Positions 1 through 54,577 of a stretch of 54,577 nt of DNA are shown one piece after another. The DNA is from Clostridia bacterium. GTDB lineage: Bacteria > Bacillota > Clostridia > Christensenellales > Borkfalkiaceae. A program made the translations under genes and the position numbers. The notes under the pieces were generated by a model. It did no database searches. It saw only the letters and a list, made by a program, of their open reading frames with translations, and had not been told where the DNA came from. Position 1 is the first letter of the stretch. Every line of letters begins with the position of its first letter. The stretch covers positions 1 through 54,577 of the forward strand of contig JAFTSN010000009.1 of the NCBI GenBank assembly GCA_017467275.1. The letters run 5' to 3'.

Positions 1-227
1 AGTTTGGCTTTGACAGCGATGAAGTGATAGACGTGGTCAATTTGAAAGTGCCGATGGAATTGTCCTGTTCCTTTGGCGTGGAGGACGGAGTGTATCCCGC
101 ATATCATATGAACAAGCTTCATTGGGTTTCGGTGTTGTTACCTGATGCGCCCGAAGATGTTGTGAGCTTCCTTGTAAGCGTTAGTTTTGAGCTTACGGAG
201 AAAAAGAAAAAGTATGTACAAAATTAA
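1..227 (+). CDS. YjbR/MmcQ-family (DUF419) protein, C-terminal part only
   Basis: The reading frame is open to the left edge of the window (frame starts at base 3), so only the last ~75 residues are present. The GTG at 24 is an internal codon, not a convincing start: in-frame residues before it fit the family. The signature is the C-terminal half of the MmcQ/YjbR fold: a NLKVPMEL strand, then the PAYHMNKLHWVSV segment typical of this family, then a final helix corresponding to the SY-L motif (here VSFEL). These are small proteins of about 110-125 residues with a double-wing DNA-binding-like fold; the cellular role is poorly known. A strong hairpin terminator follows at 246-275. Family assignment is fairly secure, function is not. 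Confidence 0.72.
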   Translation, partial: FGFDSDEVIDVVNLKVPMELSCSFGVEDGVYPAYHMNKLHWVSVLLPDAPEDVVSFLVSVSFELTEKKKKYVQN

Positions 228-245
228 TTACAAAATGACATGAAA

Positions 246-275
246 GAGGGGTGACGAAATCCATCGTCACCCCTC
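246..275 (+). terminator. Hairpin terminator after the YjbR-like gene
   Basis: A perfect 12-bp stem (GAGGGGTGACGA at 246-257 with TCGTCACCCCTC at 264-275) with a 6-nt loop, followed by AAATTTT. It lies 18 bp after the stop codon at 227. The stretch 276-409 between this hairpin and the end of the next gene (minus strand) holds nothing I recognise. Confidence 0.8.
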
Positions 276-409
276 AAATTTTGCTACGCGGTAAACAAAG
301 AAAAGGAATTTTGAACTGATGGGAGAGAAATTCGGCCTAACAGGTCGTTTTCTTTGATACAACTTAAAAGATTTTAATAAGAATTAACTGTCAAAAAATT
401 TAATCTAAA

Positions 410-3400
410 TTATGGGCTGTCATCATTTTCTCTTCTTTCGGCTTCTTGTTCAAGTCTATGTTCTTTGATATTGCATTCTGCTTCTCTTTTATAATCATCG
501 GAAATAAGGCGAAGGGTTTCTGCATATGTAGCATATCCAAGTGCTTCAGCAGATTCAGCCATTTCTTTATATTTTTTGGCAAGTTCGAACTCTGGTTTCC
601 CTTCAGGATCAATCCATCTAACTCCACGTTGATTAAAGATTCCAATTCTATAGCCACGGCGCATTTCTTCATTCTCAATCTTATTGAGTTCTTGCATGAT
701 AAAGTCATCAATAAGGCCGTTTTCAAGCTTGCGAGCATAAGAAAGACCATTGCCGATAGTTTGTAATGTTACTGCTTCGCGATCTTCTTTTTTGGACCAA
801 GCCTTGCAAGTTTCGATCCATATCCGAAATATCTCTTCATTATAATTACCTTCCCAATCAGTTCCGGGTATTACACAAAAATCATGTAAAATATTCCAAA
901 GTCTTTTTCCCATATTTTCCGAAAGAGATTCTTCATGATTATCAGCATGCCGCTTTTTGTAAAACAATCTTATAAGTTCGCAGAAAAATTCAGGTTCATT
1001 GGCTAATCGATATCTTATTGCTATAGGCTTTACTTTTGAATTTTCATTAAGCCAAGATAAATAGATCAGTTCAATATTCGAGATCTCTTCTATGCTGATG
1101 GTTCTATTTTGTTGTAATAAGTTGATTAAATTTCTAACGGCATCGGGATCCAATCTGTCATCACTTTTTGTGATTGCTGCTTGGGTTAATATATGATATA
1201 TCTCATTATGAGGAATACTACACTGTTCGGCTGTAATTCCGAATAAATTGATTGCTGCAGCATATCTCTTTCTTGAAACTAATTGATTCCACACATAGTT
1301 CAAGTTTATACTATCATCTAATCCATAGCGAGGAATAAAGATAATATCCCAATATAAACCAATTTCTTCATTTAATAAAGATTGGGCTATTTCAAATAAT
1401 TGCATAGAAGGGCGAATGCACGAAAGAATCCAAGCGATATAGCTTGAAGTATAACATTCCAATTCTATTTGTGTAAGGACGGCATAGCCATTGGCTATTA
1501 TGTAGCCATCAATTATTGAGGCAAAGAAATTCTTACTTAACTTAGATTCATGACACATCTTTAAAAGTGCTTTTATATCGTCTTTGCTTAATTTTTTGCC
1601 TAAATTCTGGGCAATCCAAGCTTCATTATTGACTTCTTGGGCAAATTCGATAACAGCGTTTATACCATATGAGCTAAATATTTCATAAACCGCGGTTTGT
1701 TGTTTATCTCGTTTTGCCTCCCATTTGGTGTTAAAATCACCGTCATCATCATAATAAAAATATCCTGGTTCATATATTCTTCTATAATTATATCGGATAT
1801 CAATAGGGGTTGTTTTTTCAATAGCAGATTCTAATAAGGTCATCATAAATTCATCTAAACCTTCAGGATTGTTATGAATTAGCCACTCCTTTTGATTTAT
1901 AAGCTCTTTCCAGAAAGGATATTTTTTAGAATCATCCCAACTAATAGACTGCTCTGCAATTAATCTCAAATACTCTATAATTGTATCTCGATCCATATTA
2001 TCGTAATGAGATAGTAAATCACACAATTTTGAGTAGTCGGTTTTAGCTAACCCTAAGGCTAAATGAGAATAATACTGATACAACTCTAAAATGTCTGTGC
2101 TAGAATAGTTTATATCCTTTGGCAAAATAGCGATAATATAACGGGGTTTATGAGTTCCAGTTGTAGTAGTTGTAGTATGTGGTAACAATCCTTTTATAAC
2201 ACGCCAAGCAATATCTGGGCATTCTATTTGTAAAGCTTTAATTGCATTCTTTTGCTTTTCTTTGGAAGCCAATGTTTGTATATGCCAGGGGAGCATAATG
2301 TCGATAATGGAATTTATAGGTGTTGTTGAAGAATTTGTTTTATCATATTTTAGCGTTGATAGCAAGCCCAATACTTTAATACATTTCACAAAATATTTTT
2401 CTTCCCACGCTAATCCTTCTAAAGACCACAATATTGAACAAATAAAATTTCTTGACAATAATAAATTATCGTTTTCTTTAGGGAATAAGGCTTCCAAATT
2501 CTGAGGAGCATTAACAATCTGTTTTTCTAAGCAAGACAAATATTCTGATGGATTAATTTCAGCGATAATGGTAAGGTGAGAATCTAAACTCATCCATGTC
2601 GAACTGCTCGCATTAGAAAGTAAAGCTCGAACCAGTTTTATGGATTCATAATTAATTATTTCTGAGGAACAGGATAATTGTACGCTTGATAAATTACAAA
2701 GCATTGCAAGACCGTTTATTATTCCGTTACGCAATGATTCAGAATGTTCAAAAGCTCCTGTTGCGGGGGTTAATAAACTATACTCACCATTATCCTGAAT
2801 GCGTGTATCTTGTTCTTTAAGAACATCATATGATAATTCAAAAAACTTTTTAATATCCTCATCAAAGAACAATTTTGAAGAAACTTTTATAATAGAACGT
2901 CTATGATTAATATGCCATAATCCTTCTGAAAAAGAAATATTAGGATTGGGCTGTAAAGAATCTTCTTGTATTATCTTTTGAATCTCGTGGTATGTTTTCC
3001 CTAAAAACGACTCTAAAAATTTTTTATCGGGGTTATTTTTTTCGCTCCAAGAACCTATTAATGCTAATTTAGCCCAAAAGGAGTCAACGGTAAAATCAAT
3101 CGGTTCCACCGTAGTGTCTTTAATAGAAATAATGTTTTTGAATTTTTGTTTTATAAAATCTGGAATCTTATTTAAAGTAATATAAGCCGCAGCTTTATCA
3201 AATCTAGCGGCGTAATCAACAAGTTGCGACCACGTGGATAATGCATCATCCTTGCAATTAGAAGTGATTAATGCACGAATTAAAAATTCATTGACGCTAC
3301 TTTCATAATCCAAGTCGAATACCAGAATTGTAAAGATTTTACAAAAACCCCATAATTGCTCATCGGTTACGTCTTGATTATTATTTGCTTCCTTTAGATA

Positions 3401-3931
3401 ATCTCGTATGATTTGTAACTTTTCCCTGTTTGTATCATTGGAATAATTTGCTCTATTGATTCTATCAACGAAATCTTCGGAGTCTATAGCAGCATTTGCT
3501 TGGTCATGTATAAATCGTAATGAGTTTGCATTTGCAACGGTTCCTGAAATCAATACAATCTTATCATTTTGTTTATTAAAAGTTGCTTTATTGTAGTCGC
3601 TCCAAGCGGCAATAAGAACTTCTTTGTAGATTTTATTCTTTGTAAGCAAAACTCCATGTTTTATTTGACATAATAGTTTAGCTGAATGACGATCGGAGCA
3701 AGATTCAACAATAACGTCATCAATATCATTTCCCGACCTTTTACCTTGGAAATGTACAGAGGTTATAGGGGAATTGAGAAGGGGAGTAAAGCTCTCCACC
3801 AATAATGCCAACAAAAACGTAGCTTGAACACGATGCTCAAAATCTATACCACCTCCGCCAGTTGAAAAGGGATTGCTAAGCGCAGATATAGTGGCTTTAG
3901 TTGTCGTTTTCGTTTTTGTATTAGTGCTCAT
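410..3931 (-). CDS. Large Cap4-like nuclease / helical-repeat protein, probable anti-phage defence protein
   Basis: 1173 residues. The N-terminus (residues ~18-170) carries the FSTGGGG and FEHRVQA motifs followed by a PD-(D/E)xK-type nuclease core: the acidic pair in GNDIDDVIV (about residues 67-75) and QIKHG (about 88-92) supply the D...QxK arrangement of the Cap4/DUF4297 dsDNA nuclease group. Residues ~190-290 are helical. From ~290 (LALIGSWSEKNN) to the C-terminus the protein is a long alpha-helical solenoid with motifs such as ILWSLEGLAWEEKYF and IMLPWHIQTLAS, which I associate with effector proteins of the STAND (Avs-like) kind. I find no Walker A (GxxxxGK[ST]) or Walker B motif, so the NTPase core seen in STAND proteins is absent. 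Start: ATG at 3931 with GGAGG upstream and a good promoter. The gene stands alone and is clearly more AT-rich than the sugar loci, suggesting horizontal transfer. Nuclease call is fairly good; a defence role is inferred. Confidence 0.65.
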   Translation of the reverse strand: MSTNTKTKTTTKATISALSNPFSTGGGGIDFEHRVQATFLLALLVESFTPLLNSPITSVHFQGKRSGNDIDDVIVESCSDRHSAKLLCQIKHGVLLTKNKIYKEVLIAAWSDYNKATFNKQNDKIVLISGTVANANSLRFIHDQANAAIDSEDFVDRINRANYSNDTNREKLQIIRDYLKEANNNQDVTDEQLWGFCKIFTILVFDLDYESSVNEFLIRALITSNCKDDALSTWSQLVDYAARFDKAAAYITLNKIPDFIKQKFKNIISIKDTTVEPIDFTVDSFWAKLALIGSWSEKNNPDKKFLESFLGKTYHEIQKIIQEDSLQPNPNISFSEGLWHINHRRSIIKVSSKLFFDEDIKKFFELSYDVLKEQDTRIQDNGEYSLLTPATGAFEHSESLRNGIINGLAMLCNLSSVQLSCSSEIINYESIKLVRALLSNASSSTWMSLDSHLTIIAEINPSEYLSCLEKQIVNAPQNLEALFPKENDNLLLSRNFICSILWSLEGLAWEEKYFVKCIKVLGLLSTLKYDKTNSSTTPINSIIDIMLPWHIQTLASKEKQKNAIKALQIECPDIAWRVIKGLLPHTTTTTTGTHKPRYIIAILPKDINYSSTDILELYQYYSHLALGLAKTDYSKLCDLLSHYDNMDRDTIIEYLRLIAEQSISWDDSKKYPFWKELINQKEWLIHNNPEGLDEFMMTLLESAIEKTTPIDIRYNYRRIYEPGYFYYDDDGDFNTKWEAKRDKQQTAVYEIFSSYGINAVIEFAQEVNNEAWIAQNLGKKLSKDDIKALLKMCHESKLSKNFFASIIDGYIIANGYAVLTQIELECYTSSYIAWILSCIRPSMQLFEIAQSLLNEEIGLYWDIIFIPRYGLDDSINLNYVWNQLVSRKRYAAAINLFGITAEQCSIPHNEIYHILTQAAITKSDDRLDPDAVRNLINLLQQNRTISIEEISNIELIYLSWLNENSKVKPIAIRYRLANEPEFFCELIRLFYKKRHADNHEESLSENMGKRLWNILHDFCVIPGTDWEGNYNEEIFRIWIETCKAWSKKEDREAVTLQTIGNGLSYARKLENGLIDDFIMQELNKIENEEMRRGYRIGIFNQRGVRWIDPEGKPEFELAKKYKEMAESAEALGYATYAETLRLISDDYKREAECNIKEHRLEQEAERRENDDSP

Positions 3932-3966
3932 AAATCAACTTTACCTCCGTAAGTGCTTCTTATAAT

Positions 3967-3995
3967 ATTATAACATATTTAGATTAAATTTGCAA
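3967..3995 (-). promoter_or_regulatory. Promoter of the Cap4-like nuclease gene
   Basis: On the minus strand TTGCAA (3990-3995), a 17-bp spacer and TATAAT (3967-3972). The transcript would start near 3960, leaving a short leader with a GGAGG ribosome binding site before the ATG at 3931. Confidence 0.7.
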
Positions 3996-4155
3996 TACGT
4001 TATCGCACACAATAAAAGTTATGATAACGAAAAGTGGTTCATCTATTAATTTGAAATTACTTATAGAAAAAAAAGGGGGGGATAAAAATTTTATATTTTA
4101 CGGGAAAAGACTTCACAATAGCAGTGATTGTTTCCAAAACTCATCGAAAATAAGT

Positions 4156-4194
4156 AAAAAATCCGTGAAAAATCAAACGATTTTCACGGATTTT
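4156..4194 (-). terminator. Terminator of tRNA-Pro(CGG)
   Basis: A long A/T-flanked inverted repeat around ATCCGTGAAAA / TTTTCACGGAT begins directly behind the CCA end of the tRNA on the minus strand, giving a stem with a T-run in the transcript. Classical single-gene tRNA terminator. Confidence 0.8.
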
Positions 4195-4270
4195 TGGTCG
4201 AGGCGACGGGGATCGAACCCACGACCTCAGCGTCCCGAACGCTGCGCGCTACCAGCTGCGCTACGCCTCG
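4195..4270 (-). tRNA. tRNA-Pro (anticodon CGG)
   Basis: Minus-strand cloverleaf of 73 nt plus encoded CCA (4195-4197). The acceptor stem CGAGGCG pairs with CGCCTCG, the anticodon stem CAGCG/CGCTG encloses loop TTCGGGA, and the T-arm contains GGTTCGATCC. Anticodon CGG reads CCG. The first 41 bases of the neighbourhood (4232-4272, the 5' half of the tRNA up to the anticodon loop) are repeated exactly at 4427-4467, upstream of this gene. The good promoter lies before that fragment, so transcription must pass through the fragment and ~155 bp more before reaching the intact tRNA. Confidence 0.95.
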
Positions 4271-4426
4271 ATTTTTTCAATTTTTAATTTATTTTCGTAA
4301 GTGGTCAAACATGTGGTCAAGCCACTTATTTCGAACGTTTTGTAGAAAAGTGTACCGCCTGAATTGTTAGGTTTTTCAAGGGGTTCAGCGATTTTCAAAA
4401 ATCACTGCTTCAAGACCGGTGGCGGT

Positions 4427-4467
4427 GTCCCGAACGCTGCGCGCTACCAGCTGCGCTACGCCTCGAT
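4427..4467 (-). pseudogene. Truncated tRNA-Pro(CGG): 5' half only
   Basis: An exact 41-bp copy of 4232-4272. It contains the acceptor 5' strand, D-arm and anticodon stem 5' strand up to the anticodon loop, then diverges into CCGCCACC, with no T-arm. It sits directly behind a near-consensus promoter (4477-4505), i.e. in the place where the functional gene would be expected. The 155 bp between the two copies carry no gene; one minus-strand frame is open there and ends inside the intact tRNA with a tail containing GLTTCLTTY. This looks like a scar of site-specific integration followed by deletion, or a local 195-bp duplication. Confidence 0.85.
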
Positions 4468-4476
4468 AACGCAACT

Positions 4477-4505
4477 ATTATACACTGCTTTTTTTCTTTT
4501 GTCAA
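4477..4505 (-). promoter_or_regulatory. Promoter of the tRNA-Pro(CGG) region
   Basis: Minus strand, perfect consensus: TTGACA (4500-4505), 17-bp spacer, TATAAT (4477-4482). The predicted start (~4470) lies 5 bases before the 5' end of the truncated tRNA copy. The 330-bp gene-free stretch 4271-4599 contains this promoter, the tRNA fragment and otherwise nothing recognisable. Confidence 0.85.
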
Positions 4506-4599
4506 TCAATTCTCGCACTCTTTCAAAGAATTCCTCGGAAGTTTATTTCTGCTTTGAAACGGGTATGTTAAACGGCTCAAAAAAACAAACGAGAGGGGA

Positions 4600-5454
4600 T
4601 TAGCCGTAATGATATCGATTAAGCAGTTTTTTTGCTTTTCTAGGATTTTTTCTTACGCCGATTCCCATATCATAGCAATAAGCCAATTGTGATATTGCTT
4701 TTTGATTGCCTTGCTTTGCAGATTTTTTATACCATTTTACTGCCTTTTTTACGTTCTTTTCCGTTCCCCAACCAAATTCAAAACATTTGCCTAATTCAAG
4801 CTGTGCTTCAGCGTCTCCTTTTTTTGCGCAAAGTAATTTGTTGTAAAAATTAACGTGGGCTTTTTCCTTGATACGATCTTCGCATGCTAAACATTCCGCT
4901 AATGCGTTTTTACACCGCATGTCATTCATATCGGCGCCTTTTTTCAATAAGGTAAACGCTTCCTCGAAGCGGCCGTGCTCTTGTTCCCATAAGCCGCAAA
5001 GATATAAAACGATGGGTATATTCAGGCAGGGACTATCGTCAATCCACCCCATAATTTCAAAACATTCAGTCGGAAAAGAAGAGGGGACTCCGTTTAAAAG
5101 AATTACGTAGTTTTCGTTCTCGTCTATATTAAGAACGCTGAAAATTTGCTCCTTTTTTAATGGAGGAATGTCTTTTTGAGCGGAATATTTCACGAAAAGA
5201 CCAATCCCGTCCTTTTTTTCGGGACAGGGGGAATTGTCGACGATATCAAACATTTCGGGAGGAAAAAGATAATCTTCTCCGCTTTCGTCGACGATTTTAT
5301 ACCAACCGTGTTTTTCGATGGAAATGACCTCATATTCTTTTCCTGAAATAAAGTCGTCACAGGAAAAAAATAGAAGTTGATCTCTCACTTTTTTCGGAAG
5401 CTTATAAAACTCCGTTTCTGCTTGTCTGTAGGATTCTTTAACAATTACTTTCAT
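4600..5454 (-). CDS. Sel1-repeat (TPR-like) protein
   Basis: 284 residues from the ATG at 5454 (MKVIVKES...); the frame is open to 5535 but the extra 27 residues look untranslated. Residues ~1-75 form a small beta-rich domain (SGKEYEVISIEKHGWYKIVDE, then DYLFPPEMFDIV), with a second similar stretch around residues 90-140. The C-terminal third holds Sel1-like repeats, clearest in DAEAQLELGKCFEFGWG and KAISQLAYCYDMGIGVRKN. Such repeats are helical protein-protein interaction scaffolds. There is no signal peptide, so the product is probably cytosolic. It is AT-rich, in the same accessory stretch as the nuclease gene. No enzymatic function is visible; a toxin, immunity or signalling role would be a guess. 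Confidence 0.75.
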   Translation of the reverse strand: MKVIVKESYRQAETEFYKLPKKVRDQLLFFSCDDFISGKEYEVISIEKHGWYKIVDESGEDYLFPPEMFDIVDNSPCPEKKDGIGLFVKYSAQKDIPPLKKEQIFSVLNIDENENYVILLNGVPSSFPTECFEIMGWIDDSPCLNIPIVLYLCGLWEQEHGRFEEAFTLLKKGADMNDMRCKNALAECLACEDRIKEKAHVNFYNKLLCAKKGDAEAQLELGKCFEFGWGTEKNVKKAVKWYKKSAKQGNQKAISQLAYCYDMGIGVRKNPRKAKKLLNRYHYG

Positions 5455-5618
5455 TATTTTAGCCTTATGAAAATAAGAGGGGCTATACAATAATAATCTG
5501 CATTTTTTAAGATTAATTAAACCGTCCAAGCCCAAACAACTGTCGCGGATTCATACTATTTTGAACCAATTATTGCTCTATTTCCGTTGTTCTCTACTCT
5601 TATCCGTTTTATCCTTCA

Positions 5619-6044
5619 CTAAAAATATTTTCCAATCAACGAACTAAAATATTTTTTAATAACATATGAATACAACTTCTCATACGGACGTTTGTCCTTC
5701 CTATTGTCATTATAATAAATATAGTGTTGATATAAAGGAAGATAAGAATTTGTAATGCCTATAAATTTTAATACTGGAGCGTCATAAATAAACCATTCTT
5801 TACTATCATCTACATAACGATAAGCTTCAAAATCCAAGGCGTTTATATAGGGTAATAGTTCGGTGATATCTTCGTCTGTCAATTTCACAGGAATGTTTTC
5901 TACTACTTTTTCTTTCCCACCAATCCATTTCAAACTTTGAAACGCTGCTTCTCTTGAAATCACGTTAATCAAAATATTCCAATCGTTTCGGCTATCCCTA
6001 CACTCAAATATGATTTTCGTGTAATAAATTTTTTCTTCTTCCAT
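5619..6044 (-). CDS. Hypothetical protein, 141 residues
   Basis: Not recognised. The product (MEEEKIYYTKIIFECRD...) is rich in aromatic residues and lysine, mixed alpha/beta in appearance, with no signal peptide, membrane segment or metal-binding motif. The ATG at 6044 has only a weak GGAAAA upstream. It lies in the AT-rich accessory stretch between two proline tRNAs and has the same orientation as the Sel1 gene, 160 bp away. Small unknown proteins beside Sel1-type genes are sometimes immunity proteins, but nothing here shows that. Confidence 0.55.
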   Translation of the reverse strand: MEEEKIYYTKIIFECRDSRNDWNILINVISREAAFQSLKWIGGKEKVVENIPVKLTDEDITELLPYINALDFEAYRYVDDSKEWFIYDAPVLKFIGITNSYLPLYQHYIYYNDNRKDKRPYEKLYSYVIKKYFSSLIGKYF

Positions 6045-6137
6045 ACAATTTTTCCATTATTAAAATTAAAGACAAACCTAAGTTGAATGGTTCAACTTAC
6101 TTTATATTATACCCTATTTGTTTGAATTTTGCAATAA

Positions 6138-6177
6138 AAAACAAGCCTTTCTTGAAACGTCAAGAAAGACTTGTTTT
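6138..6177 (-). terminator. Terminator behind the tRNA-Pro 3'-end copy
   Basis: Minus-strand hairpin with 17-nt arms (6138-6154 with 6161-6177; one mismatch) whose arms end in A/T runs, placed directly after the CCA of the duplicated tRNA 3' end at 6174-6197. The arrangement is the same as for the intact tRNA at 6383-6456. Confidence 0.75.
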
Positions 6178-6197
6178 GGTTGAGGCAACGGGACTTG
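6174..6197 (-). pseudogene. Duplicated 3' end of tRNA-Pro(AGG)
   Basis: An exact 24-bp copy of 6377-6400: CCA, discriminator base, acceptor 3' strand and part of the T-arm of the neighbouring intact tRNA-Pro(AGG), offset 203 bp. It has no anticodon or D-arm. Behind it (minus-strand sense) is its own terminator. Such 3'-end copies are what integrases leave when elements insert into tRNA genes. Confidence 0.85.
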
Positions 6198-6328
6198 CGC
6201 CTTTAGCGGCGCGCCCCGCCCCGACGTTATCAATGTCGGGCTTTGCCGTCAAATTCTGCGTTTTTCAAGCTTTGTAAGGCAAAGCGTTTTGCTCCCGCAA
6301 AACGGCTCCCACCCTCAAGTCCCGTCGC
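6184..6328. repeat. Hairpin-rich unit bounded by a tRNA-derived inverted repeat
   Basis: The ends form an inverted repeat: GGCAACGGGACTTG at 6184-6197 (tRNA 3' part) and CAAGTCCCGTCGC at 6316-6328. Within it, read on the minus strand, are GTTTTGC-GGGA-GCAAAAC, GCTTTG-CCTTA-CAAAGC, CCCGAC-N9-GTCGGG and GCGCC-GCTAAA-GGCGC. It is therefore a compact multi-stem structure of ~145 bp wedged between two tRNA-Pro 3' ends. It could be a miniature mobile element or a structured RNA read through from the tRNA promoter. No open frame of note. Confidence 0.55.
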
Positions 6329-6343
6329 AACGCCGAAACAATA

Positions 6344-6380
6344 AAAAAATACAGCACATCAGCGATGTACTGTATTTTTT
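6344..6380 (-). terminator. Terminator of tRNA-Pro(AGG)
   Basis: Minus-strand hairpin around ATACAGTACATC / GATGTGCTGTAT with A/T runs on both sides, starting directly at the CCA end of the tRNA. One G-U pair in the stem. Confidence 0.8.
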
Positions 6381-6456
6381 GGTTGAGGCAACGGGACTTG
6401 AACCCACGACCTCTTGGTCCCTAACCAAGCGCGCTACCAAACTGCGCTATGCCTCA
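6380..6456 (-). tRNA. tRNA-Pro (anticodon AGG)
   Basis: Minus-strand cloverleaf of 74 nt with encoded CCA (6380-6382). The acceptor stem is TGAGGCA/TGCCTCA, the anticodon stem CTTGG/CCAAG encloses loop TTAGGGA, and the T-arm has GGTTCAAGTCC. The anticodon is AGG, i.e. A at position 34, which needs deamination to inosine to read CCU/CCC. A34 outside tRNA-Arg(ACG) is unusual in bacteria although known in some Firmicutes. A good promoter precedes it at 6495-6523. The 3' 24 bp are duplicated at 6174-6197. Confidence 0.93.
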
Positions 6457-6494
6457 ATGTTGCCGCTACGCTTTCACGCCGAACAGCATAAACT

Positions 6495-6523
6495 ATTATA
6501 CTTACACCGAGACGTTTAGTCAA
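6495..6523 (-). promoter_or_regulatory. Promoter of tRNA-Pro(AGG)
   Basis: Minus strand TTGACT (6518-6523), 17-bp spacer, TATAAT (6495-6500), about 30 bases ahead of the tRNA 5' end. Confidence 0.8.
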
Positions 6524-6582
6524 GCGTTTTTCGGTCCTTTTTTATAAATTTTTAAATTTGTTTTATTTACGAAGGACTCTAT

Positions 6583-7782
6583 TCAGTCGAAATAGCCTTT
6601 GTAGCGGAGCTCATGTTTGCTCTTGGGGAATAAATGCTTATGAAGATCGATAAAATAGTCGTCGGTCATGCTTGCGATATAGTCCACGACGATTTGGTTT
6701 TTCTCCGTCTCCTCATACGCCATGGGACGCTTCGGCTGATAATGCGGCTTGTCGATATAGGCAATATGATGGGAAAAGATGGGGGAGGGGCGGCTTTCCT
6801 TTAAGTCGGATAAAAGCCGTTCATACAGCTCCGCCGTCATTTTTTCGAGAATGCTTTCACTCTCAGTTACCCGTTTGTCGCCGTAAATTTGCTCGTAGTT
6901 TTCCCGCTTCGCCTTTTTTAGCGCGTCAAAATGCGCGCGGTCCATTTTGATATAATTTTGCCCGTAGCTATGTTCAATGATATTTACCATAAGGTTATTG
7001 ACGATCTCGGCGTTTATTCTCCCGATGCCGTGATCGGAGAAAGCTTCCGAGGGGGAGATACGGCTCTTTTCTGCGTCTTGTCTGTCCTTCCCGAGATATG
7101 CGATAATATCCGAAATACGAACGACGCAGCCCTCGAGCGTTGAAGGGATGAGTTTTTTCACGTTTTCGCCGTCCAAATAACACGCCTCGACCTGCCTGTC
7201 GAACGCCTCGAAAGAGTCAAGCGGGGCGGGCAGGTATGCGTCGAGCTCAAGTTCGCCGTTATGCGAGACGATCCCGCTGAGCGTTTGCAGGGAAATATTT
7301 AACGGGAAAATACCGTCGAGGACGCGCACGGAATGGACGTTGTGCGCGAATCTCCGCCCCGTATGCTCGCAATAGAGCTTATCTAAAAAGCGCTCGCCCG
7401 CATGCCCGAACGGAGTATGCCCGATATCGTGTCCGAGCGCAATTGCCTCGATTAAATCAAGGTTAAGGTTAAGCGCCTTTCCGAGCGTCCGCGCGATTCT
7501 GGAAACGAGCTGTACGTGCAGGCTCCGATGGGTGATATCGTCGTTTTTATAGAGGGAAAAGACCTGCGTTTTGTCCGAATAGCGGTTATAATACGGGCAG
7601 TTTAAAATCTTATCGATATCCCGCACGAATGCGGGGCGCCAGACGGTTGCGACGTCGTGCGTGCCTGCGCTTCGTCTTACGGCGTCGCGCTCGTTGAACG
7701 CCACCCGAATAAAGGTGCCGTTTTTTTGCTCTTCTTCTATTCGTTTCGTTAAAGCTTCAGATAGGGTTTCGTAGTATGCCAT
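6583..7782 (-). CDS. HD-domain deoxyribonucleoside triphosphate triphosphohydrolase (dGTPase family)
   Basis: 399 residues. Hydrolyses dNTPs to nucleoside plus triphosphate, helping to set dNTP pools; some family members restrict phage. The HD metal site is visible: RDIDKILNCPYYNRYSDKTQV (tract at 54-74), H85 in THRSLHV, H118-D119 in LGHDIGHTPFGHAGE, and a later conserved aspartate in VRISDIIAYLGKDRQDA. The length fits the short dNTPase class (about 330-440 residues). The start at 7782 is interesting: the promoter -10 box ends 6 bp before the ATG, so the mRNA should begin at the start codon itself and there is no Shine-Dalgarno. The gene is monocistronic. Assignment is secure at family level; the preferred nucleotide is unknown. 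Confidence 0.9.
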   Translation of the reverse strand: MAYYETLSEALTKRIEEEQKNGTFIRVAFNERDAVRRSAGTHDVATVWRPAFVRDIDKILNCPYYNRYSDKTQVFSLYKNDDITHRSLHVQLVSRIARTLGKALNLNLDLIEAIALGHDIGHTPFGHAGERFLDKLYCEHTGRRFAHNVHSVRVLDGIFPLNISLQTLSGIVSHNGELELDAYLPAPLDSFEAFDRQVEACYLDGENVKKLIPSTLEGCVVRISDIIAYLGKDRQDAEKSRISPSEAFSDHGIGRINAEIVNNLMVNIIEHSYGQNYIKMDRAHFDALKKAKRENYEQIYGDKRVTESESILEKMTAELYERLLSDLKESRPSPIFSHHIAYIDKPHYQPKRPMAYEETEKNQIVVDYIASMTDDYFIDLHKHLFPKSKHELRYKGYFD

Positions 7783-7788
7783 AAGTGA

Positions 7789-7817
7789 ATTATATCATAA
7801 AATCGCGGATAAGACAA
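7789..7817 (-). promoter_or_regulatory. Promoter of the dNTPase gene, giving a leaderless mRNA
   Basis: Minus strand TTGTCT (7812-7817), 17-bp spacer, TATAAT (7789-7794), then TCACTT and the ATG at 7782. The expected first transcribed base is the A of the start codon. Confidence 0.75.
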
Positions 7818-7911
7818 GGAAATGGAGGACGTATTGCCCAAAATCGCCTTTTTCATAAGGATCGCTTTTATAAGATATAAGCAATAATTTATACTGTAAG
7901 GAAAGAAACGC

Positions 7912-7940
7912 TTGACAAGAAGGAGAAATATTATTATAAT
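7912..7940 (+). promoter_or_regulatory. Promoter upstream of the Ig-domain lipoprotein gene
   Basis: Perfect consensus: TTGACA (7912-7917), 17-bp spacer, TATAAT (7935-7940). Transcription from ~7947 gives a leader of about 235 bases before the ATG at 8181. The ~400-bp gap 7783-8180 holds this promoter, the dNTPase promoter and the coding remnant described next. Confidence 0.85.
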
Positions 7941-7946
7941 GTTGCA

Positions 7947-8159
7947 TATTATCAGTGCGCAAAGCTTACGCTCTACTGTGAGGTGGAGACAAAGCCCGAG
8001 GGCTGGACGACGGTTGCGGGCGGCAAGAGCGCAGAATACGCCGCTTCGGAGCTTGTGAATATCCCCGTCGGAAAGACAATTTACGCGATTTGGAGCGCGG
8101 CTGAATCATTGAATTTATTTTTCACCGTTTTTGCTTTCGGGCGAGGACGGAATCCGTAA
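7947..8159 (+). pseudogene. Remnant of a surface-protein reading frame in the leader region
   Basis: One frame reads without interruption from about 7938 to a TAA at 8157-8159 and looks like real protein: KLTLYCEVETKPEGW, TTVAGGKSAEYAASELVNIP and VGKTIYAIWSAA, the beta-strand pattern of a domain in secreted repeat proteins. There is no start codon or ribosome binding site, and its beginning coincides with the promoter at 7912-7940. I read it as the tail of a lost surface-protein gene now acting as 5' untranslated leader of the lipoprotein gene. Confidence 0.45.
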
Positions 8160-8180
8160 AATAAAAGAAGGAGAAAAACT

Positions 8181-11100
8181 ATGAAGAAGTTTTCCAAAGT
8201 AGCAGTGGTACTGCTCATGCTCGTTGCAAGCTTTTTTGCACTTGCGGCGTGCAACAAGGTGGAATGGGTCAGCATCGATAAGAACGATATGCCCCGCGTA
8301 ACCTATGTTCAAGGTCAAGAGCTCGATCTTTCGGGCGGTGAATTGACCGTTAAGGACAGCGAGGGGACCAAAAAGATTGGGCTTGATACCAAAGGCGTCA
8401 GCGTTAAAGGCTATGATAAAGACTTGCTCGGCGAGCAGACCCTCACGATTTCCTATGAGGGAAAAAAGACGGAGCTGGAAGTCACCGTCATTCCCCGCGT
8501 TGCCGTTGAAAATTACGAAAAGAGCTATTTTGTCGGCGACGAGTTTAATAAGGGAAAGGGGCGCCTTAAGGTCGCCAAGGACGACGGCTCGGTTTATTCC
8601 ATTCAGATGAATGACGCGGCGGTCAGTATTGAGGGCTTTGATTCCTCGAGCGAGGTGAACGGGCTGAAGGTCACGGCGCGCTATAATAACGGCGTGGTGG
8701 ACTATGCGGGCACGTTTGAGGTGAATATTTATGAGATCGCAAACGTTGCTTTCGACACGAACAACACCTTTAAAACCGAGTATAAGAGTCATGACGCGGG
8801 CTTTGTTCCCAACGGCGGCTACTTTACGATCTCGGCAAACGAGTTGAGCAAAACCGTGGATCTCACCGCGGACATGGTTGAGGGCTTTGATCTGACGAAA
8901 GCGACGAAGGAGAATTCACCGCTTACGCAGGAGCTCACAATTGAATATCTCAACAAGAGCTTTAAGAAAGAAATCACGATCGTATATACGGACGTTTCCG
9001 AAATCAAGAAGAATGCGGCGAGCTTGGCGTCACTGAATTGGTCGGGCGAGACGGCGCCTGCAATCACGAAAACGCAGGGCGAGCTTGCGTATGCGACCGC
9101 GCAGCTCTATTTCGGCTTGAGCGACGCAGATAAAAAGCTTATTTCGGATGAGGAAAAGCTCAGCGTTATGCGCGCGGCAACGGAGTACGGCTATAACGAG
9201 TGGAAAGCGGATATCGACCAATATTCGGACGTTTTCGTGATCAGCGCAACGGGCGTTATGCAACTCAACAGCGATTCGACCTATGAGGATACGAAAGAGG
9301 CTGTCACAGCGCTTCAGGATACGAGTACACCCGTCTACACGTGGGGGGCGATTCTTCGCAAGATCTCCTCGGAGTTCTCCACCAAGGTTTTGGTTGGGGA
9401 AACGAAGATCGGGGATAGAATCGCGGGCGTTTATAATCCCGAGGGTTTCCCTGTTGCGCTTTCGCAGCTCGGGTATATGTGCACCCTCTATGAAAAACTG
9501 GAAAGCATCGAAGAATGGACGGCGGATACGCTCGTGAATCATAAGGCGGCGATGGACAGCGCGATCGAGTATATCCAAGAGAACAACTATAAAACGCTCG
9601 GTGTACGTTATCTTTACGACATGGTTTCCAAGTGGCGCGCGAACGACGACTACTTCGAGATTCTTTACACCTACTATTATACCACGAATAACACCGACGC
9701 CATCAACGTGATCGACGATTTACACCTGCCTGGGAAGCTGGAGGATCTGTATCAGGCGATCTTTGGTGCGATCAATTCGGCGGGATATTCCGATTCGCTG
9801 ATTTATATGATCAATTATTTCAATGCTTATGATTTAGTGTTGGAAATTATGAACGGCAGCGACGAGATGTGTAAATCTCTCTATAAAACCGCATCCATTG
9901 ACAATCTTTTCGTGAATTCCTCCACGAACGAAGCTCTTTCCGTGAGTTTGAACTACATTCTGTATTATGCGGAGACGTTAAGCGGTAACGGCGGCTACGG
10001 CTATTATTTCCGTAGCGGTATGATGCTCGGTGACGCGGAATACGATAAATTGGTGGAGAAATTCGTCTCCATTGGCAATAAGAGCAACATGGTGGACGGC
10101 TACGAGGAAAGCGTGGCTTACGGGGAGGATATGCAGGCGCTGTTCAATGCGTTTGCGGCGTTGTCTCCAGTTAAACAATACGGCTTCTTGGCTGCTATGA
10201 ACCTCAACTATCGTAGCGGCGGCTTCGACGCATTGGATTTCAGCGACGACGGAAAGGAAAAGACCACGTTCGCGCTCAAGCTTGCAGATTACTACACGGC
10301 GAATCTTTCCGACGACGGCGACAAGCTGTTTGCCGATCTGCTGTTGGCGATGGAATATTATGCCGCCCGCTTCTATTCGGATAACGAGGCCGATTCCATC
10401 GATATGTTTATCTCAAAGATGGACGCGGTCAATAGCGCCTACGGAAAAATGAGCGACGCAGACCAAGGGTTGATCGACGTATATTTCGGTGACGTGATAG
10501 CGGTGTATAACCGTTACGCGACGAAATATGCGAACTATCCCGAAGTCGAAACGACCGATTTGGGCAGCTATCAGGACGAGTTCGACGCGATTGCGTCCGC
10601 GCTTTCCAACGTTGCGGTGGCATATAATTCCATCACGCAAAACTATGCCGTGTTCACGCCTTTTTTCACCGCCTATGAGGAAGCGGAAGTGTTGGTGAAG
10701 AATTTGCTTGCGACGGCAAAAGCGGCAGGCGACACGGCAATCATCGACGCGTACTATAATCAGGACTATACGTTTGAAAGCGGCGAGGCAATCCCCTTGG
10801 ATTTCCTGCTGTACACCTATCGCGATCTGTATATCGGTCTGTTGACGAATACTTCAATCGGAGAGTATTTGACGGGCTCTGCGGTGTATCTCTACGAGTA
10901 TTATAACCAAGAGGGGCTTCAGGCGTTTATGGCAGACGCGTCCTATCTCATTTGGACGAACGTTTCCTCTAGCGATGAAGTTGAGGTCAATTTCAGTGAC
11001 ACGGAAAGAGGTTTCCGCGCCATCAATGCGTTCCGCGAGCTTGAAGAATTTGATCGGTATTTCTTCTACGTTCTCGACGCGCAGTCGGGCGGCTACTATT

Positions 11101-11405
11101 ATAGCGCGGTCGATCAATTCCTCGCTGAGGTGTTCGGCTCGACCGACGAAGCGCCGACCGCAGGATATAAAGCGGCGAAGAAGCTGATAGAGGTTGAAGA
11201 AGCATATCTTATTTATTTGAACGATACCGACGGAAAGATCGACGGTACGAACACGACCTATCTTCAGGATCTGAAAGATAAGATGGCGGCGGCGGAAACG
11301 CTCTATAGCGATCTTCTTTCCGACACGGCGGGGCTTACGATCTTCGTGACCTATTTGCAGGAGATGTACGATTATTACGCTGGAATCGTCGCGGCGCTTG
11401 AATAA
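8181..11405 (+). CDS. Large Ig-domain surface lipoprotein
   Basis: 1074 residues. Signal peptide of lipoprotein type with lipobox ALAAC (lipidated Cys24). Residues ~30-105 and ~106-185 are bacterial Ig-like (group 3 type) domains: VTYVQGQELDLSGGELTV...GEQTLTISYEGKKTELEVTV is characteristic. A third beta-sandwich follows to about 280. The remainder (~280-1074) is mainly helical, acidic and aromatic, with no catalytic motif I recognise. It is anchored on the outer face of the membrane and probably binds a polymer or another surface protein. ATG at 8181 has a strong AAGGAG. It is monocistronic, with a terminator directly behind. Localisation is secure, function unknown. Confidence 0.8.
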   Translation: MKKFSKVAVVLLMLVASFFALAACNKVEWVSIDKNDMPRVTYVQGQELDLSGGELTVKDSEGTKKIGLDTKGVSVKGYDKDLLGEQTLTISYEGKKTELEVTVIPRVAVENYEKSYFVGDEFNKGKGRLKVAKDDGSVYSIQMNDAAVSIEGFDSSSEVNGLKVTARYNNGVVDYAGTFEVNIYEIANVAFDTNNTFKTEYKSHDAGFVPNGGYFTISANELSKTVDLTADMVEGFDLTKATKENSPLTQELTIEYLNKSFKKEITIVYTDVSEIKKNAASLASLNWSGETAPAITKTQGELAYATAQLYFGLSDADKKLISDEEKLSVMRAATEYGYNEWKADIDQYSDVFVISATGVMQLNSDSTYEDTKEAVTALQDTSTPVYTWGAILRKISSEFSTKVLVGETKIGDRIAGVYNPEGFPVALSQLGYMCTLYEKLESIEEWTADTLVNHKAAMDSAIEYIQENNYKTLGVRYLYDMVSKWRANDDYFEILYTYYYTTNNTDAINVIDDLHLPGKLEDLYQAIFGAINSAGYSDSLIYMINYFNAYDLVLEIMNGSDEMCKSLYKTASIDNLFVNSSTNEALSVSLNYILYYAETLSGNGGYGYYFRSGMMLGDAEYDKLVEKFVSIGNKSNMVDGYEESVAYGEDMQALFNAFAALSPVKQYGFLAAMNLNYRSGGFDALDFSDDGKEKTTFALKLADYYTANLSDDGDKLFADLLLAMEYYAARFYSDNEADSIDMFISKMDAVNSAYGKMSDADQGLIDVYFGDVIAVYNRYATKYANYPEVETTDLGSYQDEFDAIASALSNVAVAYNSITQNYAVFTPFFTAYEEAEVLVKNLLATAKAAGDTAIIDAYYNQDYTFESGEAIPLDFLLYTYRDLYIGLLTNTSIGEYLTGSAVYLYEYYNQEGLQAFMADASYLIWTNVSSSDEVEVNFSDTERGFRAINAFRELEEFDRYFFYVLDAQSGGYYYSAVDQFLAEVFGSTDEAPTAGYKAAKKLIEVEEAYLIYLNDTDGKIDGTNTTYLQDLKDKMAAAETLYSDLLSDTAGLTIFVTYLQEMYDYYAGIVAALE

Positions 11406-11418
11406 GAGAAAAAGCCAA

Positions 11419-11447
11419 AAAAATCCCGAGCTCGTCTCGGGATTTTT
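11419..11447 (+). terminator. Terminator of the Ig-domain lipoprotein gene
   Basis: Stem AAAAATCCCGAG (11419-11430) with CTCGGGATTTTT (11436-11447), 5-nt loop, T-run. Fourteen bases after the stop codon. Confidence 0.9.
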
Positions 11448-11473
11448 GTTTGGGGAAAGTATCGGCAAGCATA

Positions 11474-11502
11474 TTGACAAGCGGCGTCTTTTGTGGTAAA
11501 AT
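11474..11502 (+). promoter_or_regulatory. Promoter of the regulator gene, giving a leaderless mRNA
   Basis: TTGACA (11474-11479), 17-bp spacer, TAAAAT (11497-11502), then ACCGAT and the ATG at 11509. The seventh base after the -10 box is the A of the start codon. Confidence 0.75.
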
Positions 11503-11508
11503 ACCGAT

Positions 11509-12624
11509 ATGGATAAAAACGAACGTAAACAAAACAGGGTCATGTGCGTTTTGGCGGGGAATCTCCGCGCCGCTAACGTTTACGTGGACGATATTTTAAG
11601 CGGACTTAGGAAAAACGCCAAAGCAAAGCGGATCGACGTTTTGATCGCTTCCTCTGTGGGCGAACTGATTGCGCTTTGTAAAAAGCACGGGGTAAAGTGT
11701 GCCGTCATCGTTTGCTATTCCAAGGCAATCGCGCTCGAGACGGTGGAAAAGCTCCAACGTGAGAAAATTCACCCGATTTTGACGTATATCAGCACGCTAG
11801 ATACGGCGTATCCATATTCCTGCGTGGTGCAGGATTACGCCTATCCCTTTTATCGGCTCCTTTGCGCAGCGATCGGGAGCGGTTCAGAGCGGATTGCGTT
11901 CGTCGGTAACAACGAGGACTCTTTTTCAGACACTGTTCGGAAAAATATACTCTTGAAAACGGCGAAGGAGCGGGGGAAACACTGTAAGGTATTTCAAAAC
12001 CGCGGCGAGCTGAGCGATTGCATTTCCGATTTTTTAACGGAAGCGGAGGATTTCGATACGATCGTTTGTGCCAACGATATCGTTGCTGTCCTTTTGGCGT
12101 CGCGTCTCGAAAACGGGGAGAAATACGAAGTGATTGGGTTTGGCGGAATGCTGATCGGCAAGAACATGTTTCCCTCTTTCTCAAGCGTATGCTCGGATTT
12201 TTACGCCGTGGGGGTAAATGTCGTCGAAACGTTTTTACTGCTGGAAAAAAAGGAACAGATCCAAAGCGTGAAAATGACGGTTGAGAGCGAGCTTTTACTC
12301 AGTGATCGGCTTGCGAAAGCGGATGGAACGATTATGTCTGAGGATAGAGCAAGACCTGCTCGGGCGAGAGCCAACGATTTTTATAAAAGTGACGAGGTGG
12401 AGGAAATCAACCGTCTGGAAAATATGCTCCTGTCGGCAGATAATCTGGATGTCATTATTTTAAAGAGTATTTTAAGGAACGAGAAGTACGCGAATATCGA
12501 GGAGGAAAATTATTTGGCGATAAACACGATTAAATACCGCCTTAATAATATGATTAAAAACGCAGGTGTAAAAAATCGGAAAGAGCTACTCGACCTTATT
12601 CGCAAATATAACCTAAAACTTTAA
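11509..12624 (+). CDS. Transcription regulator: sugar-binding-protein-like sensor with C-terminal HTH
   Basis: 371 residues. Residues ~10-260 have the two-lobe periplasmic-binding-protein pattern of LacI/GalR sensor domains: SERIAFVGNNEDSF, FDTIVCANDIVAVLLASRLE, YEVIGFGG, FSSVCSDFYAVGVNVVE. Residues ~300-371 form a helical segment ending in an HTH-like unit (NTIKYRLNNMIKNAGVKNR). This is the reverse of LacI order, where the HTH is N-terminal. There is no signal peptide, so it is cytosolic. It is followed by a terminator and by the sugar locus starting at 12846, which it probably controls. The start at 11509 is supported by the promoter position (leaderless); a later ATG at residue 12 is an alternative. 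The regulator role is inferred from domains and context. Confidence 0.68.
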   Translation: MDKNERKQNRVMCVLAGNLRAANVYVDDILSGLRKNAKAKRIDVLIASSVGELIALCKKHGVKCAVIVCYSKAIALETVEKLQREKIHPILTYISTLDTAYPYSCVVQDYAYPFYRLLCAAIGSGSERIAFVGNNEDSFSDTVRKNILLKTAKERGKHCKVFQNRGELSDCISDFLTEAEDFDTIVCANDIVAVLLASRLENGEKYEVIGFGGMLIGKNMFPSFSSVCSDFYAVGVNVVETFLLLEKKEQIQSVKMTVESELLLSDRLAKADGTIMSEDRARPARARANDFYKSDEVEEINRLENMLLSADNLDVIILKSILRNEKYANIEEENYLAINTIKYRLNNMIKNAGVKNRKELLDLIRKYNLKL

Positions 12625-12627
12625 AAG

Positions 12628-12654
12628 AAAACGGTCTTTTCAAAAGGCCGTTTT
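12628..12654 (+). terminator. Terminator of the regulator gene
   Basis: Stem AAAACGGTCTTTT (12628-12640) with AAAAGGCCGTTTT (12642-12654), followed by T and CC; it starts right after the stop codon at 12624. Confidence 0.8.
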
Positions 12655-12700
12655 TCCTTTTAAATAAAAGGCTTACAGGTCAATTTTAAAACGTGAAAAT

Positions 12701-12743
12701 CAAGCCAAAATTCGCCCGCCTTTTATGCGGAAATTTTGGCTTG
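12701..12743. promoter_or_regulatory. Long inverted repeat overlapping the promoter of the DUF5107 gene (candidate operator)
   Basis: Perfect 12-bp arms CAAGCCAAAATT (12701-12712) and AATTTTGGCTTG (12732-12743), with a smaller CCGC/GCGG pair inside. The right arm runs into the -35 box (12741-12746). The position suits a repressor site; the regulator encoded just upstream is the natural candidate. Confidence 0.5.
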
Positions 12744-12769
12744 CTTTTGCCCATAAACCGTGTTATACT
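12741..12769 (+). promoter_or_regulatory. Promoter of the DUF5107-galM genes
   Basis: TTGCTT (12741-12746), 17-bp spacer, TATACT (12764-12769). Start near 12776, about 70 bases before the ATG at 12846. Confidence 0.65.
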
Positions 12770-12845
12770 GTTTTTAGAAAAACAAAGGGATAGGCATGAT
12801 GCGTCCGGAAGCTTGAACCTGTCCTCAAAAAATATGGAGCAGATT

Positions 12846-15800
12846 ATGAAAAAATCCAAAAACTTTGAAAAGACAGCCATTCCCACCTATGAGATAGGGG
12901 AATCGGAGCCGTTGCCCATTTTCTTTGAAAAGCGGGCGAATCAAGGCGCATCGAGTAAATTTTATCCCATGTCCTACACAGACAAGATCACGGATAAAAA
13001 GACGGATAAGGAATATAAGAGCGTTGTGCTCGAAAACGAGTATGTGAAGGCGGTTGCATTGCCCGAGCTCGGCGGCAAAGTGCACAGTGTTTACGATAAG
13101 ATTGCAAATTACGATATCGTGTATCATAACCACGTGATCAAGCCTGCCATGATCGCGATTGCAGGTCCGTGGATTTCGGGCGGTATCGAATTCAATTGGC
13201 CCCTGCACCATAGACCCACCACCTATATGCCCATGGACGCAGTTATCGAGGAGAGCGAAGAGGGTAAGACGGTTTGGATGGGCGAGCTGGAGCCCTATAA
13301 TAAGACCAAAGGTATGGTCGGAATTTGCGTGGATAAGGGGCGCACGTATTTGAAAGCGAAAATCAAGCTTTTCAACACCACGCCCGTGGCGCAGCCGTTC
13401 CTTTGGTGGGCGAACACCGCCGTACAGCTGTCGGACGGCTATCAGATCGTGTTCCCGCCCGATGTTGAGCACGTGCACTATCACGACCGCAAGGGTACGC
13501 TTGCATGGCCGATCGCAAAGGGCGTTTATAATGCCGACAGACAGTATGATTTCGGTGACGGCGTAGATTTGAGTGAGCATCGCAACATTGTTGCGCCGGG
13601 CTCGTTCATGGTGCCCAAGGGCGAGTCAGACGGCGACTTTGTCGGCGGCTACGACAAAGAGGCGGAATGCGGCGTCGTGACCGTTGCAAACCACTATATC
13701 TCCCCGGGGAAAAAGCTCTGGACTTGGGCGAACAATGCGTTCGGTTATAAATGGTGTGAAAACCTCACAGACGACGGCTCGCACTATGCCGAGCTCATGT
13801 CTGGTTGCTACACCGATAACCAACCCGATTTCTCCTATATCGCGCCCTATGAGGTCAAGGAGTTTGAGCAGTATTGGTATGGCGTTCGCGGCATCGGCAG
13901 AGTCAAGAGCGCAACGATCGACGGCGCGCTCAACCTTGAGGAGAGAGAGGGAAAAACTTTCCTCGGGCTTTGCATGACGGGTAAATTCGAGAAGTGCAAA
14001 ATCACGGTTAAAAACGCTGCGGGCGAGACCGTGTTTGAGGACACGGCAACCCTTATCCCCGAAACGTCCTACATAAAGGAGCTCGACGTTCCGTTCGCAG
14101 TCGGTATGAGCGTCTGTGTCAAAGCGAGTTCGGGCAAAACGCTCGTTTCCTATAAGGTCAAGGAGCGCGGCAAGAAAGAGGCGATTCCCGCAAGAGAAGC
14201 ATCGCCCCGTCCCCAGGATATCGCGACGGTGGAGGAGCTCTATCTCCACGGTAAACACATTGTGCAGTATAAGCATTTCGCTTACGAGCCCGACGGTTAT
14301 TTCCTCGAGGGCTTGAGACGGGATCCCGACGATTCCCGTTGCAACGAGGCAATGGGCGATCTGCTCCTTTCAAGAGGTCAGTTCAAAGAAGCGCTTGCGC
14401 ATTTTGAGAGAGCGGAAAAGAGATTGGAGCTTCGTAACGCCAACCCCGAGAACACCGACGTTCTCTATAAAAAGGCATTGGCAGAGCGTTGGTTGGGGCT
14501 CGACGAGGCGGCTTATCGCGATTTCTATTGGTCAAGCTGGTCGCATGCGAACAAGAGCGCAGCGTTCTATGCTTTGGCAGGTATTTCCTCGAAGAAAGGG
14601 GACAAAGAAACGGCTGTGAGCGAGCTTTTGACCTGTCTTGAGACCAACACCAAGAACCTCTGGGCGAAATACATGCTCTTCGAGCTTACGGGCGACAAGA
14701 AATGGTATGAGGAAATCGAGTCGGAGGACGCGCTTTTCAACGAGTATAAAGAAAAGGAAGCGCAGGCGGTCTCCTTTGCAAACGAGCTTATTCGTTTCGG
14801 TCTGTATGAGCGGGCGTTCGAGATTCTCGAGAATGCGGAAAGCACGGTCAAGACGGAGTACTATAAAGCGTATTTGTATCATATTCTCGGCAACGGAGAA
14901 AAGGCGAAAGCAGCGATTGAAAAGGGCGATAATTATTCGTGGGAGCACAACAATTTCAACCTCCTCGAAGATATCGCCGTGCTCGAATTCGTAGGCACAC
15001 CCATGGCGCATTACTATCTTGGCAGTCTCTACTATGATAAGACGGTCTATGAGGTGGCGGCATCGTATTGGGAAAAATGCCTTGAAAAGATCGAGTTTGC
15101 GCCCGCGATGCGCTGTCTTGCGATTGCGTACTACGATCACGTCGGCAAAGGCGAAAAGAGTGAGAAACTGCTTAGACGTGCCTTCGAGCTTATGCCCGAA
15201 TCCGACCGCATCTTGTATGAGTGCGTTCAGCTCAATAAGGCGCTCAATAAGCCGATTGCAGAGCGGCGCGCGTTTATCGAAGCGCATATGTCGGTTGCCG
15301 TCAAACGCGATGACTGTATCCTTGAATACGCACAGCTCCTGTTTGCAATGAACGAGTACGAGGAAGCGAAAAAACAGATTTTCGAGCACCGTTTCCACAC
15401 CTATGAGGGCGGCGAGGGAAATCTTACCTCCTATCACGCATGGTTGCATAAGTTTATCGCGGACGGGCTCACGAAAGCGGGTCGCTACGAAGAAGCGGAA
15501 AAGACCTATTTGGACGGTCTTGTGTTCCCCAAGAGCTACGGCGAAGAAAAGAGCGTCTACGTCAACGACGCGCCCGTGTATCACGGTCTTGTCAAGCTCT
15601 GTGCATTGACGGGCAAGGATAGCTCTGAGTACTTACAGGCAGGCTGTCACACCCTCGGCGCACCGTCCGTGCAGTCTTATTATCAGATTCTCAACCTGCG
15701 TATTGCGGGGAGAAATCAAGAGGCGGACGAGTTGACGGAAAAGCTGTTTGCGATAGCGGATAATCAATGGGAAAACCGCGATCTGCCGTCCTATTTCGGC

Positions 15801-16001
15801 GTGGGCGCACCCGTGTATATGCCGTTCATGTATGAGATCGTCAAGTTTAATACGATCAAATCCTTGCAGACGCGCGGCTTTGCTCATCTTGCAAAAGGCG
15901 AAACGGAGAACGCAAAGGAATGTCTCGAAAAGCTCAACGGGCTGAATCAGGGCGACTTTGTGACCGTTCTTTTAGGAAAAGCGATCGATGAAATTTCTTA
16001 A
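12846..16001 (+). CDS. DUF5107 domain / TPR-repeat protein of sugar metabolism
   Basis: 1051 residues from the ATG at 12846, chosen because GGAG lies 6 bases upstream; an ATG at 12834 and an open frame back to 12693 are less likely. Residues ~10-330 form a beta-rich domain that matches DUF5107 (EYVKAVALPELGGKVHSVYDK, WISGGIEFNWPLHHRPTTYMP, FLWWANTAVQLSDGYQIVFPP), a fold resembling the galactose mutarotase superfamily. The rest is TPR-like helical repeats (DVLYKKALAERWLGLDEAAY, HYYLGSLYYDKTVYEVAASY). There is no signal peptide, so it is cytosolic. The 3' end overlaps the aldose epimerase gene by 14 bp. Proteins of this build sit in polysaccharide utilisation loci; whether it is an enzyme or a sugar-sensing scaffold is not visible here. 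Confidence 0.8.
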   Translation: MKKSKNFEKTAIPTYEIGESEPLPIFFEKRANQGASSKFYPMSYTDKITDKKTDKEYKSVVLENEYVKAVALPELGGKVHSVYDKIANYDIVYHNHVIKPAMIAIAGPWISGGIEFNWPLHHRPTTYMPMDAVIEESEEGKTVWMGELEPYNKTKGMVGICVDKGRTYLKAKIKLFNTTPVAQPFLWWANTAVQLSDGYQIVFPPDVEHVHYHDRKGTLAWPIAKGVYNADRQYDFGDGVDLSEHRNIVAPGSFMVPKGESDGDFVGGYDKEAECGVVTVANHYISPGKKLWTWANNAFGYKWCENLTDDGSHYAELMSGCYTDNQPDFSYIAPYEVKEFEQYWYGVRGIGRVKSATIDGALNLEEREGKTFLGLCMTGKFEKCKITVKNAAGETVFEDTATLIPETSYIKELDVPFAVGMSVCVKASSGKTLVSYKVKERGKKEAIPAREASPRPQDIATVEELYLHGKHIVQYKHFAYEPDGYFLEGLRRDPDDSRCNEAMGDLLLSRGQFKEALAHFERAEKRLELRNANPENTDVLYKKALAERWLGLDEAAYRDFYWSSWSHANKSAAFYALAGISSKKGDKETAVSELLTCLETNTKNLWAKYMLFELTGDKKWYEEIESEDALFNEYKEKEAQAVSFANELIRFGLYERAFEILENAESTVKTEYYKAYLYHILGNGEKAKAAIEKGDNYSWEHNNFNLLEDIAVLEFVGTPMAHYYLGSLYYDKTVYEVAASYWEKCLEKIEFAPAMRCLAIAYYDHVGKGEKSEKLLRRAFELMPESDRILYECVQLNKALNKPIAERRAFIEAHMSVAVKRDDCILEYAQLLFAMNEYEEAKKQIFEHRFHTYEGGEGNLTSYHAWLHKFIADGLTKAGRYEEAEKTYLDGLVFPKSYGEEKSVYVNDAPVYHGLVKLCALTGKDSSEYLQAGCHTLGAPSVQSYYQILNLRIAGRNQEADELTEKLFAIADNQWENRDLPSYFGVGAPVYMPFMYEIVKFNTIKSLQTRGFAHLAKGETENAKECLEKLNGLNQGDFVTVLLGKAIDEIS

Positions 16002-16902
16002 GATTCAAAACGAAAAATACGAAGCGGAGTTCCTGTCCGAATACGGCGGGAACTGCGTTCGCCTATTTCACAAACCGACGGGAACGGAGCTTCTTCGCTC
16101 TCCCGCCGATTTGTGCGTTATGCAAGAAACACCGCTTTTGTACGGGACGCCGCTTTTGGTGCCTCCCAATCGGATCAGCGGCGGGAAATTTGTCTTTAAA
16201 GGGCGGGAGTATGTCCTTCCTTTAAACGAGCCAGAGCATAACAATCATTGCCATGGCGAGCTCTACCGTTCAACGGCAGAGGTGGCGACGCAAAAGGAAG
16301 ACGAGATCGTTTTCCGATTCTTCTCGGATAAAACTTATTTAGGCTTTCCGCATAAAGTGGAGCTGCTCGTTCGCTTTAAGCTGGACGACGAGGGAATGTC
16401 CAAGGATGTGACCGTGAGGAATCTCGGAAAAGAAAGTATGCCGTTTGCCGTTGCGTTTCACACGACGTTCAACCTTGTGTTCAACGGCGGCGAGCCGAAT
16501 GAATATGTGCTGAAAATGCCTGTTATGCGGGAGTTTTTGCGGGAGATGACCCACTACATTCCCACAGGAGAAACGGACGAGAATTTTGAGGAGAAAAAAG
16601 CGCTCAACGAGGGAACGTATAAGCCCGCCGAGCATTTTATAACGAAATTCACCGAGCTGCAAGGCGAAAGCGCCGAAATTATCCACCTGCCGACGGGAAG
16701 AAAAATCGTCTATTGGGCGGATCCGCTCTATAAATTCCGTCATATTTTTAACGGTGGGAGTAAGGAGTTTATCTGTGTAGAGCCGCAGACTTGCAGAATC
16801 GACGCGTTAAACGTCTGGGGAGATATTCCCGAATCGGGCGTTTTGGAAATTGCAGGGGGCTCGGCTTTGACGTTGAAGAGTAAAATTTGCCTGAAAGGCT
16901 AA
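15988..16902 (+). CDS. Aldose 1-epimerase family protein (mutarotase)
   Basis: 304 residues, cytosolic. Interconverts alpha and beta anomers of sugars released by the glycosidases. Motifs: PLLYGTPLLVPPNRISGGKF near residues 48-67, NNHCHGEL (His residues of the active site region) near 90, HTTFNLVF around 155, and a C-terminal EPQTCRIDALN where the family has its catalytic glutamate region. The length fits the family (~300-340). It overlaps the DUF5107 gene by 14 bp, so the two are translationally coupled. The specific sugar cannot be read from the sequence. Confidence 0.88.
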   Translation: MKFLKIQNEKYEAEFLSEYGGNCVRLFHKPTGTELLRSPADLCVMQETPLLYGTPLLVPPNRISGGKFVFKGREYVLPLNEPEHNNHCHGELYRSTAEVATQKEDEIVFRFFSDKTYLGFPHKVELLVRFKLDDEGMSKDVTVRNLGKESMPFAVAFHTTFNLVFNGGEPNEYVLKMPVMREFLREMTHYIPTGETDENFEEKKALNEGTYKPAEHFITKFTELQGESAEIIHLPTGRKIVYWADPLYKFRHIFNGGSKEFICVEPQTCRIDALNVWGDIPESGVLEIAGGSALTLKSKICLKG

Positions 16903-16921
16903 AGCAAAAAAAGAAAAACGG

Positions 16922-16941
16922 AAAAGGGCACGTGCCCTTTT
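16922..16941. terminator. Perfect palindrome, probable terminator after the epimerase gene
   Basis: AAAAGGGCACGTGCCCTTTT is a perfect 20-bp palindrome 20 bases after the stop codon. The transcript would fold with an 8-bp stem and ACGT loop ending in U4. It could act in both directions or be a protein site instead. Confidence 0.6.
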
Positions 16942-16962
16942 AGTGTAACTTACATTACACTA
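16941..16962. promoter_or_regulatory. Operator-like dyad ahead of the surface/ABC gene run
   Basis: TAGTGTAA (16941-16948), 6-bp centre, TTACACTA (16955-16962): perfect 8-bp arms, 38 bp before the ATG at 17000. Size and symmetry fit a homodimeric repressor or activator site. No clear -35/-10 pair could be set around it. Confidence 0.55.
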
Positions 16963-16999
16963 AAAAAACAATTACTCGGAGGAAAGGAGGAAATTCGAG

Positions 17000-18178
17000 A
17001 TGAAAACAACTTGGCGAAAAATACTGTCTCTTATAATGGCGGTGGGGATGGCGTTTGCGATCTCGGGCTGTAAGGAGGAGAAGAAGAAATCCTACACGGT
17101 CAGTTTCGACTGTAACGGCGGCAGATCCAAGATCAGTGATGTTTACGTGGAGGGCGAGCTCTTTAGCCCCACGCCTCCTTCCGCGACGGCAAAGCTCACG
17201 GGCTACACTTTCACGGGCTGGTATTACGACGAGGCTTGTACCAAGCCCTATGATTACATGAATCCGCAGATCAGCTCGGATATCACACTCTATGCGGGCT
17301 GGAGTAATTTACATAAAATCAATTTCTACACGGATACGGGCGAAAAAATCCCCTCGATCGACGTGGCGTACGGCGAGACCGTTCAAGTCTCCGCGTTGCC
17401 CAAGCCCGAATCACGCGTTCTCGGTGGCAAGACCTATGAGTTCGGCTATTGGCGCAACATCAACACGGGCGAGCGCATTGATGGCGAGCTGACCATGTCG
17501 TCCATGGATATTAACTTATATGCTATCTACGACACGGGGCTTGCCGCTTCTTATGCAGTGGCAGGGAACGGCGATTGGGTTGCGGCGCAGGCAAACGCGC
17601 TCACGTGGGTGGATGGCGAAAGTCTCTCGGGCTACGGCTCTATCGAGGTGGATATGACGATTATGTCTGGCGTGGGCTGGGCGGGGATCGCGTTCCAAAT
17701 GACGGACGAAGCTAAAAACTACGATACACCGTTCTCGCAGTCGGATGTCAATCACTATGCGTTCGTGCTTCTTTCGGGCAACAATGCGGGTGCAACACAG
17801 ATCGTCAAGCGCGACGCAGGCGGCTACATCTCCTGTTCCACGGGCTGGGGCTTGACGGGTTCCGCACTTAAAAACACCAATTACGCAAAGAAATACAACG
17901 CGTATAAAATCAGCGGCGAAGAGACCTTCCGTTTGAAGATAGAGGTGCTGGAGGGCAGAGTCAACGGTTTCGTTTGGGACGAGATCAATGAAGAATACGA
18001 GCTTGTCTGTTTCGCGACGACAGACCGTCAGGGTTCGACTGGCGTTCCCAATCAAGCCCCCACGAATTACGAGGAGAGATTAGGCAACACCACCGTCGGG
18101 CTTATCTCTCAATCCGCGGGCGTACGCTTCAAGAATTTTAAGGTCACTCCCGCTCCTACAGGCGAAGCGAGCGTATAA
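17000..18178 (+). CDS. InlB-repeat surface lipoprotein with concanavalin-like C-terminal domain
   Basis: 392 residues. Lipoprotein signal with lipobox ISGC (Cys24). Residues ~33-95 and ~97-170 are InlB-type B repeats (YTVSFDCNGGRSKISDVYVE...LTGYTFTGWYYDEACTKPYD...ITLYAGW; then HKINFYTDTGEKIPSIDVAYG). Residues ~175-385 look like a laminin-G/concanavalin-type carbohydrate-binding sandwich (GYGSIEVDMTIMSGVGWAG ... VGLISQSAGVRFKNFKVTP). Start supported by a double GGAGG. It is the first gene of a tightly spaced run (15 bp to the GH43-like gene) and probably helps to hold the polysaccharide at the cell surface. Confidence 0.8.
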   Translation: MKTTWRKILSLIMAVGMAFAISGCKEEKKKSYTVSFDCNGGRSKISDVYVEGELFSPTPPSATAKLTGYTFTGWYYDEACTKPYDYMNPQISSDITLYAGWSNLHKINFYTDTGEKIPSIDVAYGETVQVSALPKPESRVLGGKTYEFGYWRNINTGERIDGELTMSSMDINLYAIYDTGLAASYAVAGNGDWVAAQANALTWVDGESLSGYGSIEVDMTIMSGVGWAGIAFQMTDEAKNYDTPFSQSDVNHYAFVLLSGNNAGATQIVKRDAGGYISCSTGWGLTGSALKNTNYAKKYNAYKISGEETFRLKIEVLEGRVNGFVWDEINEEYELVCFATTDRQGSTGVPNQAPTNYEERLGNTTVGLISQSAGVRFKNFKVTPAPTGEASV

Positions 18179-18193
18179 ACGGGGGACGGGATT

Positions 18194-20803
18194 ATGAAAA
18201 AAAGAATAACCGCCCTCGCGGCTTGCGCGCTTATTTCATTCGGTGCGTTTGCGGGCTGTAAAGAGGAGGGCGCGACGTATAACCGCGGGGTAAGGGCGGC
18301 GGTCGATAAAAACGAGATAACCTACACGCTTGCCTCCGAGGACTACGAAACCTATTATAATTTCATTGAGCATTTCGACGGCGACGGCGACGTTTACGAG
18401 GTGGGCGATCCCTACGTGTTCCGTCACGACGGAAAATACTATCTCTACACTTCCTTAAACGGCAATAAGAGGTTCTCAGGCAAGATTCCTTGTTGGGTCA
18501 GTGAAAACCTTGTCGATTGGGATTGGGCAGGCTGGGCTTACGGCGGCGAACGCACGGGCACGGAAAACGACGAGAATTTCGAGACGTATATCGCGTTTGC
18601 GCCAGAGGTCGTGTATTATCAAGGCTGGTTTTGGATGTGTGAATCCCGCCGTGGTAACGGACATTACTTCTTTAGAAGTAAGAATCCCAACGGTCCCTTT
18701 GAGCTGGTCACGGATAATCTCTTGCAGAACATCGACGGCTCCTTTTATCTCGCGAACGACGGACAGCTCTATTTCATGTCCGCGCTTGTGACGGGCATCG
18801 GCTATATGAAAGTGAATATCGAGGAGAACGAGGACGGCTCGGCGAAGCTCACGCTCGATAAACCGACGATCGTTCCCGAGGCAACCTTGAGCAACATGTG
18901 GACGGAGGGGCCCGGATACTTCAGCCGCAACGGCTATAATTATCTGACTTTCACAGGCAACCACGTGGACAGTGCAGGCTATCGCGTTGGGTATGCCTAC
19001 ACGACGTCTGATTTCCTTTACGAGGGCTTAAATACCCACTACAACAACGTGACCCTCGTATCCAACGGTGAAGACACCGATCCCATCTATATCGGCTATA
19101 ATGGGAATCTCTCCAGTGCCGAGGTACAGTTCTCTAATTATCGCGGTACAGGGCACAGCTCTAACGTTGTGGGGCCCAATCTCGACAGTATCTACACGGC
19201 TTACCACACGGCACGCCGAATCAACTACAACAATTTGCAGGAGGGGAGCCAAAGAAAGTATAATGTGACCCGCTATTATACGAATGGCGGTTACGTCATG
19301 GCAGATTCCCTCGCGAATTTCAACGTTGCCAAGCCTGCGCTTCCCGATTATACGGGCGGGGCAGACGCATTGAAAGAGGAAAACGGCGTTCTTCTCAGCG
19401 AAAAGGCAACGGGTGCCATCTACACGGCGGAGCTTAATTTTGTCCCCGCGGACGGCAAAGCGGATATCTACGTCGGCTATACAGACAAGGATAACTACAC
19501 GAAAATAACCTTAGCGTCCAATCGGATTAGCGTCGTAAAAACGACTTCGGGCAAGGCGAGCGTCATCGGCGGCGCGTCGGTCGTCACGGGGAGCAATGCT
19601 GAAGCCGTGCACACCGTCAAAGTGGTAAACGGCGCCTACGGTTCGGAAGTTTATTTCGACAATATGCTCAAGCTTGAAAGCGATCACAGCTTGGGTGGCG
19701 GCAAGGTTGGTTACGGCTCGAATACGACGCCCTCCGCGACGGAGTTTACAAACGACGCGTTCGGCACCTCTGATTTCGAGGCAATCAAAAACCTCACGGG
19801 CAGCTTCCCTGCATATGCGTATGCGAAAGGACAAAACAGGGGCTGGTCGATCAAGGGTGCGAAAGCGAGCGAGTCGGGAATCCGTCAAGGCGAGCCCGAA
19901 AAGACAAAATTGACCGAGGACGGCTATGCCGTCGAGCTTGCGGCAGGCGATTGGGTGAAATATAACGTCAACGCGCCCGAGCAGGGCTGGTATGACTTGA
20001 GCGGTCTTATCTCCAAGGAAAGTCAGGGCGCGATTTTAGAAGTCGTGATCGACAACGAGAAAATTTACCGTCTCGATATCGATAAGACGAGCTTTGGCGA
20101 CGCTGAATATATGGAAATGTCGCTCGGTAGATTTTTCATCGACGAGGGCATGCACACCATGAAAATCCGCGTGTTCTCGGGCAAGCTGTCGGTCAAGCAG
20201 TTCTCGACCGAGCGTTATGCGCAAGAGATCGGAGCGGTGGAGGAGAGCTTTACCCAAAAACCCGAGGATCTCAAAACGCTGATCGGATATGCCTATTATC
20301 AGGAAAAAGGCATGGTCGTGAACGAATATATCGAAAAGACGATGGCGTATTGGGGTAATCGCGGCATGACCGATTACGAGTTTGAAGTAGACGTGAATTT
20401 GCCGCCCCGCACGATCATGAACGGAAGCTTTGGCGGCGGGATATTGTTCAGAACGAAAAATTTCCATCATGCGTCGAATGCGAAAGTGCCCGCCAATCCC
20501 TATGGCTGGCAGGGTTATTTCCTCTATGTGTCCAACACGGGCGTGATGCTGTATAAGTGTAATTTTAGTCAGAAGCAGATCGGGGCTTACGATTTGGAGG
20601 GTACGGAAACTTTCTTCGGGAATGGGGAAAAGTCGGTCCGCATCGGCGTGAGGGCATATCACAGCGAAATAACGATCTCCATCAACGGCGAGCAAGTGAT
20701 TTCCTTTGTGGACGTTGAACAGCCGTTCACGTCGGGATATATCGGCTTCTATGGATCGGGCAGTGAAATGATTTGCTCGAACTTCAAATTTAAGGAAATT
20801 TAA
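18194..20803 (+). CDS. Surface lipoprotein glycosidase, GH43-like, with carbohydrate-binding domains
   Basis: 869 residues. Lipobox FAGC (Cys22). Residues ~60-395 carry the five-bladed propeller signature of glycoside hydrolase family 43: Asp72 in EVGDPYVFRHDGKYYLY (general base), ALVTG/IDGSFYLANDG in the middle (pKa-modulating Asp), Glu in NMWTEGPGYFSRNGYNYL (general acid) and His in GTGHSSNVVGP. Residues ~540-670 resemble a CBM6/35-type module (YAVELAAGDWVKYNVNAPEQGWYD) and ~690-869 a laminin-G-like module. GH43 enzymes remove or cut arabinose/xylose chains. It stands just before the ABC importer genes, so its products are presumably imported. The exact substrate is not determinable here. 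Confidence 0.8.
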   Translation: MKKRITALAACALISFGAFAGCKEEGATYNRGVRAAVDKNEITYTLASEDYETYYNFIEHFDGDGDVYEVGDPYVFRHDGKYYLYTSLNGNKRFSGKIPCWVSENLVDWDWAGWAYGGERTGTENDENFETYIAFAPEVVYYQGWFWMCESRRGNGHYFFRSKNPNGPFELVTDNLLQNIDGSFYLANDGQLYFMSALVTGIGYMKVNIEENEDGSAKLTLDKPTIVPEATLSNMWTEGPGYFSRNGYNYLTFTGNHVDSAGYRVGYAYTTSDFLYEGLNTHYNNVTLVSNGEDTDPIYIGYNGNLSSAEVQFSNYRGTGHSSNVVGPNLDSIYTAYHTARRINYNNLQEGSQRKYNVTRYYTNGGYVMADSLANFNVAKPALPDYTGGADALKEENGVLLSEKATGAIYTAELNFVPADGKADIYVGYTDKDNYTKITLASNRISVVKTTSGKASVIGGASVVTGSNAEAVHTVKVVNGAYGSEVYFDNMLKLESDHSLGGGKVGYGSNTTPSATEFTNDAFGTSDFEAIKNLTGSFPAYAYAKGQNRGWSIKGAKASESGIRQGEPEKTKLTEDGYAVELAAGDWVKYNVNAPEQGWYDLSGLISKESQGAILEVVIDNEKIYRLDIDKTSFGDAEYMEMSLGRFFIDEGMHTMKIRVFSGKLSVKQFSTERYAQEIGAVEESFTQKPEDLKTLIGYAYYQEKGMVVNEYIEKTMAYWGNRGMTDYEFEVDVNLPPRTIMNGSFGGGILFRTKNFHHASNAKVPANPYGWQGYFLYVSNTGVMLYKCNFSQKQIGAYDLEGTETFFGNGEKSVRIGVRAYHSEITISINGEQVISFVDVEQPFTSGYIGFYGSGSEMICSNFKFKEI

Positions 20804-20815
20804 GGAGGAATTCTT

Positions 20816-22261
20816 ATGAAAAAATTTATTTCTTTTCTGATGAGCGCGCTTCTTCTCGCGGGCATGGCTTTCGGGCTTTCAGGCTGCGGCAAGGACAACA
20901 GCTACAACGGTTACGTTGATGAGGACGGCGTCGCGCACGTCGTGTTCATGGGGCGTGACGTGGAGACGGAGAAAGCGAACTATCAACGCGTGGTCGATAA
21001 GTTCAACGCTTCGCAAAAGAAGATTAAGGTGCGCCTCGAGTGGTTCACAAACAGTCAAGGCTATAACACCATGCTCGACGGTTTGGGTAAAAACCTGCCC
21101 GACTGCTTAATGCTCTCCAACGCTATGTTCCTTCGCTACGTTTCCGCGGGCAAACTCTACGACTATAAAGACCGCGTCACGCAGGACGATCTGGATTGCT
21201 TATACGAGCAAGGCTATTCCGCTTATTGCTATGATCCCGAAACGCATGCTTTGGGGCTTGGCGAAAATGCGGGGCTCTACGGCTTGCCTAAGGACATGGG
21301 GCCTATCGCCATGTGCTATAATGCAAAGCTTTTGACGGAAAAGGTCAATGCTTATAATGCGACGGCGGCGGAAGCGGACAAGATCGACTATGCGCGCGTG
21401 ACCGATCCGAAGAACCCCATGAAGTTCTCGGAATTCCTCGCGCTCGGTAAAAAATTACAGCCTTTGATGGGTAAGGATTACTACGTCTGCTCGGGCTACG
21501 ATCTCCAATCCGCAGTCTATTCCAATAATGCGAACTTCTACACGGGTGACACCGCGACGACGGCGAGCGTGAATACGGATAACTTTATCGGCGCAATTGA
21601 GTTTATGCAGGATCTCTATAAGTATAATATCGTTCCCAATGCGGGCACGATCTCCTCGGGGGCGGCGGAACTCTTCACGAGCGGCTATTCCATCTTCTTC
21701 TATGCGGGACCTTGGCAGACCAAGGATTTCTGGGCGGCGATCGGCGATTCCTTCACTTGGGATCTCGTGCCCATGCTCTGCGGCGATGCAGAGGGCTCGG
21801 TTTCGACCTGCTACATGGGCGGTATGGCGCTCTGCGCTTCGGCGAACTCCGCGGTTAAAGATTATGCGGTCGAGTTCTTGAAATACGTTGCGCTCGATAT
21901 GGATGCACAGCGTTCGCTCTATTCCAACGGCCAGTGTATTCCCAACCTTGTGGACCTTGCCGACGAGTATGCGAATAACTCCGAAAATCTTCTTTCCCGT
22001 CCCGAGCCCGCCAACAGAGGCGTTTGGTTGGACTGCATCAACGGCTCTTCCGAAACGGATAAGGTCAGCGGCAGATACCGTGCCGAGGCGAACACGTATA
22101 ACGAGAACTGGTACTCCTTCCTCACAAGTTATATGTCGGAAGGGGATCACGGATCTTTCTGGGGTAGCAACGGGAAGTTTGCGAACGTTAGAGAGGCACT
22201 CACCGCATATAACGCTCAGCTTCAACAGGATTTGGATGAAGCGAGAAGCTATTTAGACTAA
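20816..22261 (+). CDS. ABC importer sugar-binding lipoprotein (family 1)
   Basis: 481 residues. Lipobox LSGC (Cys24) and the fold pattern of extracellular solute-binding family 1: VVDKFNASQKKIKVRLEWF, NLPDCLMLSNAMFLRYVSAGKLYDY, GLYGLPKDMGPIAMCYNAKLL, AELFTSGYSIFFYAGPWQTKDF, MGGMALCASANSAVKDYAVEFLKYV. Captures oligosaccharides outside the membrane for the two permeases encoded next. A strong hairpin (22271-22303) separates it from the permease gene, a common arrangement that keeps binding protein in excess. Confidence 0.93.
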   Translation: MKKFISFLMSALLLAGMAFGLSGCGKDNSYNGYVDEDGVAHVVFMGRDVETEKANYQRVVDKFNASQKKIKVRLEWFTNSQGYNTMLDGLGKNLPDCLMLSNAMFLRYVSAGKLYDYKDRVTQDDLDCLYEQGYSAYCYDPETHALGLGENAGLYGLPKDMGPIAMCYNAKLLTEKVNAYNATAAEADKIDYARVTDPKNPMKFSEFLALGKKLQPLMGKDYYVCSGYDLQSAVYSNNANFYTGDTATTASVNTDNFIGAIEFMQDLYKYNIVPNAGTISSGAAELFTSGYSIFFYAGPWQTKDFWAAIGDSFTWDLVPMLCGDAEGSVSTCYMGGMALCASANSAVKDYAVEFLKYVALDMDAQRSLYSNGQCIPNLVDLADEYANNSENLLSRPEPANRGVWLDCINGSSETDKVSGRYRAEANTYNENWYSFLTSYMSEGDHGSFWGSNGKFANVREALTAYNAQLQQDLDEARSYLD

Positions 22262-22270
22262 TCGATACCC

Positions 22271-22303
22271 GCCGCGCTCGTGCCGTCTGGTTACGGGCGC
22301 GGC
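22271..22303 (+). promoter_or_regulatory. Intercistronic hairpin between binding-protein and permease genes
   Basis: GCCGCGCTCGT (22271-22281) pairs with ACGGGCGCGGC (22293-22303), 11 bp with one G-U, loop 11 nt, no T-run. It begins 9 bases after the stop codon. Probably an mRNA-stabilising or partially terminating element. Confidence 0.7.
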
Positions 22304-22318
22304 AAAAAGGGGTTAAAA

Positions 22319-23242
22319 ATGGAAAAAAGCATTAAAAAACAAAAATTGAGTCCGCTTAAACGGCGCGAGCATCTGATCGCAATGGGATTTATCTCCTTTA
22401 AATACGTGGGATTTATTCTGTTCGTCTTTTTGCCCGTGTTGTTCAGCATACTCTATAGCTTTGCAAACTATAACGCGGCGTATGAGACCGAGCCTTTTTT
22501 ATCGATCTTCGCCGACCGTTTCTCGGGCTTCGAGACCTATAAAATGCTCTTTAATTCCCGTTATGCGGACGAGTTCAAACAGGCGATTTTAAACAATCTC
22601 TTCCTTTTGTTGAGCGTCCCTATGGGGATTTTGCTCGGTATTTTGATCGCGGCAATTTTGTCCCGTCCGAATATCAAGGGCTCGAATACTTTCCGTCTGT
22701 TGATTTATATGCCCGTCGTGGCTTCGGCTGTCGCCATGAACGTTATTTGGCGGTATATGTTCGATAACCAATACGGACTTATTAACAAGGTTTTGGGCGT
22801 GGAGCTTTTGTGGCTTTCGGACGACACGCTCGTCAAGATCGCCATCGTAATCAAAAACTCATGGGGCGCAATCGGGCGTACGATGATCCTCTGCCTTGCG
22901 GCAATGTATGCCGTCGACGACAGCTACTACGAAGCGGCGCGTTTGGACGGCGCGGGGGAAATGATCAAGTTCTTTAAGATCACGTTGCCCCTGATCACGC
23001 CCACGCTCTTTTATCTGTTTATCACAGGCGTGATCAATAATTTGCAGATCTACACTGACTCTCTTATTTTTGCTTCGGGCGATAAAGGCGCGAGAACGGT
23101 CGTCTACTTTATCTGGCAGTACGGTATCCGCAATTCGCTCTACGGTTTTGCCGCGGCGGCGAGTACCTTGCTTACGATCACAATCATGGCAATCACGATC
23201 GTGCAGTTCCGATTCTCTAACCGTTGGGTGTTCGAGGGGTGA
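22319..23242 (+). CDS. ABC sugar permease, MalF/UgpA type
   Basis: 307 residues from the ATG at 22319 (AGGGG 7 bases upstream); the open frame begins at 22280 but overlaps the hairpin. Six hydrophobic segments (first: YVGFILFVFLPVLFSILYSF). The EAA loop that docks the ATPase reads YYEAARLDGAGEMIKFFKITLP, near residues 201-222. Partner of the next permease. The stop overlaps the ribosome binding site of the next gene. Confidence 0.92.
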   Translation: MEKSIKKQKLSPLKRREHLIAMGFISFKYVGFILFVFLPVLFSILYSFANYNAAYETEPFLSIFADRFSGFETYKMLFNSRYADEFKQAILNNLFLLLSVPMGILLGILIAAILSRPNIKGSNTFRLLIYMPVVASAVAMNVIWRYMFDNQYGLINKVLGVELLWLSDDTLVKIAIVIKNSWGAIGRTMILCLAAMYAVDDSYYEAARLDGAGEMIKFFKITLPLITPTLFYLFITGVINNLQIYTDSLIFASGDKGARTVVYFIWQYGIRNSLYGFAAAASTLLTITIMAITIVQFRFSNRWVFEG

Positions 23243-23246
23243 CGTT

Positions 23247-24242
23247 ATGACAAAATCAGTTATTTTTATTCTGTGTTTCTTTGTTGTCGTTGCCTTGTTG
23301 ATTGCACTTGGCTTCGTTCTGTCTAAGCTCTCTGAACGGCTTTCAAAAAAGAGTCTTTCGACCGCACTTTCCACGGGTGAGGAGCGGATCGTGAAAATCG
23401 CGAAAGGGTATTGTAAATACGGCGGCTACACCCTCTCCTACGGTGTGCTCGTTTTGATCTGTTTCACTTGCTTGTTCCCGTTTTTCTGGATGATTACCTC
23501 GTCTTTAAAAACGCCTGCGGAAACGAGCAATCCCGTGGAGCTTATCATATTCCCTTCCATACCGAAATTTGATAATTACGCTCGCGCATGGGAACGTCTC
23601 GACGTCATGAGGAGTTTTGGAAACACCATGATTATCGAGGTGGCGACAATTCCCGTCTGCGTATTTATGTCCTCGATGGAGGCGTTCGCGTTCTCCAAAA
23701 TGTATATGAAGCATAAGACGGTGCATCTTTTAACCCTCTTAAGCGGGTTGATGATTCCTTACGTTTCCGTCGTGTTGCCCTTATATCGGGTGTATTATTC
23801 GCTCGGCTTTATCAACACCTTCCTGCCGTTGATTCTGCCCAATCTTTTCGGCTCGGTTGCGCAGATGTTCTTCTACATACAGTATCAAAAGGGGATTCCC
23901 GACGCTATGTTCGAGTCAGGCAAGATCGACGGAGCGGGCTATTTCCAGCAGTTCATTCACTTGATGCTGCCCATGATGGGTCCCGCAATTGCGGCGCAGG
24001 TTGTGTTCATGTTTATCGGTAATTGGAACGACTTCTTTGCACCCAGCTTATATCTGACGAGTGAAAACGTTCTGACTTTACAACTCAAACTCAAAGCCCT
24101 TGCCGACGGCAATAAAAACGATTTGCCTTATCTGTTTGCAGGCGCGACGATCACGTGTATTCCGCTGTTCATTATTTATTTCACTTTCCAGAAATATTTC
24201 GTCGGCGGGCTCGCGATCACAGGCACGGGCGTTAAGGGTTAA
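23247..24242 (+). CDS. ABC sugar permease, MalG/UgpE type
   Basis: 331 residues from the ATG at 23247, 4 bp after the previous stop, with GAGGGGTGA as ribosome binding site; the longer frame from 23070 is a shadow inside the previous gene. Six hydrophobic segments after an N-terminal anchor that is longer than usual, EAA loop AMFESGKIDGAGYFQQFIHL, and the family-typical C-terminus (KYFVGGLAITGTGVKG). No ABC ATPase gene is in the window, so the importer must use a shared ATPase (MsiK/UgpC-like) encoded elsewhere. Confidence 0.92.
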   Translation: MTKSVIFILCFFVVVALLIALGFVLSKLSERLSKKSLSTALSTGEERIVKIAKGYCKYGGYTLSYGVLVLICFTCLFPFFWMITSSLKTPAETSNPVELIIFPSIPKFDNYARAWERLDVMRSFGNTMIIEVATIPVCVFMSSMEAFAFSKMYMKHKTVHLLTLLSGLMIPYVSVVLPLYRVYYSLGFINTFLPLILPNLFGSVAQMFFYIQYQKGIPDAMFESGKIDGAGYFQQFIHLMLPMMGPAIAAQVVFMFIGNWNDFFAPSLYLTSENVLTLQLKLKALADGNKNDLPYLFAGATITCIPLFIIYFTFQKYFVGGLAITGTGVKG

Positions 24243-24256
24243 AAGGAGAAAAAAGT

Positions 24257-26023
24257 ATGAATCACGCAGCATGCTATAAACAGGGCTATCCCCGTCCGCG
24301 CTTTGTGCGCGAATCCTTTGTGGACTTGAACGGCGAATGGGAATTCGCGTTCGCCGATAAGGAAATGGGCATAAAAAGCAGTTTTCATAAGGGAGCGAAG
24401 CTTCCCTTAACCATTCGCGTGCCGTATGCCTACAACACGCCCGCAAGCGGTATCAACGCCAAGACGGACTATGCCGAGGTCTGGTATAAAAAGACCTTTG
24501 ACTATGACTTGCCCTTGAATCGCCGTTTGCTCGTCAATTTCGACGGCGCGGACTATTTCACCGACGTCTGGCTCAACGGCGAGCATATCGGCTCGCACGA
24601 GGGCGGCTACACCCGTTTCACGTTTGATATCACGCACGCGCTGAAACCGATGGGAAACGAGCTCGTCGTGTGCTGTCGAGATCCGTTCGACCCCGCGTAT
24701 CCTCGCGGCAAGCAACGCCACCTCGACCATAACACGGGCTGCTTCTATCTGCCCACGGTGGGGATTTGGAAGAGCGTTTGGCTGGAGGAGACGGCGACGA
24801 ATTATCTTTTGGACGTCTATCCCGAAATCCGTTATGAGGACTGCTCCGCAATCTTGCATTATAGCGTGAACGAAGCCGTGCTTTCGGATAATCTCTATTT
24901 CACCGCCAAGGCATATTTTATGGGCGAGTACGTCACGGAGGTAAGCGGCAGGGTAGTTGCGCCCGAGGGGAAAATTCTCCTCGATCTTGAGAACAGAAAG
25001 CAGCAACTTCCCATGAAGCCTTGGTCGGCGGGAAATTCCAAGCAGTTCTTTGATATCGTCTACGAGCTGAAAAAGGGAGAAAAGACAATCGACGTCGTCG
25101 GTTCCTATCTCGGGCTTGTGGATTACAAAGCGGATAAAAACCGCTTGCTGATCAATTATCTGCCCGCAACCTATCTCCGCATGGTGCTTGCACAGGGCTA
25201 TTATCCCGAGAGCGGGCTGACGGGCTCGGAGGATGCGCTTTTAAAGGACGTCCAGCTCATTAAAGACATGGGCTTTAACGGTGTGAGAATGCACCAAAAG
25301 ATCGACGACGACAGATTTTATTATTTCTGTGATATGATCGGGCTTTACGCATGGTGCGAAATGCCCTCGCCTTACGTGACGGACGATAGGACCATGTCTG
25401 CGTTCACCAAGGAATGGCAAGAGATTGTGCGCCAGCATAGGGGCTTCATTTCGACCATGGCGTTCGTGCCTTTCAACGAGAGCTGGGGGGCACTTCAAGT
25501 CCTCGAAAACAAGCGTCAGCAGGCGTTTATAACTTCGGCTTATTGGCTGACGAAATCCCTCGTTCCCGAGCGTCTCGTTGTTGGCAATGACGGTTGGGAA
25601 CATACGGAGACTGATCTTCTGACCGTGCACGACTACGTTTCGAGCGGTGAAAGTCTCCATGAGGCGTATTCCGACGTCGAAGGCTTTGCGCGCGGCGAGC
25701 GGGTAAAGGATCTTTACACCCGCACGGCGTTTGCGGACGGCTGGGAATATAAGGGTCAGCCGATTATTGTCAGCGAGTTTGGCGGCGTGAAATATTCCCC
25801 CGATTTGGAAAGCTGGGGCTATGGCAACGCGGCAAAAACGCCCGAGGAGCTCTATGAGCGCACGAAAGCGCTTGTGCAGGGAATCACGGCGAATAAGAAG
25901 CTTGCGGGCTATTGCTTAACGCAGTTTACCGACGTCTATCAGGAAAAGAATGGGCTTTTGTGCGAGGATAGAACGCCCAAGCTTCCGATCGAAAAGATCA
26001 AAGAAATCAATTCGTTGTACTGA
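24257..26023 (+). CDS. Glycoside hydrolase family 2 enzyme, cytosolic
   Basis: 588 residues, no signal peptide. N-terminal jelly-roll (RESFVDLNGEWEFAFADK; AEVWYKKTFDY; FDGADYFTDVWLNGEHIG, HEGGYTRFTFDIT), Ig-like middle domain, then the TIM barrel from ~300 with catalytic acid/base Glu408 in FVPFNESWG and nucleophile Glu507 in IVSEFGG. The G-[IV]-R-x-H motif is present as GVRMHQK. Typical GH2 activities are beta-galactosidase, beta-glucuronidase, beta-mannosidase and arabinosidases; which one applies cannot be read here. It lies 14 bp after the permease gene and so probably acts on imported oligosaccharides. Confidence 0.9.
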   Translation: MNHAACYKQGYPRPRFVRESFVDLNGEWEFAFADKEMGIKSSFHKGAKLPLTIRVPYAYNTPASGINAKTDYAEVWYKKTFDYDLPLNRRLLVNFDGADYFTDVWLNGEHIGSHEGGYTRFTFDITHALKPMGNELVVCCRDPFDPAYPRGKQRHLDHNTGCFYLPTVGIWKSVWLEETATNYLLDVYPEIRYEDCSAILHYSVNEAVLSDNLYFTAKAYFMGEYVTEVSGRVVAPEGKILLDLENRKQQLPMKPWSAGNSKQFFDIVYELKKGEKTIDVVGSYLGLVDYKADKNRLLINYLPATYLRMVLAQGYYPESGLTGSEDALLKDVQLIKDMGFNGVRMHQKIDDDRFYYFCDMIGLYAWCEMPSPYVTDDRTMSAFTKEWQEIVRQHRGFISTMAFVPFNESWGALQVLENKRQQAFITSAYWLTKSLVPERLVVGNDGWEHTETDLLTVHDYVSSGESLHEAYSDVEGFARGERVKDLYTRTAFADGWEYKGQPIIVSEFGGVKYSPDLESWGYGNAAKTPEELYERTKALVQGITANKKLAGYCLTQFTDVYQEKNGLLCEDRTPKLPIEKIKEINSLY

Positions 26024-26062
26024 AAGGTCAGCGACAAAAAATAAAAAGAAAAGGAGAAAACT

Positions 26063-27178
26063 ATGAGCGAAAAACTGTATCCCGGTCAGTGGACGAAAGA
26101 ACGGGCGTGGGAATGGCACAGATCGCGCGCGTGGGTGAGAGGTTTTAACTATCTGCCCGCCAACTGCACCATGCAATTCGAGCTTTGGCAGGATTGTATG
26201 TTCGAGGAGCGAATGGCGGTCATGGATAAGGAGATCGCGCTTGCCAAGACGGTCGGCTTCAACTCCGTTCGTATTGCCATGAATTTCGAGACGTGGCGTG
26301 CAAATCCCAAGGCGTATAAGGAAAAAATGGAGCGCGTGCTTTCCATTCTTGACAAATACGGCTTCACGATGATGGCAAAGTTTGGCAACGATTGCACCGT
26401 GCCCCGCGATCAATATGAGGCGCCCGATATCACCAAACCCGTGGAAACGGCTTGGGGCTATCACGGCGGCGTCATCCGTTCCCCGCACAGAGCAGGATTG
26501 GACGAGGGCTATCTTCCCATCGACGAGGAGGAGCTTGCACCTCTCTACTACGAATGGGTCCGCGATATCATTTCCACCTATAAGGACGATAAGCGCGTTC
26601 TCATTTGGAATATGTGGAACGAGCCGGGCAACACCAAACGTTTCAATAAATCGGAAAAGCATCTTCGTAAATTCTTTGAGATCGCCCGCGAAATCGGTCC
26701 CATTCAGCCCTTGACCGCGGATAGCTGGCTTATGACCTTTAATAAGGATTTGCAAAATCCGCTCTCGAATTTGCGCGAGATCGAATTCCTTGCCATGGAG
26801 CTTTCCGACGTCGTGAGCTTCCATCATTACGGCAAATTCGAGCACGTCGTTTCGACGGTTGCCGCGCTTAAGAAGCTGTACGGTCGTCCGCTCTATAACA
26901 CCGAGTGGCTGCACCGTATCTACGATAACAACGTGGAGCAGATTCTACCCCTGTTTTGGCTTGAGGATATCGGCTCTTATCACTATGGTCTCGTTGAGAG
27001 CAGAGCGCAATATTATGAGCCTTGGGAATCCTTGCGTGGATCCGATCTTCCCATCGACCGTTGGCAGCACGATATTTTCCGTGCCAACTACCGCCCTTAT
27101 TCCCATAAGGAAATCGAGCTGTTCAAGGCGTTCGCCGAGCTCGCGGAAAAGGATTTTGCCGAACGGCAAGGGAAATAA
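26063..27178 (+). CDS. Clan-A TIM-barrel glycoside hydrolase (GH5-like), cytosolic
   Basis: 371 residues, no signal peptide. Barrel pattern with N-R-I-A strand (GFNSVRIAMNFETW), acid/base Glu187 in WNMWNEPGN and nucleophile Glu281 in PLYNTEWLH, separated as in clan GH-A; a conserved HHYGK sits between them. Proteins of this type are often labelled 1,4-beta-xylanase or cellulase-like without biochemical proof. It follows the GH2 gene by 39 bp with a strong AAGGAG, and probably cooperates with it in trimming imported oligosaccharides. Confidence 0.82.
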   Translation: MSEKLYPGQWTKERAWEWHRSRAWVRGFNYLPANCTMQFELWQDCMFEERMAVMDKEIALAKTVGFNSVRIAMNFETWRANPKAYKEKMERVLSILDKYGFTMMAKFGNDCTVPRDQYEAPDITKPVETAWGYHGGVIRSPHRAGLDEGYLPIDEEELAPLYYEWVRDIISTYKDDKRVLIWNMWNEPGNTKRFNKSEKHLRKFFEIAREIGPIQPLTADSWLMTFNKDLQNPLSNLREIEFLAMELSDVVSFHHYGKFEHVVSTVAALKKLYGRPLYNTEWLHRIYDNNVEQILPLFWLEDIGSYHYGLVESRAQYYEPWESLRGSDLPIDRWQHDIFRANYRPYSHKEIELFKAFAELAEKDFAERQGK

Positions 27179-27223
27179 TCAATTTTTGAAATCCAAAAAA
27201 ATTATATAAATGGAGGGAAAGCT

Positions 27224-30200
27224 ATGAAAAAACTCTTAAAAGGACTTGCGGCAATCGTCCTTTTCGCCTGCGTGGCGTTTGCTTTGCCGCTCGGTCTGAA
27301 CGCGAATGCGGCAGACAACACGAACGCATATAAGTATAACCTTGCGTTCGAGGACAACTTTGACGGCTCCGTCAAAGAGGATTGGTCCATTTACGGCGGG
27401 ACCAATTCGACGAAAAAGGACGGCGTGACGAGCTGGAACTTAAAGGGCGAAAACCATATCGTCTATAAGCCCAACGGCGGCACGACCACGGACTACGGTA
27501 AATTCCTTTACGGTGAATCGACGTCCACGAACTATATGTTCGAGGTAAAGGTACGTGCGGACGTGGATAAGGCGCTTGCCGATTATGTGATCGGTACTGA
27601 TGCGGTCACCATTAACTCGCATATTCCATTCTTTGCGACTTCCACGAGCGCAACAAATGCGTTTACGGGAAGAAGTATTTGTTTTAACAACTATGCGATT
27701 GGATTTTGGGAATACGGTTCGGTAAATGGCTGGAGAGGCTCGAAGCGAATTACCCTCACGACTTTAGCAGATACGTTTGATTGGCGGGATTGGCATACGA
27801 TTAGAGTGGAAGCCACGACAACGCAGTGCAAGCTTTGGCTGGACGATTTGTTAATGGTAACCTCGGCACAGTCTGTGTTTACGGGAGGTTCTCCCACTGC
27901 AGGACCTTGTGGATTTTCAGCTGTTTGCGGGGCGGGGCTTGTATCGCTTCACTACGACGATTTCAGAGTTTGGACGACGAATTCCAGCTATGATTCCACG
28001 GTAACCGAGGTCGAAAAGACGGTGCAAGGTATTAATGCTGCGGATTTTAGGGATTCGACGAAAGTTACTTATGGAGCGAGTGCTTTTTCTACGGCTCTTG
28101 AAGAAACGACGGAAAATAAGCTTTTATACAATCTCGACGAGTATAAAATGGGAACAGATCACCGCGTTTTGAAAGATTATAGCTATACGAGCCTGAATGC
28201 AGTTGTCGGTATGGATATCGAGCGGCAAAAGGCGGCGAAAGGCGTAGTTGCAGGCGAAGATTATACGGGGACGACAAGAATTTCGACCTCGAACTTGACG
28301 GGTATTCTTTTCAATGGTAGTTTCACGAGCGGTAAATATAACGGCTATCAGCTTTGTTATTATGCAATTTATTATCAGAGTACATTCCAAAACGTTGTCA
28401 ATCTGTATTTGAACAAGCTGACGAATTCCGCTATCGCAAACTCGAGCACCGATCAGATTTTGATCGGTAAGCTCACAGGCACGACCTCTTGCGTGGTGGA
28501 TATGAACGTCGAGGGCGGTTATCTGACGGTTACGCCGTATGCCACCAAGGCAGACTATCAGAGCGGAACGAAAGCGACGCTTAAAAGCTCAGCTTCCTCT
28601 GTGACGGTCACGGATGGTGCGTATAAAGTCAAGCTTCCGACCTATGACGCGACGGTAGGCGGCGATTACACGGAAGGCAATTTTGGTTTCCGTTGCCAAT
28701 CGGGAAGCACGTCGGCAACAAATCATTTGCAACTTATGTGCGACGTGGAGTTTTTATCCTTCAGCGGTAAAACGACGGCGGCGCCCGATACGACCGAGCC
28801 CGTTGTAAACACGAGAACGCAGACCGTCTCTGTGACTTCCACGGCGAACGGTTCCGTGACGGTGGACGGCTATGCGCCCGTCACGTTAAACGGTGCGGTT
28901 ACGAGCAAGGCGCAGACTGTGAAAACGGGTAGCGAGGTGGCGCTCACTTTCGCTCCTGCAAGCGGCTATCAGATCAAAAACGTCAATATTAACGGCTACG
29001 ATCACGGCGCGATCACGTCTTGGAATATTTCCAATATCACTTCCGCTTACGAAGTAGACGTGACTTTCTCTAAAAAATATCAGGTAACCTTTAAGAACAC
29101 GCTGGGCGAAACCTTGAGCTCCACGTCCGTGTGGGAAGGCGAAAACACCTTTAAGATCGCGGACTTCGGCGCACAGGCGGTCGGCTTTGTGACCGACGAC
29201 GGCGTTTATGCGACGTGGACGGGCGAGGTTACGGCTGCAACCGACGTCACGGTGTTGATTGCGGATATCGCGCTCACGGAAGGCGCAAGCGTTCGTTTTG
29301 CGACGCCCTCGGGGCTTCGTTTCCAATCCAACGTTTCCGTGGATACCTACACCCACCTTGCTTCGCTTAATCCCACCTACGGCATTTTGATGCTGACGGA
29401 GGAGAAGCGCGGCACGGCAGAGCTCACGCTGAGCTCGGCAAACGTGCTCAACTTCACGGTTGCACCCGCCTTGAACGGCGATGTGTATCAGTACCGCGCG
29501 GCGGTTGCCAACATTCCCGCGGCGAAGTATGAAACGGCGGTTGCGGCAAGAGGTTATCTGACGGTAACCCTTTCGGACGGCACGACTAGAACGGTTTACA
29601 CGGCGTTTGACGCGGAGAAGAACGTTAGAAGCATCAGCGAGGTGGCGCAGAACATTTTGGACGATCCCGAGCTTAGCGCAGAATATGCGGCTTACACAGA
29701 GCTTCTCGAATCCTATGCGAACTACACGGTGAAATCGCTGTCTTTCACGGCGGCGAGCGTGGCGACGACGAACGTGGGCGGCTATCCGAGAATGGTAAAG
29801 CTTACAAACGGCAAATACCTTTTGACGGCGGACACGAGATATGCGTTCTCCGACGACGGCAAGAGCTTCGGGACTTACAGCAAGCTTCCCATTTCGGCGA
29901 ACGAGCCCACGGACACGGAGGCGCTCGCTTGCGGAAACGCACAGCCCCTTGTGCTTTCGGACGGCAGAGTGGCGATTGCATATCGTGCACAGCTCGTTTC
30001 CACCTATGGCTATGCTTCTATCCGTATGATTATTTCCACTGACGCGACTTGCACGGCGTTTTCCGAGCCTGTCGTGATTGCGGAGGTCTACACGAGGGAC
30101 AAAAACACGGGCGGCATGTGGGAGCCCTATCTCGTGCAGAAAGGGGACACCCTCTTGGTGTATTTTTCCTGCGACGCACAGACGAGCGTTGAGAAAAACG

Positions 30201-30826
30201 GCGTGGCGGCAAATACCGCATACGTTTGCGAGGGAGGCTTTCAAAACGTCCTTGTGACGAGCTACGAGCTTTCGAGCGGCACGGTTGGCGCGACGAGCGT
30301 TGTCTGTGACGGCGAGACGACGGAGACTCGCCCCGGTATGAGTGTTATAACCACGCTTGCGGACGGCTCCTATGCGATGGTTGTCGAATATTGGAAGGGC
30401 GAAAACTGTGAGATCGATATTCTTTATTCCAAGGACGGTCTTGCTTGGACGGCTCCTGCGAAGCTCATTTCCCTTAGCGGTGGGATTTGCGCAGCGCCTT
30501 ATATCGTGACGCTGCCCACAGGTCAGATTGCGCTCACGTTCCAATCGCCTGCGGACTATGAAGGCGATTTTGCGGACGAATCCAACACGAAAAAGGCACA
30601 GCTTAAATTCTATATTAGCGAAAATGACGTTTCTTACGGCAGCACGGTCACGCTTAAGGAATCTTCCACGGGGATCGCGCTTGATAAGAACGACTATTTG
30701 ATCTGGAACGGTATGGCGGTCATCGATAACGTGCTCTACGTGTTCGGCGGTAAAGGCACGGTCACTGCGGCGGGTACGTATGCGGCAGGCGGACTGCAGA
30801 TCGTCTATGCAAAAATTTACGGCTAA
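27224..30826 (+). CDS. Giant secreted protein with concanavalin-like domains and sialidase/GH93-like propeller
   Basis: 1200 residues. Signal peptide (hydrophobic VLFACVAFALPLGLNANA). Residues ~36-265: laminin-G/concanavalin-type domain (LAFEDNFDGSVKEDW...DWRDWHTIRVEA). Residues ~270-530: a second beta-rich domain that is nearly identical to one in the protein encoded at 30981. Residues ~545-640: divergent InlB-type repeat (NGSVTVDGYA...SGYQIKNVNINGYDHGAIT). Residues ~660-830: domain with ASVRFATPSGLRFQSNVS and YGILMLTEEKRG. Residues ~845-1200: six-bladed propeller with WEPYLVQKGDTLLVYFS and VCDGETTETRPGM, resembling GH93 exo-arabinanases and sialidases. No wall anchor at the C-terminus. The enzyme activity is inferred from the fold only. 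Confidence 0.7.
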   Translation: MKKLLKGLAAIVLFACVAFALPLGLNANAADNTNAYKYNLAFEDNFDGSVKEDWSIYGGTNSTKKDGVTSWNLKGENHIVYKPNGGTTTDYGKFLYGESTSTNYMFEVKVRADVDKALADYVIGTDAVTINSHIPFFATSTSATNAFTGRSICFNNYAIGFWEYGSVNGWRGSKRITLTTLADTFDWRDWHTIRVEATTTQCKLWLDDLLMVTSAQSVFTGGSPTAGPCGFSAVCGAGLVSLHYDDFRVWTTNSSYDSTVTEVEKTVQGINAADFRDSTKVTYGASAFSTALEETTENKLLYNLDEYKMGTDHRVLKDYSYTSLNAVVGMDIERQKAAKGVVAGEDYTGTTRISTSNLTGILFNGSFTSGKYNGYQLCYYAIYYQSTFQNVVNLYLNKLTNSAIANSSTDQILIGKLTGTTSCVVDMNVEGGYLTVTPYATKADYQSGTKATLKSSASSVTVTDGAYKVKLPTYDATVGGDYTEGNFGFRCQSGSTSATNHLQLMCDVEFLSFSGKTTAAPDTTEPVVNTRTQTVSVTSTANGSVTVDGYAPVTLNGAVTSKAQTVKTGSEVALTFAPASGYQIKNVNINGYDHGAITSWNISNITSAYEVDVTFSKKYQVTFKNTLGETLSSTSVWEGENTFKIADFGAQAVGFVTDDGVYATWTGEVTAATDVTVLIADIALTEGASVRFATPSGLRFQSNVSVDTYTHLASLNPTYGILMLTEEKRGTAELTLSSANVLNFTVAPALNGDVYQYRAAVANIPAAKYETAVAARGYLTVTLSDGTTRTVYTAFDAEKNVRSISEVAQNILDDPELSAEYAAYTELLESYANYTVKSLSFTAASVATTNVGGYPRMVKLTNGKYLLTADTRYAFSDDGKSFGTYSKLPISANEPTDTEALACGNAQPLVLSDGRVAIAYRAQLVSTYGYASIRMIISTDATCTAFSEPVVIAEVYTRDKNTGGMWEPYLVQKGDTLLVYFSCDAQTSVEKNGVAANTAYVCEGGFQNVLVTSYELSSGTVGATSVVCDGETTETRPGMSVITTLADGSYAMVVEYWKGENCEIDILYSKDGLAWTAPAKLISLSGGICAAPYIVTLPTGQIALTFQSPADYEGDFADESNTKKAQLKFYISENDVSYGSTVTLKESSTGIALDKNDYLIWNGMAVIDNVLYVFGGKGTVTAAGTYAAGGLQIVYAKIYG

Positions 30827-30844
30827 GAAAGGGAGGACGAAATA

Positions 30845-30961
30845 ATGAAAAAAGTATATAATAAAGTGGAAATTGAATTTGTCGAGCTCCTCTCGGAGGA
30901 TATCGTACGCACTTCTGACATCATTCCCGAGCGAGTCAACGATTGGCCCGAGGAATGGTAA
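30845..30961 (+). CDS. 38-residue peptide between the two giant surface-protein genes
   Basis: MKKVYNKVEIEFVELLSED continues to VNDWPEEW and a TAA at 30959. It has a good ribosome binding site (GGGAGGACG, 7 bases ahead of the ATG), lies 18 bp after the preceding stop and 19 bp before the next start, and has an acidic, Trp-containing C-terminus. There is no signal peptide or cysteine. The pattern of a basic start, a KxExxELLSEDIVRTS core and a variable tail suggests a family of small peptides in Clostridia, perhaps secreted-protein chaperones, RiPP-like precursors or regulators. That is inference; only the ORF, its ribosome binding site and its position are seen. Confidence 0.6.
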   Translation: MKKVYNKVEIEFVELLSEDIVRTSDIIPERVNDWPEEW

Positions 30962-30980
30962 AAACAAGGAGATTTTCAGT

Positions 30981-33900
30981 ATGAAAAGCAAGACAAAAAA
31001 GAACTTTTTGCTTGCCGCTCTGTCGATTGTTATGATCTTTTGCGTTGCTTTGGCTTCGGCACTTTTGCCGAAAGCCAAAGTCCTCGCGGGCGAAAAGGAC
31101 GCGTATAAGTATACGCTCGCCTATTCGGATAACTTCGACGACGGCAATATCGACGGTTGGTCCGTGGTGCGGGGCGGCTCGTCTTATTCCTATATTACAG
31201 GTGGCGCAACCAAGAAAAATTGGCGCTTTAACGGCGAAAATCATATTGCCTATAAGCAGGGCCTTTCCACCGACTACGGTATGTTCCTTTACGGCACGGC
31301 GAATTCGACCGACTACGTATTCGAGGTTAAAATGCGTGCAGACGTGGAGGAGACTCTCGGCGAGTATCTCACAACGAACGCCGCAAACCTCGGCGCAGGA
31401 TTGACGCTCAACACCCATCTGCCTTTCTTCGTCACCGATTATGCGCCCAACACGAGTTATCACACCTTTATCGGGCGTAGCGTCTGTATTTCCAACTACG
31501 CAATAGGCTTTTATGAATATACCTATTTGGACCAGGATGCAGGCACGCTTTCGGGCGGTTGGGCGAAGAAGAGCGCAACGGACACTGCGACGGCTTCAGC
31601 GAGAATAAAAAATACGTTCGGCGACGATTTCGATTGGAGGGATTGGCACACGATTCGCGTGCAGGCAAATGCAACCGCCTGTTCGCTCTATCTCGACGGG
31701 GCACTTATGGTGACAGCCGAAAACAGCGGTTTCACCAAGGCGACGGCGACGAAGGGCTATGCGGGCTTTGCGGGCGTCTGCAACGAGAAATATAAGCCGT
31801 TGCATTTCGACGATTTCAACTATTGGACAAAGAACGCAAGCTACGATTCTTCCATAAAGACGGAGGCGACGGTCAATTCGATCAACGCCGCGGATTTCCG
31901 CGACACAACGAAAGTGGCGCTTGGTTCGAGTGCGCCCAAGACCGCGCTTGAAGAAACGACGGAAAATAAGCTCCTTTACGATCTCGACGTGTACATGGGT
32001 ACCGATCATCGCGTTTTGACCGATTATAGCTATACGAGTTTGAATGCGGTCGTGGGCATGGATATCGAGCGCCAAAAGGCGGCAAAGGGCGTCGTTGCAG
32101 GCGAAACCTACACGGGCACGACGAGAATTTCCACCTCGAATGTGACGGGTATTTTGTTTAACGGTAGCTTCACAAACGGCAAATATAACGGCTATCAGCT
32201 CTGTTATTACGCAATCTATTATCAGAACAGTTTCCAAAACGTTGTCAATCTGTATTTGAACAAGCTGACGAATTCCGCTATCGCAAACACGAACACCGAT
32301 CAGATTTTGATCGGCAAGCTCACGGGCACGACCTCTTGCGTGGTGGATATGAACGTCGAAGGCGGCTATTTGACGGTTACGCCGTATGCCACCAAGGCAG
32401 ACTATCAGAGCGGAACGAAAGCGACGCTTACAAGCTCAGCTTCCTCCGTGACGGTCACGGACGGTGCGTATAAAGTCAAGCTTCCGACCTATGACGCGAC
32501 GGTAGGCGGCGATTACACGGAGGGCAATTTTGGTTTCCGTTGCCAATCGGGAAGCACGTCGGCAACAAATCATTTGCAACTTATGTGCGACGTGGAGTTT
32601 ATCTCTTTCTCGGGTAAGGCACAGGTGATTCCTCCGATCACGGAGCCTCTTGCGGCAGAAACGGCAACGAAAACGGTTTCCGTCTCCACGCCCGCAAACG
32701 GCGCGGTTACGGTAAACGGTGCGGCGGCAAAGGCAACGCAGACGGTTGAAACGCACAGCGAGGTCAAGCTTGTATTCACGCCGAACAGCGGCTATATCAT
32801 CGATAACGTGACGATCAACGGCGTAAAAATGGGCGCAATCACGGAATTTACCATTTCCAATATTACTTCGGATTACACGGTGGAGGTCAGCTTTACGAAC
32901 GTGAAAACGGTTGAGGTTTATTTGCTTGCCGGTCAGTCCAATGCGGCGGGTTTCACGCCTGTGAACGGGCTGTATAAGGGCTACACCTACGGCGGCGAGG
33001 TGGACGAGGAAAAACTTGCCACCTATGAGGCAGGCTATACGGATATCATGTATTACGGCGTCACGCAGTCTGCCGACCCCGAAAATGCGGGCGTGAAGTG
33101 GAATCACGTGACGGTCGGTAAAGGTGCGGGGGCATACCGTATCGGTCCCGAGCTCGGCTTTGCAGACGCGATGACGGAATATTACGGCGGCTCGAAGGGC
33201 AAAGCGGCGGTCATTAAATACGCCGTCGGTGCAACGGGCTTCGGCAACGCGAGCGAGACGGTCAGAAACACCTACGGCAACTGGATGTCGCCCTCGGCGA
33301 TCAGTGCGGCGCAGGAAGCAGGCGAGACCTTACACGAAAAGGCAGGACTTCTCTATAACAACCTTATCGAGACGGTCACGATCGCGCTTGAAGCTCTTGT
33401 GGCGCAGGGTTATCAGCCCGTGGTCAAGGGTGCAATGTGGCTTCAGGGCTGTGCAGACGCCAAGGTTCCGCAGGCGAATAAGTATCAGCACAATATCTCT
33501 TGTCTGATTAACGATCTTCGCGCGGACGTCACGGAGATTATGACAGAGCTTTCCATTGCGCAGGATTGTGCGGAAATGCCCTTTGTTATCTGTAAGATCG
33601 GTGCCGACCTTCGGAACGCAGACGACGAAGCGGTCGTTCGCGAGCAGATGCAGATGGCGGCGGCAGCGTTGACGAACGTGCGTATCGTCGAGACGGACGA
33701 TTTCGTGCTTCCCGACGTGAACGATAATAACGACGTGTGGCACTTCTCCGTCAAGGGGATGCTGGCGATCGGTAACCGCTTTGCGGACGTTCTTGCGCAG
33801 ATGAACGGCAAAAAAGCGGTGGTAAATTATTCGGTAACCTTTGATGCCGACGGCGGCTCGGGCACTTTCGCACCGCAGACGGTCGCGCAGTATATGTCGG

Positions 33901-34802
33901 TCACGGAGCCCTCGGAAGCGCCTGAAAAGGCAGGATTTACCTTCCTCGGCTGGTTTGCAGAGGATAGCGAGACGGCGTGGAGCTTCACGTCGAACGCGGT
34001 TAAGGGGAACACCAAGCTCACGGCAAAGTGGGACGCAATCGACTATACGCTCACCTTTGATTTGAACGATGGTGTCTTCGCGCTCGGCGTGGAAACCAAG
34101 GAAAGCTACACGGCGGCAGATGAGGCTTACACGTTGCCTGTTCCCGTCAAAGCGGGTTATACGTTTGGCGGTTGGTATGAAAATGCCGACTTCTCGGGTG
34201 ACGCAGTCACGGCGCTTGCCACTGGCTCGACGGGCAATAAGACTTACTATGCAAAGTGGACTGCGGAAGCGATAAAATATACGGTCACGGTCACAACGCC
34301 CGAAAACGGCACCCTCGAGGTGAGCGCAAAGGGTAGCGTTGATGCGGGGACTATGATCACGGTCACGGCGACCCCCGCGGCGGGATATAAGCTCGTCAAA
34401 GTCACGGTCAACGGCGTTGATTTCACGGGCACGCAGTTCCTGCTCGGTGAGGATACGACGATTGCGGCGGTGTTCGAGCGGGATATCACCCTCTATGCGA
34501 TCACGGTGACACAGGGTGCAAACGGCACGGTTTCGGTTGACAAGACCTATGCAGGCGAGAACGATATCGTGACAGTCGCGGTTACCCCCGACAAGGGCTA
34601 CGAGCTCGTATCGATCAAAGTGAACGGCGAAGCAATCGACGGTACTTCCTTTGTTGTGACGGGCGAAATGACAGTCACGGCGGAGTTTGCAAAAGCCTCG
34701 AAAAAATCCGACAAGGGCTGCGGCGGCGTTGCTGCGCTCGGCGGGTTGACGATGGCGCTTGCATGTGCGGGTGTTGTGCTTAACAAAAAGCGTAAAAAAT
34801 AA
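30981..34802 (+). CDS. Giant secreted SGNH esterase (sialate O-acetylesterase-like) with InlB repeats and Cys-containing C-terminal tail
   Basis: 1273 residues from the ATG at 30981 (AAGGAG upstream); the frame is open to 30873 but the small ORF lies there. Signal peptide to about residue 35. Residues ~37-280 and ~285-560 repeat the two N-terminal domains of the protein at 27224. Residues ~570-645: divergent repeat. Residues ~650-935: SGNH hydrolase of the DUF303 type, with nucleophile Ser in LLAGQSNAAGF, GAMWLQG(C)AD block and C-terminal catalytic DVWHFS. Residues ~940-1090: two InlB B repeats; then two more divergent repeats to ~1235. C-terminus: KSDKGCGG, hydrophobic helix, KKRKK, a sorting-signal layout without LPxTG. 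Probably removes acyl groups from the polysaccharide at the cell surface. Confidence 0.75.
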   Translation: MKSKTKKNFLLAALSIVMIFCVALASALLPKAKVLAGEKDAYKYTLAYSDNFDDGNIDGWSVVRGGSSYSYITGGATKKNWRFNGENHIAYKQGLSTDYGMFLYGTANSTDYVFEVKMRADVEETLGEYLTTNAANLGAGLTLNTHLPFFVTDYAPNTSYHTFIGRSVCISNYAIGFYEYTYLDQDAGTLSGGWAKKSATDTATASARIKNTFGDDFDWRDWHTIRVQANATACSLYLDGALMVTAENSGFTKATATKGYAGFAGVCNEKYKPLHFDDFNYWTKNASYDSSIKTEATVNSINAADFRDTTKVALGSSAPKTALEETTENKLLYDLDVYMGTDHRVLTDYSYTSLNAVVGMDIERQKAAKGVVAGETYTGTTRISTSNVTGILFNGSFTNGKYNGYQLCYYAIYYQNSFQNVVNLYLNKLTNSAIANTNTDQILIGKLTGTTSCVVDMNVEGGYLTVTPYATKADYQSGTKATLTSSASSVTVTDGAYKVKLPTYDATVGGDYTEGNFGFRCQSGSTSATNHLQLMCDVEFISFSGKAQVIPPITEPLAAETATKTVSVSTPANGAVTVNGAAAKATQTVETHSEVKLVFTPNSGYIIDNVTINGVKMGAITEFTISNITSDYTVEVSFTNVKTVEVYLLAGQSNAAGFTPVNGLYKGYTYGGEVDEEKLATYEAGYTDIMYYGVTQSADPENAGVKWNHVTVGKGAGAYRIGPELGFADAMTEYYGGSKGKAAVIKYAVGATGFGNASETVRNTYGNWMSPSAISAAQEAGETLHEKAGLLYNNLIETVTIALEALVAQGYQPVVKGAMWLQGCADAKVPQANKYQHNISCLINDLRADVTEIMTELSIAQDCAEMPFVICKIGADLRNADDEAVVREQMQMAAAALTNVRIVETDDFVLPDVNDNNDVWHFSVKGMLAIGNRFADVLAQMNGKKAVVNYSVTFDADGGSGTFAPQTVAQYMSVTEPSEAPEKAGFTFLGWFAEDSETAWSFTSNAVKGNTKLTAKWDAIDYTLTFDLNDGVFALGVETKESYTAADEAYTLPVPVKAGYTFGGWYENADFSGDAVTALATGSTGNKTYYAKWTAEAIKYTVTVTTPENGTLEVSAKGSVDAGTMITVTATPAAGYKLVKVTVNGVDFTGTQFLLGEDTTIAAVFERDITLYAITVTQGANGTVSVDKTYAGENDIVTVAVTPDKGYELVSIKVNGEAIDGTSFVVTGEMTVTAEFAKASKKSDKGCGGVAALGGLTMALACAGVVLNKKRKK

Positions 34803-34818
34803 TTTTTGCCTTTAAGAG

Positions 34819-34849
34819 AAAAACAGCGGGTAACTTATCCGCTGTTTTT
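34819..34849 (+). terminator. Terminator closing the surface/ABC gene run
   Basis: Stem AAAAACAGCGG (34819-34829) with CCGCTGTTTTT (34839-34849), 9-nt loop, long T-run. It lies 16 bases after the stop codon at 34802 and is the first clear terminator since 16941, so 17000-34802 may be one transcription unit. Confidence 0.88.
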
Positions 34850-34866
34850 TTTGCGTCCAGATAGTG

Positions 34867-34904
34867 TTGAAAATTCAACCTTTTGTTTTGTTTTTTGGGT
34901 TGCG
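34867..34904 (+). promoter_or_regulatory. 38-bp regulatory module, copy 1
   Basis: Starts with the near-palindrome TTGAAAATTCAA and ends in GGTTGCG at the -35 box. It matches 40359-40396 at 35 of 38 positions, although the downstream genes are unrelated. It is directly joined to the promoter at 34900-34928. Best explained as the binding site of a shared activator, probably the AraC protein encoded at 39442-40203. Confidence 0.75.
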
Positions 34905-34928
34905 GATAAGACGTGCGTATGATACAAT
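34900..34928 (+). promoter_or_regulatory. Promoter of the 34960-39382 operon
   Basis: TTGCGG (34900-34905), 17-bp spacer, TACAAT (34923-34928). The -35 box is poor, consistent with dependence on an activator bound to the module just upstream. Confidence 0.65.
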
Positions 34929-34959
34929 GAAAATATAAATTTCTGAAAGGAGATAAATT

Positions 34960-35991
34960 ATGGCTATTAAACACACGGCAGTCAGCTATTACGGTTTGAA
35001 CTACGTAGAGCACGCAGAAAAGGACTTTATCGAAATGAAAGAGCACGGTTGCGACACCGTTATTCTTGCGATTACAGAGTTCGATATGGACTTTTGGTTT
35101 CCCAACATCAACAACATCGTGAAAACGGCGCATAAGGTCGGTTTACGCTGTATCGCAGACACGTGGGGTATCGGTAAATATTTCGGGGGCGAACAGGTTT
35201 CTTTATTCTTGCAGAATAACATTCACCACCGTCAAGTTTCGGCATATACGGGCGAAATACTTAATGCTGCTTGCTTTAACACCAACTCTTTTAGAGATTA
35301 TTTCACGAATATCTGTTTGAAATTGGCGCGCGAAACGGAAGTGGACGGTTTCTTCTGGGACGAACCGCACTATGCGTATCCGAAATCTTACGCTTCGATC
35401 ACGGGCGGTGCAGGAGACGATTGGGCTTGCAGATGTCCCGAATGTATGAAAAAGTTCGAGGAATACTACGGCTATGAAATGCCCAAGTTCATGAACGACG
35501 ACGTGAAACAATTCCGTTGGAGAGAGGCATTGAAAACGCTTGCAGATTGCTCGAAAGCGCTTAAAGAGGTCAATCCTAACCTTGAGATAACTTGCTGTGT
35601 GCACGCGACGAAAAACACCTACTACGTCACCGAACTTCGCGGCTACGATAATTGGGAAATGGTTGCGGCTTGTCCTTATTTCGACGTATTCTCTACGACA
35701 ATTATTAATTGGAGCTTACCCGAATCTTTCTTTAAGGAAATTACGGAAAGAACGGTTAGAATTGCCAAGAAATACGGCAAGCAATCCGAGCGTTGGCTTA
35801 TGGGTTACAACGCGCAACCCGAAGACTTCAAGCAAATCGACAAAGTGGTTGATCTTTACGAGAGTATGGGCGTAGACCGTTTGGCGACTTGGACGTATAG
35901 AGGGGGTTTAGGTACAAGCGTTGCTGCTCCTGACCCTATCAAATTGTGGGATGCAATCGGCGAAAACTATAAGAGAGTTTTGAAAAAATGA
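34960..35991 (+). CDS. Putative TIM-barrel glycoside hydrolase of unassigned family
   Basis: 343 residues, cytosolic. Alternating strands and helices typical of a (beta/alpha)8 barrel: SYYGLNYVEHAEKDF, CDTVILAITEFDMDFW, GLRCIADTWGIGKYFGG, VDGFFWDEPHYAYP (Asp-Glu pair at about residues 137-138, likely catalytic), RWLMGYNAQPEDF, GVDRLATWTYRGG. A CRCPEC pair (two Cys-x-x-Cys-like residues) follows the acidic pair. Strong ribosome binding site at 34944-34952. First gene of an operon with SIS, PfkB and Gfo/Idh genes; the next ORF overlaps by 4 bp. I do not recognise a CAZy family; hydrolase is inferred. Confidence 0.65.
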   Translation: MAIKHTAVSYYGLNYVEHAEKDFIEMKEHGCDTVILAITEFDMDFWFPNINNIVKTAHKVGLRCIADTWGIGKYFGGEQVSLFLQNNIHHRQVSAYTGEILNAACFNTNSFRDYFTNICLKLARETEVDGFFWDEPHYAYPKSYASITGGAGDDWACRCPECMKKFEEYYGYEMPKFMNDDVKQFRWREALKTLADCSKALKEVNPNLEITCCVHATKNTYYVTELRGYDNWEMVAACPYFDVFSTTIINWSLPESFFKEITERTVRIAKKYGKQSERWLMGYNAQPEDFKQIDKVVDLYESMGVDRLATWTYRGGLGTSVAAPDPIKLWDAIGENYKRVLKK

Positions 35992-36689
35992 GCGAATATT
36001 TGAATAAAGTTACGGACGTTTTACAACGCATCGAGAATGAGGAGGGAGAACGGTTACAGCTTGTTTCCCGTCTCGTTGCCGATACGATTCAAGCGGGCGG
36101 CTTAATTTTTACGTTCGGTTGCGGACATTCGCACTTGCCCGGGCTTGACGCGTTTTATCGCGCGGGTGGGCTCGCGAACGTTTCGCCTATGCTCGACACC
36201 GACTTAATGCTGCATAACGGCGCGGCGAAATCTAGCCGAATGGAGAAAATGAGCGGTATTGCTAGCGAAATATTTAGAAGATATACCCCGAGCGCAAAGG
36301 ATATGATTTTCATATTTTCAGCTTCGGGGAAAAACCAAGTTCCCGTAGAAATGGCGCAAATTGCGAAAAATGCAGGCGTGAAAAGCGTAGGCGTTTCGTC
36401 TATGGCGTATGCCGAGAAAGGCGGTAGATTGCACGAATACGTGGATATTGCCATCGATTGCAAAATCCCGTATGGCGACGCTTGTATGGACGTGGGCGAT
36501 GTTAAAATGGGTGGACTTTCCACCTATGCGGCGTGCTTTATCTTAAATACCTGCTTGATAAACGGTGCAAAGATTGCCTTGAAGGACGGCATAAAACCGC
36601 CCGTATATATCAGCGGAAACGTGGAAGGCGGCAGAGAGCATAATACCGTGCTCGAAAATGCCTATCTGGGGAGAATCAAACATTTATGA
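35988..36689 (+). CDS. SIS-domain protein (UPF0309-like sugar phosphate isomerase-type)
   Basis: 233 residues. One SIS domain: GGLIFTFGCGHSHLPGLDAFYRAGGL (phosphosugar-binding loop region) and DMIFIFSASGKNQVPVEMAQIAKNAGVKSVGVSS, which is the usual Ser/Thr-rich SIS signature. The family binds phosphorylated sugars or amino sugars; members near GH20 genes handle GlcNAc-type substrates. ATGA overlap with the preceding gene and with the following kinase gene, so the three are translationally coupled. Confidence 0.85.
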   Translation: MSEYLNKVTDVLQRIENEEGERLQLVSRLVADTIQAGGLIFTFGCGHSHLPGLDAFYRAGGLANVSPMLDTDLMLHNGAAKSSRMEKMSGIASEIFRRYTPSAKDMIFIFSASGKNQVPVEMAQIAKNAGVKSVGVSSMAYAEKGGRLHEYVDIAIDCKIPYGDACMDVGDVKMGGLSTYAACFILNTCLINGAKIALKDGIKPPVYISGNVEGGREHNTVLENAYLGRIKHL

Positions 36690-37537
36690 ATAAGGTTGCG
36701 GTAATAGGGATCGTTGGCAATTCGGTATTTTTGCCCGTGGAAAAATTCCACGTCGGCGGCGAAACGGTGGAGGCGAAATCCGTTCATTTTGAGTTGGGCG
36801 GTAAGGGCTTTAACCAAGCGGTTGCCGCGGCGCGATACGGTGCGGAGGTTTCATTTTTAGCGGCGGTCGGTAAGGATGACTATGATAACGTTTTCAAATT
36901 TCTGCAGAGAGAAAATATCCGCGCAGTACTTGCACCCAAGGAGGATAAGACCGCTTTTGCTGCAATTGTCACGGATAATCAAGGCAGTAATCACGTGACG
37001 GTGTATCAGGGGGCACAGCTTTCCCCCAAAGACGTGGAGTCCTTTCAAGAAGAAATCGAAGCGGCGGACGTTTTATTGCTTAACAACGAGGTCGCGCAAG
37101 AGGTAAACCGCGCAGCGATTGCAATAGCGAAAAGGCGGGGAGTGCGGGTGATTCTTAACCCTGCGCCTGCAAGAAGTACTGAAGAATATATTTTAAAAAA
37201 CGTTGATTTATTCACCCCCAACGAGCATGAAACGCTAGGAATCGAGGATAAAACGAACGTAATCATGACGCTCGGTAAGAGGGGCTGTCTCATAAAGGAG
37301 GAAAACGAGATCATACCCGCCGTGAACGTCGGAACGGTCTTGGATACGACGGGTGCGGGCGACACCTTTAACGGCGTGCTGGCGGCAACGATAGCGCAAG
37401 GTGCCGATTTAAAAAGTGCGGCAAAGCAAGCAAATCGGGCTTCTTCTGTCAGCGTGACGAGAAAGTATGCGGTTTCGTCTATCCCCACGAAGTCAGAAAT
37501 AGAAAAAATAATAGGAAACGGCGCAATAAACGATTGA
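36686..37537 (+). CDS. PfkB-family carbohydrate kinase (ribokinase-like)
   Basis: 283 residues. N-terminal FELGGKGFNQAVAAARYGAEVSF (signature 1) and C-terminal DTTGAGDTFNGVLAA (signature 2, catalytic Asp), with NPAPARS and TPNEHE in between as in ribokinases. It phosphorylates a sugar released by the operon's hydrolases using ATP. Overlaps the SIS gene by 4 bp. Ribokinase is the nearest relative by motif, but the true sugar may differ given the amino-sugar context. Confidence 0.88.
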   Translation: MNKVAVIGIVGNSVFLPVEKFHVGGETVEAKSVHFELGGKGFNQAVAAARYGAEVSFLAAVGKDDYDNVFKFLQRENIRAVLAPKEDKTAFAAIVTDNQGSNHVTVYQGAQLSPKDVESFQEEIEAADVLLLNNEVAQEVNRAAIAIAKRRGVRVILNPAPARSTEEYILKNVDLFTPNEHETLGIEDKTNVIMTLGKRGCLIKEENEIIPAVNVGTVLDTTGAGDTFNGVLAATIAQGADLKSAAKQANRASSVSVTRKYAVSSIPTKSEIEKIIGNGAIND

Positions 37538-37607
37538 TGGAAAGGATTGAATTTTCCATAAAAATCAATCGCGGTGCGACGGAGCTAAATAAAAAGGAGA
37601 AAGAAAA

Positions 37608-38303
37608 ATGCAAAAAGGATTAGAGTATTTATTGGAAAAATATTCCGTTTCCGCAAAAGCAATTTTATCGGCGGACGGAAAGACGGTCTCGATTGACGGA
37701 ACGACATATCCCGTCCTGCCTTGGGAGAGCGAACGAAGAATTATCGAGCTTCGTAATCTCGTCGTAACGGGCAGACTGGGGAATATGTGTACCTACCGTA
37801 TCGGCCATACCACGCAAAAAGACGTCGATCTGTTCGAGGTGCTTGCCCGCGAGGTAGGAATTTTGGAGTTTACCGTCAATTCCGAGGCAAAGGAGATATT
37901 TGCCATCGCGGGCGAAAACACGATGAACTGCATCGTGGAGACGGAAAACGGCTGCGTTTGTACGATCGAAATCGGCGCGACGCTTGAAAAGGGTCAAGCG
38001 GATATCGATAAGCACGAAATCATCACGGACAACGGCGTGGGCTGTGATCGAGTGGTGGACACGCAGGTGCCCCAGCAGTCCGTTTACGTATTCGGTAAAA
38101 AGGAACAGAGCTATCTCGACACCGACGCGGAGTTATACGGCTATAAGGAAATCGAGGTGAATACGATCCGCAATGCCTTTGCGCTTGCAAAGAACGCGGA
38201 ACTTCGCTCTGTGAACGCGAAAAAGTGGGCGCGCATTCAAAAAGTGGTTGCCGCGGCAAAGATTTCGCTCGAAAAGCTTGAAAACGTGAAAGTGGAGGCA
38301 TAA
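37608..38303 (+). CDS. Unknown protein resembling the C-terminal domain of Gfo/Idh oxidoreductases
   Basis: 231 residues, cytosolic, strong AAGGAG before the ATG. No Rossmann GxGxxG motif. Residues ~85-190 have the antiparallel sheet pattern of the substrate domain of Gfo/Idh/MocA enzymes (NTMNCIVETENGCVCTIEIGATL; DKHEIITDNGVGCDRVVDTQVPQ; QSVYVFGKKEQSYLDTDAELYG), then NTIRNAFALAKN as in their last helix. It sits directly before a complete Gfo/Idh gene (2-bp gap). It may be a partner subunit or an enzyme that gains its cofactor otherwise. Recognition is tentative. Confidence 0.5.
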   Translation: MQKGLEYLLEKYSVSAKAILSADGKTVSIDGTTYPVLPWESERRIIELRNLVVTGRLGNMCTYRIGHTTQKDVDLFEVLAREVGILEFTVNSEAKEIFAIAGENTMNCIVETENGCVCTIEIGATLEKGQADIDKHEIITDNGVGCDRVVDTQVPQQSVYVFGKKEQSYLDTDAELYGYKEIEVNTIRNAFALAKNAELRSVNAKKWARIQKVVAAAKISLEKLENVKVEA

Positions 38304-38305
38304 AA

Positions 38306-39382
38306 ATGAAAAGACTGAAAATAGCGATGATGAGTATGACCCATGGTCACACGAGAAAATATTACGACGTGCTGAAGAATAATCCCAAGCTTGAATGGAT
38401 CGCCGTTTCCACGGCAAACGAAGAGGTTAAAGAGATCTTTTTAAACAGCGTGCAGGGAATTCCTTGCTACGATTCCGACGAGGAAATGTTAAACGCGCAT
38501 CCTGAGATTGAGGCGGTTGTGCTTGCGAGTGAGAACAGCGAACATCTCCGTCAAGTTCGTCTTTGCGCGAAGCATAAGATCAATATTCTTTCCATGAAAA
38601 TTCCCACCTTCGACATGGAGGAGTATGCGGAAATGCAAAAGCTTGTAAACGAGAGCGGAATCACGTTCCAGATTGAATTAGAGCTTCATTATAATCCCGT
38701 TGTTTGCCGCATGAAAGAGCTTGTGAAAAATCAAGCCGTGGGGGGCATGTCTGCGTTCAATGCGACAAATATCACGCTTTCTCCCGTTTGGGCTTTTCCT
38801 TGGCAGGGCGTTCCCGAAAAGAGCTACGGTAAGCGTGTGCCCATCAAGGCGGGTCACGAAAAATTCCGCGGCGGTGCCCTTTGCGATCATCCGCACATTT
38901 TCGACATGATCCGCGAGGTCACGGGTAGTGAGTTTGACGTGATTTTTGCAAAGGTCGCGCCCAATATGCGTCATGAGATTGAGGAAGAGGATATGCTCGC
39001 GGTCGTTGGCAGAATGAAAAACGGCGTGATCTTCTCGCTCGATCCGAGCTGGTCCCGTGCGGAAGCGCATCTGAAAGTGCCCGGCCCCGGTTGGGAAATC
39101 TTCCCCAAACGCATGGAGGTCAATCTTGTCATTCACGGCAACGAAGGCAGCATGTTCACCGATTGTTTTGGTCCTAACACCTATCACAACGGCGCGCCCG
39201 ATAACAAATACACCGTGCAATATACTTATTTTGACGAATGGGTGGGGCTTATCGACGAATTTGTGGAAAACATCGACAAGAAACGTCTGCCCAAGATCAA
39301 TCTCGGCTGGCATAAGAACACGATCAAGGCTATGAATGCCGTTTATGAAAGTATCTCCACGGGAAAAGCCGTCCGCCTTTGA
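38306..39382 (+). CDS. Gfo/Idh/MocA-family oxidoreductase
   Basis: 358 residues. N-terminal Rossmann-like region without a perfect GxGxxG (IAMMSMTHGHTRKYYDVLKN), then VVLASENSEHLRQV and the catalytic-domain block with FRGGALCDHPHIFDMIREVTG where the usual GG-x-x-x-D-x-G-x-H motif lies. These enzymes oxidise or epimerise sugars with NAD(P), including GH4/GH109-like redox chemistry. Last gene of the operon, preceded by GGAGG inside the end of the previous gene and followed by a strong terminator. Confidence 0.85.
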   Translation: MKRLKIAMMSMTHGHTRKYYDVLKNNPKLEWIAVSTANEEVKEIFLNSVQGIPCYDSDEEMLNAHPEIEAVVLASENSEHLRQVRLCAKHKINILSMKIPTFDMEEYAEMQKLVNESGITFQIELELHYNPVVCRMKELVKNQAVGGMSAFNATNITLSPVWAFPWQGVPEKSYGKRVPIKAGHEKFRGGALCDHPHIFDMIREVTGSEFDVIFAKVAPNMRHEIEEEDMLAVVGRMKNGVIFSLDPSWSRAEAHLKVPGPGWEIFPKRMEVNLVIHGNEGSMFTDCFGPNTYHNGAPDNKYTVQYTYFDEWVGLIDEFVENIDKKRLPKINLGWHKNTIKAMNAVYESISTGKAVRL

Positions 39383-39398
39383 TGGAATAGTGAATTGA

Positions 39399-39426
39399 AA
39401 AACGCACGCCGTGAGGCGTGCGTTTT
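39399..39426. terminator. Bidirectional terminator between the Gfo/Idh and AraC genes
   Basis: Perfect 12-bp stem AAAACGCACGCC (39399-39410) with GGCGTGCGTTTT (39415-39426), loop GTGA. It lies between converging genes and has A/T runs on both sides, so it can stop transcription from either direction. Confidence 0.9.
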
Positions 39427-39441
39427 ATCTAAATTGTTTGA

Positions 39442-40203
39442 TTATTCCAAGCAGACGTCCGAGGGACTTTTTCCGCGCAGACGTTTATATAAAACGGAAA
39501 AATATTTGGGATCCTCGTAGCCTGAAAGCTCGGCGGCTTTGGAAACAGAGCAATAGCCCGAACGTAAAAGGGCGGTGGCATGGTCGAGACGAACGTCGGT
39601 AAGATACTGGTGCGGGGAAACGCCCAAATACTCTTTAAAGAGCAATCTTAGATAGGTGGAGCTCACGTTGATTGTCTCCGAAAGTCGATCGACGGTTAAT
39701 GCTGGGTCGCTAAAATTGGCGTGAATAAAATCGGTGATGGAGCGGAGCATTTTTTCCTTTTGACTCAATTCGTCGTGCGATTGTATTTCCGCTTGCTCAA
39801 GGACGGATAAAAAAAGGGAGTCGAGCTTATATTGATGTCCGATCGGTTTTCTGTACCAAACCGATAAGAGCTTTTCAAAAAGCTTTAAAAAAATTTCGGG
39901 AATGGACGGATTAAACGTTTCGATGCGGTTGAACTGTTCGCTGTCGTTTAATATTTCAAAATGCACCACGATCACCTCCTCGTCGCTGTTCGCTTCAAGG
40001 GTATAGTCGTAGTCGGCGGGAACGTAAATAAGACTATGCTGTTTTGCGTTGAAAAGGTCCTTTTCGTGGGTGAAAACGGCATTTCCTTTCACGCGGAAAG
40101 AAAGTGCGTGAAAAGGGCGGGGCTTTGCGTAGCTTTTGTTTTTCGTCCATGACAGCTTCAGAACGGAAAGGATTTTAAACGAAAACCTTTTAGAATCAAA
40201 CAT
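39442..40203 (-). CDS. AraC-family transcription regulator
   Basis: 253 residues from the ATG at 40203 (GGAG 7 bases upstream); the frame continues to 40455 but that stretch overlaps the regulatory region. N-terminal cupin-like sensor domain (KPRPFHALSFRVKGNAVFTH, YVPADYDYTLEANSDEEVIVVHFE). C-terminal double HTH: LTVDRLSETINVSSTYLRLLFKEYLGVSPHQYLTDVRLDHA and SVSKAAELSGYEDPKYFSVLYKRLRGKSPSD. Divergent from the GH20 gene and next to the operon 34960-39382; the shared 38-bp promoter modules are its likely targets. Confidence 0.92.
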   Translation of the reverse strand: MFDSKRFSFKILSVLKLSWTKNKSYAKPRPFHALSFRVKGNAVFTHEKDLFNAKQHSLIYVPADYDYTLEANSDEEVIVVHFEILNDSEQFNRIETFNPSIPEIFLKLFEKLLSVWYRKPIGHQYKLDSLFLSVLEQAEIQSHDELSQKEKMLRSITDFIHANFSDPALTVDRLSETINVSSTYLRLLFKEYLGVSPHQYLTDVRLDHATALLRSGYCSVSKAAELSGYEDPKYFSVLYKRLRGKSPSDVCLE

Positions 40204-40358
40204 GACGCTTCTCCGAAAATATTTGTGTGAAATGATTACGGAAATTATTATACCCACTCTTTTTCGGAAAGTCAACGCTATTTTATGGTTTTTTTCTGTT
40301 TTTAAACGCTTTTCTTTGAAAAACGCAGTTAGGCTTTTATTTCTTGATTGAAATTGTT

Positions 40359-40396
40359 TTGAAATTTCAACCTTTTGTTTCGTTTTTTCGGTTGCG
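40359..40396 (+). promoter_or_regulatory. 38-bp regulatory module, copy 2
   Basis: Begins with the perfect palindrome TTGAAATTTCAA and ends in GGTTGCG at the -35 box. 35 of 38 bases agree with 34867-34904. It lies between the divergent AraC and GH20 genes. Confidence 0.75.
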
Positions 40397-40421
40397 TTAA
40401 TAGCATAGCGTATGCTAAAAT
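40392..40421 (+). promoter_or_regulatory. Promoter of the GH20 gene
   Basis: TTGCGT (40392-40397), 18-bp spacer, TAAAAT (40416-40421). GCGTATG occurs at the same place in the spacer as in the promoter at 34900. Confidence 0.65.
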
Positions 40422-40476
40422 ATAGACAAAAGAGGAGTGTAAGTTCCTTCCTCAAAAATCATAGGAGAAAAGAATT

Positions 40477-41898
40477 GTGAACAAATTCAACGTTTATCCT
40501 CGTCCCGACTATTGCAGCGCGAGCGAGGAGAAATTTTATTTAAACGGAAAGGTGAAATTGGTCGGCGGCTCGTTCGACAGCGCCGAGAAAGCGCTTTATT
40601 GCGAGCTTTGGAGCCGTTTCACGTTCTCTCTTTCCGAGCTGATCATCGAGGACGGCGCGGAAAACGAGCTTGTGATCGGTGCCCCCGAAAAAATCGTTTG
40701 CGCGGAGCACGCTTATTCCGTTCATATCGATGAAAAGGGCGTTTATTTAAAGGGTAAAAACAAAACCGAGCTCATTCATGCTTTCACAACGCTTTTACAG
40801 CTTGTTTATAGCGAGGGAACCCTCAAGGCGGAAAAAGCGTACGTATTCCACGGCGATTACGGCGCGACGGCGAAAGTGGACGTCCGTGCTATTCACTTCT
40901 GTCTCTTTCCCAACGTGGGGCTGGACTTTTTAAAGCAGTTTATCCGTGCGATGGGTATGTACCGTTATTCCCATTTTGTGTTGGAATTTTGGGGTACTTA
41001 TCGTTACGAATGCTTCCCCGCGCTCGGTTGGGAGGAAAATTCCTATTCTAAGGAGCAGATTTTGCCGCTCATCAAAGAAGCGAACGCGCTCGGTATGGAA
41101 GTGATTCCGTTCTTTAATCATTTGGGACATTCCGCGCAGTCTAAAGTTGGGAGCGGCGAGCATGTTGTGTTGAGTCAGCATCCCGAATATGCACCCTTAT
41201 TTGAATCGGACGGCTGGACGTGGTGCGTGAATAATCCCGAAACGATTAAAATTCTCAAGAATGTTCGCGACGAGCTCATTGAGCTTTGCGGCTCGGGTGC
41301 GTATTTTCATATCGGTCTCGACGAGGCGTTCAGCTTCTGCACCTGCCCGCGCTGTCGGGATAAGGATAAGAACACCGTTCTTGCCGACTTTATCAACGCG
41401 ACGGCAGCGGATTTAAAAAAGCAGGGCAGAAAATGCGTCATGTGGGGAGACCAGCTTTTGCCAGCCGAACAGTTCAAGCCGCCCTATGAAGCCAATCTTG
41501 TGCCCGATCTCGAGACAAGTAAGGCGATCAAAAACGTCTCTAAAGACGTCATTATCGCCGATTGGCAGTATCGTATTTACGAGGGTGAGGTGGAAACGAG
41601 CAAGTTCTTCCGCGAAAACGGCTTTAACGTTTGGCAATCCCCTTGGCATAACCCGAATAACGTCAAAACGCACATTAACACTGCGATTCAATACGGCAAC
41701 GGCGTATTGCTCACGACTTGGAACGTCACGCAGCCGTTTATTTCTCAGCTCTTGCATGCGGCGGAAATGCTTTGGATGGGAGAGGAGCAGTCTTCGCATG
41801 CGGAATATATGTCGATCACAGGCAATATTCTTCGCAAGCTTGCACCGCCCGTAAAAAAGGCAGGGCAAGGCTGGCTGGGAATGTGGGAGCTCTATTAA
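40477..41898 (+). CDS. Glycoside hydrolase family 20 beta-N-acetylhexosaminidase, cytosolic
   Basis: 473 residues. GTG start at 40477 with AGGAG upstream; no signal peptide. N-terminal GH20b-like domain (to ~115), then the TIM barrel. The catalytic pair of substrate-assisted hexosaminidases is present: His278, Asp282 and Glu283 in FHIGLDEAFSFC. Further family-like blocks: EVIPFFNHLGH (near 210) and IADWQYRI (near 363). It removes terminal beta-GlcNAc or beta-GalNAc. A CTCPRC motif after the catalytic pair parallels the CRCPEC in the hydrolase at 34960. Probably controlled by the AraC protein. Confidence 0.88.
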   Translation: MNKFNVYPRPDYCSASEEKFYLNGKVKLVGGSFDSAEKALYCELWSRFTFSLSELIIEDGAENELVIGAPEKIVCAEHAYSVHIDEKGVYLKGKNKTELIHAFTTLLQLVYSEGTLKAEKAYVFHGDYGATAKVDVRAIHFCLFPNVGLDFLKQFIRAMGMYRYSHFVLEFWGTYRYECFPALGWEENSYSKEQILPLIKEANALGMEVIPFFNHLGHSAQSKVGSGEHVVLSQHPEYAPLFESDGWTWCVNNPETIKILKNVRDELIELCGSGAYFHIGLDEAFSFCTCPRCRDKDKNTVLADFINATAADLKKQGRKCVMWGDQLLPAEQFKPPYEANLVPDLETSKAIKNVSKDVIIADWQYRIYEGEVETSKFFRENGFNVWQSPWHNPNNVKTHINTAIQYGNGVLLTTWNVTQPFISQLLHAAEMLWMGEEQSSHAEYMSITGNILRKLAPPVKKAGQGWLGMWELY

Positions 41899-41921
41899 TA
41901 CCCCCACGTTCTTGCGACGAA

Positions 41922-41983
41922 AAAAATCGACGGAAGCGGTTGTGCGTAACGTTTGTTTGCGCGCTTGGAGTCCGTCGATTTTT
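41922..41983 (+). terminator. Terminator of the GH20 gene
   Basis: 13-bp perfect stem (AAAAATCGACGGA at 41922-41934 with TCCGTCGATTTTT at 41971-41983) around a 36-nt loop, followed by a T-rich tail. The long loop is unusual but the stem is strong. The remainder up to 42137 is the promoter region of the GH89 gene. Confidence 0.7.
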
Positions 41984-42062
41984 CGCTTTTTGTTGGTGAG
42001 ATAACCCTCTCTGTTTATCCGCTTCCAAAGAATGGAAATTGAGGCGATTGATTTTCTCAAAT

Positions 42063-42126
42063 ATTGGTTATCAAAAAAATGTACATATCGGCGATTTTTA
42101 TGGTAAAATAGTATTAATTAACCAAT
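42063..42126 (+). promoter_or_regulatory. Widely spaced inverted repeat around the GH89 promoter
   Basis: ATTGGTTA (42063-42070) and TAACCAAT (42119-42126) are perfect inverted copies 48 bp apart, flanking a -10-like TAAAAT (42104-42109). The -35 box is not recognisable. The layout suggests two regulator half-sites bracketing the promoter. Confidence 0.45.
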
Positions 42127-42137
42127 GAGGTGATTTT

Positions 42138-44339
42138 ATGCAGATCAAACCCGAATACGTTACGATCAAACAGAAAAACATTCCCGATGTTTTTGACGAA
42201 ACGGCAATTCGCGCGCTCGTCGTGCGCGTGGCTGGGCAAGTTTACGCGAACGCCGTGATTTTAGAGCAAATTGATAGCGACGGTTTCGACGTCTACGAAC
42301 TGACGGACAAAGACGGCAAGCTTCTAATTCGAGCTAATTCGGGGGTAAGCGCCGCCGCCGCGTTTAACCGTTATCTGAAAGATTGTTGCGGATATAGCGT
42401 GGGGGCGCTCACAACGAGCGGAACGCTCCCTGAAACGCCGCCTCGCGTGAACGGAACAATCCAAAGAAAGAGTCGGTTCCTTTACCGTTACTTTTTTAAT
42501 TATTGCACGTTCGGCTATACCTACGCGTTCGACACGTGGGAGAGCTGGGAAAAGGTGCTAGATTATCTTTTATTGAGCGGTTATAATCTTGTTCTCAATC
42601 CGATTGCAGTGGAGAGCGTTTGGCGCAAGGTACTTCTTTCGATCGGTTACTCCAAAAAGGATGCGGACGGCTTTTTGTGCGGACCTGCGTTTTATCCTTG
42701 GCAATGGATGATGAATTTGAGCGGCTGGGCGGGCGGCGCGCCTGATTGGTGGTACGATTTCCGCTTGGAGCTGGCGGGGAAATTCAACGAGCGTATGCAG
42801 AGCATGGGCGCGGGCGTTGCGGGCGTGGGCTACGTCGGTATGGTTCCTGCTGACTTTTTGAATTATTTCCCCGAATCCAAGGTTGTCGATCAGGGGGATT
42901 GGTTTGGCTTTGTCCGACCTGCGTTTATTCTTCCTGAAGATCCCAATTATCAAAAGGTTGCCGACGCCTATTATGCGGAGCTTAGGCATATTAAGGGGGC
43001 GGAGCATATTCATTTTTATGCCGCCGATCCTTTCCACGAGGGCGGCAGGACGGAAGGGATTGATCTCACCCGTTACGGGCTTAAAAACTTTGAAAAAATG
43101 TGCGAGGTGGACGAAAAGGCGGTTTGGCTTATTCAGGGCTGGGGAGATCCGAAAAAGGAGATGGTCGAGATCATTCCTAACGGCAGAATGCTTGTCGTTG
43201 CTCTCTGCGGCGATTCTAAGCAGCTTGATAAGACAAGTTACCACGGCGCGCCTTGGATCTCCTGCGCGGTTAATCTGTTCGGCGGGCAATATAAGTGGAG
43301 CGGTTACGTGGAAAATCTTTCGCAGCGTCCTTTCCAATATCTCGCGGAGGACGGCATGAATATTATTGGCATTGGCTACATGCCCGAATCGATTAATTGC
43401 TGCGAGGTCCTTTTTGAGGCGGTGGCGGAGAATGCTTTCCGTGACGGAGCGTCCGATTTTGATGCGTTTTTGAAGCATTATATAACGACAAAATACGGCT
43501 ATTACGATAAAAAAATACATGCGGCTTGGCGGGAGATTGCAGATAAAGTTCTCTCCAAGGAGCATGCGCTTGGGGGAGAATCAGGACTGTGTGCCCGCCC
43601 GTCGCTCACCGTCACCCGCGTTTCGTCTTGGGCGATTCCTGCGAAGCCGTATCTCGACCAAGGACCGCTCATACGGTTTGTGCAAGAGTTGCTCGCACAT
43701 TACGGAAAAATGCAGGATCGAGCCGCATATCGCAAGGATTTGATGGATGCGGCGCGGCAGATTCTTTCTAACGTTTCCTGGCGCTATATTGAGGAGATCA
43801 AAAAAAGCTATGCGGCAAAGGACGTTGACGGGGTATCCGACTACGGAAAAAGATTGTTGCACCTCTTTGACCTGCAAGCTACGTTAGTGGCTACCGATCG
43901 GGAAATGCTTCTCGGTACGTGGCTGGAAAAAGCCAAAGCGCTCGGTAAAACGTCTGCCGAAAAGACTTATTTCGAGTGGAACGCCCGTGTGCAAATCACA
44001 CTTTGGGGGGATAAACAAGCGGCGGCATGGCTTCGCGATTATGCGGCAAAAGAATGGCAGGGGCTTTTGGAGGACTTTTATAAACCCCGTTGGGAGAGCT
44101 TTATTTCCCGCTTGGAGCTTGCACTTCTCACAGGTAAGGAAATGGAGCCGATTGAAAATTATCACGAGGAATTGCCCTTTGTCTATCAAAAAAAGGTATA
44201 TCCTACGCAGCCGTTCGGTAATTTGAAAAAGGCGGTGGAGGATACCCTTAAGGAGACGGAGAATCTAGAAGTTATTGGAGAGTCAGCGGAGGAGCCCCAA
44301 GGCGGAACGTTTATCGATAACGTTTTCAAATCCGTTTAA
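42138..44339 (+). CDS. Glycoside hydrolase family 89 alpha-N-acetylglucosaminidase, cytosolic
   Basis: 733 residues. Similar in domain order to human NAGLU: N-terminal alpha/beta domain to ~110, TIM barrel ~110-450 starting with SRFLYRYFFNYCTFGYTYAFDTWESWEKVLDYLLLSGYN split over residues 115-153, and an all-helical C-terminus. The two catalytic glutamates fit Glu301 in AADPFHEGG and Glu417 in GIGYMPESIN. It removes terminal alpha-linked GlcNAc, as found on gastric mucin and heparan. Good ribosome binding site GAGGTG. Unlike clostridial mucin-degrading homologues it has no signal peptide, so it acts on imported sugars. No clear terminator before the next gene. Confidence 0.88.
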   Translation: MQIKPEYVTIKQKNIPDVFDETAIRALVVRVAGQVYANAVILEQIDSDGFDVYELTDKDGKLLIRANSGVSAAAAFNRYLKDCCGYSVGALTTSGTLPETPPRVNGTIQRKSRFLYRYFFNYCTFGYTYAFDTWESWEKVLDYLLLSGYNLVLNPIAVESVWRKVLLSIGYSKKDADGFLCGPAFYPWQWMMNLSGWAGGAPDWWYDFRLELAGKFNERMQSMGAGVAGVGYVGMVPADFLNYFPESKVVDQGDWFGFVRPAFILPEDPNYQKVADAYYAELRHIKGAEHIHFYAADPFHEGGRTEGIDLTRYGLKNFEKMCEVDEKAVWLIQGWGDPKKEMVEIIPNGRMLVVALCGDSKQLDKTSYHGAPWISCAVNLFGGQYKWSGYVENLSQRPFQYLAEDGMNIIGIGYMPESINCCEVLFEAVAENAFRDGASDFDAFLKHYITTKYGYYDKKIHAAWREIADKVLSKEHALGGESGLCARPSLTVTRVSSWAIPAKPYLDQGPLIRFVQELLAHYGKMQDRAAYRKDLMDAARQILSNVSWRYIEEIKKSYAAKDVDGVSDYGKRLLHLFDLQATLVATDREMLLGTWLEKAKALGKTSAEKTYFEWNARVQITLWGDKQAAAWLRDYAAKEWQGLLEDFYKPRWESFISRLELALLTGKEMEPIENYHEELPFVYQKKVYPTQPFGNLKKAVEDTLKETENLEVIGESAEEPQGGTFIDNVFKSV

Positions 44340-44382
44340 AACGACGAAATAAAGGGGGCTGCTTCCCATAATCGTCTGAATA

Positions 44383-45198
44383 ATGCACACAATAAAGCGT
44401 ATGAAGAGAGGTTATACGCTTTATTTGTTTGTCAAGGAAAAATACGGCGTCTTATCCGAGAAAAAATACACGACGATTGCAGGAACGCTTGTCTTTTTTC
44501 TCATTATGAGCTTGATGCCGCTCGCTGTGTGGCTCACGCTCATTTTCGGTCGGTTGGACGTGCCGCTGGACAGGCTTCTCGATCAGCCTGTTTTTCAGTC
44601 GGTAAAAAAAGTGGTTTCATTCGTGCGGGAGCAAGCGGCTTCGGCGAGCCGCGGTGTCTCTTTCGTGTTTATTGCGACGTCGCTCTATTCGGTCACGAGT
44701 CTGTTTTACCATATGCGGCGAAGCGGCGAGATCGTCTATGAATATAGCCGAATAAAAAGCGGTTGGAGGGTACGCGTGAGTGCGCTTGTTTTCACCTTTG
44801 CCGTCATGCTTTTGTCTGTGCTTTCGGTGTTTGTTTTTGCCTTGGGTGCGTTTCTATTTTCAAAACTTCTCTCCTCTTGGGCGGCGACGCTTCTTGATTA
44901 TCTTCTGCTGTTGGCTCTATCTTTTTTTCTCGTTTGGTTGCTCAATTATTATATTTGCCCTTATAGAGTTCTGTTTCGCGAGCTTGTGGGCGGCACGGCA
45001 ATCACGATTGCGGCTTGGGCGGTTGCGCTTGTCGGTTTTTCCGTATATTTAAAGCTCGGTAACACGGGAAAGCTCTATGGTGCACTCGGTGTGTTGATCG
45101 TTTTTTTTCTTTGGCTCTACGTTTTAATGATTTGTTTCGTTTCGGGCGTGATTTTTAACAGTGAAAAAATTCGTGCCCGCGAGAGCAAAAGGCTATAA
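44383..45198 (+). CDS. YihY/BrkB-family membrane protein
   Basis: 271 residues with six hydrophobic segments (TIAGTLVFFLIMSLMPLAVW first; final block YGALGVLIVFFLWLYVLMIC, FVSGVIFN). The C-terminal pattern GALGVLIVFFLWLY is the YihY signature. Often mislabelled ribonuclease BN; the true function is unknown, possibly transport. Start uncertain: neither ATG 44383 nor 44401 has a strong ribosome binding site. Confidence 0.88.
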   Translation: MHTIKRMKRGYTLYLFVKEKYGVLSEKKYTTIAGTLVFFLIMSLMPLAVWLTLIFGRLDVPLDRLLDQPVFQSVKKVVSFVREQAASASRGVSFVFIATSLYSVTSLFYHMRRSGEIVYEYSRIKSGWRVRVSALVFTFAVMLLSVLSVFVFALGAFLFSKLLSSWAATLLDYLLLLALSFFLVWLLNYYICPYRVLFRELVGGTAITIAAWAVALVGFSVYLKLGNTGKLYGALGVLIVFFLWLYVLMICFVSGVIFNSEKIRARESKRL

Positions 45199-45231
45199 AA
45201 AAACCTCCGATCGGCTCGGAGTTGAATTTTT

Positions 45232-45507
45232 AAAAAAGACCGTGCGAGTCTTTTTTGTCGGCATTTACCGAAGCGTAAGCACCGTAGGTGACTCCTTCAA
45301 AGCTACCTCATGGCACACGCGAAAATTCGCTTAGTGCTGCTACGTTCCCGTCCTGACACGGTTCACGACATCACGTTGCATGAGACCTTGCTATCAACAT
45401 TCCTTTCGGTGCGCGGCCTTCCATAAACGCCGCCGAGAAAGACGGTCGGCTCTGCTATAGCGGATTGCAGATGCAGGGTGCCGCTGACTCCCCGCCCACG
45501 CACGGCT
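45232..45507 (-). ncRNA. ffs: Large signal recognition particle RNA
   Basis: About 276 nt on the minus strand. It contains the SRP54-binding loop region in the form GTCAGGACGGGAACGTAGCAGC, split as GTCAGGACGGG at the 5' side and GTAGCAGCAC at the 3' side, followed by CGTGTGCCATGAGGTAGC as in clostridial SRP RNAs. The 5' end (GCCGTGCG) pairs with the 3' end (CGCACGGT), and a T-run ends the transcript. Size and Alu-type long helix fit the Gram-positive large form. Promoter at 45513-45541. Confidence 0.9.
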
Positions 45508-45512
45508 TATCT

Positions 45513-45541
45513 ATTATACAACATACGCAAAGTTTTTGCAA
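45513..45541 (-). promoter_or_regulatory. Promoter of the SRP RNA
   Basis: Minus strand TTGCAA (45536-45541), 17-bp spacer, TATAAT (45513-45518), start near 45506. Confidence 0.85.
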
Positions 45542-45603
45542 CCGTTTTTCGGCGTGTTTTTTTGTCGGTTTTTCCGATTTTTTCCGTTAGATAGGTTTTT
45601 GCG

Positions 45604-45632
45604 TTGACAAAAACGGATTTTAGGGGTATAAT
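45604..45632 (+). promoter_or_regulatory. Promoter of the Mrp-ZIP genes
   Basis: TTGACA (45604-45609), 17-bp spacer, TATAAT (45627-45632); perfect consensus, 36 bases before the ATG at 45669. Confidence 0.88.
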
Positions 45633-45668
45633 AAGAACGCTATTTAGCGGATATAAGGAGTGAAAAAA

Positions 45669-46493
45669 ATGTCTGAAAATTGCACGCACGATTGTTCAAG
45701 CTGCTCGGCGAATTGCTCGTCGAGAGAAAATACCAGCCTTTTAAAGGAATTGCATCCCGATGCGACGGTCAGAAAAGCCATCGCTGTTGTGAGCGGAAAG
45801 GGGGGTGTCGGAAAGTCGCTCACCACGTCCCTGCTTGCCTCGTTTGCTAAAAAACAGGGCAAAAAAGTGGGGATTATGGACGCGGATATCACGGGGCCGT
45901 CCATACCCAAAATGTTCGGAGTTCACGAGCCTGCGCGGGGGAGCGAAAACGGAATATTCCCCGTTATCGCAAATTCCGATATTCAGCTCATGTCTATGAA
46001 TTTGCTGCTTGAAAACGAGACCGATCCCGTTCTTTGGCGGGGGGCAATGATTGCGGGGGCAACCCTCCAATTTTGGACGGACGTTATTTGGCAGGATCTT
46101 GACTTGTTGTTTATCGATATGCCGCCCGGCACGGGTGACGTGCCGCTGACGGTGTTCCAAAGTATTCCGATTGCGGGCGTCGTGATTGTGACAACGCCGC
46201 AGGATCTTGTGAAGATGGTCGTGGAAAAGGCGGTCAATATGGCGAAGATGATGAACGTGCCCGTTTTGGGGCTCGTTGAAAATATGAGTTGGCTCGCTTG
46301 CCCCGATTGCGGAAAACGCATAGAACCGTTCGGCGAAAGTAAGGCGGCGGCGATTGCCAATGAATACGGGATTCCTGCAATCGCAAAAATGCCGATCGAT
46401 CCCGAAATCGCCCGTCTTGCAGATAGCGGAAAGATTTTTGATTACGCCGCCGATGGGTTGGATTTGATTTTTAAAGAGATAGAAAAGGCGTAA
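45669..46493 (+). CDS. Mrp/NBP35-family iron-sulfur cluster carrier ATPase
   Basis: 274 residues from the ATG at 45669, chosen because AAGGAG lies 8 bases upstream; a GTG at 45660 overlaps that site. N-terminal cysteine cluster (CTHDCSSCSANC), deviant Walker A KGGVGKS, DADITGPSIPKM, and FIDMPPGTGD (switch/Walker B). A CPDC pair near residue 217 is the conserved CxxC that holds the 4Fe-4S cluster at the dimer interface. Transfers clusters to apo-proteins. Followed closely by a ZIP metal transporter gene. Confidence 0.92.
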   Translation: MSENCTHDCSSCSANCSSRENTSLLKELHPDATVRKAIAVVSGKGGVGKSLTTSLLASFAKKQGKKVGIMDADITGPSIPKMFGVHEPARGSENGIFPVIANSDIQLMSMNLLLENETDPVLWRGAMIAGATLQFWTDVIWQDLDLLFIDMPPGTGDVPLTVFQSIPIAGVVIVTTPQDLVKMVVEKAVNMAKMMNVPVLGLVENMSWLACPDCGKRIEPFGESKAAAIANEYGIPAIAKMPIDPEIARLADSGKIFDYAADGLDLIFKEIEKA

Positions 46494-46517
46494 ACGCAAA
46501 AAACGGGGAATATTCTC

Positions 46518-47270
46518 ATGGAAATGGTATTATTGACGGCGCTCGGCGTTGGCGGGGCAACCGTTATCGGTGCGCTTATAGGCTTCCTGTTTAAAAACGT
46601 ATCGCATAAATTTTCCGATATCGTGTTGTCGTTTGCCGCAGGCGTCATGCTCGCGGCGGCGGTGCTCGGCTTGGTTATTCCCTCTCTTGAATATGGTGGA
46701 AAGTGGGGGATTCTGATCACGGTCGCAGGGATTTTTGTCGGTGCGATCTGCTTGAATTTTGTCGATAAGCTCGTGCCCCATCTGCATAAGCTAATGGGTA
46801 CGGACGAGGAAAAGCACCATAATGCCAATTTAAACAAGGTGCTTTTGTTCGTCATGGCGATCGCCATTCACAATCTTCCCGAGGGAATTGCGGCGGGCGT
46901 CGGCTTTGGCTCAGGAAACACCGCGCAAGCTCTTATCATTGCGGGCGGTATCGCGCTTCAAAACGTCCCCGAAGGTATGGTCATTATCGGACCCATGCTC
47001 GCGGCGGGCGTGTCCAAAAAGAAAACCTTTTTTATCGCGCTGATCACGGGACTTGTCGAAGTGGTCGGCACACTGATCGGCTATTTTGCCGTCCGTATCG
47101 CCTCTGCGATTTTGCCTTTTGCATTGGCGTTTGCAGGCGGAACCATGCTCTACGTAATAAGCGACGAAATGATTCCCGAAACGCATGCTCACGGCAGTGA
47201 ACGTGGCGCAACCTATGCGCTTTTAATCGGGTTTTGTTTTATGCTTGTAATGGATTTTCTGCTCGGCTAA
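46518..47270 (+). CDS. ZIP-family metal ion transporter
   Basis: 250 residues with eight predicted membrane helices. Metal-binding helices carry HNLPEGIAAGVGFG and QNVPEGMVIIGPM, the ZIP signature; a His-rich loop (DEEKHHNANLNK) lies before them. Imports zinc, iron or related divalent metals into the cytosol. It lies 24 bp after the Mrp gene in the same direction, so probably co-transcribed. Confidence 0.92.
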   Translation: MEMVLLTALGVGGATVIGALIGFLFKNVSHKFSDIVLSFAAGVMLAAAVLGLVIPSLEYGGKWGILITVAGIFVGAICLNFVDKLVPHLHKLMGTDEEKHHNANLNKVLLFVMAIAIHNLPEGIAAGVGFGSGNTAQALIIAGGIALQNVPEGMVIIGPMLAAGVSKKKTFFIALITGLVEVVGTLIGYFAVRIASAILPFALAFAGGTMLYVISDEMIPETHAHGSERGATYALLIGFCFMLVMDFLLG

Positions 47271-47271
47271 G

Positions 47272-47294
47272 ACACCCCCAAGCGGGGTGTTTTT
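47272..47294 (+). terminator. Terminator of the Mrp-ZIP genes
   Basis: ACACCCC (47272-47278) with GGGGTGT (47284-47290), 5-nt loop, T-run; immediately after the stop codon. Confidence 0.88.
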
Positions 47295-47324
47295 CTGTTT
47301 TTCGGAAAAATATACGTTGAAGCC

Positions 47325-47353
47325 TTGACATGGCTTACATTTTATGGTATAAT
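47325..47353 (+). promoter_or_regulatory. Promoter of the fabK operon
   Basis: TTGACA (47325-47330), 17-bp spacer, TATAAT (47348-47353); perfect consensus. Confidence 0.9.
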
Positions 47354-47357
47354 ATAT

Positions 47358-47375
47358 TTGTTGATTTTTCAACAA
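47358..47375. promoter_or_regulatory. Operator-like dyad at the fabK transcription start
   Basis: TTGTTGA (47358-47364), TTTT, TCAACAA (47369-47375). The dyad covers the predicted +1 position (~47360), where a bound repressor would block initiation. The TTGA-N-TCAA core recalls sites of MarR-type fatty acid regulators (FabT), which is an inference. Confidence 0.5.
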
Positions 47376-47398
47376 CTGCAAGGCTTTTTGAGGTGAAA

Positions 47399-48346
47399 AT
47401 GATAAAGAGTGTAATTTGCGACCTGCTGGGTATACGTTATCCCGTCTTTCAAGGCGGTATGGCATGGGTTGCGGATGCTGATTTAGCGGCGGCGGTTTCT
47501 GAATCGGGCGGCTTGGGCATTATTGCGGGCATGAATATGAATGGCGAACAGCTTCGCGCGGAAATTAAAAAGCTCCGCGAAAAGACGGATCGACCTTTCG
47601 GTGTAAACGTCATGCTTATGAGTCCGTTTGTTGCCGAGGTTGCAGAAGTGATCGTCGAGGAGACCGTTCCCGTTGTCACGACGGGTGCAGGCAATCCCTT
47701 GACGTATATAAAAAAATGGATAGACGCGGGTGTGAAAGTAATTCCTGTCGTGGCTTCCGTTTCGTTGGCGAAAATGGTTGCAAAGCGCGGTGCGACGGCG
47801 GTTATCGCGGAGGGCGGCGAATCGGGCGGTCATATTGGCGAGGCGCACACCATGCCCCTTGTGCCGCAGGTTGCGGACGCGGTGGATATTCCCGTGATCG
47901 CGGCGGGCGGTATTGCCGACGGCAGAGGAATGGCGGCGGCGTTTATGTTGGGCGCGGAGGGTGTGCAGCTCGGTACCCGTTTTCTCGTCGCAAAAGAATG
48001 TAATATCCATCAAAGATATAAAGACGAGGTCATAAAGGCAGGCGATATGGCCACGGTCGTCAACGGTAGACGAATCGGACATCCCGCCAGAGCCTTAAAA
48101 AATCCGTTTACCAAGTTGTTTTCGGCGCGTGAAAACGATTTGACTGTCGACGATGAGGAACTGACCGCTTTCGGGACGGGTGCGCTGAAAAAAGCGGTGA
48201 AGGACGGAGATTGGGAGAACGGCTCTTTTCTTTGCGGTCAGGTCGCGGGGCTCGTTAAAAAAGAGCAGAGCTGTCAAGAGATTTTAGAGGAGCTTGTTTT
48301 GGAAGCAGAGGCGCTCTTAAAAAGAGCGGCGACGCGCTGTGAATAA
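47399..48346 (+). CDS. fabK: Enoyl-ACP reductase II (FMN-dependent)
   Basis: 315 residues from the ATG at 47399 (GAGGTG upstream); the open frame from 47330 covers the promoter. Nitronate monooxygenase-like FMN barrel: YPVFQGGMAWVADADLAAAVSESGGLGII, FGVNVMLMSP, VVTTGAGNP, EGGESGGHIGE, PVIAAGGIADGRGMAAAFMLGAEGVQLGTRF divided over the barrel. Catalyses the last reductive step of fatty acid elongation. The neighbouring fabZ gene supports FabK rather than nitronate monooxygenase. Confidence 0.9.
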   Translation: MIKSVICDLLGIRYPVFQGGMAWVADADLAAAVSESGGLGIIAGMNMNGEQLRAEIKKLREKTDRPFGVNVMLMSPFVAEVAEVIVEETVPVVTTGAGNPLTYIKKWIDAGVKVIPVVASVSLAKMVAKRGATAVIAEGGESGGHIGEAHTMPLVPQVADAVDIPVIAAGGIADGRGMAAAFMLGAEGVQLGTRFLVAKECNIHQRYKDEVIKAGDMATVVNGRRIGHPARALKNPFTKLFSARENDLTVDDEELTAFGTGALKKAVKDGDWENGSFLCGQVAGLVKKEQSCQEILEELVLEAEALLKRAATRCE

Positions 48347-48355
48347 AGGGAAGAC

Positions 48356-48784
48356 ATGATTAGAGAAGAGATTAAAGAAATTATACCCCAAAGAGAGCCG
48401 ATGCTGCTCGTGGACGAGATTATACAAAACGAGGACGGAACGGTCACGGGAAAATATACCGTTCGCGGCGACGAGTATTTCTTAAAAGGACATTTTCCCA
48501 ATAATCCCATTGTTCCTGGCGTTATCCTCTGTGAAATGGCGGCGCAAAGTTCCTGTCTTTTGATGGCAGATAAGGTGAAAGGCAAAGTAACGTTGTTCAC
48601 GGGAATGAATAACGTTAAATTCAAAAACCCTGTTCGAGTCGGGGATACGGTTGAATTCACATGTGCGTCCATCCGCTCGATCGGTCCGTTTTGCTTCATG
48701 AAAGCGGAGGGGCGCAACAACGGCAAAATCGCCATGAGCGGGGAGTTTTCGTTCGCTTTGGTGGATAAGGAGAAAATCCAATAA
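48356..48784 (+). CDS. fabZ: 3-hydroxyacyl-ACP dehydratase
   Basis: 142 residues, hot-dog fold. Catalytic His46 in GHFPNNPIVPGV and Glu60 in ILCEMAAQ. N-terminal IIPQREPMLLVDEI is typical. Removes water from 3-hydroxyacyl-ACP. It lies 9 bp after fabK. Confidence 0.93.
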   Translation: MIREEIKEIIPQREPMLLVDEIIQNEDGTVTGKYTVRGDEYFLKGHFPNNPIVPGVILCEMAAQSSCLLMADKVKGKVTLFTGMNNVKFKNPVRVGDTVEFTCASIRSIGPFCFMKAEGRNNGKIAMSGEFSFALVDKEKIQ

Positions 48785-48816
48785 AATACGAAGGTGAGAA
48801 CCGACGGGAGGAAAAA

Positions 48817-49680
48817 ATGTATCAATTATTCTGCGATTCCAACTGTGAGCTTTGGCACACCACGGTGAAAGAGCTGGGGCTGAACGTTATACGCATGCCT
48901 TATATCGTCGACGGCGAGGAGTATTTCTACGACATGGGCGAAAACACCGATTTCAAGGCGTTTTTCGATAAGATGCGCGCGGGGGCAACGCCGAAAACGG
49001 CGGCGCTCAACGAGTACGCCTACACCGAATATTTTGAGCCCGTTCTTGCTCGTGGAGAGGATGTCTATTATATCACGTTCTCCCATCAAATGAGCGCGAC
49101 TTTCAACTCCATGAAGAACGTGATCGCACAGCTCAAAGAGAAATATCCCGAAAGAGAGATTCGTTTTAAAGACAGCAAGCTCATCTCCCTCGGTAGCGGC
49201 TTTGTGACCTACTATGGCGCGCTGAAATATAAAGAGGGCGCCACCATGGACGAGATGGACGCCTATTTGGACGATCTAATCAAGCACACGGCAATCTATT
49301 TCGTTGTGAATGATCTGACCTATCTTTACCGTGGCGGCAGAGTTTCGGGCGTCTCCAAGGTCGTTGGAAATTTGCTTGGAATTAAGCCCATTCTCTATTT
49401 CAACGAGGAGGGGAAAATCCTCAACATTGAAAAGGTCAAGGGCTTTAAAAAGGCTCTTGCGACCATGATCGGTTATATGAAGAAAAAGGGGAGCGATCTG
49501 GATAAATATAAGGTCTATATCTTACATGCGGATTGCGAAGCGGAGGCGCAGGCATTTATAAGCTCGATTAAAGCCGAATTCGGGGAATTGGATATTGAGC
49601 TGCAACCCATCGGACCTGTGATCGGCGCGCACTGCGGCCCCGGCACGATCGGTCTTATCTTCCACAGCAACGAAAAATAA
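48817..49680 (+). CDS. DegV-family fatty-acid-binding protein
   Basis: 287 residues. Family blocks: CDSNCEL at the start (D-S motif), YITFSHQMSATFNS, the central LTYLYRGGRVSGVSKVVGNLLGIKPIL and the C-terminal GPVIGAHCGPGTIGLIF. DegV/FakB proteins bind fatty acids for phosphorylation by FakA or for lipid handling. It follows fabZ by 32 bp in the same operon, consistent with fatty acid use. Confidence 0.92.
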   Translation: MYQLFCDSNCELWHTTVKELGLNVIRMPYIVDGEEYFYDMGENTDFKAFFDKMRAGATPKTAALNEYAYTEYFEPVLARGEDVYYITFSHQMSATFNSMKNVIAQLKEKYPEREIRFKDSKLISLGSGFVTYYGALKYKEGATMDEMDAYLDDLIKHTAIYFVVNDLTYLYRGGRVSGVSKVVGNLLGIKPILYFNEEGKILNIEKVKGFKKALATMIGYMKKKGSDLDKYKVYILHADCEAEAQAFISSIKAEFGELDIELQPIGPVIGAHCGPGTIGLIFHSNEK

Positions 49681-49727
49681 AGCAGTTCTATAATACTTCC
49701 GTTGGGGGGGTGTATAAAAACCAGAAA

Positions 49728-49760
49728 AAACCGCGCAAACTGATATTGCGCGTTTTTTTT
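49728..49760 (+). terminator. Terminator of the fabK-fabZ-degV operon
   Basis: CGCGCAA (49732-49738) with TTGCGCG (49746-49752), 7-nt loop, extended by A/T pairs and followed by T8. Confidence 0.85.
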
Positions 49761-49777
49761 GCGCCCAAGAGGGGATA

Positions 49778-50983
49778 ATGACGGGAAAACAAATTTTAAA
49801 GGAAGCGAAAAGCTTAGAAAAAGAGCTTATAAAAAACCGTCGGTGGTTGCATGCTCATGCCGAAACGGGCTTTGCGTTAAGCGAAACGAAAAAATTCGTG
49901 GAAGAAAGGTTGAAGGAAATGGGCTACACGCCCGAGCCGTGCGGCAAGTCGGGGGTGGTTGTCACGATCGGGAGGCAAAAAAGCAAGAACGGCAAAGCGT
50001 TTTTATTGCGTGCCGATATGGACGGCTTGCCGATCAAGGAGGAAACAGGTCTTGATTTTGCATGCACGAACGGAAATATGCACGCATGTGGACATGATCT
50101 GCACACGGCGGCGCTCCTTGGTGCGGCAAAACTTCTGAAAATGCACGAGGACGATTTAAACGGCGTTATAAAGCTTCTCTTTCAGCCCGCCGAGGAAACG
50201 CTCGAGGGGGCGGCAGACGTCCTCAAGGCGGGTGTTTTGCGTTCTCCTGAAGTGGATGGTGCCATGATGCTGCATGTTTTGACCGATCTTCCTTTGCCGA
50301 GCGGAACAATGATTGTCTCTAAAGAGGGGGTAAGCGCGCCCGCCGCCGATTATTTTAGCGTTGAAGTGTGGGGAAAGGGCTGTCACGGCTCTATGCCGCA
50401 GAACGGAGTGGACGCGCTCATGATTGCGGCGCATATTCTCGTCGGAACGGAGGAGCTCTCCGCACGGGAGCTCTCTGCATTCAAGCCTGCTATTTTAACG
50501 TTTGGCGCGCTTCATGCGGGAAAAGCGGGAAACGTGATCGCGGATAAGGCTGTCATGCACGGAACGCTGCGTGCTTTCGATGAGGAGGTGCGTTTAAAGG
50601 CAAAAAAGCGCCTTAAAGAAATTACCGAGGGGATTGCTTCGGCTTTTCGCGGCAAAGCAAACTTGCGATTTAAAAGCGGCTGTCCTTCTCTTTTGAACGA
50701 CGGGACGTTGTCGGCGTTTGTGCTCGCTTGCGCACAAGAGCTTATGGGCAATCGGGCAATTTCTTCCAGCTCGTTCGCGGGCGGCGATCAAGCGGGCGGG
50801 TCGGAGGATTTTGCGTATATCAGTCGCGAGGTGCCGTCGGTCATGGTTGCGCTCTGTGCAGGTGAGCGGGAAAAGGGATATGCTTACCCGTTGCATCATC
50901 CTAAAGCGAATTTCAGTGAAAGCGTGTTGCCGCTCGCAAGCGCGTTATTTGCGCACGTAGCGTTAAAGCGGTTTAGGGGGTAG
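49778..50983 (+). CDS. M20-family amidohydrolase / metallopeptidase
   Basis: 401 residues. M20D pattern: RRWLHAHAETGF, LLRADMDGLPI, NMHACGHDLHTAALLGAA (metal ligands), LFQPAEETLEGAADVLKAG, GGSEDFAYI near the C-terminus and HHPKANF at the end. Cleaves N-acyl amino acids, hippurate-like or aminoacyl conjugates in the cytosol. Good ribosome binding site GAGGGG. Monocistronic. Confidence 0.92.
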   Translation: MTGKQILKEAKSLEKELIKNRRWLHAHAETGFALSETKKFVEERLKEMGYTPEPCGKSGVVVTIGRQKSKNGKAFLLRADMDGLPIKEETGLDFACTNGNMHACGHDLHTAALLGAAKLLKMHEDDLNGVIKLLFQPAEETLEGAADVLKAGVLRSPEVDGAMMLHVLTDLPLPSGTMIVSKEGVSAPAADYFSVEVWGKGCHGSMPQNGVDALMIAAHILVGTEELSARELSAFKPAILTFGALHAGKAGNVIADKAVMHGTLRAFDEEVRLKAKKRLKEITEGIASAFRGKANLRFKSGCPSLLNDGTLSAFVLACAQELMGNRAISSSSFAGGDQAGGSEDFAYISREVPSVMVALCAGEREKGYAYPLHHPKANFSESVLPLASALFAHVALKRFRG

Positions 50984-51052
50984 GACGGCGCGTTGCGGAC
51001 CTACAGCTTTTTTATGGGATAGAGAAAATTTTTCAAAAAAACCTCAAAACCT

Positions 51053-51081
51053 TTGCAATCGCTGCAAAAAGCGTGTATAAT
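51053..51081 (+). promoter_or_regulatory. Promoter of the thioredoxin-reductase-like and dinB genes
   Basis: TTGCAA (51053-51058), 17-bp spacer, TATAAT (51076-51081). Confidence 0.75.
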
Positions 51082-51117
51082 AGAAGAAAAGAGAACGTAG
51101 CGGAAACGGAGGAGAAA

Positions 51118-52002
51118 ATGCTGGATTGTGTGATCATCGGCACGGGCGCGGCGGGAATCAGCGCGGCGCTTACGTTGAAAGCGAACGGGAAGAGCTTTGT
51201 TTTAATCGGGAATCCCGAATTGAGTCTTAAAATTTCCCGCGCGGAAAAGATTCCCAACTATCCCGGGCTTTCGCTTGTGACGGGCGGGGAGTTTGCGGCG
51301 GCATTAAAGAGGCAGCTCAAAGACGTTGAAATAGAGATAACGGATGAACGCGTGACGGGCGTGTACGCGTTGAAAGGTAGCTTTTCCACGCTCACCGAGT
51401 CGGGGAAAACGTTTGATTCGAGAACGGTCATTCTTGCCGTGGGTGTGGAAAGCGTCCGAAAAATAGAGGGAGAGAGCGAGTTTTTGGGGCGTGGCGTGAG
51501 CTATTGTGCCACCTGCGACGGGTTTTTATATAAGGGTAAAACACTTGCCGTCATCGCCACCTCCGAACGCTTTGAGGGGGAGGTGGAATATCTTGCCAAG
51601 CTTGCAAAAAAGGTGTATTTTATTCCGCTTTATAAAAACGTGGGGTTTGCGTTTCAGGCGTTTGAAAACGTTGAAAAACTGATGCGCGTGCCAACGGAGA
51701 TAAAGGGAGAATTAAAGGTTTCGGGACTTGTTTTTGGGGACCAAAAGGAGCCACGGGAGATTCCCGTTGACGGCGTGTTTTTCCTTAAAGAGAGTTTGCC
51801 GCCGTCTGCGCTTGTCGGAGGGCTTGAGACGGAAAACGGGCACGTTGCGGTGTCGCGAAACGCTGAAACAAATCTTAGAGGACTGTTTGCTGCAGGCGAT
51901 TGCACAGGACGTCCCTATCAATATGTAAAAGCGGCGGGGGAAGGAAATGTCGCGGCACATTCCGTGATTGAATATTTGCGCTTGGCAGGGAAAAACGAAT
52001 GA
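51118..52002 (+). CDS. Thioredoxin-reductase-like FAD/NAD(P) disulfide oxidoreductase
   Basis: 294 residues from the ATG at 51118 (GGAGG upstream); the frame is open from 51073. FAD-binding VIIGTGAAGISAALTLKANGKSF, redox-active CATC in GVSYCATCDGFLYKG, and C-terminal FAD block GLFAAGDCTGRPYQYVKAAGEG. Slightly shorter than typical TrxB (~305-320), and the NADPH domain lacks a clear GGGNSA motif (it reads AVIATSERFEGEVEYLA), so the nucleotide or partner may differ from TrxB. The dinB gene follows 87 bp later. Confidence 0.85.
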   Translation: MLDCVIIGTGAAGISAALTLKANGKSFVLIGNPELSLKISRAEKIPNYPGLSLVTGGEFAAALKRQLKDVEIEITDERVTGVYALKGSFSTLTESGKTFDSRTVILAVGVESVRKIEGESEFLGRGVSYCATCDGFLYKGKTLAVIATSERFEGEVEYLAKLAKKVYFIPLYKNVGFAFQAFENVEKLMRVPTEIKGELKVSGLVFGDQKEPREIPVDGVFFLKESLPPSALVGGLETENGHVAVSRNAETNLRGLFAAGDCTGRPYQYVKAAGEGNVAAHSVIEYLRLAGKNE

Positions 52003-52089
52003 ACGGAGAAAAGCGAGCCTTTATCAAGTTTCGCGGTCGTTGGATTTGTCGTATGAGCGCGAAAAAGAGAGAAAAAACGGGGGAAGACA

Positions 52090-53310
52090 ATGCGGGAAAG
52101 AGTGATTCTACATTCCGATCTGAATAATTTTTTCGCGTCTGTCGAGACGGTTTTGCACCCCGAGTATGCTGGTAAGCCGCTTATAGTCTGCGGTGATCCC
52201 AAAGAGCGGCGGGGGGTTGTGCTTGCCAAAAGCAATGAAGCGAAAAGCTATGGGATTAAAACGGCAGAGACCGTTGTTTCCGCGCTTCGGAAATGTCCGC
52301 AACTTCTGATGTCGCCTCCGCATTTTAAGGAGTATAATCGCTATTCGGCAGCGGTAACGGATATTTACGCCCGCTTTACCGACCGCATTGAGCAGTGCAG
52401 TATCGATGAGTGCGCACTTGACGTCACCGAAAGCGTGAAGCTGTTTGGCAGCGGCGAGGAAATCGCCGAAAAAATCAGGAAAACCGTCCGCGAGGAGACG
52501 GGTCTAACCGTGTCAATCGGCGTGAGTTTTAATAAGGTGTATGCAAAGCTTGCCTCGGATATGAAAAAGCCCGATGCCGTCACGGTCATTTCCCGTGAAA
52601 ATTATAAGCAGCGGGTCTATCCATTGCCTGCGACGGATCTGCTGTTTGTGGGGCGGTCCACTGCAGACGTTTTATCTGCCTACGGGATAAAAACAATCGG
52701 CGATATCGCGGAAGCAGACGAGGCGCTGCTCATTCGTATTTTGGGCAAACGGGGTAGGCAGGTACGCATTTACGCTCGTGGAGAGGATAGTGAACCAGTC
52801 CGAAAAGCAGACGAAAAAGAAGAGATTAAGTCTATTGGGAATTCCATGACTTTGCCTCGTGACGTGTCAGACAGGGAGGAGCTGAAACGGCTTTTATACG
52901 TACTTTCGGAAAGCGTTGCCGCAAGGCTTCGGGAATCGGATGCGGGTAAGTGCGACACCGTGCATATTTGGATTAGAGACGAGAATTTTAAAGAGAGCGG
53001 CAGACAAAAAAGAGTCCCTCCGACGGAGCTTTGCGGGGATATCGCAAAAGCGGCGTACGAGCTGCTTTGCGCGCATTGCCCGCCGAATACGGCGCTGCAC
53101 GCGATAGGGGTTTCAGTTTCGGGCTTCGATCATCATATTGAACAGCTCCGCTTGGACGGAGGAGAAAACGGGGGCTATGATAAACGCAAGCGTGCGGAGG
53201 ACGCCGTTGCAGGAATACGAAAAAAATACGGCTATGAAAAACTTCAACGCGGTATTGTTTTAGAGGACGCAGAGCTCGCGGGATTGGATATTAAGGGCAA
53301 GAAAGAATAA
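52090..53310 (+). CDS. dinB: DNA polymerase IV (Y-family, DinB)
   Basis: 406 residues. Catalytic acids Asp10 (LHSDLNNFFASVE) and Asp106-Glu107 (CSIDECALDV); fingers block GVVLAKSNEAKSYGIKT; SIGVSFNKVYAKLASDMKKPD; HhH region GKRGRQVRIYARGED; little-finger domain to ~350. The tail ends in LDIKGKKE without an obvious clamp-binding motif. Performs translesion synthesis. The ATG at 52090 has GGGG 7-10 bases upstream. Confidence 0.93.
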   Translation: MRERVILHSDLNNFFASVETVLHPEYAGKPLIVCGDPKERRGVVLAKSNEAKSYGIKTAETVVSALRKCPQLLMSPPHFKEYNRYSAAVTDIYARFTDRIEQCSIDECALDVTESVKLFGSGEEIAEKIRKTVREETGLTVSIGVSFNKVYAKLASDMKKPDAVTVISRENYKQRVYPLPATDLLFVGRSTADVLSAYGIKTIGDIAEADEALLIRILGKRGRQVRIYARGEDSEPVRKADEKEEIKSIGNSMTLPRDVSDREELKRLLYVLSESVAARLRESDAGKCDTVHIWIRDENFKESGRQKRVPPTELCGDIAKAAYELLCAHCPPNTALHAIGVSVSGFDHHIEQLRLDGGENGGYDKRKRAEDAVAGIRKKYGYEKLQRGIVLEDAELAGLDIKGKKE

Positions 53311-53327
53311 AATCCCCTAAAAATTGC

Positions 53328-53356
53328 TTGACAGCTACAAAAAAATATTGTAATAT
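53328..53356 (+). promoter_or_regulatory. Promoter of tRNA-Ala and the downstream tandem units
   Basis: TTGACA (53328-53333), 17-bp spacer, TAATAT (53351-53356), about 12 bases ahead of the tRNA 5' end. Confidence 0.82.
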
Positions 53357-53374
53357 AGAGACACAAAAGCAAAT

Positions 53375-53450
53375 GGGGTTATAGCGCAGTTGGTAGCGCG
53401 TTTGAATGGCATTCAAAAGGTCAGGGGTTCGACTCCCCTTAGCTCCACCA
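53375..53450 (+). tRNA. tRNA-Ala (anticodon GGC)
   Basis: 76 nt with encoded CCA. Acceptor stem GGGGTTA/TAGCTCC contains the G3-U70 pair that marks alanine tRNAs, the anticodon stem TTTGA/TCAAA encloses loop ATGGCAT with GGC at 34-36, and the T-arm has GGTTCGACTCC. No terminator follows directly; transcription appears to continue through the two 162-bp units to a terminator at 53779-53819. Confidence 0.96.
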
Positions 53451-53612
53451 CGTCGAAGCACCGCCTTACGTCAGCAGTTTGCTATTGCAAACAGCACGAC
53501 AGACAGCGGGCTTCTCCTTTTTCCCAAAAATCTTTTGTTTCACAAAATATTTTCGGGAGCCCTAATAATATTTGGTGTCCTCGGTGCGTATTTCACACGC
53601 CCAAGTCCACCA
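53451..53612 (+). repeat. Structured 162-bp unit, copy 1
   Basis: Begins right after the CCA of tRNA-Ala and itself ends in CAAGTCCACCA, echoing the tRNA end. Hairpin A: GTTTGC-TATT-GCAAAC (53477-53492). Hairpin B: 16-nt arms 53523-53538 and 53542-53557 around TTC (14 of 16 pairs). The final 50 bp include a GTGCG...CAC segment. Same length as copy 2, which follows head-to-tail. Confidence 0.85.
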
Positions 53613-53774
53613 CGTCAGGGCAAGGCTATTTCGTCCACCGTTGCTACTGCAACGGCTTGACCTATGAGCCTGCCCTTCCTTTTTCCCAAAAATCTTTTGC
53701 TGTGCAAAATATTTTCGGGAGCCCTAATAATGCTTGGTGTTCTCGGTGCGTATTGCACACGTCCAAGTTCACCA
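53613..53774 (+). repeat. Structured 162-bp unit, copy 2
   Basis: Tandem partner of 53451-53612, again ending in CAAGTTCACCA. Hairpin A is CCGTTGC-TACT-GCAACGG (53638-53655); hairpin B has arms 53685-53700 and 53704-53719 around TGT. Where the stems differ from copy 1, both partners changed: G-C to C-G and T-A to G-C in hairpin A, T-A to C-G in hairpin B. The last ~90 bp are the best conserved part. Confidence 0.85.
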
Positions 53775-53778
53775 TACA

Positions 53779-53819
53779 GCGGGAGATAGGAAAAACAAAC
53801 CTGTCTCTCGCTTTTTTTT
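53779..53819 (+). terminator. Terminator of the tRNA-Ala / tandem-unit transcript
   Basis: GCGGGAGATAGG (53779-53790) with CCTGTCTCTCGC (53800-53811), 9-nt loop, then T8. It is the first terminator after tRNA-Ala, so the transcript should be about 450 nt. The remaining ~90 bp to the mgsA promoter hold nothing I recognise. Confidence 0.88.
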
Positions 53820-53912
53820 GCGGGAATTGTTGCAAAAGCTGTGATCGAGTAAAATGCAATGGAAATCGTCAAGCAGTATCTAGAAAAGTGGGGCTATGTC
53901 CGCCTTAAGAAC

Positions 53913-53941
53913 TTGACTTTTTCGCGCGTATGATATATAAT
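53913..53941 (+). promoter_or_regulatory. Promoter of mgsA
   Basis: TTGACT (53913-53918), 17-bp spacer, TATAAT (53936-53941), 40 bases ahead of the ATG. Confidence 0.85.
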
Positions 53942-53981
53942 GTATATAGAAAAGCAAAATTTCGACAAAAAGAGGTAAAAA

Positions 53982-54368
53982 ATGAAACAAAAGAAAAAAA
54001 CGATTGCCTTAATTGCGCATGATAACAAAAAAGCAGCGATGGTAAATTGGGCGCTTAAAAATAAGGGGGCTCTTGAAAAATATAACTTATGCGGAACGGG
54101 GACAACGGCAAAGCTCGTTGCCGAGGCTACCGATTTAACCGTCAAACGTTATTTGTCGGGGCCGCTGGGAGGGGATCAGCAGATCGGTGCGAAAATTGCG
54201 GAGAAAAAGATCGACATTGTAATCTTTTTCTGGGATCCGCTTGAATCTCAACCGCACGATCCCGACGTTAAGGCGCTTTTGCGTATTGCCGTGGTTTATG
54301 ATATTCCTATCGCAACCAACCGTGCGACCGCGGATTACGTCATTCATTCAACAATGATCGAGGGCTAA
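53982..54368 (+). CDS. mgsA: Methylglyoxal synthase
   Basis: 128 residues. Converts dihydroxyacetone phosphate to methylglyoxal and phosphate. Active-site residues are in place: His13 (ALIAHDNKK), phosphate-binding GTGTTA (38-43), catalytic Asp65 in [11 protein letters not shown] and His92 in ESQPHDPDV. The length fits the short form without C-terminal extension. Ribosome binding site AGAGG. It relieves phosphate stress when sugar phosphates accumulate, fitting a saccharolytic lifestyle. Confidence 0.95.
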
Positions 54369-54408
54369 AAAATGCCTATTATATATAATAAGGAAGTAAA
54401 ACGTTGAA

Positions 54409-54444
54409 AAAATGCGCGAAAAATTTTGTTTTTTCGTGCATTTT
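54409..54444 (+). terminator. Terminator of mgsA
   Basis: 14-nt arms AAAATGCGCGAAAA (54409-54422) and TTTTCGTGCATTTT (54431-54444), one G-U pair, 8-nt loop. Confidence 0.75.
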
Positions 54445-54496
54445 AAATTTTTATAAAAATTTTTCCCAAAAAACGGAAAAAAGTCAAACAAAAGAG

Positions 54497-54525
54497 TTGA
54501 CAAAGGGAAAATAAAGTGGTAAGAT
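54497..54525 (+). promoter_or_regulatory. Promoter reading out of the window
   Basis: TTGACA (54497-54502), 17-bp spacer, TAAGAT (54520-54525). Transcription would start near 54532 and leave the window at 54577; no start codon or RNA gene can be identified in the ~45 bases left. Confidence 0.75.
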
Positions 54526-54577
54526 AGACAGGCTGTGTCGCGGTGCAAGTGAAAAAGGGCGAAAGAAGAAAAAAAAG

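Follow-up and report, generated by a model that had tools for sequence, protein, structure and literature searches.

Directly behind the encoded CCA of a tRNA-Ala gene, a contig of a Clostridia bacterium carries two head-to-tail units of 162 nt that fold into several hairpins, and the question raised by this locus is what kind of object such a sequence represents. The original prediction, made from the letters of the DNA, had offered two answers: a structured RNA linked to the tRNA and processed by tRNA 3'-end enzymes, or a small mobile repeat with tRNA 3' ends as its target. Here we examine the locus, and the window in which it lies (the whole stretch of 54,577 nt that was analyzed), against related sequences from across the Clostridia. 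The second answer is well supported by the occurrence of units at the CCA ends of both tRNA and tmRNA genes; the first fits poorly with dispersed copies, with the absence of a unit from 16 of 18 tRNA-Ala loci and with a folding bias toward the opposite strand. Our preferred reading, which we hold with a probability of roughly three in four, is that the window units are copies of a non-autonomous mobile palindromic element.

The two units were confirmed immediately after the tRNA-Ala CCA (Table 1), with no gap following the last tRNA nucleotide at 53450. Both follow the same order, starting with a CGTC tag that stays unpaired and continuing with arm A, which is a long imperfect hairpin, then a TCCT linker, a second hairpin (arm B) and a third hairpin (arm C) that includes the unit's end. 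CACCA closes both units, as had been claimed in likening their ends to that of a tRNA. It had also been stated that a terminator lies behind the units and none between them and the tRNA. A scan of the window agrees, returning no terminator-like sites between the tRNA and the units or inside the units, and the fold of the locus places a terminator after unit 2, with its stem at about 53778-53812 and a T run extending to 53819. This terminator is absent from the scan list because its 9-nt loop exceeds the scan maximum of 8. In the genome to which the window belongs, one locus alone carries units by model search and blastn, and the four model matches found there are the two units plus their palindromic B arms on the other strand.

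Table 1. Features of the tRNA-Ala locus in the window. Fold z-scores are relative to dinucleotide shuffles.
Feature	Positions	Strand	Basis and remarks
Promoter-like site, TTGACA-17-TAATAT	53328..53356	+	Upstream of tRNA-Ala; consensus scan alone
tRNA-Ala (GGC), CCA encoded, insertion site	53375..53450	+	ARAGORN, Rfam RF00005
Unit 1, 162 nt	53451..53612	+	Fold and alignment; model match 53451-53566, 132 bits
Unit 1 CGTC tag, unpaired	53451..53454	+	Positions 95-99% conserved in 103 cluster representatives
Arm A, unit 1: imperfect hairpin, bulged A at 53460, GTC/GAC inner helix	53455..53514	+	z -4.9; covariation
Arm B, unit 1: hairpin TTCCC..GGGAG, conserved	53521..53559	+	Fold z -3.8
Arm C, unit 1: TGGTG..CACCA hairpin, 3' strand is the CACCA end	53573..53612	+	z -3.7
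Unit 2, 162 nt, architecture of unit 1, different arm A	53613..53774	+	Model match 53613-53728, 117.8 bits
Arm A, unit 2, same architecture as in unit 1	53617..53676	+	Fold z -5.9
Arm B, unit 2	53683..53721	+	Fold; model match
Arm C, unit 2	53735..53774	+	Fold z -1.9, weak
Intrinsic terminator after unit 2: 13 pairs, 9-nt loop, T run	53778..53819	+	Fold

The two units are identical at 115 of 162 positions, with 27 of 64 matching in the tag and arm A and 88 of 98 in the remainder. Arm A nonetheless has the same fold in both, namely five outer pairs, a bulged A, four pairs, an internal loop, the GTC/GAC helix and an apical stem, and this retention of structure at low identity constitutes a real covariation signal. 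The main covariation of the locus lies in a hairpin that had gone unmentioned in the original prediction, which described paired changes in what are here arms B and C. One such change stands, a two-sided replacement of T-A by C-G at the innermost pair of arm B. The differences between units in arm C are one-sided or fall outside pairs, and the full set of claimed paired changes could consequently not be reproduced.

An absence of other copies with paired changes would have counted against the original prediction, and the opposite is clearly observed: such copies are present in many genomes of related Clostridia. A first covariance model of the tag, arm A and arm B (R1) matched 112 of 201 genomes from the family, representing 15 of 18 genera (E<=0.01). 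A second model (R2), built on 52 matches, has matches at E<=1e-4 in 78 of 297 genomes of the order and in 55 of 391 genomes of the class, 44 of the latter outside the window's own order. By blastn, 14 of 101 genomes gave hits, a count that includes the window's own genome and some weak and probably chance hits; six such hits (L002-L005, L017, L018) were set aside as probable chance. The common core, which full model matches span in 105-130 nt, comprises the tag, arm A, the TCCT linker and arm B, and it is the addition of arm C with its CACCA end that brings the window version to 162 nt. Wherever the title of a record with the arm-B pattern states a source, that source is the herbivore gut, and the 19 named stretches with this pattern are metagenome assemblies of uncultured Clostridia or Clostridiales.

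Alignments made with a model are biased toward the structure of that model, and shuffles and slides served as the control. Among 112 distinct sequences, two-sided changes occur at 35 of 36 model pairs (15 of 16 in arm B across the family), and the family-wide covariation score of 0.583 compares with 0.157 for shuffled and 0.053-0.085 for slid alignments; 94.0% of paired cells hold a pair, against 68.5% after shuffling. The unpaired segments are conserved as well. The four tag positions score 0.95 (C), 0.99 (G), 0.97 (T) and 0.97 (C) in 103 cluster representatives, shares that are somewhat favored by the inclusion of the tag in the search model, and the unpaired TCCT linker scores 0.98-1.0 in 55 representatives. 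Arm A, at about 60 nt with its bulge and internal loop, opens with a first stem pair that is GC in 81 and AU in 26 of 110, followed by a second that is CG in 51, AU in 28 and GC in 23 of 110. A structure-conserved family is thus present in many genomes of the class. Searches of Rfam 15 at the gathering score matched no family to the units, and at E<=10 solely matches far below gathering scores, none of them above chance level, were returned. Phage and plasmid collections, together with two pattern scans of IMG/VR, held nothing matching the window units. A longer query around a class-level copy matched three unannotated phage records over 14-15% of its length, at query positions 887-1051 and thus outside the unit (about 501-609). 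Searches of the literature on tRNA-adjacent repeats, structured RNAs and palindromes brought up no account recognized as describing the family, and this hairpin-forming element family, widespread in Clostridia, is apparently undescribed.

From 94 loci, 115 matches were collected and one duplicate was dropped, leaving 114 distinct copies, 17 of which have a sense tRNA 0-4 nt upstream by ARAGORN; because most of these loci are the best hit of a genome, this share is not a population estimate. Units stand directly behind the CCA of tRNA-Ala, Leu, Lys, Arg and Met genes and 1-4 nt past the ends of tRNA-Ser, Pro, Leu and Val genes. Further order-level matches include many copies away from tRNAs, 5 of 60 having a sense tRNA 0-5 nt upstream, and a class-level copy lies directly behind tRNA-Pro. 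Two copies (L108, L403) are oriented opposite to the tRNA that they abut. In the window's own genus, the tRNA-Ala region was matched in 20 of 57 genomes; 16 of 18 tRNA-Ala loci have no unit and pass at once from the CCA to other sequence, usually a terminator, and the remaining two (G000, G036) carry units.

The tmRNA genes of the family present the same arrangement. Specifically, a unit begins 0-3 nt past the CCA in 15 of 130 tmRNA 3' regions, distributed over nine genera (L232, L240, L254, L269, L273, L275, L278, L296, L301, L307, L309, L316, L327, L338, L346). The census consisted of 30 loci already collected and 100 of 107 further selected places, several regions having short ends; it left out six places near contig ends, G117 and at least four full-length regions (G131, G143, G190, G210). 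In two genomes dropped from it (G164, G188), a unit adjoins the tmRNA in both. Copies thus sit exactly between the CCA of a tRNA or tmRNA and whatever sequence comes next. When non-tRNA loci were scored with a simple open-frame rule, the copy was downstream of a gene on its own strand in 28 of 31 cases in the window's family; for loci outside the family, a same-strand left neighbor was found in 7 of 16. Two individual sites may be recorded here. At position 17206 of L190, a copy starts 2 nt past a stop codon, ahead of the next same-strand gene, the preceding gene being one that we take to be mnmE. In L016, a unit at 1497-1609 has on its two sides a terminator region and its near-duplicate, the region being presumably the end of rpsI.

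Comparison of filled and empty sites speaks to movement. In G182 (genus g2), the tmRNA CCA is separated from the downstream sequence by a unit of 163 bp, and the 80 nt behind it are 100% identical to the post-CCA sequence of the unit-less G057 and 97.5% identical to that of the unit-less G193. On the other flank, that of the tmRNA, G182 and G057 share just 75.4% identity over the last 61 nt, an inequality which means that the sequence behind the unit may itself have been exchanged; the sequence behind the tmRNA of G133 has a similar start. With this caveat, the comparison supports a precise insertion. CACCA occurs at both edges of the G182 unit (TCCACCA on the left, TTCACCA on the right) and could either be carried by the element or represent a 5-nt duplication. 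Furthermore, closely similar units occur in different genera. Same-type units of g1 (G000, G035, G042) and g43 (G118, G154, G258) are 92.6-96.9% identical, and those of g1 (G000 unit 2, G044, G047) and g55 (G113) are 95.1-96.9% identical, as compared with 59.4-63.0% identity between the tmRNAs of g1 (G035, G044, G047, G055) and those of G118, G154 and G113. Copy number reaches 22 unit-strand matches, one of them partial, in G146 and 12 in G103. Direct tandems are found in the window, in L007 and in L188, the last holding five units, of which the first is truncated, and a fragment, with a period of about 161. In G146 (L052-L067, L185), units alternate with other repeated hairpin modules, of the forms GCAACTAACGTCTTAAA..CGTTATAG and GACCAACAAGGTC..GAGCCTTGTCTG, to make up intergenic mosaics.

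The substitution pattern of arm A indicates which strand may matter. Were a sense RNA under selection, G.U would be expected to replace Watson-Crick pairs more often than A.C, and the reverse is observed: arm-A mismatches are A.C in 31 and G.T in 13 cases among 55 representatives, and 62 against 17 over all 112 distinct rows, where one model pair, possibly a structural variant, gives 18 of the 62 A.C cells. Stability is greater for the bottom strand in 49 of 55 representatives with RNA parameters and in 42 of 55 with DNA parameters, its excess over dinucleotide shuffles having p=4e-8 and p=0.009, respectively. Strong folding is nevertheless seen for either strand of arm A (mean z, RNA parameters: -4.7 and -5.7), so that the strand preference amounts to a bias, and the difference between strands is small with DNA parameters. 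This calculated bias would suit an antisense RNA, or DNA folded as a single strand, better than a co-transcript of the tRNA.

Other explanations must be weighed against these observations. A structured RNA that shares the transcript of the tRNA, is released by tRNA 3'-end enzymes and has a small-RNA function would suit the selection on pairing, the sense orientation of units directly behind tRNAs and tmRNAs (ahead of the terminator in the window) and the same-strand left neighbor of most non-tRNA loci in the family (28/31). We nevertheless consider it unlikely, given the unit-less tRNA-Ala loci of the genus (16/18), the many dispersed copies, the better folding of the complementary strand and the loss of the same-strand preference outside the family, where just 7 of 16 left neighbors conform. 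Downstream placement on the same strand within the family (28/31) would equally be expected of a spreading transcription-end module, in which arm B would act as a terminator-like or mRNA-end stabilizing hairpin downstream of genes, and some variants (L044, L097, L111) do carry a T run after arm B. Such a module is less likely still, as a separate terminator follows the window units, the scan finds none within them, and the conserved architecture of arm A and the exact tRNA junctions are left unexplained.

Two further proposals concern the manner of movement. A guide-directed element, in which a right part complementary to the left target picks the site in the style of bridge RNAs or IS200/IS605, is suggested by the TGGTG of the window's arm C, which is complementary to the CACCA target, and by flank statistics: the left and right flanks of a copy pair with each other better than permuted combinations do (in 103 representatives, 0 of 5000 permutations reached so low a value), and a control with a distant left 12-mer gave 490 of 2000. 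Against this, exact 6-nt complements at the junction occur in just 5-8 of the 103 representatives (1.2-1.4 expected), TGGYG lies within 60 nt in 6 of 36 representatives with a CCA-like end of the left flank, no more than in the others (11 of 67), and the IS110 transposase domain is present in 3 of 19 carriers. Exact complements are in the minority and show no preference for CCA-like sites, and base pairing can accordingly be entertained only as a possible means of target choice; guide direction as a whole we judge to be very unlikely. The least probable proposal is that the units are attC-like sites of an integron-type system whose folded bottom strands are recombined into arrays. The attC core motif is GTT/AAC, and no such core ends were seen by eye in the units; moreover, the element-rich G146 and G114 have one tyrosine recombinase domain match each, in proteins that are alike. 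In favor of the proposal are the sequence-variable and structure-conserved imperfect hairpin with a bulged base, the bottom-strand folding bias and the direct tandem arrays, in keeping with attC behavior as described in the excerpts of PMC3053210.

If the units are instead regarded as a mobile palindromic element, their closest published kind is the CGTC-tagged REPs. In the sections of Di Nocera et al. (2013; PMC3733652) drawn on here, these are repeats of 20-40 bp with stems of 8-9 bp and a loop of 4-5; the palindrome has on one side an unpaired tag (CGTC, often TGTC or CCTC) and on the other a short unpaired tail of consensus CCA. The first two stem pairs are almost invariably A-T, head-to-head dimers predominate, and the repeats, which lie mostly downstream of genes and apparently lack a dedicated transposase, form four families in five phyla, the Firmicutes not being among those named there; members include dRS3 of Neisseria and RPE-4 and RPE-6 of Rickettsia conorii (PMC3733652). 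So far as those sections allow comparison, our units resemble them in being dispersed palindromes with an unpaired CGTC at one end and a habit of lying downstream of genes. The units differ in size, with an arm of about 60 nt followed by a second and sometimes a third arm, in a first pair that is mostly G-C, in their direct tandems (window, L007, L188) and in their presence in Clostridia at exact tRNA and tmRNA 3' ends. The unpaired TCCT after arm A is of a similar kind to the REP tail, though its sequence is not CCA. We therefore file the units as a new variant among tagged palindromic mobile repeats, outside the four CGTC-REP families, and CGTC-tagged palindromes now extend to Clostridia, whereas the 2013 list, as presented in those sections, includes no Firmicutes (PMC3733652).

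Resemblances to other systems are more partial. GTAG REPs and REPINs, which the portions of the literature used here link to RAYT (TnpA-REP) transposases (PMC8266576, PMC6006769) acting on single-stranded REP DNA (PMC3733652), share with the units a tetranucleotide tag and an imperfect hairpin; the tag is a different one, and the Y1 domain was not found in 8 of 19 carriers. In the excerpts of PMC3053210 that we used, attC sites are imperfect hairpins with extrahelical bases, bound by the integrase on the bottom strand; the units are likewise imperfect hairpins with a bulged base that form arrays, but no core was seen by eye, no integron integrase was identified in the data examined, and the targets are other ones. 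The bacterial MITEs RUP, NEMIS and ERIC, as described in the same sections of PMC3733652, are matched by the units in being small, non-coding, multi-copy and hairpin-forming in transcripts, whereas terminal inverted repeats of the MITE type are not shown for the units. Several traits of the units, namely a precise junction at CCA, a right end in CACCA, the tag and a bulged arm, are reminiscent of elements that HUH transposases move as single strands, or of attC sites.

Candidate mobilizing enzymes were sought by domain searches in 19 carriers, drawn from the matches listed, and 16 genomes without a listed match, the assemblies being 79-99% complete. The Y1 transposase domain (PF01797) was found in 11 of the carriers and 6 of the others; the eight carriers in which it was not found include the element-rich G146, G103, G176, G147, G186 and G371, as well as G000 and G036. 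IS110 transposase (PF02371; 3/19 carriers, 1/16 others) and reverse transcriptase (PF00078; 2/19 and 3/16) are not supported as mobilizers, being absent from most of these carriers, and tyrosine recombinases, present in 34 of the 35 genomes, do not discriminate. The element-rich G146 and G103 returned no Y1, IS110 or reverse transcriptase domain in these searches, and in view of such carriers we name no enzyme. The single tyrosine recombinases (PF00589) of G146 and G114, which resemble those of several other genomes, are presumably XerS-like. Among neighboring genes, taken as open frames of at least 150 aa in 59 loci and compared with each other, the main recurring kind occurs beside L117, L118, L120 and L121, and we take its members to be large serine recombinases. 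We assume the same of genes beside the copies in L181, L182, L183 and L184, and frames in L037 and L047 are presumably tyrosine integrases. In our reading, the serine recombinase loci are mobile elements of the host with a copy of the unit inside them. L182 and L183 are related sequences from two families, and the copy occupies the same position in both.

Other small elements were also observed around these gene ends. One lies behind tmRNA or tRNA genes or just upstream of a unit, and units can follow it (L011 1663-1867; L019 1663-1915; L022; L028 1335-1500; L029 1617-1783). It seems to hold the T-arm and acceptor end of the tmRNA twice, once inverted and once direct, in which case its edges mimic the host gene. 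Different units of about 60 nt stand behind the tmRNA in L332 (G184), L343 (G200) and L352 (G133); they close with a copy of the tmRNA 3' end (..GGTCCACCA or AAGTCCACCA) and are tandem in G184. Just past the tmRNA terminator, L303, L292, L320, L293, L287, L280 and L263 contain what appears to be the 3' end or T-arm of the tmRNA in inverted form.

How a non-autonomous mobile palindromic element might behave at such sites can be sketched. Insertion behind the mature 3' end would leave the host gene unharmed on account of that position, and since each unit ends in a target-like CACCA, tandems could arise through insertion at the ends of existing units. A trans-acting enzyme would recognize and move the element as a folded single strand, more probably the complement of the tRNA transcript. 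A more ambitious version, which we regard as possible though doubtful, is that the family represents a new class of single-stranded mobile palindromes that move as the bottom strand and target CCA, with an enzyme new to palindromic repeats. Recognition in this version would depend on shape (the CGTC tag, bulged arm A, TCCT linker and arm B) and not on sequence, and pairing of arm C with the CACCA target would help in the choice of site and the building of arrays. If true, it would explain the spread of CGTC-tagged repeats, a question already posed in the literature.

The family constitutes a large and structurally defined set of palindromes with precise sites at tRNA and tmRNA 3' ends and evidence of recent spread between genera, features that make the mobilizing enzyme and the active strand directly testable. 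Strong covariation behind a tRNA, moreover, need not indicate an RNA gene, and the 3' flanks of tRNA and tmRNA genes emerge as a refuge for small mobile DNA.
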